A stretch of 41,685 nt of DNA from Methanocaldococcus sp. GTDB taxonomy: Archaea; AGJL01; Methanococci; Methanococcales; Methanocaldococcaceae. Positions 1 to 41,685 of this stretch are shown one piece after another (the first letter of the stretch is position 1; each line of letters starts with the position of its first letter). Below the pieces are notes generated by a model. That model made no database searches, was not told the DNA's origin, and saw nothing but the letters and a program-made list of their open reading frames with translations. The stretch lies in assembly GCA_027068365.1 (NCBI GenBank), contig JAMOTQ010000064.1, positions 1-41,685 on the forward strand, read 5' to 3'. Position numbers and translations under genes: made by a program.

Positions 1-595
1 ATGCATCTTTACAGGCATTTATTTTTATTCCATTCTCTAAGATTTCTAAATAGGTATTAAATTTTTTCTTTGCTTTATAAACTCTCTCCCCAACATCTCC
101 CTCTACGGGGTCTCCAAGCATAATTAATAAATCTCCTCCCTTAGCCCCTCCATCTCTTATTATCAAATTTTCATCAATTAACTCCCCAAAAACAGCTACT
201 GAAATGCAAGATTTTAGTTCTTCAACTGTCTGTGTATTTCCTCCAATTATTGGAATATTTAAACCTATACTCTGTTTTCTTAAACCATCAACAGCCAATT
301 TTATTTCATCTTCATTTTTTGCTTGAATGGCATTTAATGCAAATCTTGGCTTAGCCCCCATTGCCACAACATCACAGGCAGTGTGAATTAATGCTGTCTT
401 AGCCCCTAATTTTAAAGGATAAGGTCCTTCCATATTAATAACCATGTTTTTTACAACTACTGCATCATCTCCTGCTTTAATTCCACTTTTTAAATCATCA
501 ATTAAATCATCAAAGTGCCAAAATGCCTTTCTTGGATAGTTTGTTTCTAATAAATGATTTATAGCCATTTTTAGCTCGTATTCAAAACTTTCCAT
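1..595 (-). CDS. AIR synthase-related protein (PurM/HypE/SelD/ThiL superfamily), C-terminus cut by window edge
   Basis: Reading the minus strand from an ATG at 595, preceded by the ribosome site GGTGTAAGT, gives 198 open codons that run off the left edge. The protein has the N-terminal layout of the PurM/HypE/SelD/ThiL superfamily: an early acidic stretch with GDDA (about residues 42-45), a TACDVVAMGA segment, PIIGGNTQT, and a later GDLLIMLGDP strand that starts the second half. These enzymes bind ATP and phosphorylate or aminate small substrates; the exact reaction cannot be told from the fold. It resembles the stand-alone AIR-synthase-like proteins common in methanogens. The C-terminal domain is missing only because the window ends. 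Confidence 0.75.
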   Translation of the reverse strand, partial: MESFEYELKMAINHLLETNYPRKAFWHFDDLIDDLKSGIKAGDDAVVVKNMVINMEGPYPLKLGAKTALIHTACDVVAMGAKPRFALNAIQAKNEDEIKLAVDGLRKQSIGLNIPIIGGNTQTVEELKSCISVAVFGELIDENLIIRDGGAKGGDLLIMLGDPVEGDVGERVYKAKKKFNTYLEILENGIKINACKDA

Positions 596-643
596 ACTTA
601 CACCAAATTTTCCAACTCTTTTTATAGAATTTTCGCTTTATAT

Positions 644-1741
644 TTATTCATTTCTTAATGCTTTTATAGGGTCTAATTTCGATGCTTTATAGGCAGGATA
701 TAAGGCAGAGATTAAAGACGTTAAAATTCCAAAGAAAATTCCAATGAGCATGTATATTATTGCATAATAGGACAATGAAGTTTTTAATAGATAATGAACA
801 ATTAAATAACCAAAGAATAAACTCAAAAATGCACCAATTAAAGAACCAATAATCCCCAAAATTAACGCCTCATATAAAAATAATATAATAATATCTTTTT
901 TTGAAGCTCCAATACTCCTCATTACTCCAATTTCCTTTGTTCTCTCAACAACGCTCATTAACATAACGTTTCCAATCCCAATACCCGCAACCAATAAAGA
1001 AATTGCCCCAATTCCCATTAAAAAGTAAGAAACCTTAGTTATAACACCATTAATTGCTTCTAATATAGAATTTAGGGCTATTATAATGCATTTTTTCTCC
1101 TTTTTGTTTAAAATTCTTTCTGTTTCTTTTTTTATTTTATCTATGTTATTTATATCCCTAACATATAGGATTATTCTTGAATATTTCTTTTCTCCGTATA
1201 ATCTCTTATATGTTTTTGCTGTTAAGATTAAAGAATTGTCTGGAAATAAATAGGTGCTGTTATATATTCCACTTACTCTAAATGAGATATTTTTAATTAC
1301 TAACTGATTTCCAATATTTATTTCATTAGCCTTAGAAAAAAAGGTATCAACAGCGGCAGATGTATCTGAGATTTTTACTTTTAGATTTAAATAGTTTATA
1401 TCATCTTTATCAATACCAAAAATATTTGTATAAATCCTCCTATTCTTTCCTTTTATATAAACAAAGTCAGAAGTGGCATAGATAGGAATAACTTCACAAT
1501 TTAAAACTCTTAGTTTTTCAACATCTTTTTTATCAAAAGAAGTGTATCCATTTTGATAATTTGGAAAGACAATTATATAATTGGATATACTTCCCAAATT
1601 TTCCATAATTCCCTGCTTTAATCCTCCCCCCAATATTCCCAATGAAGATATTGCCGCAACTCCAATAATTATTCCCAATAAAGCTAAAATACTCCTCAAT
1701 AAATTTCTTTTTAAATTTCTCTTTGCCAGTTCAAAATACAT
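644..1741 (-). CDS. MacB/LolC-type ABC transporter permease
   Basis: A 365-residue membrane protein with FtsX/MacB permease topology: one transmembrane helix near residues 15-38, a soluble domain of about 200 residues outside the membrane, and three C-terminal helices from about residue 238 to 350. The stretch EIGVMRSIGASKKDI between the last helices is the typical coupling segment contacting the ATPase, and the C-terminus PAYKASKLDPIKALR is diagnostic of the family. The ATG at 1741 overlaps the TGA of the ATPase gene by one base (TGATG), so the two are translationally coupled. A TTG codon just upstream is less likely because GGGGGAG lies at the right distance from the ATG. It is inferred to act with the neighbouring ATPase in mechanotransmission-type export or release of lipid, peptide or protein. 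Confidence 0.9.
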   Translation of the reverse strand: MYFELAKRNLKRNLLRSILALLGIIIGVAAISSLGILGGGLKQGIMENLGSISNYIIVFPNYQNGYTSFDKKDVEKLRVLNCEVIPIYATSDFVYIKGKNRRIYTNIFGIDKDDINYLNLKVKISDTSAAVDTFFSKANEINIGNQLVIKNISFRVSGIYNSTYLFPDNSLILTAKTYKRLYGEKKYSRIILYVRDINNIDKIKKETERILNKKEKKCIIIALNSILEAINGVITKVSYFLMGIGAISLLVAGIGIGNVMLMSVVERTKEIGVMRSIGASKKDIIILFLYEALILGIIGSLIGAFLSLFFGYLIVHYLLKTSLSYYAIIYMLIGIFFGILTSLISALYPAYKASKLDPIKALRNE

Positions 1742-2436
1742 CAATCTCCCCCTAACTTTTCTTCCCTCTCAATCTCCCCATCTTTTAAATAAACAATTCT
1801 ATCTCCAAATCTTGCAACATTTATGTCATGAGTTACAACAACAACTGTTTTTCCTTCTTCATTTAGTTTTTTTAATAATTGCATTATTTTCTCTCCTGTT
1901 TTGCTATCTAATGCACCAGTTGGTTCATCCGCCAATATAATTGGTGGATTATTTGCCAAAGCCCTCGCTATTGCTACTCTTTGCTGTTGTCCCCCACTTA
2001 ATTGGTTTGGTTTATGGTTGGCAAATTTTTCCTCTAACTCAGCCATTTTTAGACATTTTAAAGCCCTTTTCCTTCTTTCTTCTTCACTCATTGAATTCCT
2101 ATACTTAAAAATTAGTGGAAGTTCAACATTCTCCAATGCGGTTAATATTGGGATTAGATTAAATTGCTGAAAGACAAAACCAATTTTATCCCTCCTAATT
2201 TTTGTTAATCCATCATCATCTAAATCATTTGTTTTTATATTGTCGATATAAACCTCTCCCTCTGTTGGTTTGTCTAAACAACCAATAATATTTAACATTG
2301 TTGATTTTCCACTGCCAGAAGGTCCCATTATAGAAACAAATTCCCCCTCTTTTATATTCAGGTTTATATTTTTTAGAGCATAGATAATTTCTTCTCCCAT
2401 TTTGTATGTTTTTGTTACATTTTTGAGTTTAATCAT
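1741..2436 (-). CDS. ABC transporter ATPase, MJ0796/LolD/MacB type
   Basis: A 231-residue nucleotide-binding subunit with every canonical motif: Walker A GPSGSGKST at 38-46, Q-loop Gln90, signature LSGGQ at 146-150, Walker B ILAD with catalytic Glu171, D-loop SKT after GALD, and switch His203. Length, order and the position of Glu171 match MJ0796 of M. jannaschii, the structurally studied ABC dimer. It would form an ATP-driven homodimer on the cytoplasmic face and move the permease encoded immediately downstream. The ribosome site AGGGGAAATT precedes the ATG. The gene follows a COG1361-type secreted protein, which suggests the transporter handles envelope components; the substrate is unknown. 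Confidence 0.97.
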   Translation of the reverse strand: MIKLKNVTKTYKMGEEIIYALKNINLNIKEGEFVSIMGPSGSGKSTMLNIIGCLDKPTEGEVYIDNIKTNDLDDDGLTKIRRDKIGFVFQQFNLIPILTALENVELPLIFKYRNSMSEEERRKRALKCLKMAELEEKFANHKPNQLSGGQQQRVAIARALANNPPIILADEPTGALDSKTGEKIMQLLKKLNEEGKTVVVVTHDINVARFGDRIVYLKDGEIEREEKLGGD

Positions 2437-2504
2437 AATTTCCCCTAAAATTTTTAAATTATTCTATTACAATAAAAATATTGGTATTTATGCCAAAATT
2501 GAAA

Positions 2505-2520
2505 TAAATGAATTCATTTA
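2505..2520. promoter_or_regulatory. 16-bp perfect palindrome upstream of the ABC ATPase gene
   Basis: TAAATGAATTCATTTA is a perfect palindrome lying in the 94-bp gap between the secreted-protein gene and the ATPase gene, about 70 bp before the ATPase start. The position would suit an operator for a promoter internal to the operon. There is no second copy nearby, and AT-rich palindromes can arise by chance. Confidence 0.25.
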
Positions 2521-2530
2521 CTTCATAATC

Positions 2531-4042
2531 TCACTTTTTCTTTACGAATCCCCTATAAATTAAATATATAACTCCAATACAAAACATAACAGCTATTCCA
2601 ACAACTAAATAATTAACCTCATCTTTATTTCCATTTTTTAAAGAGATTATATTTTTATTAATTTTTATTGTTTTATAAATGGATATTAAGTTGTTATTTT
2701 CATCCCTATATGTTATTTTAAGTGGAATCTCATTTACAACTCCTTTAATTTGACAGTGTAGTTCAAAACTTCCATAATCATCGGGATTTAATGTCCCTAC
2801 GAAATAGTTTTCATATGGCTTTTTTGGAATAATGTTTTTAGTTTTTTCAATTGAGATTAAAACACTCTTCGCCTTTCCAGTTCCAATATTGTCTATATCA
2901 CCTGTTATCTTTACTTCATTAAAGGAATTTTCTACATTAACCCCACTTAAAACTAAATCTGCCTTTCCTATGACATTTATAGTTAGGTTTTTCCTAATTT
3001 GATTATTATCAAAGTATAAAATTATAGGAAGGGAGGTAATTCCCTCTTTATCTACTTTTATCTGGAAAGAGATATTTTTTATTTCCCCCTTTTTGATAAA
3101 TATGGGTTTTTGGTTATCCCCTACAAAGTATTTATTTATTTGGACTACAAAAAGGGAATCTTTGTAATTATTTTTTATTGAAATTGTTAAATTTTCTATC
3201 TTTCCAATTGTAATTATTGGATTTTTTATATTTAATGATATTAAATCGTTTGGAAATACATTGAATGTTAAAATTCCCGTCTCTTCAACTATATTTTTAT
3301 TTTTATAAGTCATGGTTTCTGTTTTTGAGTCCCCGTTTATTGTCTCTGATTTTTGAGTTAATTCCAATAAGTTATAAGGATTTTTGTAGGTTATTTTATA
3401 AGTTATAGAATAAACTCCTTCTTTTTTTGCAAATACCGTTAATGGGATATAGGTTGAGGTTTTTGGATTTAAAGAAGTTATTGTAAAAGCATTATTCCCT
3501 AAGACGACTATATTTTTTGAGTTCTTAAATTCTACTTTAATATTTTCTGCTGTTCCAGTTCCTTTGTTTGTTAATAGTAAAAGGATTTTATTATTACCAA
3601 CTTTTAAGATGTTATTATTGCTTTCTATAACTAAGTTTGCTTTTCCTCTAACTGGAAGGGTAAAGATTCTATTTTCAGAGTATTGTTGTTTATCTCTTGT
3701 GTAGTTGCAATAAACTATCATCTTATAATCATAATTTGGAGTATTTGGCTTTATTTTTATTATAAAGTGGGCAACTTCAAGCTCTGAGGGAAAAATATGC
3801 CCTATCCATTGTTTTCCTTTAATAATTTTAATATATTTTTTAGATATTTGATTACTTGGTTTAATATAAACGACTGTGTTATTTATCTCCTTATCTGACT
3901 CTATTGTTATGTATAAATCATAAGTTTTTGACGGTTCTAAGTATTGTGCTTTGTAATCAATATTTTTAAAGATTATATAAGCTGAGTTTTGAGTTAAAAG
4001 AAATAAAAATAAAAAAATTACAAATATGTTTTTTAATTTCAC
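2531..4042 (-). CDS. Secreted, membrane-anchored COG1361/CARDB-type S-layer-like protein
   Basis: About 503 residues. The N-terminus (KLKNIFVIFLFLFLLTQNS) is a signal peptide, and the C-terminus has a single transmembrane helix followed by RGFVKKK, so the bulk is outside the cell and tail-anchored. The body consists of beta-rich repeats of about 110-130 residues, with recurrent ADLV/ANLV strand starts and NKGTGTAENIKV or NIGTGKAKSVLI segments typical of archaeal COG1361/CARDB domains. The reading frame can be extended to a GTG at 4054, but GGGGGAG followed by GTG at 4042 is the more likely start. It sits between a Yip1 membrane gene (3-15 bp gap) and the ABC ATPase on the same strand. It may be an adhesin or a partner of the transporter; no enzymatic motif is seen. 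Confidence 0.8.
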   Translation of the reverse strand: MKLKNIFVIFLFLFLLTQNSAYIIFKNIDYKAQYLEPSKTYDLYITIESDKEINNTVVYIKPSNQISKKYIKIIKGKQWIGHIFPSELEVAHFIIKIKPNTPNYDYKMIVYCNYTRDKQQYSENRIFTLPVRGKANLVIESNNNILKVGNNKILLLLTNKGTGTAENIKVEFKNSKNIVVLGNNAFTITSLNPKTSTYIPLTVFAKKEGVYSITYKITYKNPYNLLELTQKSETINGDSKTETMTYKNKNIVEETGILTFNVFPNDLISLNIKNPIITIGKIENLTISIKNNYKDSLFVVQINKYFVGDNQKPIFIKKGEIKNISFQIKVDKEGITSLPIILYFDNNQIRKNLTINVIGKADLVLSGVNVENSFNEVKITGDIDNIGTGKAKSVLISIEKTKNIIPKKPYENYFVGTLNPDDYGSFELHCQIKGVVNEIPLKITYRDENNNLISIYKTIKINKNIISLKNGNKDEVNYLVVGIAVMFCIGVIYLIYRGFVKKK

Positions 4043-4057
4043 AATCTCCCCCACAAT

Positions 4058-4717
4058 TTATAAGAATTTCAATACATTATAAAGTTGATACAACCCAAAT
4101 ATAACTGTTGGTATTAAGGCAGTTATAAATGCCTTTTTTAAATCCAAGTTTCTTGCATAATTAATTGCATAAGTCCATATATACAAATTCCATATGGTTA
4201 CAGCAAAACCAATTACTGCATTAGTATATATCAATGTCTTTGGAAATATTTGTTTCATAATCATTTTAATGATGACTGGATTTTGTAGTTGAGATATAGT
4301 TAATTGTGGGATGTGAATTTGAGATAAATAGTAATAAGCAATGGGGATTGTTATTATAGCCCCAATTATGTTTGGTAGAAATCCATAGCCAGTAAATGAT
4401 AGAGTTTTCTTAAAACTCCCCTCTCCTTTAAATATTATTGAAATGAGATGCATAACCCCAGCTATAATTAGCCATGAAACAATTCCACCAATAAATGCTG
4501 ATATTAAAGTAATAATCTTGGTAAATGCCAATACTTGCTGATATTGTGGAGGGAAGATTTTATATATAAATGAGAATGAGGTTGATATATAGGCAGAGAT
4601 TGATATTAATATAGAAAAGATTAAAACAATTAAAAATGGCTCTTTTAGAGAGATATCTTTTTGAGAGAGTTTTTTGAAGAATGTCTCTGGATTTGTTAGT
4701 GCCTCTATTATATTCAT
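4058..4717 (-). CDS. Yip1-domain multi-pass membrane protein
   Basis: A 219-residue protein with about five hydrophobic helices. The N-terminus (EALTNPETFFKKLSQKDISL) has the LxxPxxFF pattern that opens archaeal Yip1-family proteins. I chose the ATG at 4717, four codons into the longer frame, because GGTGG lies 6 bases before it. It is the first gene of the block leading to the secreted protein and ABC transporter. A homologous gene lies upstream at 4995-5633 with the remains of a SpoIIM gene between them, so the Yip1/SpoIIM unit appears to have been duplicated. Function is unknown beyond membrane location. Confidence 0.8.
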   Translation of the reverse strand: MNIIEALTNPETFFKKLSQKDISLKEPFLIVLIFSILISISAYISTSFSFIYKIFPPQYQQVLAFTKIITLISAFIGGIVSWLIIAGVMHLISIIFKGEGSFKKTLSFTGYGFLPNIIGAIITIPIAYYYLSQIHIPQLTISQLQNPVIIKMIMKQIFPKTLIYTNAVIGFAVTIWNLYIWTYAINYARNLDLKKAFITALIPTVIFGLYQLYNVLKFL

Positions 4718-4763
4718 TAATACCACCTATTAGATTTTTCAATGATTGTATTTGTTACTTTAA

Positions 4764-4955
4764 CTATTTAAATCTTACGTTAGTTAGTAGATAAGTGGCT
4801 ATCTTTGGAGTGATATAAACTTCAATAAAAGCGGCTATGATGATTAGAATTATTGAGATTAGAGATAATTTTAAAAACTCTTTAATATCTTCTTCCGTTA
4901 TTGGTTTTTCTTTCTTATCTAAGAGATAGAGAGTTACTTCATAAGGAATTTTGAA
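4764..4955 (-). pseudogene. C-terminal fragment of a SpoIIM/DUF95 membrane protein
   Basis: The minus strand encodes FKIPYEVTLYLLDKKEKPI through the final helix and ends at TAG 4764-4766. It matches only the last ~64 residues of the SpoIIM-like copies at 5647-6176 and 7323-7886. No start codon or N-terminal half precedes it. Upstream sequence runs directly into the stop codon of the next Yip1 gene, in the same frame. The terminal ~130 bp (4766-4895) look identical, by eye, to 7325-7454, which implies recent duplication or gene conversion. Confidence 0.75.
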
Positions 4956-4994
4956 GTCAGTAGTTGCATATATTCTCTTTAAGAAAAAATTAAA

Positions 4995-5633
4995 CTAAAT
5001 TAATATATAAAAACTTACCCATACTAATGACAACGCTACCGTAATAACCAGTACTTTTAGAAATCTCACATTGAATAGCTGTTTTAATCCCTCAGCCCAA
5101 AGTAAAGAACTCCATAAATGCGATAGTATAATAATTATCATTAATAAATAACTAACCTCTTTAGAAACTACTAATGTACTTGCTGCAAGTATATATTGTG
5201 GATGATTTTGTACAATATGTAATATTTCATGGGGAATATTTAACATACAAATAAACCATACAATTGAATAAATAACATTACCAAATATTAATGGAAGAAA
5301 TCCATAGCTAACAACTTCCAATGTTTTTTTAAAATCTCTCGTTTTTTTAAATATTATTTTTATAACTACCCAAAATATTGTTGACAAAACTATCCACAAT
5401 AAGAAAGACACTAAAATTCCAAAAACAAAAAACATTGTGAATAAAATCAATACAACAACTCTATCACCCGTATCCGGGATATAATTCAAAAATCTTATAT
5501 ACGGTAGTGAGGACTGAAAAAATATAGAAAATCCAAATACTAATATAATAATAAATGGAATCTTTAAGTTAGCTGGATGTTCTACAACTTTAGAAAAAAA
5601 TTCCTTTGGATTTAATATTAAATTTATTATCAT
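4995..5633 (-). CDS. Yip1-domain multi-pass membrane protein, second copy
   Basis: A 212-residue, very hydrophobic protein with about five transmembrane helices. It opens with INLILNPKEFFSKV, the same LxxPxxFF signature as the gene at 4058-4717, and shares the central FKKTLEVVSYGFLPLIFGN motif with it (compare FKKTLSFTGYGFLPNIIGA). GGAGG sits 6 bases before the ATG at 5633; a GTG one codon earlier is possible. The stop codon is followed in frame by the truncated SpoIIM fragment. It probably arose by tandem duplication of a Yip1-SpoIIM pair and is divergent enough to be old. Confidence 0.8.
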   Translation of the reverse strand: MIINLILNPKEFFSKVVEHPANLKIPFIIILVFGFSIFFQSSLPYIRFLNYIPDTGDRVVVLILFTMFFVFGILVSFLLWIVLSTIFWVVIKIIFKKTRDFKKTLEVVSYGFLPLIFGNVIYSIVWFICMLNIPHEILHIVQNHPQYILAASTLVVSKEVSYLLMIIIILSHLWSSLLWAEGLKQLFNVRFLKVLVITVALSLVWVSFYILI

Positions 5634-5646
5634 CACCCCCCTCCAA

Positions 5647-6176
5647 TTATAATAATGAAAGTTTAGGAGTTATATAAACCTCTATAAAAGCTGCTATAAC
5701 TATTAAAATTATTGAAATAAAAGATAGTTCTAAGAATTCTTTTATGTCTCCCTCTGTTATAGGTTTTTCTTTCTTATCTAAAAGATAGAGAGTTATTTCA
5801 TAAGGAATTTTAAATCCAGCTACTGCTGATATTAAAATAGCAGGGATTTCGAAAATACCGTGTGGAAGGACTAAAGCGGTTATTAATTTTAACGGTTCGT
5901 TAGTTAGTGAGATAGAACCGATTAAGACACCAACATTAAAACCATTTATATTAGATTTATAAACGTAGATAAACCGAAGGTTATAGAGCCAGCTAACATT
6001 AGGAAGATAACTTTTAAGTTGTTTGTTAGAATTATAGGTAAGTTAAATTCTATTTTAGGTTTGTAGTTAGATAACTCTTTATCATTAATTTTTGATAAGT
6101 TTTTTATTGATATCAAGCCAAAAATAAAACCTAATGAGAAGATTGTAAGAGTTAAAATTATCGGTAGTTTATTCAT
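5647..6176 (-). pseudogene. SpoIIM/DUF95 membrane protein gene, frameshifted
   Basis: The first part starts at ATG 6176 (after GTGAAACC) and encodes 76 residues ending STFINLI. A frameshift near 5944 then moves the homologous reading to another frame, continuing NGFNVGVLIGS, then LPHGIFEIPAILISA, and ending ITPKLSLL at 5647-5649. The intact family (COG1300, stage II sporulation protein M) has about 180-190 residues with several membrane helices and the PHGxxEIPAxxI motif, all of which is recoverable across the two frames. Either the gene is dead or it contains a sequencing error; the neighbouring copies are also damaged, which favours decay. Confidence 0.75.
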
Positions 6177-6200
6177 GGTTTCACTGATGTTTTAATTTAT

Positions 6201-6395
6201 CTACTTATATTTTTGCATAGTTTTGTTACAATAAAATTTATATCCGATATATATAATATTTAATAAAATCACTAATATTGTCAGTTCCATTACCAATATC
6301 TCATATGGGTGTTTTAAATTATATTCTAATATAGAAAGGGTTAAAATTATTATAATCAAAATACCATCATATCTATCTATTTTTCTATCATCCAT
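6201..6395 (-). CDS. Small two-helix membrane protein, unknown
   Basis: 64 residues: a charged N-terminus MDDRKIDRYDG, two hydrophobic helices (about 12-24 and 33-52), and a basic tail NKTMQKYK. GAGGATGAT precedes the ATG. It lies just upstream of the frameshifted SpoIIM gene on the same strand, 24 bp away. I do not recognise a family. Short membrane proteins like this recur in the island (see 8365-8562 and 7894-8289). Confidence 0.55.
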   Translation of the reverse strand: MDDRKIDRYDGILIIIILTLSILEYNLKHPYEILVMELTILVILLNIIYIGYKFYCNKTMQKYK

Positions 6396-6469
6396 AATAT
6401 CATCCTCGAATAAAAAATAAAAATAAAATATAAAGCATTAAGCCGCTACAAAAACACCTATATAGCAAT

Positions 6470-6559
6470 GCGTCATCACCAACTATTTTTTAATTTTTTT
6501 ATAGTTAATTTTAATACAAAACACTATATATATAATTACAATTTAAATCAAATAGTAAA
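6470..6559. repeat. ~90-bp direct repeat, left copy
   Basis: This AT-rich segment, beginning GCGTCATC and ending AATAGTAAA, recurs in the same orientation at 10129-10217 with about two differences (one base and one T in a poly-T run). Weaker similarity (TAAAGTAGTTTA) continues about 60 bp beyond both copies. The pair encloses the toxin-antitoxin genes, one SpoIIM copy, small membrane genes and the insertion sequence. The surrounding gap from 6396 to 6635 holds no gene. Confidence 0.85.
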
Positions 6560-6635
6560 GCATTTATACAGAAATATATACTTCATCAAGAACTTTAATA
6601 AGTATAAAAAATTAAAGTAGTTTATATTAGTAAAA

Positions 6636-7094
6636 TTAGTAAATTATTTCAATAAAATCTACTTTTTCAAAGTCGGAGTCAAAAGTAGCTAATTTATTTA
6701 TTCCGTAATATTTACACGTAGCAATGATTATCGCATCATTCGTTAGAAGGTTGTATTTTTCACCCATTTCAGAAGATAATTTTAGAACTTCCCAATTAGT
6801 ATCTAACACTTTTAAATAGCACATTTTAATCATTTCATCAAATTTTTCTTTAACTTCTCTATATACCCAAGAATATCTATTTAAATTCTCTTTCAAATCA
6901 TAAACTCCTTTAATTCCATCCTCCAACGCTATATTAAACGTCACCTTAAACATTGTTTCAGAAAAAACAATTGGATTTATACACAACATGAAATCATCGT
7001 TTATTAGTTTAGATAATAATTTATGAGCTTTCTCATCTCCAACAAACAATCCGACCATAACCGAAGAATCTACAAAAACATTAGAGGGATTCAT
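6636..7094 (-). CDS. PIN-domain ribonuclease toxin, VapC-like
   Basis: 152 residues with the PIN-domain acidic set: Asp9 in VFVDSSV, Glu46 in VFSETMF, Asp120 in LLTNDAIIIATC, and Asp139 in ATFDSDF. These residues coordinate metal ions for RNA cleavage in VapC toxins. The ATG at 7094 lies inside the last codons of the upstream antitoxin gene (14-bp overlap), the usual antitoxin-first arrangement. All catalytic residues are present, so the toxin is probably active. Its RNA target cannot be inferred. Confidence 0.9.
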   Translation of the reverse strand: MNPSNVFVDSSVMVGLFVGDEKAHKLLSKLINDDFMLCINPIVFSETMFKVTFNIALEDGIKGVYDLKENLNRYSWVYREVKEKFDEMIKMCYLKVLDTNWEVLKLSSEMGEKYNLLTNDAIIIATCKYYGINKLATFDSDFEKVDFIEIIY

Positions 7095-7278
7095 AATATG
7101 CCTCTTTTAATTTTTTATAATCAATAGTTTTACACTTTTTTATTACCAATGACTTTAAAAACTCTTCCACATTGTTATCGATAATTTTAATTTTCAATTT
7201 CTTCTTATCCTTTATTTTTAATGGTTTTAATGGTTTTAAAACACCATCTTCATAAATAACTTCAATAATATCTGACAT
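7081..7278 (-). CDS. VapB-like antitoxin, DUF104/AF2212 family
   Basis: 65 residues starting SDIIEVIYEDGVLKPLKPL, the hallmark of the DUF104/AF2212 antitoxins (short beta N-terminus IEAIYENGVLKPL-type, then a helical toxin-binding tail). The longer frame back to 7320 is not used: GGTGG followed by TTAAA sits directly before the ATG at 7278. The 3' end overlaps the PIN toxin gene by 14 bp, which ensures coupled synthesis. The protein would bind and neutralise the downstream nuclease and may autoregulate the pair. Confidence 0.85.
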   Translation of the reverse strand: MSDIIEVIYEDGVLKPLKPLKIKDKKKLKIKIIDNNVEEFLKSLVIKKCKTIDYKKLKEAYYESL

Positions 7279-7322
7279 TTTAACCACCAAAAAAAAACAT
7301 AATATAAAATTAAGTTCCATTT

Positions 7323-7886
7323 TTATTTAAATCTTACGTTAGTTAGTAGATAAGTGGCTATCTTTGGAGTGATATAAACTTCAATAAAAGCGGCTATGAT
7401 GATTAGAATTATTGAGATTAGAGATAATTTTAAAAACTCTTTAATATCTTCTTCTGTAAGTGGTTTTTCTTTTTTATCTAATAAGTAGAGAGTTACTTTG
7501 TAAGGAATTTTAAATCCAGCTGCTGCTGATATTAACATAGCAGGAATTTCGAAAATGCCGTGTGGAAGGATAAAACCGGCAATAAGTTTTAACGGCTCTT
7601 TAGTTAGAAAAGTAGAGCCGATTAATAGACCAACGTTAAAACCATTGAACAATAAGTTTATAAAAGTAGATAATCCGAAGGTTATGACTCCTGCCAACAT
7701 TAGGAAGATAACTTTTAAGTTGTTTGTTAAGATTGTAGGGAAGTTAAAGTTTATTTTAGGTTTGTAATTGGATAAGTCCTTATCGTTAATTTTTGATAAA
7801 TCAGTTATGGCTATTCATCCAGAAATAAAACCTAACGAGAAGATTAGCAGAGTTAGAATTATCGGTATCTCCATAAGTACCTTCAT
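7323..7886 (-). pseudogene. SpoIIM/DUF95 membrane protein gene with one in-frame stop
   Basis: From ATG 7886 the frame reads KVLMEIPIILTLLIFSLGF and then hits TGA at 7815-7817 (codon 24). It stays open from there to TAA at 7323, giving 188 codons in all. The rest carries all family features: the NLKVIFLMLAGVITFG helix, LPHGIFEIPAMLISA and the C-terminal helix. An internal ATG at 7700 could give a 125-residue product lacking the first helix. At the TGA position the copy at 5647-6176 has leucine. This is the best preserved of the three copies and may have been inactivated recently. Confidence 0.7.
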
Positions 7887-7893
7887 GATTTCA

Positions 7894-8289
7894 CTATTTA
7901 TTTATGTTAATTTTTCTCTTCTCTTTTAAATATGTAAAATCGTTATATCTCATAAAAGATATGACTATAATAATCGATGGTACAATAAAAATCCATGTAC
8001 TGAGGTTTGTAGTGTAGATTACAAGGTATAATATAAGACCAACAAATATTGAATTATATAGTATCTTAGATATCGGATATTCGCTATTTTTGAATATCTT
8101 ATATTGTAGAATGTATTCTAAGAACAGTGCGCTAATCGCTATCCCAAAAACTAAACATATAGTTCTAATTAATGTATTATGCATATACAAACCAAAATAT
8201 TCGCATAATGATAAAAATATCATTATTATAAACCCACTAAAAAAAATCCACAACGGTATATGAATATTTGAGGAATTGTTATTATACAT
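7894..8289 (-). CDS. Four-helix membrane protein, unknown
   Basis: 131 residues from ATG 8289, chosen because GGGGTGG lies 4-5 bases before it; the frame can extend to 8328. It has about four hydrophobic helices and a basic tail (LKEKRKININK). It ends a few bases upstream of the SpoIIM copy at 7886, so the two were probably one transcription unit. I see no catalytic motif and do not recognise the family. Confidence 0.6.
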   Translation of the reverse strand: MYNNNSSNIHIPLWIFFSGFIIMIFLSLCEYFGLYMHNTLIRTICLVFGIAISALFLEYILQYKIFKNSEYPISKILYNSIFVGLILYLVIYTTNLSTWIFIVPSIIIVISFMRYNDFTYLKEKRKININK

Positions 8290-8364
8290 GATACCACCCC
8301 AATTAATATTACATAATCCCAAGTTCAAAGAACATTGTTGATATAAATACTTCAGATAATACTA

Positions 8365-8562
8365 TTAAATTAGAATATTATCTATAACATAACAAGCAAA
8401 TATAATTAGTAATATATAAATTGTACAACTAACAAATATAGTCGCAGATTTTTTAAAGTTGATAACTATTTTAGGTTTTAATAATACAATAGCTAAACCA
8501 GCAATAAACATTGTCCATAAATTTAATATTGCACGCCGATTTAAAAAAATAAATGACTCCAT
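8365..8562 (-). CDS. Small two-helix membrane protein, unknown
   Basis: 65 residues from ATG 8562 (GTGAT four bases upstream; the frame extends to 8586). Two hydrophobic helices at about 12-28 and 40-60 are joined by a basic loop (KPKIVINFKKS). It is the first gene of the small membrane cluster reading toward 7323 and lies about 70 bp from the left end of the insertion sequence. No family is recognised. Confidence 0.5.
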   Translation of the reverse strand: MESFIFLNRRAILNLWTMFIAGLAIVLLKPKIVINFKKSATIFVSCTIYILLIIFACYVIDNILI

Positions 8563-8721
8563 ATTAATCACTATTAATAATTTCATTATTTGCTATTTTA
8601 GTTATTTTATTGCTCATCAAATAAAAGAATGAAACTATAGTGTTTTTCAAAATGTTTTGGAAAAAGATATATAACACTTATTAACAAGAAATATCGATAA
8701 AAATTTTAGAGGGTGGTGTAA

Positions 8722-9779
8722 ATGGCTATGCGAAAGAGGATTGACGAGCCAGAACGATTGAGGAGATTTATCGAGAACAAACGTATCAAAAGTGAGGACT
8801 TTAAGGCATTAGTATTATTGTTGGTCGAGAAATATAAAGATATTGGTGAGGTTTCAAAGATTACGAATATTCCATCGAACACAATTTACACGTGGATTAA
8901 CGAATGGAATGAAAAAAAGAAAATGGATTAACGTCAAATCTCGGAAAAAATTGTGGAAGACCAAAGAAACTATCTAACAAGGAGATAGATAAGCTTAAAT
9001 CGATTTTGTCTGAGAGGAGTTATTGGACAACGGGAGAAATACGCAAAAGAATAATGGATGAGTTTGGAAAGGATTTATCAACCCCTACAATACATCGATA
9101 TATGAGAAAATTCGGTTATCATCTAAAAAAGCCTTATACTATCGATTATCGAAGACCTGAAAATGCAGAAGGGTTATTAATTGAAAATCTCGAAAATACA
9201 GTTAGTAAAATCTTATCAAAGGGCATTTCAATAGAAAATGTAGCAATTGGATTTCTTGATGAAACTTATGTTCAATCGAATCCAAATACTGTTAGATTCT
9301 GGACTAAACTCAAAAAATTCGTTAAAAGAGTGAATAGTGATAAAACAAGAAAAAGTTTGCTCGGCTTCTATGCGTTTGTAGGGAATGATGTTTGTATCGA
9401 AATAGAAAACTCGGGAAAATTCGAAATCTGCAAAGCCATAAAGAAAATAAAGGAGGAAAATTCCAAATACGATGCAATCATCATAATCTTGGATAACTTC
9501 CCATCCCATAAATCGAAGATGGTTAAAGAATTAGCAGAAGAGTTAAACGTGTTTTTAGTTTATCTCCCACCATACAGTCCCGACTTAAATCCGATAGAGT
9601 TTATATGGAAGTGCTTAAAAAGATTTATCTCGAAACTATCCATATTAGATACGGAAGAGATTGTAAGACAGTGTATAAACGAATACCACAAACTAAGCTC
9701 AAAATTAAGCTATTCAAAGAAATTTATAAACGATATACTCAAAAATACAAGTTTAAAATCGTTTTCCAAAATATTTTGA
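8722..9779 (+). CDS. IS630-family DDE transposase, two frames joined by a -1 slip
   Basis: The first frame (8722-8931) encodes an N-terminal helix-turn-helix (GEVSKITNIPSNTIYTWINEW). The second, open from 8919 on, encodes a further HTH and the catalytic domain. Catalytic residues lie in FLDETYVQS, IILDNFPSHKS and SPDLNPIEFIWK, that is Asp, Asp and Glu. Joined by a -1 shift at 8913-8919 the protein is about 352 residues, normal for IS630, with the triad at about 180, 258 and 293. GGGTGGTG precedes the ATG, and GATATATAA at 8666-8674 could be its TATA box. Without frameshifting only a 69-residue DNA-binding fragment is made. An internal TTG at 9006 has no convincing ribosome site. Confidence 0.85.
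8913..8919 (+). other. Slippery heptamer A_AAA_AAG for -1 frameshifting
   Basis: In the frame of the first transposase segment the codons read GAA AAA AAG AAA ATG GAT TAA. The phase is exactly A_AAA_AAG, and a -1 slip re-reads the last G and continues GAA AAT GGA TTA into the long catalytic frame, bypassing the TAA at 8929-8931. The same heptamer drives efficient -1 slipping in bacteria. A simple indel in the A-run is the alternative. Confidence 0.65.
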
Positions 9780-9925
9780 AAAGAACTATAAATATTATAA
9801 AACAACAGTTGAGTATGTGACTACTCCAAGCCATTGATGCAACTCCTACCCTCCACAAAACATTAATGGAATACATGCAATAGTTCCTTCAAAAGATGCC
9901 CAAAATGCTTGATTATAACAATGAA

Positions 9926-10075
9926 TTAGCTGCATTTATATCTTTTAAACAATATTGATAATACAATCCCCCCAACATCTCCCAAAGCAGCTGGTTCAGC
10001 TACTAAGGCACCTATCATGCTTACTAAAACTACTGCTTCAAAAATCTTATATATTCCCTTCTCTAAAAATTTCAT
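9926..10075 (-). pseudogene. Possible remnant of a small membrane-protein gene next to the IS
   Basis: AAAGGTGG precedes an ATG at 10075 that opens 49 codons: a start FLEKGIYKIFEAVVLVSMIG, then a hydrophobic and small-residue stretch ending KCS. After the stop, other minus-strand frames continue with protein-like sequence (NQAFWASFEGTIACIPLMF) down to the IS boundary at about 9815. This looks like a longer membrane gene broken by frameshifts and cut by the IS. It could also be a genuine small protein. No family is recognised. Confidence 0.4.
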
Positions 10076-10128
10076 ATTGCCACCTTTTATTGGTGGTTGC
10101 CCTTATATTGGCTCAGCTCCATATAGGA

Positions 10129-10217
10129 GCGTCATCGCCAACTATTTTTTAATTTTTTATAGTTAATTTTAATACAAAACACTATATATATAATTACAAT
10201 TTAAATCAAATAGTAAA
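10129..10217. repeat. ~90-bp direct repeat, right copy
   Basis: Same sequence and orientation as 6470-6559, 3.66 kb away, one base shorter in a poly-T run. The stretch from 10218 to the argH promoter at about 10440 has no gene and no other clear structure. Confidence 0.85.
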
Positions 10218-10440
10218 CTATATATATTAAAATTTTTACCTTATTGGAATTTTTAATATTTACAAAAAGTAAAGTAGTTTATTATTTTTAATTACCTCAA
10301 CCTTTTAATTAAGAATTCTTTGGGAATGTTATTCCACTTAAAAAAGCATTTAAAGTTCTTTTTACAATTCTTCATAATAAGGGACTGTTATAATAAATCT
10401 CTTACTTTTTGACAATAATATCAATAATTTTCAGAGAATA

Positions 10441-10450
10441 TTTATAAATA
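10441..10450 (+). promoter_or_regulatory. Candidate TATA box for argH
   Basis: TTTATAAATA lies 68-77 bp before the argH ATG in the 300-bp gene-free stretch behind the right direct repeat. Spacing fits an archaeal promoter with a leader of about 40-45 bases. AT-richness makes chance matches common. Confidence 0.4.
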
Positions 10451-10517
10451 AATGAAGAAGTTTTTTTAATACCAATAATTACTACCTAATTGATAATTAA
10501 ATGTGTTTGGTGAAAAC

Positions 10518-11972
10518 ATGAACATTTTAAGAAGGGGAAGGTTAGGAAATTCAATAAAGGAAGATGTAGCAAAATACACAACAAGCTTAGATTTTGATAA
10601 AGAAATTTTTGAAGCAGATATCTTATGCGACATAGCTCATGTAATAATGCTTTATGAGCAGGGAATAATAAAAAAAGAAGATGCAAAAAAGATTATTGAA
10701 GGTTTAAAAGAAATTTACAAAAAAGGCATGGAAAATTTAAACTTAGACCCTTCCTTGGATGATATACACATGGTTATTGAAAGTGAATTAATTAAAAAAC
10801 TTGGTGAGGATGTAGCTGGAAGGATGCACACTGGAAGGAGTAGGAACGATGAGGTAGCAACTGATTTAAGGATTGCTTTAAGGGAAAAAGTTTTAATAAT
10901 TGCCAAATCTTTAATTGAGATGTTAAAAGATATATTAAAATTGGCTGAGGAGCATAAAGAGACATTAACTGTTGGATATACACATTTACAGCACGCTCAG
11001 CCAGTAACTTTTGCTCACTACTTATTAAGCTATGTTTCAGCAATTGAGAGGGATATTTTAAGGTTATTGGATGCTTATAAGAGGATAAATATCTCTCCAT
11101 TAGGTTGTGGGGCAATGGCAACAACTGGATTCAATATAAACAGGGAGAGGACTAAGGAATTGTTGGGCTTTGATGCTTTAATAGAGAACTCTATGGATGG
11201 CGTTTCAGCAAGGGACTTTATATTAGAGGTTATGGCTGATTTATCAATATTGGGAACAAACTTATCAAAAATTTGCGAAGAGTTAATTTTATTCTCCACC
11301 TATGAGTTTGGAACTATTGAAATTGCCAATGAGTTCTGCTCAACCTCTTCAATAATGCCTCAAAAGAAAAATCCTGATGTGGCAGAGATAGCAAGAGCTA
11401 AGCTATCCAAATTAAATGGAAATTTAGTTACTGTTTTAACTATTTTAAAAGCTCTTCCTAATACTTACAATAGAGATTTGCAAGAAGTAAGCCCACATTT
11501 ATGGGATAGCGTTTATACAACAATAGATACCATTAAGATGATTCATGGTATGCTAAAAACAATAAAAGTTAATAAAGAGAGGATGAAAGAATTAGCTAAC
11601 GCAAATTACTCAACTGCAACAGAATTGGCTGATACCTTAGTCAGAGAGACGGGAATTCCATTTAGAACAGCTCATGGTATTGTTGGAGAGGTTGTTAGAA
11701 GAAGTATTGAAGAAAAGAAGGATATGATTGAGGTCATCTATGAGGTCTTAGAAAAATACAATTTGAAAGTTGATGAAGAAAAAATAAGAAGGGCATTAGA
11801 CCCCTATGAAAATGTTAAGATGAGGGATGTTGTTGGGGGACCTGCTCCAAAGGAAGTTGAGAAGAGGATAAAGGTATTTAGGGAAAGATTGGATAGATAT
11901 GAAAAAGAGGTTAATGAAAAAATGCAAAAGATAAATAAGGTTAAAGAAAATCTTTTATCTTATGAAATTTAA
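10518..11972 (+). CDS. argH: Argininosuccinate lyase
   Basis: 484 residues, the usual length. The enzyme splits argininosuccinate into arginine and fumarate, the last step of arginine synthesis, as a cytosolic homotetramer. Conserved regions are all present: [12 protein letters not shown] at 105-116, YTHLQHAQP at 154-162 with the catalytic His159, and the mobile signature loop [10 protein letters not shown] at 277-286 with the catalytic serine. The start is ATG 10518 because GGTGAAAAC lies directly before it; a GTG five codons earlier is unlikely. It stands alone on the plus strand, and its 3' end overlaps the convergent membrane hydrolase gene by 18 bp. Confidence 0.98.
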
Positions 11973-12647
11973 TAACACATCCTTCCAAACATAAATCACC
12001 ATTAAAATCCATATTGCCACTAAAATATACCCTTCTTTTTTTCTTAATCTATAATTTGATAGTGGATAAAAAGCTTTTACACCTGCTGGTGTCATTGTAT
12101 CCCCAACAATATGGGATAAATACCCAGCAATAACAGGTAGTAAGTAATAAAAGTCCCCATAAATTCCAGGATTTAATTTTAAGATATCTAAAATAACCCA
12201 TGCAAAGATGGCGTAAATAATTATTTTCCCAAGCAATGTCTCATTAGTAACCATTAATAATAACAATATTCCAGCAAAAATTGAGGATATGAATGAAAGC
12301 TTGTAGTATAAATTTCCTAAGATAAAAGAAACAAATAGCATAGACCAAAATGTGTGAGTTAAAGTTCTATGCTCTGAAAAATAAGGGATTAAATATATTA
12401 AAAGAACTGCAACTCCTAAAATAAACAAATCAATATTAAATAAACTTTTATCAAAAAAATAAAGTAAAACATTTAAAAAAACAATCCCTCCCGATATTAA
12501 AATCCCTCTTTTGACAATGTCTTCTTTAACATCATGGTCTAAATCCGGATATAAAGCCCCAGCTAATGCTAAAAATATCTGTTCTGGTGATGAAATAAAA
12601 GGCAATCCGAAGATAATCCCTAAGATTGTGTGTCCCTTCCAATTCAT
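11955..12647 (-). CDS. Membrane-bound metal-dependent hydrolase, DUF457/YdjM-like
   Basis: 230 residues from ATG 12647 (GTGATTTTC upstream; a GTG three codons earlier is possible). It opens [16 protein letters not shown] and has the family hallmarks [10 protein letters not shown] (metal-binding acidic pair and His, about 34-43), [10 protein letters not shown] and, near the C-terminus, [19 protein letters not shown]. Between them are about six membrane helices. The family is thought to hydrolyse phospholipid-type substrates, but the function in archaea is not established. It may be the last gene of the minus-strand block from hcgA, 94 bp after the 123-residue gene. Confidence 0.85.
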
Positions 12648-12741
12648 GAAAATCACTTATTTTTTTATTTATCCTATTGCAACCTCTCCCTCTTTTAATC
12701 CAATGTCGTTTATATCTAATAAGGGAGTGTTTTAGTTTGCA

Positions 12742-13113
12742 CTAATTAGTCAATTTTTTATATAATCCACGCATTAACTGCTTTCCTAAGAATACAACAA
12801 TAACTGGGACAATTAAACCCAATAATAATGAATCTGCATATGTCCAAATTACTGCTGAAAGACACGTGCTTGCAAACAATCCATAAGGGTCAGGAAACTG
12901 TCCATCCCATTCTAAATATAGATATTCTCCTTCTTTAACAAATTTTAAACCATATATTATGGATAAAATTAAATCCCATATAAATATTACAAAAAATGCT
13001 AAAACTAAACTAATCAATGCATTATGAACAACCTCCATAATTAAGCCAAAAAATATTAATCCATAATACGTCCCACTTATGAACAACATACCGAATGGTG
13101 TGAGCCATCTCAT
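12742..13113 (-). CDS. Membrane protein of unknown function after hcgG
   Basis: 123 residues with three to four hydrophobic helices and a conserved-looking polar loop (GEYLYLEWDGQFPDPYG) between the second and third. It begins 22 bp after the hcgG stop with AAGGGATTCT before the ATG, so it is probably translated from the same messenger. I do not recognise the family, and nothing links it to the hydrogenase except position. Confidence 0.7.
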   Translation of the reverse strand: MRWLTPFGMLFISGTYYGLIFFGLIMEVVHNALISLVLAFFVIFIWDLILSIIYGLKFVKEGEYLYLEWDGQFPDPYGLFASTCLSAVIWTYADSLLLGLIVPVIVVFLGKQLMRGLYKKLTN

Positions 13114-13135
13114 AGAATCCCTTAATGATAAAATT

Positions 13136-14650
13136 TTAAATCAGAAGCTCAACTCTACTATCTCTAAGCTTATTTAATATCTTCAAAGCAATATTTGGAA
13201 TAAAGGTTGTTATATAAACTTTATCTGCCTCCAATGTCTTTTTATCATCTCCATTACATGGATAAGCATTAATTCCAGCATCATTTAAAATTTTGATGGT
13301 GGCTTTTTCTACCCAACTATCAGTATCTGAAATATAAACCTCCTCTGCCCTTTCAGCAATTGCCCAACTTATATATCTTCCTCCAATCAATCCTACCCTT
13401 TCAGCAGAGATGTCATCAATTGTCTTATTTACCTTCAATTTTTTGCATAAATTACTCTCCTTTATAGATGCCCAGTGTGCATCTCCCAAATAAAACCCTC
13501 CAATATTATAAGGATAAATATTTCCTTTTAAAAAGTTATTTCCTAATGCAATTGCTTTAACTATTTCCTTATCTGCAAAATTTGCATTAACATTCCCTGC
13601 CTTTATCTCTTCCCTAATTATCCTCATAACTCTTCTTAAACCAAAATTCCCCCTCTTTGCAGTTTTTGGAGAATAGCCGCACATATACCCATGATGATTT
13701 AATGGAAAGCCAGTTAATATTGCGTTTAACCCACTTCTTAATCCAATTCTACATTCATCCTCATAAGCCCCATTAGTTGCTACAACACCCCCTTTAACTA
13801 AAATTCTTGAAACAGCTATTGCCTTGGCAAATGCCTTTAATCTATCCTTAGCCCTGTTAAATGGAGCCCCCTCAACAACAAACACATCAACATCCAAATC
13901 AATACATGCTTTAATCCCCGTTATCAAATCATCGTATCCATCTCCAATGTGGAAAATCCCTTCTAAACCCTTACCATACTTTTTAGCTGTCTCTGCAACA
14001 ATCTTCATCTCCTCCAATGGAGCGGCATGCTCCTCCCCACCCTGCTCCTCAACAACATTTATGCATACAGTTGAAGCTAATTTTATCCAGTCCTCAAACT
14101 CATCGGCATGCTCTTTCTCCTTCTCTATCAATCTCTTATGAATCCTATCTCTTGGACAGCCCTTAAATGGCGGTCCTTTAAAATAACAGTCCCCATAACA
14201 GTGCGTTATCTCCTTTGGGAATCTCATAGGTCCATACATCCCAAAGTGGTCTATATCTATTGGCACATCTACCTCATTTAAAATCATCTTTAAAACTTCT
14301 ATTGGCTTTAATCCCTCTTTTTCAGCAATATCTGCCACTGCATAACTACAAATATGAATTGGGAATCCCATATAATCAGTTAAAATACAATTTTCAATTA
14401 GCTGAGTTAATGTTATTGATGATGAGCACGGCCCTACAGCAACTTCTATTAAATCACAACCCATTGGAAATTTTCTCAAATTACTACCCAATTTTTGAAT
14501 CTCTTCCAAGGATAAATCATCAACGGCATCAACAACCTCAATTATATCCTTCTCTTTTAATTTCTTATCATTTAGTTTTTTTATAATCAATTTCCTTAGC
14601 TTTAATGCTGAATCTAAATTATTAACTGCCTCTTTTATTAAATCCCTCAT
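13136..14650 (-). CDS. hcgG: [Fe]-hydrogenase cofactor biosynthesis protein HcgG/HmdC
   Basis: 504 residues, the size of the HmdC/HcgG family, which co-occurs with Hmd and is needed for the iron-guanylylpyridinol cofactor. Its own reaction is not settled. Distinctive features are the Cys-rich central block (THCYGDCYFKGPPFKGCPRDR, about residues 149-168), the acidic EEQGGEEHAAP stretch, a glycine-rich NGAYEDECRIGLRSG segment and a final Rossmann-like part starting RVGLIGGRYISW. GGTGGAATT precedes the ATG. It is separated from hcgA on the same strand by an unknown gene and a HEPN/MNT pair. Assignment rests on overall recognition of the family and on the hmd context. Confidence 0.9.
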   Translation of the reverse strand: MRDLIKEAVNNLDSALKLRKLIIKKLNDKKLKEKDIIEVVDAVDDLSLEEIQKLGSNLRKFPMGCDLIEVAVGPCSSSITLTQLIENCILTDYMGFPIHICSYAVADIAEKEGLKPIEVLKMILNEVDVPIDIDHFGMYGPMRFPKEITHCYGDCYFKGPPFKGCPRDRIHKRLIEKEKEHADEFEDWIKLASTVCINVVEEQGGEEHAAPLEEMKIVAETAKKYGKGLEGIFHIGDGYDDLITGIKACIDLDVDVFVVEGAPFNRAKDRLKAFAKAIAVSRILVKGGVVATNGAYEDECRIGLRSGLNAILTGFPLNHHGYMCGYSPKTAKRGNFGLRRVMRIIREEIKAGNVNANFADKEIVKAIALGNNFLKGNIYPYNIGGFYLGDAHWASIKESNLCKKLKVNKTIDDISAERVGLIGGRYISWAIAERAEEVYISDTDSWVEKATIKILNDAGINAYPCNGDDKKTLEADKVYITTFIPNIALKILNKLRDSRVELLI

Positions 14651-14664
14651 AATTCCACCAAAAC

Positions 14665-14979
14665 TTAAATTATAACAATTCCCTCCCTAATTCCCTTTCC
14701 TACTATACTTATCTCATCCTTTCTTTCCTTATATTCTTCTTTTGTTAGAGGAATTATATCAACATTAACATCCAAATCATACAACTCATAAACCTCCTTC
14801 ATCCTCTTTAAAAATGGCATACCTTTGAAGTAATCACTAACTATAATTAAATCATAATCACTTTCTTCTAAATAATCTCCTCTTGCCCTTGAACCAAATA
14901 AAATTATTTTATATGGTTTAAATTTCTCTTTTAATTTATTGATGAAATTTCTAATTTTTTCATTTTCCCCAAAATCCAA
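14665..14979 (-). CDS. MNT-type minimal nucleotidyltransferase (antitoxin partner)
   Basis: 104 residues with the polymerase-beta-like signature GSRARGDYLEESDYDLIIV (about 29-47) and the third acidic residue in DLDVNVDII. These proteins transfer nucleotides to a HEPN partner and neutralise it. The start is the TTG at 14977-14979, set by AAGGTGG four bases upstream; no in-frame ATG fits. It overlaps the HEPN gene by 49 bp. The stop is 14 bp before hcgG, so the pair sits inside the cofactor operon. Confidence 0.88.
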   Translation of the reverse strand: MDFGENEKIRNFINKLKEKFKPYKIILFGSRARGDYLEESDYDLIIVSDYFKGMPFLKRMKEVYELYDLDVNVDIIPLTKEEYKERKDEISIVGKGIREGIVII

Positions 14980-15335
14980 TCTACCACCTTCTTTGCATTT
15001 TCTAACCTTTCTTTTGCTGTTTCTTTATCATAAACTTCATAAGGAACTTCTCCAATTACATCAGGATACCTTGAAATTATAAAATCTGGGGTCATCTCTC
15101 TTAAAATATGAAAATATTCCTCTGGAATTCCCACCTCTCTACCTAATGCAATTAAAGAATGCATTTTTTCTGGCATTCTTTTAAATTTCACAATATACAA
15201 TGCCTTTAAACCTTTTTCAACACTCTGATGACATAAAAAGGCAGTTATATAATATCCACCAATTTCAAAATTTTTCTCTGCCATTTCTAAATCTTTCAAT
15301 GCCTGTTTTATCCAAAGTTCAGCTTCTTTTCTCAT
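14931..15335 (-). CDS. HEPN-domain protein (toxin partner of MNT)
   Basis: 134 residues, mostly helical, with the HEPN core: AELWIKQALKDLEMAEKNF, then YITAFLCHQSVEKGLKALYI, then HSLIALGREVGIP, and SRYPD near residue 89. HEPN proteins of this group are RNases or RNase relatives controlled by an MNT partner. Here the partner gene follows with a 49-bp overlap. I do not see a clean R-x4-6-H catalytic motif near the C-terminus, so nuclease activity is uncertain. The ATG at 15335 overlaps the end of the preceding unknown gene by 17 bp. Confidence 0.85.
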   Translation of the reverse strand: MRKEAELWIKQALKDLEMAEKNFEIGGYYITAFLCHQSVEKGLKALYIVKFKRMPEKMHSLIALGREVGIPEEYFHILREMTPDFIISRYPDVIGEVPYEVYDKETAKERLENAKKVVDWILGKMKKLEISSIN

Positions 15336-15870
15336 AAAAATCCCTCAATTTATTTATAATCTGCAAATACCTATCTTCAATCCTCTCAACCAATCCTAAA
15401 TCATAGTTGTGCGTTTTTAAGATTATAATATTTTCTTTCTGCTCTCCATTGAATAAATAATCTGGAACTATCAAAATACCATTATCTGAGATTTTTAGAC
15501 CTAAATCTTCAATAACCTTTTTAACAAACTCTGTTTTTGGATTAACCTTTACATTTAAATCCTTAACCAATTCTTTTATTTCTCTTTCTTTATGTTTTAG
15601 AAATTTAATTGATTTATTTATCTTCTCTTCATCTCCTATATCCAACTTTTTTAACTCTTCTAACGTCTCAATCAAATCTTTAAAAGTTGCTGACTTAACC
15701 TCAAAAATCTCCGCCTTTGGATTTAGATTTTTAACTCTCTCCTTATAACCTTTGGATATAATTAAAAAATCACAATCAACTTTGCTGTTGTAGGGATTAA
15801 CTACTTCATAATCTTTTAAACCTATCAAATCAGCAATCTCCTTATACATCTTTGTTATTCCAATCTTCAT
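15319..15870 (-). CDS. Unknown protein between hcgA and the HEPN gene
   Basis: 183 residues from ATG 15870 (GTGGAATT just before it). The frame extends to ATG 15903, which would add 11 lysine-rich residues and overlap hcgA by 17 bp. The protein is soluble: an N-terminal alpha/beta part (IGITKMYKEIADLIGLKDYE, CDFLIISKGY), a central charged helical coil at about 65-110, and a C-terminal IIILKTHNYDLGLVERIEDRY. I do not recognise the family. Tight packing behind hcgA suggests co-expression with cofactor biosynthesis. Confidence 0.7.
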   Translation of the reverse strand: MKIGITKMYKEIADLIGLKDYEVVNPYNSKVDCDFLIISKGYKERVKNLNPKAEIFEVKSATFKDLIETLEELKKLDIGDEEKINKSIKFLKHKEREIKELVKDLNVKVNPKTEFVKKVIEDLGLKISDNGILIVPDYLFNGEQKENIIILKTHNYDLGLVERIEDRYLQIINKLRDFYEKRS

Positions 15871-15886
15871 AATTCCACAGATTTTC

Positions 15887-16963
15887 TTATTCTTTATTTT
15901 CATAAATTTTTAAATATTTTTCATACTTTTTCCAATCTAACTTTGGTTTTAATCCCAAATCCATAATCATCTTAACAACTTCCTCCAAATTCCCAGTTTT
16001 TGGGTTACCAACTCCTTTTACATTCATTGGATGATTTTTAGGGATAACAGTGGCTATATTGCTTGCTCCACCAAACAAAGCAAACTGCACTAACTCAGCT
16101 CCAATTGTAGGCGTTGGTGAAGTTATCCTTATATCTGGAAACAATAACCTTGTTATGGCTATTGTTTTTGCCTGCTCTAAGGCAGAACATTTTGGATGAT
16201 TTTCCATTGGCGTTCCTTTGTAAGGGTTAAATCCCATTATAGGGATTTCTCCAACATCCAACTCATTTTTTAAATAAAACAGATGATTAACTCTATCTTC
16301 ATAACTTTCCCCAATGCCAATCAATAAGCCAGTGGATAGCTCAATATTATATTTATTAACCAACTTACAGACCCCAATCCTATCTTCCAGTTCTTCTCCT
16401 GGTTTAACCTTCTTAAACAACTCTTCATTTATTGTTTCTAAATTACAGCAAATTGTATCAACTCCATATTTTTTTAATTCCTTTATTGCTTCTTCTGTTA
16501 AATCAGCCCCAGCATTGACTAAAACCTCCAAGTTTGTGTATTTTTTAACTATTTTTAAAGCTCTTAATACTTCTTTACCTTGATAACCATGTGCAGAAGA
16601 ACAGCTAACTCTTTTTATCCCACTCTCTTCAATGGCTATTGCCGATTTTTTTATTTCCTCATCTGTTAATCTAAACGGCTTATAATAGCCCTCTTTTGAA
16701 GTTCCAGCGGCAAAACCGCAATATAAACACTTAGGATTTACATGGCAAATATTGGTTATGTGTATTGTTGAGGTAATCTCAATCTCTTTTTTAAAATAAT
16801 CTCTAACCTTTGAAGCAATGTCAAATAACTTTAAATAATCCCTCCATTTATTTATTTTAAATAGTTTTAATGCCTCATCCTCATCTATAAGTCCATTTTT
16901 TATAAATTTTTTATTTCCTTCTTTTAATTCTTTAAAATTTTCTTCTATTTTTTCAAATACCAT
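15887..16963 (-). CDS. hcgA: Radical-SAM protein HcgA/HmdB, [Fe]-hydrogenase cofactor biosynthesis
   Basis: 358 residues resembling biotin synthase. The cluster-binding motif is C73-x5-C79-x2-C82 (ICHVNPKCLYCGF), the unusual spacing that marks the HmdB/HcgA group instead of the usual Cx3Cx2C. Further radical-SAM features are the SAM-contact segment VSCSSAHG and the strand starts VLVNAGADL and ELSTGLLIGIGES. It takes part in making the guanylylpyridinol iron cofactor of Hmd. GGTGATTTTG precedes the ATG at 16963; a TTG four codons upstream is less likely. It lies 132 bp downstream of hmd with its own TATA-like sequence (about 16995-17006), so it may be transcribed separately. Confidence 0.96.
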   Translation of the reverse strand: MVFEKIEENFKELKEGNKKFIKNGLIDEDEALKLFKINKWRDYLKLFDIASKVRDYFKKEIEITSTIHITNICHVNPKCLYCGFAAGTSKEGYYKPFRLTDEEIKKSAIAIEESGIKRVSCSSAHGYQGKEVLRALKIVKKYTNLEVLVNAGADLTEEAIKELKKYGVDTICCNLETINEELFKKVKPGEELEDRIGVCKLVNKYNIELSTGLLIGIGESYEDRVNHLFYLKNELDVGEIPIMGFNPYKGTPMENHPKCSALEQAKTIAITRLLFPDIRITSPTPTIGAELVQFALFGGASNIATVIPKNHPMNVKGVGNPKTGNLEEVVKMIMDLGLKPKLDWKKYEKYLKIYENKE

Positions 16964-17029
16964 CAAAATCACCAAAATATTTATTCCCTATCATATAATA
17001 TAAAAAAGAAAAATATTTTTCTGTAAATT

Positions 17030-17095
17030 TTAAAATAAAAATTAAAAATGGAAAATAAAAGAACTATTTAAAAAATTTATAAAAAATTTACTATT
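17030..17095 (-). terminator. T-rich tract after hmd
   Basis: Directly after the hmd stop the coding-strand sequence contains repeated runs of four to six T, the usual archaeal intrinsic termination pattern. No strong hairpin is visible. Confidence 0.35.
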
Positions 17096-18175
17096 TTATT
17101 GCTTCTTTTGAGCCATTATTTCACATTTTGTTTTGTCCTCTTCTTCAATTACTTTGTATTTCTCTAAGACCTTTAAAGCTGTTGGTAAGATATCTGATAA
17201 AGGACCAAAGCACATACTATCAGCAGTTCCTAACAATGCGGCAGGGTCTAATGCCTCCTCCATGTTAGCAATTCCCTTCTCCTTCATTAAATTGTGTATC
17301 TGAGTTAATGCCTCATCAGCCATCATCTGAGCGAAGTCAGCTGGAGCTCCTAAGATTTTTGTAACTGCATCTCTGTAAGCCAATAAACCAGCATAAACTG
17401 TTGCTGTAACTGCTGAACACATATCACAGACAGGACCAATCAAGTTAGCTGGCATTTTAAATGCTTTACCTCTTGCAATCTTAGCGATTTCATACAATTT
17501 GTTAACGGCTTCTTCACTTGCATAACCCTCAGCGATATAAACCTGTCCTTTCATCTCTGGAACACATCCTGGGTGATAGGAAGTTATATTTAAATCATCT
17601 CTTCCTAAGTCCTTGAAGATTTTAGCAAATTTGGTCGTTGGAATTGTGCATGCGTGGGTTACAATAGCTCCTTCTGGAATTGCGTCTGCAAATTTCTTAA
17701 TAATGTCTGGCTGTTTGTTTCCTTTTGGTAGCCAGGTAATTACAATATCAGCATCTGCAACCGCTTCTTTATCATCGGCAGTAACTTTTAAACCAACATC
17801 CTCTGGATGAACAAAGTGTATATTTGCTTTTGGTGGTTTTGGCAACTCTTTTGCTTTTGCCTTAACAACTTCTCTAATTTTTGGCATTATACTCTCTGGA
17901 TTTCCACTTAAATGAGCTTCCATAACTTCCTTTGGGTCAAATTCATCAATAATAACCAATCCTGGATTTTCAGCAAAACATGGGTCTGAAACAATAACTT
18001 CTTTAACATCAGGAACTAAGTGTAAAAGCTCTGCTCCCATTGTAATTGTTGAGTGTGTTAAAGCAATTTCTGGTTTTCCAACTTCCTTAGCAACTTCACA
18101 AGCTCTCATAAAATTGGTTATACCTGCTGCTGCGTGTGTCCTGTAACATCCTGCTCCTAAGATTGCTATCTTCAT
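17096..18175 (-). CDS. hmd: H2-forming methylene-tetrahydromethanopterin dehydrogenase ([Fe]-hydrogenase)
   Basis: 359 residues. The enzyme reversibly moves a hydride from H2 to methenyl-H4MPT, a step in CO2 reduction to methane, using a single iron bound to a guanylylpyridinol cofactor. Key residues are present at the known positions: His14 in CYRTHAAAG and Cys176 in THACTIPTT, the protein ligand of the iron. The N-terminus IAILGAGCYRTHA is the Rossmann-type cofactor domain, and the C-terminal half is the helical dimer domain. AAAGGTGAGAGG before the ATG is one of the strongest ribosome sites in the window, fitting high expression. hcgA and hcgG follow on the same strand. Confidence 0.99.
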   Translation of the reverse strand: MKIAILGAGCYRTHAAAGITNFMRACEVAKEVGKPEIALTHSTITMGAELLHLVPDVKEVIVSDPCFAENPGLVIIDEFDPKEVMEAHLSGNPESIMPKIREVVKAKAKELPKPPKANIHFVHPEDVGLKVTADDKEAVADADIVITWLPKGNKQPDIIKKFADAIPEGAIVTHACTIPTTKFAKIFKDLGRDDLNITSYHPGCVPEMKGQVYIAEGYASEEAVNKLYEIAKIARGKAFKMPANLIGPVCDMCSAVTATVYAGLLAYRDAVTKILGAPADFAQMMADEALTQIHNLMKEKGIANMEEALDPAALLGTADSMCFGPLSDILPTALKVLEKYKVIEEEDKTKCEIMAQKKQ

Positions 18176-18234
18176 CCTCTCACCTTTTGTTAATATTGTT
18201 AATAATTTTGGTAATATTATTTTGCTTAGTTGGT

Positions 18235-18245
18235 AATATATAAAA
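18235..18245 (-). promoter_or_regulatory. Candidate hmd TATA box in the 442-bp hmd/dehydratase gap
   Basis: On the minus strand TTTTATATATT lies about 60-70 bp before the hmd ATG, leaving a leader of roughly 35-40 bases. The gap 18176-18617 is otherwise AT-rich and has no gene. The one other clear structure is the palindrome at 18572-18594 near its right end. Confidence 0.45.
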
Positions 18246-18571
18246 TTATCTATTTGAATCAGAGTAGTGAATAGTTATAAATAAGTATTATCTATGGTAT
18301 TATATACTTTAATAGCAAATAATAAAAATTGAAAATAATAAATGGAAGGGAATTAAAAAATCTTATAAAATTTCCTTTTTTAAGTAAATATAAAATATTA
18401 CATCTTTTCTTAGTATATTTAATACAATAATAACAAGGCAACTATATTATTTAATATTATTAATTTTTCTAATAATTACTAAGATATTAGAAATTTTGAA
18501 GATAAAATTTTTATTATTTAAAATGCACTCTTTTAATGAGTTTTTAATAAAATAATCCAGACCTATTATCA

Positions 18572-18594
18572 AGTTATTAGAAAATCTAATAACT
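18572..18594. promoter_or_regulatory. Palindrome TATTAGA-n3-TCTAATA upstream of the dehydratase-like gene
   Basis: A perfect inverted repeat with 10-base arms, AGTTATTAGA and TCTAATAACT, and an AAA loop, ends 26 bases before the gene's start. Half-sites (ATATTAGA) occur at about 18482 and 18601. The same 17-bp core recurs at 19761-19779. Position at the probable transcription start suggests an operator. Confidence 0.5.
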
Positions 18595-18620
18595 AATGAT
18601 ATATTAGATTTGGTGATATG

Positions 18621-19739
18621 ATGCAATTAAAGGCAATTGAAAAATTAATGCAAAAATTTGCCAATAGAAAAGAACAACTATATAAGCAGAAAGAAGAAGG
18701 AAGAAAAGTTTTTGGAATGTTCTGTGCCTATGTTCCAATAGAAATAATTTTAGCAGCAAATGCAATTCCTGTTAGTTTATGTGGAGGTAAAAATGATACA
18801 ATCCCAATAGCAGAAGAGGATTTGCCAAGAAACCTTTGCCCTTTAATAAAATCATCCTATGGATTTAAAAAAGCAAAGTCATGCCCTTACTTTGAGGCAT
18901 CAGATATTGTTATTGGAGAAACAACATGTGAGGGAAAGAAAAAGATGTTTGAATTGATGGAAAGATTAGTGCCAATGTATATAATGCATCTCCCTCATAT
19001 GAAAGATGAAGATTCTTTAAAAATCTGGATTAAAGAAGTTGAAAAATTAAAAGAATTAGTTGAGAAAGAAACAGGTAATAAGATAACCGAAGAGAAATTA
19101 AGAGAATCAGTAGATAAAGTAAATAAAGTTAGAGAGCTGTTTTATAAACTTTATGAGCTAAGAAAAAATAAGCCAGTTCCAATTAAAGGATTAGATGTCT
19201 TAAAAATATTCCAGTTTGCTTATTTATTGGATATTGATGACACAATAGAAGTTTTAGAAGATTTAATTAAGGAGTTGGAAGATAGAGTTAAAAAAGGAGA
19301 AGGTTATAAAGGTAAAAGAATTTTAATAACAGGCTGTCCTATGGTTGCTGGAAACAATAAAATTGTTGAACTTATTGAAGAAGTTGGAGGGATTGTTGTT
19401 GGTGAAGAAAGCTGTACTGGAACAAGATTCTTTGAGAACTATGTTGAAGGTTACAATATAGAGGATATAGCAAAAAGATACTTCAAAATTCCTTGTGCTT
19501 GTAGGTTTAAGAATGATGAGAGAATAGAGAACATAAAAAGGTTGGTTAAAGAGTTAGATGTTGATGGGGTTGTTTATTATACGTTACAATGCTGTCATAC
19601 GTTCAATATTGAAGGAGCTAAAGTAGAGGAAGCATTAAAAGAGGAAGGAATCCCAATTATAAGAATTGAGACAGATTATTCTGAAAGTGATAGAGAGCAA
19701 TTAAAAACAAGATTAGAGGCGTTTATTGAGATGATTTAA
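18621..19739 (+). CDS. 2-hydroxyacyl-CoA dehydratase / double-cubane-cluster-protein family reductase
   Basis: 372 residues from ATG 18621 (GGTGA four bases upstream; the adjacent ATG 18618 is possible). It belongs to the HgdB/BCR/double-cubane superfamily: [19 protein letters not shown] near the N-terminus, then [46 protein letters not shown] and QCCHTF. Members hold iron-sulfur clusters and receive low-potential electrons from an ATP-hydrolysing activator, here encoded at 20317. There is only one dehydratase-like subunit and no CoA-transferase nearby. This fits the double-cubane cluster proteins, which reduce small molecules, better than a true amino-acid-fermenting dehydratase. The substrate is unknown. 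Confidence 0.88.
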
Positions 19740-19760
19740 ATTCTTTCTTTTTACTTTTAG

Positions 19761-19779
19761 ATATTAGATTTTCTAATAT
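19761..19779. promoter_or_regulatory. Second palindrome TATTAGA-n3-TCTAATA, before a TATA box
   Basis: ATATTAGA-TTT-TCTAATAT is a perfect inverted repeat with the same half-site as 18572-18594. A TATA-like CTTTATATAT follows within about 6 bases (around 19785), ahead of the broken gene and activator. Two copies flanking one gene in promoter positions suggest a shared regulator. Confidence 0.5.
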
Positions 19780-19824
19780 ATACCTTTATATATTTTAATT
19801 ACATTAGCTCATTTTTATGAGAGT

Positions 19825-20312
19825 ATGATAAAGGCATCTGCATGCGTTCCAAGGAGGAGTTTATTTTTAACAATAAGTTAATGAATTGGGGATTTCATTA
19901 CAACACAAAGATAGTAAAAGACAATAACATTATGGCTATCATGCTCCAATTTTAGATTTGAATAAAAAGGAGAGCATTATTATTCTAAAAAATATTATTG
20001 ATGGGATTAGAGGAAGAGATTGTCTAACAATCCACTTACACAACGGAAAACATAGAGATATTAATAAAGAGCTATTAATTGAAAATTTATCAATTGTTAA
20101 CGAGTTTGCAGAAAAAGAACTTTGCAGAGAACTTTTAAATCCAGTAACTAAGTATCTACGTGAGTATAAGAATTATGATTTTAAATTTATCTTAATTGGG
20201 ATAGGAAACTCTCCAATAGGTTGAAAAATTAAATATTAACATTAAAGCGATAGAATATCCAAAAAACGAAGAAGATTATGGAGCATTTATAAATATTGTA
20301 AAATTAAGGTGA
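19825..20312 (+). pseudogene. Broken gene between the dehydratase-like protein and its activator
   Basis: The coding sequence can be followed only by changing frame several times. It starts MIKASACVP (ATG 19825), continues EEFIFNNKLMNWGFHYNTK in another frame, then YGYHAPILDLNKKESIIIL, which stays open to about 20222, and finally VEKLNINIKAIEYPKNEED, ending at TGA 20310-20312, four bases before the activator gene. At least three frameshifts are needed, and the whole would be about 160 residues. I do not recognise the family. Either it is a recent pseudogene or the sequence has errors here. Confidence 0.65.
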
Positions 20313-20316
20313 TGGA

Positions 20317-21048
20317 ATGATTTTAGGGATAGATGTTGGCTCTACAACCACAAAAATGGTTCTAATGGAAAATAACAGAGTGGTTTGGTATAAAGTTGAA
20401 GATATTGGGGTTGTTATTGAAGAAGATATTTTATTAAAAATGGTTAAAGATCTTGAAGATAAATATTCAATAGATAAAATTATAGCAACTGGATATGGAA
20501 GGCATAAGATTAGCTTTGCAGATAGAGTTGTTCCAGAAGTTATTGCCTTAGGAAAGGGGGCTAATTATTTCTTTAACGATGCAGATGGAGTTGTAGATAT
20601 CGGAGGGCAGGACACAAAGGTCTTAAAGATTGATAAAGAGGGGAGGGTTATTGATTTTATCCTATCAGATAAATGTGCCGCGGGAACTGGGAAGTTCTTA
20701 GAAAAGGCATTGGATATCTTAAAAATTAATAAAAATGAAGTAGATAAATATAAATCAGATAATATTGCAAAAATATCATCAATGTGTGCTGTTTTTGCTG
20801 AAAGTGAGATAATAAGTTTATTATCTAAAAAAATTCCAAAAGAAGAAATTTTGATGGGTGTTTATGATAGTATAATAAATAGGGTTATTCCAATGGTGAA
20901 TAAGCTTAAAACACAAAATATAGTGTTTAGTGGTGGAGTTGCTAAAAATAAAGTTTTAGTAGAAATGTTCAAGAAAAAACTAAATAAAAAACTTTTAATT
21001 CCAGAAGAACCGCAAATCGTTTGTTGTGTTGGAGCTATATTGGTATAG
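20317..21048 (+). CDS. ATP-dependent activator of 2-hydroxyacyl-CoA dehydratase / double-cubane reductase (HgdC-like)
   Basis: 243 residues of the ASKHA ATPase fold: phosphate-1 loop GIDVGSTTTKMV at 4-15, phosphate-2 VVDIGGQDTK at 92-101, and adenosine motif NIVFSGGVAKN near the C-terminus. Cys120 (SDKCAAGTGKFLE) and Cys157 (SSMCAVFAESE) are the two ligands that each subunit gives to the [4Fe-4S] cluster shared across the homodimer. The protein hydrolyses ATP to push single electrons into the partner reductase. GGTGATGGA precedes the ATG. The partner gene lies 0.6 kb upstream on the same strand. Confidence 0.95.
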   Translation: MILGIDVGSTTTKMVLMENNRVVWYKVEDIGVVIEEDILLKMVKDLEDKYSIDKIIATGYGRHKISFADRVVPEVIALGKGANYFFNDADGVVDIGGQDTKVLKIDKEGRVIDFILSDKCAAGTGKFLEKALDILKINKNEVDKYKSDNIAKISSMCAVFAESEIISLLSKKIPKEEILMGVYDSIINRVIPMVNKLKTQNIVFSGGVAKNKVLVEMFKKKLNKKLLIPEEPQIVCCVGAILV

Positions 21049-21074
21049 CAAAATTAAATGCTAATATAAAAATC

Positions 21075-21635
21075 TTAATCCATAATTGCAATGCATCTAA
21101 TTGGTGAAGCGTCAATATCATAAATCTTTAATGGCAATCCTAAAAAATAAAACTCCTTATTAATCAAATCTTTTAAATTTTCATTCAAATTTTCAATAAT
21201 TAAAATATTATTGGATAAAAGCTTTTTATGCTCCTCATAGTTTCCAATCGTGCATGCATCTACTCCAACACATTTTATCTTGCTTTTTATAATCTTATCA
21301 ACTGATATCTTTGGATATCTATTAAAATATTCTTTTTTACACCAATATTTAGAGAATCCCGTATAAATTAGTAATATATCACAAACAGGCAACTCATCAT
21401 TTTCAAAATCATCCAAAGTTATACAACAACATTTTCCTTTAATTATTCCATCCTCAAATGAAATTTTATTTTCTAATCCAACATGTTTTGGGTAATCTAT
21501 GTGGGTTGAGAGATGAGAACCCATGGTTATTTGTGATATTATAAAGTTATCCACTCTTTTTTCAATAATTTTCAGCTCAGGGTCTCCTGGATATGGAAAG
21601 TTAATTAATGGCTGAGTCAAATCAACGATTTTCAC
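21075..21635 (-). CDS. Cyclase / kynurenine formamidase-like metal hydrolase
   Basis: 186 residues. The family metal-binding motif HxxTHxDxPxH is present as GSHLSTHIDYPKH (about 38-50), with the typical opening IVDLTQPLINFPYPGDPE and the later GVDACTIGNYEEH. Members hydrolyse amides or cyclic compounds using zinc or manganese. The start is GTG 21635, preceded by GGGTGAGA. It faces the activator gene convergently (27 bp apart). Its neighbour beyond the start is gar1 on the opposite strand, sharing a 140-bp divergent promoter region. Substrate unknown. Confidence 0.82.
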   Translation of the reverse strand: MKIVDLTQPLINFPYPGDPELKIIEKRVDNFIISQITMGSHLSTHIDYPKHVGLENKISFEDGIIKGKCCCITLDDFENDELPVCDILLIYTGFSKYWCKKEYFNRYPKISVDKIIKSKIKCVGVDACTIGNYEEHKKLLSNNILIIENLNENLKDLINKEFYFLGLPLKIYDIDASPIRCIAIMD

Positions 21636-21776
21636 ACTCTCACCCGTAATTTTACATATATAAATATATAATCATTAAATATAAATACCTCCTCAAACTA
21701 CATATATATAAAGTTTTCGAAAGTTATATATAGTAGTTATTAATAAAGATAAATCAGCATATATAGAGGGAGCAAT

Positions 21777-22022
21777 TTGAAAGTGAAAATACTACATAAA
21801 ACGCCAAAGGGTTTCTTGATAGCAAGAGGAAAGAGAGAGATAAAGATTGGTTCAATAGTTATTTTTAATAATAGGAAAATTGGTAAGGTCGTGGATATTT
21901 TTGGACCGGTTGCTAAGCCGTATATAAAAATACTCCCTACTGATAAAAATATAGAAATTTCTGGAACTGCATATATAAAAAACGATAAATCTAAATATAG
22001 AAATTCTAAGAGAAAAAGTTAA
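21777..22022 (+). CDS. gar1: Gar1-like H/ACA ribonucleoprotein subunit
   Basis: 81 residues forming a small beta barrel: [19 protein letters not shown], then the characteristic [17 protein letters not shown] and a basic tail KYRNSKRKS. Gar1 binds the Cbf5 pseudouridine synthase in H/ACA guide RNPs that modify rRNA. The start is TTG 21777 with GAGGG six bases upstream; a GTG two codons later is possible. TATA-like sequences at about 21698-21708 and 21724-21732 precede it. The tfb gene starts 20 bp after its stop, the usual archaeal gar1-tfb pairing. Confidence 0.92.
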
Positions 22023-22042
22023 AAAACTCTTCGGTGTGGCTT

Positions 22043-24478
22043 ATGGAAGTTCTTAAAACTAAAGAAAATGAAAAAATTAAAGAAAAGAAAATTATAACAA
22101 AATCTGAAAAAAAAGAAGATAATGTTAAGGAAGAAGAAATTGTCTGTCCAATCTGCGGTAGTAAAGAAGTTGTTAAAGACTATGAAAGGGCTGAAATTGT
22201 TTGTGCAAAATGTGGATGTGTTATTAAAGAAAAATTATTTGATATTGGACCAGAATGGAGAGCATTTGACCATGAACAAAAGATTAAGAGATGTAGAGTT
22301 GGAGCTCCTATGACATATAGTGTTGATTACAATGAACCAATAATCATTAGAGAACATGGAGAAATAAAGGTTGTTAAAATCGGAGAACTTATAGATAAGG
22401 TTATTGAAAACTCAGAAAATGTTAGAAGAGAAGGCATCTTAGAGATAGCAAAGTGTAAGGATATTGAAGTCATTGCCTTTGATAGCAATTACAAATTCAA
22501 ATTCATGCCTGTTTCAGAGGTTTCAAGGCATCCAGTTAGTGAGATGTTTGAAATAGTTGTTGAAGGAAATAAGAAGGTTAGAGTTACTGGAAGTCATAGC
22601 GTCTTTACCATAAAAAATAATAAAGTAGTTCCAATAAGAGTTGATGAGTTAAAAGTTGGAGATATATTAGTTTTAGCAAAAGAACTACCTAATATTGAAG
22701 AAGAAATTGAAATTAACTTAATTGATGTTGTAAAAGATTTAAGGAATATTTATGTCCAATTTGACTACCCATTCAAGAATAAAGATTGGAGAAGAAGAAA
22801 ATCTGCCCCATTGAAATATATTTTAAATAACAACATCCCAATTCCAGACAATGCCACAATTAGATGTAGAAGTGGTAAAGCCCTTCCAGTAAAAATAAAG
22901 GTAGACGAAAGATTCGCTAAAATATTAGGATATTTCATTGCTGAGGGACATTATGATGAAAGAAAAATTGTCTTCTCCTTTGGTTCTCATGAAAAAGAAT
23001 ACATAAAGGAAGTTGTTGATTACTTCAAGTCATTAAACTTAAATCCAATAGTTTATGACAAAGGTTCAAGCGTCCAAATTGAAATAAACAGTAAAATATT
23101 GGTTGAGTTGTTCAAAAAGCTAAATATAAAAAGTGGAGCTAAGAATAAGAGAGTTCCTCCAATTGTATTCAAATTCCCAGCAAACTTAAAGAAAGCGTTC
23201 CTCATTGGATACTTCAATGGAGACGGTAACTTATATATAAACAAAAAGTATTCAACAGTCCAATTAAAGGCAGTTTCTGCATCAAAAGAACTTATTGAAG
23301 ATTTAGCATTCTTATTATTGCAGTTAGGAATTAATGCAAACTATGGAGAGGAATTTATTAAAGGGCATGTAATTGAAAAAACTGGACAGCATGTTAAAGA
23401 TAGTCATTCCTATACATTAACAATAACAAATCCAAAAGACATTGAAAAATTGGGATACATAAACAACTATCAGAAAGAAAACAAAAAGCCGCCAATTTCT
23501 GAGTTAATCCCAGCTCCTTATGAGTATAAAAAAGAGTGGAAATGTAGAGATAGGGATAAAATAGGAAAAGACCTTGCATTAAAGATTGCCAAAAAATACA
23601 ATGATAAAAAACTCGAAAAACTTATTAACTCTGATTTTATATTCTTAAAAATCAAAGAGATTAATAAAGTAGAGCCAACTAATGGATATGCCTACGATTT
23701 AACAGTTCCAAATGCTGAAAACTTCGTTGCTGGATTTGGTGGATTTGTATTACACAACACTATCCACGATAAAGGTCTATCAACAGTTATTGATTGGAGA
23801 AATAAAGACAGTTATGGAAAGGATTTATCTGCAAATAAAAGGGCTCAACTTTATAGGTTAAGAAAATGGCAGAGGAGAATTAGAGTCAGTGACGCTGCTG
23901 AAAGAAACTTAGCATTTGCATTGTCAGAATTAGATAGAATTACGTCAAAGCTTGGCTTACCAAGACATGTTAGGGAGAACGCAGCTATAATTTACAGAAA
24001 TGCTGTTGAGAAAGGATTAATAAGAGGTAGAAGTATTGAAGGAGTTGTTGCAGCTGCTATTTATGCTGCTTGTAGAAGATGTAGAGTCCCAAGGACATTA
24101 GATGAGATTGCTGAGGCATCAAGAGTAGACAGAAAAGAAATTGGTAGAACTTACAGATTTTTAGCAAGAGAATTAAATATAAAATTAACACCAACAAACC
24201 CAATTGATTATGTGCCAAGATTTGCCTCAGAACTTGGATTACCTGGAGAGGTTGAATCCAAAGCAATACAGATATTACAACAGGCGGCTGAAAAGGGACT
24301 AACAAGTGGTAGAGGTCCTACTGGGGTAGCTGCCGCAGCAATATATATAGCAAGTGTTCTCCTTGGATGTAGAAGAACACAGAGGGAAGTTGCTGAAGTT
24401 GCCGGTGTGACAGAGGTAACCATAAGAAATAGATATAAAGAACTGACGGAACACTTAGATATTGATGTAACTTTATAA
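22043..24478 (+). CDS. tfb: Transcription initiation factor B (TFB) with intein
   Basis: 811 codons, of which about 331 are host protein. The N-terminal zinc ribbon has Cys35, Cys38, Cys54 and Cys57. It is followed by the B-reader region around [22 protein letters not shown], which the intein interrupts before [13 protein letters not shown]. The C-terminal core carries the two cyclin-fold repeats (from about [14 protein letters not shown] and from [12 protein letters not shown]), each with VAAAAIYAA or [10 protein letters not shown] helices. TFB bridges TBP-DNA and RNA polymerase. ATG 22043 is preceded by GGTGTGGCTT; a GTG three codons upstream opens the same frame. Splicing is required for a functional factor. 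Confidence 0.98.
22319..23758 (+). mobile_element. TFB intein, 480 residues, with LAGLIDADG homing endonuclease
   Basis: The intein runs from Ser1 (TY|SVDYNEP) to Asn480, preceded by His479 and followed by Thr (LHN|T). Block B has T90-x-x-H93 ([10 protein letters not shown]), and the C-terminal block starts [17 protein letters not shown]. Two endonuclease motifs are intact: ILGYFIAEG at 202-210 and LIGYFNGDG at 295-303, with acidic residues Glu209 and Asp302. The insertion site matches that of the M. jannaschii TFB intein, which I recall as about 335 residues with a degraded second motif. This copy may still be able to home. Confidence 0.95.
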
Positions 24479-24629
24479 TTGTTATGTATAATTGAACTTA
24501 TATGAACTTATATATAGCTGTTTAACTAATAATTATTTTTTATAGTTTATAATTTATTTTTACCAATTGTATTTAGCTAATTTTTTTAACTCTAAACTTC
24601 TACTCTAAAAATTTTTTATGGTGATGCAT

Positions 24630-26747
24630 TTGGGATTGTTTGATAAGATTCAAAAGAAAAGTAGCAAAATATCTATAAAAGAAGAACCAAAACTAACATT
24701 GTCAGACAACAAACAAAATATTTCAGTTAAAAAATCGAGTAATTTAGTATCAAATTATATTGAAACTAAAAAGGAAAATGAGGAAATATTAGATGTATAC
24801 AATGTTGAAGTTGATGAGATAAATATGGATGTGGTAATAAAAAAAGAAGAGGGTTATGTATATTACATAATCCCAGAAATAGAGAAAATTAACGCATCAC
24901 TTTCAAAAATTTCAAAAGAAAACCTCAATATGATAAAAATGCAGATTGGAGAACTTGGACTAACCGGATATAAACAAATAAAAGATTATATATCTGACTT
25001 CTCCACAAGATATAATTTAAACATTCCTTATATTGATTCCTTAGCCAAATATTTTTATTTAATATCTGGTAGGTTAGGATTATTGGAAATCCCACTTCAC
25101 GATGACCAGTTAGAGGAAGTTATGGTTAATGGGTATAATGTCCCAGTGTTTGTATTCCACAGAAAGCACCAAATGTGTGAAACAAATATTATATTGGATA
25201 GAAATGAAGTTGATAGAATTATCGAAAGTATTGCAAACTTAGTCAATAGACCGATTGATTCAAGAGTTCCAATGCTTGACGCTTTTTTACCAGATGGGAG
25301 TAGAGTCAACGCTACAACAGCAGATATAACAATGAATGGAGCAACATTAACAATAAGAAAATTCTCAAAAAATCCACTAACAGTTATAGATTTAATAAAC
25401 TTTGGGTCATTAAATTTAGATGTTGCCGCTTTTTTGTGGCAAGCTGTTGAAGGTTACTTCGGAGCAAAACCCGCAAACACTTTAATAGCCGGGGGAACGG
25501 GTTCAGGAAAAACAACGTTATTGAATGTCTTGTCATTATTCTCAATGTATAACGAGAGAATCATTACCATAGAAGACACCCCAGAATTGCAGATTCCTCA
25601 CAAACATGTTATAAAGATGATTACAAGACCTGCAAGACCCGGAATGCCAGAGTATGAGGTTACAATGAACGATTTAATTAAAAACGCTCTAAGAATGAGA
25701 CCAGATAGGATATTCGTAGGAGAGGTTAGGGGAGAAGAAGCTCAATCTTTATTAGTAGCTATGAATACAGGGCACGATGGGGCTTTAATTCATGATGAAC
25801 CCATTTATCTATCGGAAGGAACTATAACAAAGATTGGCGATTTTGTAGATGCATTATTTAAAAAATATAAAGACAGTATAAAAAAAGAATATAATGGATT
25901 CAAATGGGTAAATATAGAGAGTGAGGATATATTCATAAAGAGTTTTAATAAATCAACATGGGATATTGAAGACAAAAAAATAACAAGAATTTGGAGAAAA
26001 GAATATAAGGGTAAGTTATTAAAAATAAAAACTAAACATGGGAGAGAGATAACTCTAACTCATGACCATCCAATATATGTCGTAAAAGACAGTATAATTT
26101 TTGAATTAAACGCTGAAATGGCAAAAGTTGGAGACCATATCTATATCTCAAAAGATTTAAATAAGTTAGAGGTAGATGTCATTAAAGACATAAAAGTTAT
26201 TGAATATACCGGGCACATATATGATTTAACAGTAGAAGATAACCACACTTACATTGCTGGAATTAATGGAGGAATTGCTGTTTCAAACTGTTCTGGAACC
26301 TTACACGCTAATAGTGCTGAGGAAGCAATTTTAAGATTGAAAAGCCCTCCAATGAATGTCCCAGAGATTATGCTAACAGCATTGGACTTTATAATAAATC
26401 AGCAAAGGATTAGAAGAGGGGGGAAAACAATAAGGAGAATCCTTGGAATTGTGGAGATTGTAAAAGGAGGAGGTGGGGAAGGTGGAGGAGGTTTGGCTAA
26501 AACCACCCTTTATGAATACGATGGTCTAAAAGATACCTTAGTAAGGAAAGGTATTTGTATGTGGGAAGAAGAGGTATGTGAAATTGCAGGTATTTCAAGG
26601 GAGGAATTACTAAAAGATAGAGAAAATAGAAAGAAGGTGTTAAATTATCTATACAAAAATAACATTAGAAAACTTGAAGATGTTGGAAAATATATAATGG
26701 CATATCAAGCCAATCCTGAAAAACTTTTAAAGTCCCTGTCCATCTAA
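24630..26747 (+). CDS. klbA: KlbA: VirB11/TadA-type secretion or pilus ATPase, with intein
   Basis: About 705 codons including a 169-codon intein; the host protein is about 536 residues. Walker A (AGGTGSGKTTLLN, near nt 25485-25525), the Walker B/Asp-box region (RIITIEDTPELQIPH) and the arginine-rich RMRPDRIFVGEVRGEEA are clear. The His box TGHDG|CSGTLHANS is split by the intein. The N-terminus is a basic, variable segment. The start is uncertain: GGTGAT at 24620 suits a TTG at 24630, while ATGs at 24618 and 24624 lie in the same frame. It forms a hexameric ATPase powering the membrane proteins encoded next, probably for pilus assembly or secretion. Confidence 0.95.
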   Translation: MGLFDKIQKKSSKISIKEEPKLTLSDNKQNISVKKSSNLVSNYIETKKENEEILDVYNVEVDEINMDVVIKKEEGYVYYIIPEIEKINASLSKISKENLNMIKMQIGELGLTGYKQIKDYISDFSTRYNLNIPYIDSLAKYFYLISGRLGLLEIPLHDDQLEEVMVNGYNVPVFVFHRKHQMCETNIILDRNEVDRIIESIANLVNRPIDSRVPMLDAFLPDGSRVNATTADITMNGATLTIRKFSKNPLTVIDLINFGSLNLDVAAFLWQAVEGYFGAKPANTLIAGGTGSGKTTLLNVLSLFSMYNERIITIEDTPELQIPHKHVIKMITRPARPGMPEYEVTMNDLIKNALRMRPDRIFVGEVRGEEAQSLLVAMNTGHDGALIHDEPIYLSEGTITKIGDFVDALFKKYKDSIKKEYNGFKWVNIESEDIFIKSFNKSTWDIEDKKITRIWRKEYKGKLLKIKTKHGREITLTHDHPIYVVKDSIIFELNAEMAKVGDHIYISKDLNKLEVDVIKDIKVIEYTGHIYDLTVEDNHTYIAGINGGIAVSNCSGTLHANSAEEAILRLKSPPMNVPEIMLTALDFIINQQRIRRGGKTIRRILGIVEIVKGGGGEGGGGLAKTTLYEYDGLKDTLVRKGICMWEEEVCEIAGISREELLKDRENRKKVLNYLYKNNIRKLEDVGKYIMAYQANPEKLLKSLSI
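25782..26288 (+). other. KlbA mini-intein beginning with alanine (169 residues)
   Basis: The intein starts Ala1 (GHDG|ALIHDEPIYL) and ends Ser168-Asn169 before Cys (AVSN|C). Block B is T93-H-D-H96, and the C-terminal block is HIYDLTVEDNHTYIAG. Lacking the Cys/Ser nucleophile at position 1, it belongs to the class that splices by direct attack of the +1 cysteine, as shown for the homologous M. jannaschii KlbA intein. No endonuclease domain is present. Confidence 0.95.
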
Positions 26748-26768
26748 ATTACTTTTTGAGGGATTGAG

Positions 26769-27800
26769 ATGTCGGGTTTAAAAGAAAAAATTAAAAAAAT
26801 TAAAATGAAAATTATATTTACCCTATACAAATGGGGGATTGTTGTATTAGATGCCGATACTCTATCCGAAATAAAAAAAATGAGTGATGACTTGGGAATT
26901 GAGGTCTCTGAATTTTATGGGGCATATATGGAGCCAGATGAAGTAATAATTCTCCAAAGATATAAAGATTATGAATACTTATTGTATGATGAGGAATTTA
27001 TAAGAAAATCCGCAGAGTCAATATCCAACATTGTAGGTCGTTCGAGAATATTCTCAAGGAATCTACTTAAATATATTGGTTATGAAAATGAAGTAGAATA
27101 TTTTAAGAGAGTAATTGTATATATGGTTGTTATTTTTATTGCAGTTTTTTTATTTAACGCATTAGATGGAAACATTGTTGGAGGGTTAATTAATGGAGTA
27201 TTTGCCTCAGTAGGTGTGTTAATTTTATCGATTTTTTACCCAAAACTTAGATTAATATTATTTAGAGGAGAAATTAAAATGCAAATACTATTTACTTTGT
27301 TATATATGGTATCTATTTTAAGGGCGGGGGCTTCACTTCCAGAGGTCCTTGAAGCGATTTCAAAAAGTGACGAATTTGGAATAGTATCTTTTGAAGCAAA
27401 AACGATAATTCGAGATGTTAATGTGTCGGGATATAGCTTAGCAGAGGCATTAGAAAGAGCAAAACTAAGAACTGAAATACCTTTATTAAAAAAACTATAT
27501 GACCAAATGCTAATTGGCTATAACAAAGGTAATTTAGCCCTTCTATTGGAAAAGCTATATGAAGATATCGTTAGGGAGTCAATGACTAAGTTGGAATCAT
27601 CAAAATTTATAATACAAACAATGGGAAACTTGGCATTTGGAACAGGATTGATTCTTCCATTTAGTGGGATGATATTATCAACAATGATGGCAAATCAAGG
27701 ATTCCCTGGAATACTAAATACTATGGACTTACTACTGACAAAAATTGGTCCATTATTAACTTTAATCTTTGGACTATTCGTAAAGATGAAAATAGAGTAA
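26769..27800 (+). CDS. TadB-type platform membrane protein (T2SSF/FlaJ superfamily)
   Basis: 343 residues: a soluble N-terminal ~115 residues, two adjoining helices (about 116-160), a T2SSF-like helical domain (ILRAGASLPEVLEAISKSDEFG to LEKLYEDIVRESM), and C-terminal helices from about 285. The ALPxxLxxxA-type T2SSF core marks the inner-membrane platform of type IV pilus and secretion machines. GAGGGA precedes the ATG, 21 bp after klbA, so it is co-translated with the ATPase it would contact. Confidence 0.85.
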   Translation: MSGLKEKIKKIKMKIIFTLYKWGIVVLDADTLSEIKKMSDDLGIEVSEFYGAYMEPDEVIILQRYKDYEYLLYDEEFIRKSAESISNIVGRSRIFSRNLLKYIGYENEVEYFKRVIVYMVVIFIAVFLFNALDGNIVGGLINGVFASVGVLILSIFYPKLRLILFRGEIKMQILFTLLYMVSILRAGASLPEVLEAISKSDEFGIVSFEAKTIIRDVNVSGYSLAEALERAKLRTEIPLLKKLYDQMLIGYNKGNLALLLEKLYEDIVRESMTKLESSKFIIQTMGNLAFGTGLILPFSGMILSTMMANQGFPGILNTMDLLLTKIGPLLTLIFGLFVKMKIE

Positions 27801-27911
27801 ATATTTCTATACCATACTATACACTCCCCTCTATTAATCTTATTCCCATTACCAATCATATTATTTAAAAACATCACAAAATAAAGATGATTTTTTATTA
27901 TGGTGAATGAT

Positions 27912-28814
27912 ATGAGGCAATATTTAGAGTTAATATACTTTAAGACCATTAAAAAGAATGTCATTATTTTAAGAAAACTCGGAAGGAGCATTGATGAAAA
28001 AAAATATGTGATATTTTTAATATTTATCGCTGTAATTGTTACATTGTTATGCCTGTACTTAAAAACCACTATCAAAAGTTTAGTACTTTTTGTTATACTA
28101 TATGTTGGGACAGCATTGGCTCTACCACAAATAATGTATGAAAACAAAATAGAAAAGTTAGAAAGAAATATACCACAGGCACTTTATATTATAATACTGT
28201 CCCTTGAATCAGGGCGGTCTATAAATGAAGCTTTGGAAGAAGTTGTTAAAAGTAAAATAGACGAAATTAGTGATATATTTAGAAAAGTTCTGTATTTAAT
28301 GGAAAAACAGAAATTAAGCTTTGAAGAGTCATTTAATGTCATATCTGCATTGTATGACTCAAAGATTTTAAGAATGTTAGCAAGGATTATGATAGAAAAC
28401 AGAAGATATGGAGGAAATTTAGCAGACTCCTTAAAAATATTAGCAAAAACTCTCGAAGATTTTGCACTATATAAAAGGCAGTTATTGAGTGTCACAGCCC
28501 AGGGGTTGGCAGTTGGTTTTATCATATTGTGTGGAGTTGTTCCAGCCATAGGAGGGCTATTAGGGGCTTACTTAATCGCAATATCTACAATGACAGCGGG
28601 AGTGTCTTCACCCATCCCCCCAGTGAAACCAGAAGACATTCAAAAGGGGTTAGAAATTGTACAAATAGGAACAACATTAATTGGAGCATTATTTGCAGTT
28701 CCCTTGTTTGGTTTAAAAATCGGAAGGATGGTTATGATTTCCACATTAACCTCTACTATTGGAGTTTTAACATACTACATGATATTAAAAGTTGCCCCAG
28801 GAATGTTCTCATAA
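27912..28814 (+). CDS. TadC-type platform membrane protein (T2SSF superfamily)
   Basis: 300 residues from ATG 27912, set by GGTGA five bases upstream; the frame extends to 27900. It has two N-terminal helices (about 35-80), a T2SSF domain (NIPQALYIIILSLESGRSI to ENRRYGGNLADSLKILAKT) and three C-terminal helices with the LAVGFIILCGVVPAIGGLLG segment. Together with the preceding gene it forms the two-subunit platform typical of Tad systems. No prepilin or peptidase gene lies in the window. A 99-bp gap before it holds no gene. Confidence 0.85.
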   Translation: MRQYLELIYFKTIKKNVIILRKLGRSIDEKKYVIFLIFIAVIVTLLCLYLKTTIKSLVLFVILYVGTALALPQIMYENKIEKLERNIPQALYIIILSLESGRSINEALEEVVKSKIDEISDIFRKVLYLMEKQKLSFEESFNVISALYDSKILRMLARIMIENRRYGGNLADSLKILAKTLEDFALYKRQLLSVTAQGLAVGFIILCGVVPAIGGLLGAYLIAISTMTAGVSSPIPPVKPEDIQKGLEIVQIGTTLIGALFAVPLFGLKIGRMVMISTLTSTIGVLTYYMILKVAPGMFS

Positions 28815-28836
28815 TCAAATATTAAAAATTTTCATT

Positions 28837-29346
28837 CTATTTTAAAAGATTATTTATTTCATCATTCAGCAGAATAATTCTCTTAATTGAAGGATGATTT
28901 TTTCCAAGTTTTTTTTCAAATTTTTTTATAACCTCATCTATCTCAACTCTTTTAGTCCCAAATATCAAATTATCAGCATGAGCAACAATCTTCTCCTCCA
29001 AAGTTATTGGAATATAATCTTTTGGTGGAAGCCCAAGCTCAATAGCTTCTTCCTTTGTTATCCCCGCCCCAATATGCCTCTCAGCTATTAAAGCAATTTT
29101 TTCATCAAAACCCAACTCCCTCAAAATTTCAGCTCCTACAACACCATGCTCTATACCGTGAGTTTTACTCCTACCAATATCATGTAACAAACCTCCCAAC
29201 CTAACAAGCTCAACATCGACATTATAATCTTTATTTTTTATAGCCAATGCTAATTCATAAGCATACTCTGAAACTGCCAGACAATGCTCCACCACATTCT
29301 CAGGGCATAGGTTTTTTAAAATAGAAAGGACTTTCTCAAACTCCAT
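28837..29346 (-). CDS. HD-domain phosphohydrolase (TIGR00295-type)
   Basis: 169 residues with the complete HD set: His21 in VVEHCLAV, the HD pair in [11 protein letters not shown] (about 52-62), a following ERHIGAG, and Asp in [11 protein letters not shown]. The family is small archaeal HD proteins, probably metal-dependent phosphatases or phosphodiesterases of nucleotide-like substrates. GGAGTGAAATT precedes the ATG. It lies 26 bp after the TFE gene on the same strand and converges on the tadC-like gene with 22 bp between. Confidence 0.85.
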
Positions 29347-29372
29347 AATTTCACTCCAATAATTTTAAAATT

Positions 29373-29933
29373 TTATTTTAAATTTAAAAAAGGATTATTT
29401 TTAAGTTCATTTTTTAAAAATTTTATTTGCTCCTCTAAGTCCCTAATTAATTCACGATTATCAAATTCCTGCAACATGTTTCCACAGGCAGGACATTCAA
29501 AGTTATAATCCATTGCCTCCTCAAATGTAAATCTCACATTACAATTTGGACAGAAGAAAAACATGTTGTTTTTTTCAAACTCCAACTTTTTTTCAAGGTC
29601 TTTAATTAACTCATTTATTTTCTTTTTTACAACATAGGGAAGTTTTTCAAGTGTTGGTAGCCATGTGTAGGAATACCAGTTGGTTTCTTCATCCTTCCAT
29701 CTTTTATAATCAACTAATCTTGCGTCGTATAATTTATATAGAAGTTTTCTAACTACATTAAGCTTTACTCCAAGCTCTTTGGCAATTTCTTCCTCTGTTG
29801 TTTCGCCCTTTTCTAAAAGGACGTCAATAACTTCAAATCCCTTCTCATTGCCTTCAAATATATTGAAAAGAACTTCTTGAACCAAAGGGTCGTTTAACAT
29901 CTCATATATCATCTCTATTTTTCCTTTTTTCAT
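29373..29933 (-). CDS. tfe: Transcription factor E, alpha subunit
   Basis: 186 residues: an N-terminal winged helix of the TFE/TFIIE-alpha type (GETTEEEIAKELGVKLNVVRKLLYKL), a linker, a coiled-coil helix (KKINELIKDLEKKLEFEKN) and a zinc ribbon C-P-N-C ... C-P-A-C (FFCPNCNVRF to FECPACGNML). TFE helps TFB and TBP open the promoter. The ATG at 29933 overlaps the upstream ATP-grasp gene by 32 bp; an ATG at 29912 after AGGAAAAATAGAG is an alternative start. Confidence 0.95.
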   Translation of the reverse strand: MKKGKIEMIYEMLNDPLVQEVLFNIFEGNEKGFEVIDVLLEKGETTEEEIAKELGVKLNVVRKLLYKLYDARLVDYKRWKDEETNWYSYTWLPTLEKLPYVVKKKINELIKDLEKKLEFEKNNMFFFCPNCNVRFTFEEAMDYNFECPACGNMLQEFDNRELIRDLEEQIKFLKNELKNNPFLNLK

Positions 29934-30996
29934 ACTCTACACACTCCTTATAAACGCTGTTTATTATTGATTTAATGTTTTCTTTTGCAATTATTGTAGC
30001 TATGGGCTCTCCTCTCTCTATAACTGCATTTTTCTTCGGTATATCATATACAAAGTCCCTTTTTGAAATATTTACAGTAATTTTTTCCTTAGAAAACAAT
30101 ATTCTTTTTATATATGTCTCTTTTAGTTTAATCTCATTAGTATACTTGTTATTTAATAAAGCTCTTGCTAAATTTTGAGATGCACTCATCTCTATTGTCT
30201 CATAAGTCCCTAAAATGCGAGGATTTATATCAACAATATATGACTCATTATCTTTAATCAAAAAATCAATACCATTCATTCCCTTTAATTCAAAAGATTC
30301 TATAATTTCTCTAAATATTTCAATAAACCTATTTGGTAAATTAATATATGGTGTTAGATTTCCAGCATACATTCCCTTAATTATAATTTGTTTGTTAAAG
30401 GTTATAAATGTATTGCCTATGAAGTTGGCACTGAAACTTTTCCCTCTAATACATTCCTGGGCAATAATTGGGAACTTAATTTCATAAATTAACTCATCAC
30501 TAAAATTATTTAAATCCAGCTTTATTATATTCCCTCCACTTCCATAAACAGGTTTTAAAATACAGGTATTAAACTCCTCCAAAAATTTATATAATTGAGT
30601 TTTATTATTTATTTTCTTTGTTTCTGGGATATTAAAACCAAGATTTTTTAATTTTTTGTATGTTTTATATTTATTGCTAATCTCATTTATCTTTTTTGGC
30701 TCGTTACCTACAACATTATCCCATCTCGGAATTTTCGAATTTTCGAATTCAAAAACACCAGAGGTTATAAAGATGTAATCAACATCATCAGCTAATGTAT
30801 TAGCTATCTCAATTAACTTGTTTTCATCATAATTCTCCTTCAATCTTCCATGATATAGAGGATTTATTAAGTAATATTTTTTATCAGCATTTAAATCTTC
30901 TGGAGCATAGTAAGAGACAGAATAAACATAAAAACCCAATTTTTTTAGAGAGTTAGCTACGGGTCTTGTATTAACCCCCAAAACCAGTGCCTTCAA
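29902..30996 (-). CDS. ATP-grasp ligase of unknown substrate (COG2232-like)
   Basis: 364 residues. It has a preATP-grasp N-terminal domain (ALVLGVNTRPVANSLKKLGF), the ATP-binding ILKPVYGSGGNIIKL loop at about 148-162, FPIIAQECIRGKSFSANF, and the metal-binding FLIKDNESYIVDINPRILGTYE. The set identifies an ATP-grasp carboxylate-amine or thiol ligase. The start is TTG 30996 with GGTGATAAT before it. It lies between mptA (128 bp upstream) and TFE (32-bp overlap). A role in pterin or coenzyme synthesis is possible from position only. Confidence 0.88.
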   Translation of the reverse strand: MKALVLGVNTRPVANSLKKLGFYVYSVSYYAPEDLNADKKYYLINPLYHGRLKENYDENKLIEIANTLADDVDYIFITSGVFEFENSKIPRWDNVVGNEPKKINEISNKYKTYKKLKNLGFNIPETKKINNKTQLYKFLEEFNTCILKPVYGSGGNIIKLDLNNFSDELIYEIKFPIIAQECIRGKSFSANFIGNTFITFNKQIIIKGMYAGNLTPYINLPNRFIEIFREIIESFELKGMNGIDFLIKDNESYIVDINPRILGTYETIEMSASQNLARALLNNKYTNEIKLKETYIKRILFSKEKITVNISKRDFVYDIPKKNAVIERGEPIATIIAKENIKSIINSVYKECVEYEKRKNRDDI

Positions 30997-31124
30997 ATTA
31001 TCACCACAAAATCATTTTATCTAAAATTTTGAAAATAGTAGATAAATAAAATAACCTATTAAAAATATAAGCAAATAAATCAAAAATCTACTAAAAAGAT
31101 GTAGTTATTAAATAATTAAATTAT

Positions 31125-32063
31125 CTAAATATTATCAAGCTCTCTCCTTAGCTCTCCCAATGTTGCCACTTTTTCAGCAAATGCATCATGCCTGTGAATA
31201 CTCTCCATATTTACCTGCCTAATTAAAACCTTTGTTTCATCTGGTAAGTGTTTAAACTTCTCCACCAACCTTTTAGCCATCTCTCTAACACAGTCCTCAA
31301 CGAACATCGGCTTTTTATGACTTTTTTCAACAACATATGCCTCATCAGCCCTCTTTAAAATCCCATAAATCTCAGCACTCATGGACTTTTTAATTATATC
31401 TATGATATCCATAATCTCAATATCATAGCCAGTAGGAACTTCTAAGATAATCCTACCAATTCCCCTTTGGTTATGAGTGGCAAAAATAACAGAATCTAAT
31501 ATTTTATCAATATCTTCATCAGAAAATCCCTTTTCCTTTAAATTTTTTATACACATCTCCTTTATTAAATTTTGGGCACAAGGACAGGCAGTTATGCCAA
31601 CAACCTCAGCCCCAACAATCTTCGTTAATTCAATGTTATCATCCTTTTTCACTCCCTTGGCTCCACCCATAATCTTATGAATCTCCTGAGAATATTTCCC
31701 AGATATGGGGCTCTTCTCCTTAGTCATAAAATCACTAACCATGAAAACCTCTGCTTCTGTGGCATATTCGTGCTTCTCAAACAACCTTTTAACTATCTCC
31801 TCACAAATGGTTTCCATCTCATAACTCTCCATTTCCAATGCTTCATCTATTATTCCTTCTATAACCTCAGGATTCCTCGACATGTGTATTCCTTTCTGTG
31901 AGCTTGGCAGATTAACAAAAACCTCAAATGTGGATAACAAAATTATTGGTCTCTTATTTGTTCTCCTTAATCTAACAAGTTTTTTCAAATTTGTAACTCC
32001 AACCCTTGTCAATGATATCTTAACATCCGGCTCAAAATTTTGAACATCACATCTCCAATTCAT
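31125..32063 (-). CDS. mptA: GTP cyclohydrolase MptA (methanopterin pathway)
   Basis: 312 residues. MptA is the iron-dependent archaeal GTP cyclohydrolase (FolE2/COG1469 fold) that opens GTP to dihydroneopterin cyclic phosphate, the first step to methanopterin. Family segments are VKISLTRVGVTNLKK at the N-terminus, MGGAKGVKKDD, VGITACPCAQNLI with the metal-site cysteine, FATHNQRG and ESIHRHDAFAEK with metal-site histidines. Of two adjacent ATGs, the second (32063) lies five bases after GGTGA. It overlaps the Orc1-like gene by 17 bp. Confidence 0.95.
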   Translation of the reverse strand: MNWRCDVQNFEPDVKISLTRVGVTNLKKLVRLRRTNKRPIILLSTFEVFVNLPSSQKGIHMSRNPEVIEGIIDEALEMESYEMETICEEIVKRLFEKHEYATEAEVFMVSDFMTKEKSPISGKYSQEIHKIMGGAKGVKKDDNIELTKIVGAEVVGITACPCAQNLIKEMCIKNLKEKGFSDEDIDKILDSVIFATHNQRGIGRIILEVPTGYDIEIMDIIDIIKKSMSAEIYGILKRADEAYVVEKSHKKPMFVEDCVREMAKRLVEKFKHLPDETKVLIRQVNMESIHRHDAFAEKVATLGELRRELDNI

Positions 32064-33276
32064 CATCTTCACCCATTAAAACATCTCTAAGTTCTCTGGA
32101 TAACCTATAATATACGTTGTTACCCTCCCTTTCTTTATAAATATACCCCATCTCATAAATATCTGATAAATGCGTTCCAATGGTGCTTGGTGATTTTTTT
32201 AGATATTCAGCCAACTGCGTTACAGTTGCTGAACCTCCAAGCTTTGCCATTGCCCTAACAATCTCTGATTGAGCAGGAGTTAAATGGTTTAATATCTGAT
32301 GCCCTACACTAATGCCAAGGGAATGCATCGCCTCCTTAACAATATGCTCATCTATCATAGTTAAGCCCTTTCTTATGGCTATTGATATTGATTCAGAGCA
32401 TGTCATTATTATCTTTCTTGGAATGCCGTCACATTCTTCAACAATTTTGTGGATGGCTTCATCAGTAAACGGCTCAAATTCCTCAGCCCCATCTATATGA
32501 GCATCTTCTAACCTCCTCCTAATTAAATCATACGACTCATCTTTTGATAAAGGCGGCATATTTATTATTTTTGGAATTCTATCCTTAATTGGTGGGGATA
32601 TCTTTGTTAAATCATCCATCAATGTTGGAGAACCAGCCATAAAGGTTAAAATTCCCTCTTCATACAAGAATGAGTGAAAGAACTGTAATAAAGATAAACA
32701 ACTCTTTTTCGCAAATTGGTCTGCTTCATCAATCAAAATTATACACAACTTATCATGGCTTTTAACTTCATTTATTAAATATTCTAAGTCCCTCTCAATC
32801 CTCTCCCTTGGATAATGAATAGGAACTTTATCCCCATAGTTGTTTAGTTTCCTATACATATCTAAAATTCTATTTGAATGTTCCATATAATCAGATTTTA
32901 TAGTCCCACTCACAGTTAGAATATTCTCAGTTAATATATTGTATAAAAGCTGAATTAAAAACTGTCTTGGTGTTACTTGGGAGGCAGTCATCTCAACAAC
33001 CCAGTGTCCCTGCTTTTTTGTAGCGTAATATATAATATTAAGCATTGAACTCTTTCCTATACCCTTAGTTCCAACTATTGCGGCATTTGCTACACTACCA
33101 TGCTGAGCAGAACCCAAAATCTCCCCTATTTCTCTCAACTCACTAACCCTACCAACAAAAAACTTCGTATTTCCTCTTATCGGCTTTTCAGAAAATGGGT
33201 TGTATTTTAGCTTTAATTTATGCATAGTGCTTGCTATTGAATTCGCTGATTTTTGTATAAACTCTATTGGGTCCAT
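32047..33276 (-). CDS. Divergent Orc1/Cdc6-like AAA+ ATPase, candidate origin-binding protein
   Basis: 409 residues from ATG 33276, set by GGTGG five bases upstream (the frame extends to 33294). AAA+ motifs: FFVGRVSELREI near 39-50 as box II, Walker A GTKGIGKSS at 69-77, Walker B IILIDEADQF at 179-188, sensor 1 TFMAGSP at 211-217, and a sensor-2 arginine in CDGIPRKI (about 287). A winged helix follows at 330-395 (TVTQLAEYLKKSPSTIGTHL). This is the layout of archaeal Orc1/Cdc6. The M. jannaschii counterpart, MJ0774 as I recall, was proposed as a distant Cdc6 homologue. It reads away from the repeat-rich gap at 33.3-34.0 kb. Confidence 0.82.
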   Translation of the reverse strand: MDPIEFIQKSANSIASTMHKLKLKYNPFSEKPIRGNTKFFVGRVSELREIGEILGSAQHGSVANAAIVGTKGIGKSSMLNIIYYATKKQGHWVVEMTASQVTPRQFLIQLLYNILTENILTVSGTIKSDYMEHSNRILDMYRKLNNYGDKVPIHYPRERIERDLEYLINEVKSHDKLCIILIDEADQFAKKSCLSLLQFFHSFLYEEGILTFMAGSPTLMDDLTKISPPIKDRIPKIINMPPLSKDESYDLIRRRLEDAHIDGAEEFEPFTDEAIHKIVEECDGIPRKIIMTCSESISIAIRKGLTMIDEHIVKEAMHSLGISVGHQILNHLTPAQSEIVRAMAKLGGSATVTQLAEYLKKSPSTIGTHLSDIYEMGYIYKEREGNNVYYRLSRELRDVLMGEDDELEM

Positions 33277-33982
33277 TATTTCCACCATCAACAATAATAT
33301 TGACTAATTTAAATAAATGGCTATTATGTTTTTCATTGGTTTCGGATTTTTGTTGATAGTGTATTATATAGATTTCGAAAACTCGAATAAATAACTCAAC
33401 GCTCAACATTCAATTATGTTATTACACAAAACTATGTAAATATATAACTATACAACGCAAACTTTTTAATATAAAAAAATCGTGAATCAAACAATAAAAT
33501 ACAAAAAATATCGTGAATCAAACAATTATATTGGTTGTGTAAGTAACCAAAATCCTCAGAAATAAACTTGAATAAAAATAAAAATAATATATATACTATC
33601 TCAATGAAATAAAGTTAATTTGAATTCTTCTCATCGTAATAACTACAAAACCAAAAAAACAAAATAACGTGAATCAAATTATATAATCAATAAAAAACTA
33701 TGAATCAAAGATTATAATCAAATTAACATAATCCTAAAATTTATAAAATGTATCAAATAAAATACAAAAATATCAACAATTTAGAAAAAAATAAATATTG
33801 GCTCCATCATAAGACATAATCAAATATAAATCCTTAAAATGTCAGTAATACTCTACCCAAAAACAATATGGTAAAACAATCTCGTGAATCAAAAAATTTA
33901 TAAACCAAAAAATGGAATATAATTGAACGCAATAATTTTAAAAAATCAAAATCAAATATAACATTTGCAGGAGGGATAATAA
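33277..33982. other. Repeat-rich, gene-free stretch: left part of the probable replication origin
   Basis: A 700-bp AT-rich gap between the Orc1-like gene and a divergent HTH gene. It contains no plausible gene but holds the GTGAATCAAA repeats (33481-33893) and a TCGAAAACTCGA box at 33375-33386 that recurs at 34517 and 34877. Gene orientation on both sides points away from this region. An origin next to orc1/cdc6 is the common archaeal arrangement, and an origin was proposed for M. jannaschii at the equivalent locus. Confidence 0.7.
33481..33893 (+). repeat. Five GTGAATCAAA repeats, two pairs spaced 31 bp
   Basis: TGAATCAAA begins at 33483, 33514, 33670, 33701 and 33885. Four of the five are preceded by CG, and the first two continue identically for at least six bases (ACAATA or ACAATT). 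The first and second, and the third and fourth, are each exactly 31 bp apart, about three helical turns. All are in one orientation. Irregular other spacings rule out CRISPR; iterons for an initiator are the natural reading. Confidence 0.8.
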
Positions 33983-34513
33983 ATGGATAGATTACCATAC
34001 GAAATTGTATCAACAATATTTAGGAAGGCAATTTTACATTATGTGTTAATACGTGGCACAACCTATCCTCAATCACTGGCAGAAAATTTAAATATATCGA
34101 AAGGTCTTGCAAGCTCTTTTTTAAGGTTATGCTCAGCTTTAAACATAATGAAAAGGAAAAGGATAGGTCATAAGGTTATATATTCATTTACCTCGAAGGG
34201 ATTGGCAGTATTAAAAAGATTAGCCCCAGAAATATTTGATTTGAGTTTTTCGAGTGTTTTCGAACAATTACCTAAAAAGAAAATTGCCACCAAGTATTAC
34301 CCAGTAGATAGAATAGGGTTTGAAATCAAGTGGAAAGAGGATAAACTTGGTGGAATAATTTTTTCATTCTTTGATTGCAACGGGGAGCATTTAGGAGACG
34401 TTTTTAGAAATAATAAAGGTTATTGGTGGTGTGTTATATGTCAGAGTGATTCATGCAAACATATCGATTACTTGAAAAAGCTCTATAAAACATTAAAAAA
34501 TCAAGATGAATAA
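33983..34513 (+). CDS. Helix-turn-helix protein with C-terminal Cys/His motif, inside the origin region
   Basis: 176 residues. A winged helix-turn-helix fills the first ~85 residues (TTYPQSLAENLNISKGLASSFLRLCSAL, then GHKVIYSFTSKGLAVLK). The C-terminal half has beta-like sequence and C-x2-C-x4-C-x-H (WCVICQSDSCKH), which could bind zinc. GGAGGGATAATAA precedes the ATG. The stop codon lies one base before the left arm of the 32-bp inverted repeat. Position between two repeat clusters and next to the Orc1-like gene suggests a DNA-binding role at the origin. I do not recognise a named family. Confidence 0.7.
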   Translation: MDRLPYEIVSTIFRKAILHYVLIRGTTYPQSLAENLNISKGLASSFLRLCSALNIMKRKRIGHKVIYSFTSKGLAVLKRLAPEIFDLSFSSVFEQLPKKKIATKYYPVDRIGFEIKWKEDKLGGIIFSFFDCNGEHLGDVFRNNKGYWWCVICQSDSCKHIDYLKKLYKTLKNQDE

Positions 34514-34514
34514 A

Positions 34515-34890
34515 TTTCGAGTTTTCGAGTTGCATGTATGTATATGGTTGGGAAAGTAAGGTAAATTTTTCAAGGACGGAATTATCACAAAATTAAAATA
34601 GGGAATAGTATATCCTATTTTGTGATATAAACGATTAACATCAGATATAAAAGCCAAATAACTGTTTTTGTGTTTTTGTTTATTAAAATAACCGTATTTT
34701 AATGTTATTTTTGTTATATATCATATATTATTTTGTATTATAATTTATATTATTATTTTTGTTTTGTTTTTACTTATATTGTGTAAAAAAATATAACAAT
34801 ATAATGCTTGTGCTTGTGATAATCACAACCATTAAGTGCTTGTGATGGGAATTTTTCGCATATACATACATGCAACTCGAAAACTCGAAA
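34515..34890. other. 32-bp perfect inverted repeat around a 312-bp AT-rich core
   Basis: The arms are 34515-34546 and 34859-34890, each with the TCGAAAACTCGA box at the outer side and the alternating purine-pyrimidine CATATACATACATGCA at the inner side. The core holds TTGTGAT or its complement five times (34584, 34620, 34814, 34822, 34840), including the palindrome TTGTGAT-A-ATCACAA. It also has an 8-bp hairpin AAAATAGG/CCTATTTT at 34595-34621 and long T- and AT-runs that would melt easily. No gene is present from 34514 to 35040. The rest, 34891-35040, shows only a repeated ACTGTCTAAT, also found at 35086. Confidence 0.75.
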
Positions 34891-35040
34891 ACCTTATAAG
34901 AAATTCATATATAAACTATGTTCCTTATATTGTTAATTTTATGTAAAAAAAGAAAACAAGCTCATGTCATAACCATACACAACCAATAAATAATAATACT
35001 ACTCTACTGTCTAATGTGAAGCGTAGTTTTAAAATTTTTG

Positions 35041-36102
35041 TTATATACTTTTCGAAAATTCGAAGATTTGTATATCCCAAGGTATACTGTCTAATATAAA
35101 AATAGATAACCAGTGGAGATAGTTGTGCTTAGATTTTTTGAGAAGTGATAACAATATATTTCTATTTAACCTTATTCTAAACCTAATTTTATTTTTGTAT
35201 TTTACTTTTGTCAGTATCCCTAACTTAACCAAATCGTCCAAGTATCTATATAGTGTGGGTAATTTGTAATTGACCTTGTAGGCAATATCTTCGATTTTGA
35301 ATTTTCTAAGCTCTGTTATAACCTCAACTAATTTTCGATATTTCGCATCAACTATATAAGGCAATATTTTGAGCCATGGAATTTTTAGTTCTCTAAGATT
35401 TTTAATCTCTCTTTTTGAGTGTCTCAATATCAAATATATTATGTCTAAGTTTCCATTTGTTATATTTAGGAGGTATTCAGCCACTCTATCGCTTATGTAA
35501 TAACCATGAGCTTTTGCAAAGTATTTTATGGCTGCTTTTACATTTAAAATTGCTTCTGGGAAATTCCTTAAAATTTCTCCATGACAGTCAATAGGATACC
35601 TTATAACAACGCTTATGTTATTCTTCCTTAGCTCTTTAATAAAATTCAAAAAACTTTTTTTATAGTGCCACTTTCTTATATCATGGACATCAAAGACGAT
35701 TATTGGATTTAAAACTTTTAGTAAGGATATTATTTTTCCGACAACCTTTTCAAATTCCCATTTTCTTATGTTTTTAAATAAATCCCCAATTCCTCTATAC
35801 CATGTCTTTTTGGCTCTGTAATATTTGTCAAGTTCTATTTTTTTGCTCATGTATTCTAAGAGGTTTTTTAACCAAGTTGCCTTTTCATAATCTTTGAATA
35901 AATAATATTTGTCTTTAATTTGATAGGCAAGTTTTGCAATTGTCTTTTTTAGATTTGGTGTTGCTAAGACCCTTATTATTGGTATATTATTAACTACTTC
36001 AAAATTTCCATTTTCATCTAACTCTAACAAATTCCCCCTGTCAGTTGGAATTAAATACAGCCCGTTTAAAAATTCTTCTGGAACTGCCTTAATGATTTTC
36101 AT
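35041..36102 (-). CDS. Unknown protein resembling an Orc1-like ATPase without Walker A, plus winged helix
   Basis: 353 basic residues. A Walker-B-like strand IIVFDVHDIRKW (134-145) and a following SVVIRYPID strand resemble the AAA+ core. TNGNLDIIYLILRHS (215-229) resembles the AAA+ lid, and a winged helix follows at about 250-312 (KIEDIAYKVNYKLPTLYRYLDDL). No GxxxxGK[ST] is present, so ATP binding is unlikely. The order recalls the Orc1-like protein on the other side of the origin. The ATG overlaps cbiL by 14 bp, with AAAGGG upstream. TTCGAAAATTCGAA lies within its last codons. The relation to Orc1 is inference. Confidence 0.6.
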   Translation of the reverse strand: MKIIKAVPEEFLNGLYLIPTDRGNLLELDENGNFEVVNNIPIIRVLATPNLKKTIAKLAYQIKDKYYLFKDYEKATWLKNLLEYMSKKIELDKYYRAKKTWYRGIGDLFKNIRKWEFEKVVGKIISLLKVLNPIIVFDVHDIRKWHYKKSFLNFIKELRKNNISVVIRYPIDCHGEILRNFPEAILNVKAAIKYFAKAHGYYISDRVAEYLLNITNGNLDIIYLILRHSKREIKNLRELKIPWLKILPYIVDAKYRKLVEVITELRKFKIEDIAYKVNYKLPTLYRYLDDLVKLGILTKVKYKNKIRFRIRLNRNILLSLLKKSKHNYLHWLSIFILDSIPWDIQIFEFSKSI

Positions 36103-36781
36103 TTTTAACCCTTTTTATTATTGCTAAGGAAAGATAGTCATTAAATTCATCAAAATTTATCTCATCTAATTTGCCAATAGATATTTTTTCATCGTCAAAT
36201 GTAGCTCTTTTCACCAACCCAATTATATATTTGTCTTTATCTTTTATCTTCTTTAACTTCTCCTTTAAATTTTTTGTCTTCATAATAATTATAGTGTCAA
36301 ATTCATTAATGTATTTTTCTAAGTCCTTTCCTTGTGGTAATATGCAAAGTTTCTCATCTCCTTCAACTAATGGCATATTTAAAGCAGCAGCAGAGGCAAA
36401 TATTGATGAGATACCATTAATTACCTCTACATCAATGCCTTTATTTTTTAAAAGTTTCCATACATAGGAGAATGTGCTGTATAGTGTTGGGTCTCCGATT
36501 GTTATTATAGCAACTTCTCCTTTTTCTTTTAAAACTTTTTCCAAAGCATTTTCCCAATATTTTTTTAATTTTTCTTTATCTTTAATCATTGGAAATAAAA
36601 GCTCTTCAACATCTTTTCCATCAACATAATCCTTTATAATCTCATAGGCAATTGATTTTTTTCCTTCTTTTGATATTGGAACAAATATTTTATCCACTTT
36701 TTTTAAAACTTCAAGAGCTTTTAACGTTAATAATTTTTTGTCTCCAACTCCAACACCAATACCATAAACTTTTTTTACCAT
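36089..36781 (-). CDS. cbiL: Cobalt-precorrin-2 C20-methyltransferase
   Basis: 230 residues of the SAM-dependent tetrapyrrole methyltransferase family: YGIGVGVGDKKLLTLKAL at the N-terminus, the GEVAIITIGDPTLYSTFSYV motif at about 90-108, and VEVINGISSIFASAAALNMPL. The STFSYVW segment after GDPTLY is typical of the C20-methylating branch (CbiL/CobI) in anaerobic cobalamin synthesis. GGTGAGTTAAA precedes the ATG. It lies 21 bp downstream of cofE and overlaps the 353-residue gene by 14 bp, so all three may be co-transcribed. Confidence 0.93.
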   Translation of the reverse strand: MVKKVYGIGVGVGDKKLLTLKALEVLKKVDKIFVPISKEGKKSIAYEIIKDYVDGKDVEELLFPMIKDKEKLKKYWENALEKVLKEKGEVAIITIGDPTLYSTFSYVWKLLKNKGIDVEVINGISSIFASAAALNMPLVEGDEKLCILPQGKDLEKYINEFDTIIIMKTKNLKEKLKKIKDKDKYIIGLVKRATFDDEKISIGKLDEINFDEFNDYLSLAIIKRVKNENH

Positions 36782-36802
36782 TTTAACTCACCAAATTGAT
36801 TT

Positions 36803-37552
36803 TTAATTTCTAAAGACATCCTCTTCCTTAGGTCTAATTAAATCTCTTCCCTTCCCATTGCCAAAAGGCACATTAGCTCCTCTAATTATCACTACTGGGA
36901 TACCCTCATCTGCCTCCCCCATAACAACATTTGCCATACTTGCTAACTCATCAGCAATAGCTACCTCTGTTGTTTTTAATTCCCTGCCAAATAAATCTCT
37001 TTCTCCCTTTCTATCCCACAATGCTAATATTCCACTAACGCCAATGGCAATTCCAACAGCTCCCTTCCTGAAAGGTCTTCCAACACTATCAGATATTATA
37101 ACTCCAACTTTTTTTCCAGTTAATTTTTCAATCTCTCTTCTAATTTTTTCAGCACTCTCATCTGGATTTTTTGGGAGTGTTTTTATGCCATTATATACGT
37201 TACTTTCATCAACTCCACTGTTGGCACAAACAAAACCGTGCTTTGTTTCAGTTATAATAAAGTTTTTTCCAACTTTAACAACCTCTTTTGCTTCATCTAA
37301 TATAACTTGCACAACTTTTGGGTCCTTTCCAGTTTTTTTAGCTAATTCAATAGCTTCTTTTGAAGGGATTATTTTATCTCTATCTATTACGTTTCCTTCT
37401 AATTTTGAAATTAATGTTTCCGCTATAACAATAATGTCTCCATCTTCAATTGGATATTGGGCAATTAACTCAGCTAAATCTATATTTTCATTACCTTTAA
37501 AAATTGGGAGTTCTAATCCAATAACTTCCACTTTTCTTTTTTCTTTTATCAT
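36803..37552 (-). CDS. cofE: F420-0:L-glutamate ligase
   Basis: 249 residues, the family's size. CofE adds glutamates by GTP to coenzyme F420-0, the deazaflavin electron carrier of methanogens. Recognisable parts are the VIGLELPIFKGNENIDLAELI opening, GDIIVIAETLISKLEGN, VCANSGVDESN at about 109-119, VGVIISDSVGRPFRKGAVGIAIG, and the C-terminal PVVIIRGANVPFGNGKGRDLIRP. The second of two ATGs (37552) is spaced properly from GTGAT. It is divergent from the NikR-like gene with 70 bp between. The long open frame on the opposite strand is a shadow. Confidence 0.97.
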   Translation of the reverse strand: MIKEKRKVEVIGLELPIFKGNENIDLAELIAQYPIEDGDIIVIAETLISKLEGNVIDRDKIIPSKEAIELAKKTGKDPKVVQVILDEAKEVVKVGKNFIITETKHGFVCANSGVDESNVYNGIKTLPKNPDESAEKIRREIEKLTGKKVGVIISDSVGRPFRKGAVGIAIGVSGILALWDRKGERDLFGRELKTTEVAIADELASMANVVMGEADEGIPVVIIRGANVPFGNGKGRDLIRPKEEDVFRN

Positions 37553-37622
37553 CATATCACACTTTAAATTTAATTATAAGATTATTAATACTACCTAATA
37601 AAAACATTTTTTGGTGATTATA

Positions 37623-38030
37623 ATGGTTAATGTTGAAAGGATAAGTATTTCATTTCCAAAATTTCTCTTAAAGGAGATTGATAAGATTGTTAAAAAGAAG
37701 GGCTATTCGAGTAGAAGTGAGTTAATTAGGGATGCTGTAAGAAAATATGTTTTGGAAAATAATCCATTAAACAAAAATGAAAATGTTAGTGGAATTATAA
37801 TTGTTGTATATAATCCTACAAAGGAAGCAATGGAAAAAATGAGTAAGCTTTATTTTGAGTATAATGGTATTATAAAATCTATAAACCAAGCGTATGTAGT
37901 AACATCTTGTGGAAAGCATGCCAAAGTTGAGATATTTATTGTTGAAGGGCATTCAGAAGATATATCAAAGTTTTATGAAAGTATAGGAAAAATTAATGGA
38001 AAAATTTATGACAAGATTATTATTTTTTAA
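37623..38030 (+). CDS. NikR-like ribbon-helix-helix regulator with non-canonical metal site
   Basis: 135 residues: an N-terminal ribbon-helix-helix (VERISISFPKFLLKEIDKIV, then YSSRSELIRDAVRKYV) and a C-terminal ACT-like domain (GIIIVVYNPTKEAMEKM to FIVEGHSEDISKFYE), the NikR layout. The nickel ligands expected in NikR (HxH and a later His/Cys set) are not conserved. The region reads AYVVTSCGKHAKVEIF, offering only Cys96, His99 and His110. The start is ATG 37623 after GGTGATTATA. It probably represses genes in response to a metal or other ligand. It stands between cofE (divergent) and hcp (same strand, 177 bp downstream). Confidence 0.8.
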   Translation: MVNVERISISFPKFLLKEIDKIVKKKGYSSRSELIRDAVRKYVLENNPLNKNENVSGIIIVVYNPTKEAMEKMSKLYFEYNGIIKSINQAYVVTSCGKHAKVEIFIVEGHSEDISKFYESIGKINGKIYDKIIIF

Positions 38031-38117
38031 CATATTTTTCATAATATTTATATCTTAAATTTACATCTTTGGGATAATATTTACCTCCACTACCCTAATA
38101 AAAATGTCAAAAATGTA

Positions 38118-38127
38118 TTTATATAAT
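38118..38127 (+). promoter_or_regulatory. Candidate TATA box for hcp
   Basis: TTTATATAAT lies about 80 bp upstream of the hcp ATG, in the 177-bp gap after the NikR-like gene. It suggests hcp has its own promoter with a leader of about 55 bases. Confidence 0.45.
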
Positions 38128-38207
38128 AAGATAAAAAAGAAATATGTAAATCAATATGCTAAAATATTAAATGAGGCGTAATTTAACCAAAAATAAGAGG
38201 GGATAAT

Positions 38208-39854
38208 ATGAATTTTGAGCCAAGACCAACTAAAATGTTTTGTTTCCAATGCCAAGAAGCTGCAAAAAATGAGGGATGCACAATAAGAGGAGTTTGTGGA
38301 AAAGATGATTTAGTAGCAAACCTTCAAGATGTATTAATTTATACTATAAAAGGTTTATGCTACGTCTGTGATAAGGGCAATTACTTAGATGATGAGGTCA
38401 TGGATTACATTCCAAAGGCATTATTTGTAACAATAACTAATGTCAATTTTGATGATAAGGATGTAATAGATTGGATAAAGAAGGGAGTTGCTTTAAGAGA
38501 AAAAATTATTGAAAAAACCAATATAAATAAAGAAGAACTTCCTCACTGTGCTACTTGGACTTATGAAACTGATGAGGATATAATAGAGTTATCAAAAGCA
38601 AAAGAAGTCAGCGTCTTAGCAGAAGACAATGAAGATATAAGGTCTTTAAAGGAACTCATAACTTATGGAATTAAGGGAATTGGAGCTTATTTAAGCCATG
38701 CAATGCATCTTGGATACAACAATGAAGAAATCCATAAGTTTATGATTAGGGCATTTACTAAAATCGTTGATAGTAAAGATGCCGATGAGTTATTTAACTT
38801 AGCAATGGAGACAGGAAAGTATGCAGTAGAAACGATGGCGTTATTAGATAAGGCAAACACTGAAACCTATGGACATCCTGAGATAACAGAGGTTAATTTA
38901 GGAGTTAGAGACAGACCAGGAATATTAATTAGTGGTCATGACTTAAAAGATTTGGAGGAGTTATTAGAACAAACCAAAGGAACTGGAGTTGATGTCTATA
39001 CCCACTGTGAGATGTTACCAGCCCATTACTACCCATTCTTCAAGAAGTATGAGCACTTTGTAGGGAATTATGGAGGTTCATGGCCATTCCAAAGAGAGGA
39101 GTTTGAGAAATTTAACGGTCCAATAATCATGACAACAAACTGTTTAGTTCCACCAAAGGACTCATACAAGGATAGGGTTTATGTAACTAATGAAGTTGGC
39201 TATCCGGGATTAAAGAGAATTCCAGTAAAAGAGGATGGAACTAAGGACTTTTCAGAGGTTATAGAGCATGCTAAAAAGTGTAAGCCACCAACACCACTTG
39301 AAAATGGTAAGATTGTTGGAGGTTTTGCACATAACCAAGTTTTAGCATTAGCAGATAAGATTATTGAAGCAGTTAAAAGTGGAAAGATAAGGAAGTTTGT
39401 TGTAATGGCTGGATGTGATGGAAGGCATAAAACAAGAGAGTATTATACTGAATTTGCCAAGAAACTTCCAAAGGATACTGTTATATTAACATGTGGATGT
39501 GCAAAGTATAGGTTTATTAAACTGAATTTGGGAGAAATTGATGGAATTCCAAGGGTTTTAGATGCCGGACAGTGTAATGACAGCTATTCGTTAGTTAGAA
39601 TTGCATTGGCTTTAAAAGATGCATTTGGTTTAAAGGATGTTAATGAACTTCCAATCGCTTATAACATTTCATGGTATGAGCAAAAGGCAGTTACTGTATT
39701 ATTAGCTTTGCTTTACTTGGGAGTTAAGGATATAGTATTAGGTCCTACACTACCAGCGTTCTTATCACCAAATGTGGCAAAAGTTTTAGTGGAAAAGTTT
39801 GGAATTTCAACAATCTCAACGGTTGATGAAGATATTAAGAGATTAGTAGGATAA
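38208..39854 (+). CDS. hcp: Hybrid cluster protein (hydroxylamine reductase / NO-stress enzyme)
   Basis: 548 residues, full-length class. The N-terminal [4Fe-4S] motif is C12-x2-C15-x8-C24-x5-C30 ([20 protein letters not shown]). The residues that hold the hybrid Fe-S-O cluster lie in [28 protein letters not shown] and [10 protein letters not shown]. Hcp reduces hydroxylamine or NO and protects anaerobes from nitrosative stress. GAGGGGATAAT precedes the ATG. The upstream NikR-like gene may regulate it, but no operator was identified. Confidence 0.97.
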
Positions 39855-39911
39855 CTTTTAAAATCTTTTTTATTTTTTATTTTGAATGATAACAATGATG
39901 AGGATGGAATT

Positions 39912-40268
39912 ATGGAGGAAATAAAAGAAAATTTAGTTAAAATACTACAAAATAAGATAAAAATTTTAATAATTGCAAAATTTAAATCAATTGAGGACTA
40001 TGATGGCAAGATTTTTAAGGATTTATTTGATGTTGAGATGAGAAATTTAGAGATTTTATATGAAAAATACCTTATCTATTTTAATGAAAAACCAAACGTA
40101 AAGGCAGAGATTGATATAAATGCCAATGTTATAGATGTCTTAAAAGAAACCATTGAGTTGGAGAGATTTTTAGCCAAAAAATTGGGGACTAACTTTGGAC
40201 TTAGACAGGCAGTTATTCACTCCCTATCTGATGATGAAAGATTTTTATATTTTTTGACTAAAATGTAA
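39912..40268 (+). CDS. Unknown helical protein after hcp
   Basis: 118 residues from ATG 39912 (GAGGATGGAATT upstream; the frame can start at a TTG at 39882). It is charged and mostly helical: KILIIAKFKSIEDYDGKIFK, an acidic middle, and a C-terminal GLRQAVIHSLSDDERFLYFL. No family is recognised. It starts 57 bp after hcp on the same strand, and 65 bp separate it from the TatD-like gene. Confidence 0.65.
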   Translation: MEEIKENLVKILQNKIKILIIAKFKSIEDYDGKIFKDLFDVEMRNLEILYEKYLIYFNEKPNVKAEIDINANVIDVLKETIELERFLAKKLGTNFGLRQAVIHSLSDDERFLYFLTKM

Positions 40269-40333
40269 TATTTTAATATTTTGTTTTTTATTAATTTTTA
40301 TTTTATTATAAATCAACAATTTTGGTGATTTTT

Positions 40334-41089
40334 GTGATAGATGCACACACTCACTTGGATGTTAGGAGTTTTGAAGATTTGGAAAAGATGGCATTAAGTG
40401 GAATTGAAAAAATAATAACCTGTGCTCATGACCCATACAAAATGAGTGTTCCAGAGGTTTATTTAGACCATTGGGATAGGTTGATTAACTTAGAGGTTAA
40501 GAGAGGAGAGATGGCTGGTGTTGAGGTTAAAGTGGCAGTTGGAGTTCATCCTATGGGATATCCAAAGAATTGGGAAATCTTAATAAAAAAGCTTCCTGAA
40601 TTTTTAGAGAATGAGAATGTTGTTGCCATTGGAGAGACAGGATTGCATTACATAACAGAGAGTGAGAAAAATCTTTTGAAAGAGCAGTTGTATTTAGCTA
40701 AATACTATGAGATGCCAATAATCATCCACACGCCAGAGAAAAATAAGAAAGAGGCATTAATTGAAATCTTAAAGATTTTGGATGAAGTTAAAATAAAAGA
40801 TAACCTGGTTATGATTGACCACATAAATAAAGAGACGGTTGATTTGATTGATAGGGATGTTTATATCGGCTTAACTGTTCAACCGTCGATGAAATTAACC
40901 CATGAAGAAGCGGCAGAGATAATAAAGAACTATAACAAAAAATTTATTTTAAGCAGTGATTTGGGGAGTTTGAAGTCAGATATTTATGCACTACCAAGAA
41001 CTAAGTTGTATATGAAGAAAATTGGTGTTGAGGAAGAGAAAATAATTGATTCAATTTATAAAAATGCAAGGGATTTTTATAATCTCTGA
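40334..41089 (+). CDS. TatD-like metal-dependent hydrolase
   Basis: 251 residues of the amidohydrolase (TIM-barrel) fold. Metal-site motifs are DAHTHLD at 3-9, VAVGVHPMGYP, VAIGETGLHY with the bridging Glu, IIIHTPEKN, MIDHIN and LSSDLGS with the final Asp. TatD proteins are metal-dependent nucleases, while methanogen relatives are uncharacterised. The start is GTG 40334, five bases after GGTGA; a longer frame begins at 40322. Confidence 0.88.
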   Translation: MIDAHTHLDVRSFEDLEKMALSGIEKIITCAHDPYKMSVPEVYLDHWDRLINLEVKRGEMAGVEVKVAVGVHPMGYPKNWEILIKKLPEFLENENVVAIGETGLHYITESEKNLLKEQLYLAKYYEMPIIIHTPEKNKKEALIEILKILDEVKIKDNLVMIDHINKETVDLIDRDVYIGLTVQPSMKLTHEEAAEIIKNYNKKFILSSDLGSLKSDIYALPRTKLYMKKIGVEEEKIIDSIYKNARDFYNL

Positions 41090-41105
41090 TTTAAAAATCG
41101 AAAAG

Positions 41106-41114
41106 TTTATATAT
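41106..41114 (+). promoter_or_regulatory. Candidate TATA box before the TusA-like gene
   Basis: TTTATATAT lies about 100 bp before the ATG at 41211, preceded by A-rich sequence that could be a BRE. The leader would be about 70 bases. Confidence 0.4.
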
Positions 41115-41210
41115 GATGAGTGTTAACGATTGTTCATAGATATAACACAATCACGAATTATTGATTTTTATAATTTTTAGATTGCATAATAAATAGTATG
41201 GGTGATAAGA

Positions 41211-41685
41211 ATGATAAGAAAGTTTAAGGTTAAAGGATTGAGAAGTCCTTCATTGTTAATAGATATGATTTTAAATGACACAAAAGAAGGAATTTTAATT
41301 GTTGAAACTGATGGGGAGGAGCAAATTAAGGATATTGAAAAGTTACTGAAAAAGTATAACTTAAAATATGAAGTTGATGGGGATTTAGTTAAAATCTATG
41401 TTGGGGAGATTAAGGCAGATAAATCTATTAATGTTGTTGGGGCTACCTGTCCAGGACCTATAATGATGGTTTCTGACATGTTAGATAAAATGAAAGTTGG
41501 AGAAGTATTAGAAATCATCTGTGGAAAAAATGCCTTAACTGATTTAACTGAGAGTTTAAAAGGAATGGGTAATGAAATAATAAAAGTTGAAGATAGGGGG
41601 GATGGAACTTACAGAATATTGGTTAAGAAGGGAGAGAAGAAAGAAGAAAAAACAGCAGTAACAAAGATTGATGAACTTTTTATAA
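41211..41685 (+). CDS. TusA/SirA-family sulfur-carrier-like protein, C-terminus cut by window edge
   Basis: ATG 41211, after GGTGATAAGA, opens 158 codons to the right edge. An N-terminal ~75-residue domain (KFKVKGLRSPSLLIDMIL) precedes a TusA-type domain with the catalytic-cysteine motif ATCPGPIMMVSDMLDKMKVGE (Cys at about 79) and EIICGKNALTDLTE. TusA proteins carry persulfide sulfur for thiolation or sulfur relay. The lysine-rich linker and the last residues VTKIDELF suggest the protein continues. Confidence 0.85.
   Translation, partial: MIRKFKVKGLRSPSLLIDMILNDTKEGILIVETDGEEQIKDIEKLLKKYNLKYEVDGDLVKIYVGEIKADKSINVVGATCPGPIMMVSDMLDKMKVGEVLEIICGKNALTDLTESLKGMGNEIIKVEDRGDGTYRILVKKGEKKEEKTAVTKIDELFI

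Follow-up and report, generated by a model that had tools for sequence, protein, structure and literature searches.

The gene-free gap that carries a repeat array beside an Orc1/Cdc6-like gene in this Methanocaldococcus contig is probably, together with the DNA next to it, a chromosomal replication origin of the Orc1/Cdc6 type, built on a two-module plan common to the Methanococcales. Module A (33481-33893) is an array of five direct repeats within the gap, and module B, which falls outside the coordinates covered by the original prediction, is a long inverted repeat that encloses DNA of very low computed stability. Replication initiation in this order is an open question, with divergent or unrecognised Orc1/Cdc6 proteins, several MCM copies and an origin that is unmapped experimentally (PMC3984812, PMC5333045). 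What is new here is a fixed order-wide architecture, the second module and two natural experiments, one in Methanocaldococcus infernus and one in genomes apparently lacking orc; the candidate elements of the order are now exact, namely five boxes, two arms and one core. Their coordinates are collected in the table, where the window is the whole 41.7-kb stretch of DNA analysed (41,685 nucleotides).

Table. Coordinates of the predicted origin modules and neighbouring features in the window
Feature	Position	Strand	Remarks
Orc1/Cdc6-like AAA+ protein, divergent, C-terminal winged helix, 410 aa	32047..33276	-	Conserved start at 33276
Palindrome TTTCGAAAACTCGAAT	33374..33389		Adjoins predicted TATA box of the orc-like gene (33365-33372)
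Array site 1	33481..33491	+	CGTGAATCAAA; order-wide consensus TGAAYNNAA
Array site 2	33512..33522	+	30-31 bp past site 1
Conserved AT-rich block separating the two site pairs	33557..33633	+	From the alignment of relatives and model R1
Array site 3	33668..33678	+	156 bp past site 2
Array site 4	33699..33709	+	Core CTATGAATCAAA; 30-31 bp past site 3
Array site 5	33883..33893	+	184 bp past site 4; about 100 bp ahead of the HTH gene
Winged-helix (HTH) protein, 176 aa, invariant C-terminal CxxC-x4-CxH	33983..34513	+	Divergent partner of orc order-wide
Module B left arm TTTCGAGTTTTCGAGTTGCATGTATGTATATG	34515..34546	+	Just 3' of the HTH gene
Inner inverted motif ATTATCACAA	34581..34590	+	Paired with 34814..34823
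Least stable 60- and 100-bp stretch of the window	34695..34804		Inside module B; candidate duplex-unwinding element
Inner inverted motif TTGTGATAAT	34814..34823	-	Paired with 34581..34590
Module B right arm, the left arm repeated exactly in inverted orientation (32 bp)	34859..34890	-	344-363 bp palindrome-to-palindrome order-wide
Further palindrome TTTCGAAAATTCGAA	35051..35065		From the palindrome search

The original prediction had described five same-orientation copies of TGAATCAAA, and these are indeed found at 33483, 33514, 33670, 33701 and 33885, all on the forward strand and with no sixth copy on either strand of the window. The core of the boxes is TGAATNNAA, and four of the five sites extend to the 11-mer CGTGAATCAAA, which has no further copies in the whole assembly. 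Successive sites are separated by 31, 156, 31 and 184 bp, and TGAATCAAA is alone among the 9-mers of the window in having at least five same-strand copies within 420 bp. The clustering far exceeds chance: in simulated gaps (n=20,000) drawn from composition models of the AT-rich gap, no more than two same-strand copies were seen at order 1 and three at order 2, while five were reached once at order 3, where training on the gap builds part of the repeat into the model. A genome-wide count of the motif, named beforehand as a test that could overturn the prediction, showed it to be concentrated at this locus, with 5 of the 23 copies in the 1.38-Mb assembly lying in the gap and the remaining 18 scattered elsewhere. 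The gene layout also bears out a gene-free gap beside a divergent Orc1-like gene, closed on its other side by the small HTH gene, and scans of the window with Rfam and for tRNAs gave no match.

The array boxes differ, as had been proposed, from the origin recognition boxes (ORBs) of Sulfolobus and Pyrococcus, since the canonical core TCCA..GAAA, accompanied in some groups by a G-string, is absent from them. The motif was found not to be an unknown one on comparison with the predicted ORB motif listed by Ori-Finder 2 for the Methanococcaceae, TT[TA][GT]ATTCA[TC][GA]AT[AT]T[AT]T[AT] (PMC4164010, Table 1). On alignment the array motif is the reverse complement of that published motif and is not new, the five sites showing 0, 0, 1, 1 and 2 mismatches to it. 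As a genome-wide finder the published 18-mer was rejected, as it gave 129 matches with two mismatches allowed against 124 for a reversed control, and only its clustering is specific.

To follow the array beyond the window, we compared the orc-HTH gaps of 25 Methanococcales genomes together with the array of M. infernus, 26 loci in all. Here we take genome G007 to be M. jannaschii and G010 to be M. infernus, and the genus names used for the other genome groups are likewise our assignments. The five sites recur across the 26 loci with order and strand unchanged, and a spacing of 30-31, 155-157, 30-31 and 181-185 bp fits 21 of them, so that the conservation of spacing in relatives, whose absence had also been named in advance as a possible refutation, held. 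The claim that the pairs are phased at exactly 31 bp applies to both pairs in the window and needs loosening elsewhere: the first pair stands at 30 bp in M. jannaschii as well as in several more genomes, and the second at either 30 or 31 bp. Full spacings are 30/156/31/184 in M. jannaschii, 31/156/31/184 in M. infernus and, despite a different core (TGAATATAA), 30/156/30/181-182 in Methanococcus-like genomes. The 156-bp interval is 147 bp in two Methanotorris-like genomes, and three genomes (G021, G025 and G026) keep the first pair while the remaining spacings deviate. Site 1 lies anywhere between 116 and 357 bp from orc, while inter-site spacing is nearly fixed. Mean information is 1.67 bits in the TGAAT columns and 0.57 in the others; as the alignment procedure favours matches, spacing is stronger evidence than this column conservation. 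A sequence model spanning the AT-rich block and the second pair (R1) has a single strong full-length match in each locus-bearing genome, except for the same three deviating genomes and one with a contig end there, and no second strong full-length copy was found in the locus-bearing genomes. Within the genus the paired pattern is restricted to the locus, bar one match. A lone CGTGAATCAAA in genome G005 was set aside, its contig having no array; the end of that contig reads as a recombinase-like gene.

The genes on either side of the array are conserved as a divergent pair. They are ordered as in the MJ0774/MJ0773 region of M. jannaschii, and by position we take the orc-like protein to be MJ0774-like and the HTH protein MJ0773-like. 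An orc1/cdc6-type gene adjoins the array in the window and in nearly all array-bearing relatives, the exception being M. infernus, and beyond orc lies a GTP cyclohydrolase folE2/MptA-like gene. The orc-like protein scores 39 bits against a curated TIGR02928 cut-off of 181, which none of the 15 genomes tested passes, M. jannaschii included. Its fold matches are led by ORC and Orc1 chains, although the model is of low confidence (pLDDT 60) and is supportive only. The HTH protein matches no Pfam or NCBIfam family above threshold but resembles ArsR-type repressors, its fold matches comprising many ArsR-type regulators and the centromere-binding protein AspA. Among the genomes searched it is confined to orc-bearing Methanococcales, and in Methanococcus, where the array persists, it is only 33-36% identical. 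Its divergent arrangement with orc is conserved, which suggests that this protein functions in replication, and as both neighbours contain winged helices the binder of the array is ambiguous between them. Further along, at 35041-36102, is a 353-aa protein with no significant family match and only sub-threshold helix-turn-helix matches; a similar ORF comes after module B in M. infernus (L036:1359-2399).

Module B (34515-34890) has its arms at a near-fixed separation in 22 of 23 genomes, the right arm being unclear in the remaining one (G022). Measured palindrome to palindrome, this separation is 359-363 bp in Methanocaldococcus (351 in one genome), 360-361 bp in Methanotorris-like, 354-356 bp in Methanothermococcus-like and 344-346 bp in Methanococcus-like genomes, and the inner pair ATTATCACAA/TTGTGATAAT is present in most Methanocaldococcus genomes and in the Methanotorris-like ones. 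By computed stability, module B holds the weakest 100 bp of the 3.7-kb locus in all 12 Methanocaldococcus genomes measured, and this stretch ranks in the top 0.014% of the sampled genome for instability in M. jannaschii and the top 0.011% in M. infernus; the two Methanotorris-like genomes differ in having their stability minimum near the orc start. Judged on these computed values, the core and its inverted arms form an easily unwound AT-rich element flanked by boxes, and the AT-rich block between the array pairs also qualifies as such an AT-rich element. The palindrome TTCGANNTTTCGA is concentrated at the locus genus-wide, with one copy at the orc promoter. A copy 29-38 kb from the array was considered as parS-like and rejected because it sits inside a conserved coding gene. 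In several species (L144-L148, L150 and L151) TTCGAGTTTTCGA is found within an acetylornithine-aminotransferase-like gene, as coding rather than regulatory conservation.

The proposal that an initiator sits beside its own repeat is supported by the concentrated motif, the conserved spacing and the adjacency of orc, but it proved too simple when M. infernus was considered. In this species (L036) the HTH gene is grouped with the complete array and module B at 105-107 kb, and orc is 190 kb distant at 297 kb, which suggests that a rearrangement broke the chromosome between the array and orc. It follows that neither module depends on an adjoining orc and that neither can be an orc promoter only, making M. 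infernus a natural experiment that separates the predicted origin from its initiator gene. The second natural experiment is provided by eight genomes carrying a single genus label (G014, G017, G027, G029 and G032-G035, with loci L041-L043 for three), in all of which an orc of the locus family, an HTH homologue, a credible array match and a module B arm went undetected; G014, G017 and G029 are estimated to be 99% complete, and several of the eight are incomplete. These same three retain the MptA-like gene, which in G014 is flanked by genes unrelated to orc. Joint absence of orc, HTH protein, array and module B fits one functional system, although the same picture would result if one linked block had been lost. 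The eight genomes are candidates for orc-independent replication and may replicate without a fixed origin, as has been reported for Thermococcus kodakarensis (PMC5663688).

In the origin model that we favour, the boxes of module A would act as initiator boxes arranged as two close pairs, with partners some three helical turns from each other, and one single site, bound as ordered pairs by the divergent Orc1/Cdc6-like protein, perhaps together with the HTH/Cys-His-motif protein. Binding would lead to opening of the DNA in module B, where the dyad arms enclose the stretch of the region that melts most easily, MCM would be loaded there and forks would start at the locus. This division of labour between the modules is our own proposal, and either alone could be the core replicator. 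Archaeal unwinding regions are usually flanked by inverted ORBs, and the single direction of the array counts against the origin reading; such inverted ORBs are drawn in PMC4010727. A bolder reading, which we hold tentatively and with some doubt, is of a two-module origin unlike other described archaeal ones, with a one-directional, rigidly spaced array of non-canonical boxes and a separate long dyad around an unwinding core, with the HTH/Cys-His protein as a second initiator or co-initiator, and with the entire system lost from one sublineage, whose replication does without it. The role suggested for the HTH protein draws on M. infernus, in which its gene, rather than orc, has both modules beside it.

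The same arrangement can be read differently, with the array as a transcriptional control region whose operators would serve the divergent promoters of orc and the HTH gene, and with the HTH protein bound there as an autorepressor. Such a role would suit an ArsR-repressor-like protein whose gene keeps the array in M. infernus when orc does not, and it would account for site 5 being directly upstream of the TATA-like box of the HTH gene (TTTATAAA) and for a TTCGA palindrome at the predicted orc promoter. Sites 1-4, however, lie some 200-400 bp from the HTH promoter, and rigid spacing around a conserved AT-rich block would be unusual in an operator; the array also persists in Methanococcus despite the divergence of its HTH protein, and module B would require a separate explanation. 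We consider this control-region reading unlikely, if the most serious of the alternatives.

Less likely again is a role in chromosome partition, in which the locus would be centromere-like and either module B or the palindromes would stand in for parS. Origins often have partition sites nearby, palindromes are clustered here within a few kb, and AspA is among the fold matches of the HTH protein, albeit alongside many ArsR-type regulators; yet the sole distant palindrome copy shared between species sits in a coding gene, where conservation of the protein accounts for it, no parA-like gene turned up in the neighbours examined, and partition does not need symmetric arms around the most melting-prone DNA. 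Iteron-like direct repeats next to an initiator-like gene could also be the iterons or relic of an integrated mobile element, but this is very improbable and is strongly disfavoured by the comparative conservation data, which describe one orthologous locus order-wide with conserved neighbours, strong constraint on the sites and the single R1 match per genome noted above.

Compositional skew, computed from sampled 20-kb stretches, is equivocal and neither proves nor refutes an origin at the locus, being suggestive in M. jannaschii and uninformative in M. infernus. In M. jannaschii, of which 48% was sampled, GC skew passes from -0.24 to +0.23 across the locus, the ORF orientation changes there from -1.0 to +0.73, and the cumulative ORF orientation has its global minimum there, whereas the cumulative GC minimum is at 291 kb, slightly below a local minimum at the locus. 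The sampled stretches of M. infernus show no extremum at either the array or orc. Published skew and marker data for M. jannaschii, with multiple polarity changes, have been read as multiple origins (PMC3269012).

The M. jannaschii array lies in the cdc6-adjacent gap predicted to hold the origin, with module B at 693,633-694,006. Zhang and Zhang reportedly used the Z-curve in 2004 to place the M. jannaschii oriC at about 694,540-695,226, an interval that covers the array gap and excludes module B; their prediction concerns the same intergenic gap, and its coordinates agree with the array position found here. It is cited in PMC5333045 and PMC2643942; a single M. jannaschii oriC is given as identified by Z-curve (PMC4164010), and a review classes it as purely in silico (PMC5333045). 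For Ori-Finder 2 and DoriC, PMC4164010 gives the motif without the five-site layout, the fixed spacing, the companion inverted repeat or the unlinking from orc. In the searchable literature, which excludes the original 2004 paper, we found no description of the layout, the spacing, module B, the M. infernus arrangement or the eight genomes in which the whole set went undetected, so that the novelty of the spacing, module B and the M. infernus arrangement is provisional.

Compared with the ORB origins of Pyrococcus, Sulfolobus (oriC1) and the haloarchaea, the locus shares an AT-rich region, repeated boxes and an orc1/cdc6 gene alongside, and module B has inverted elements flanking an AT-rich core. 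It differs in its unidirectional array, in boxes that lack the TCCA-GAAA consensus and in having two separate modules with a gene in between. Bacterial and plasmid origins with iterons or DnaA boxes offer a second comparison, from which the locus departs in its Orc1/Cdc6-like AAA+ initiator candidate and in boxes with no sequence relationship seen, and which it resembles in its direct repeats, their fixed spacing near a helical multiple and their closeness to a melting-prone region.
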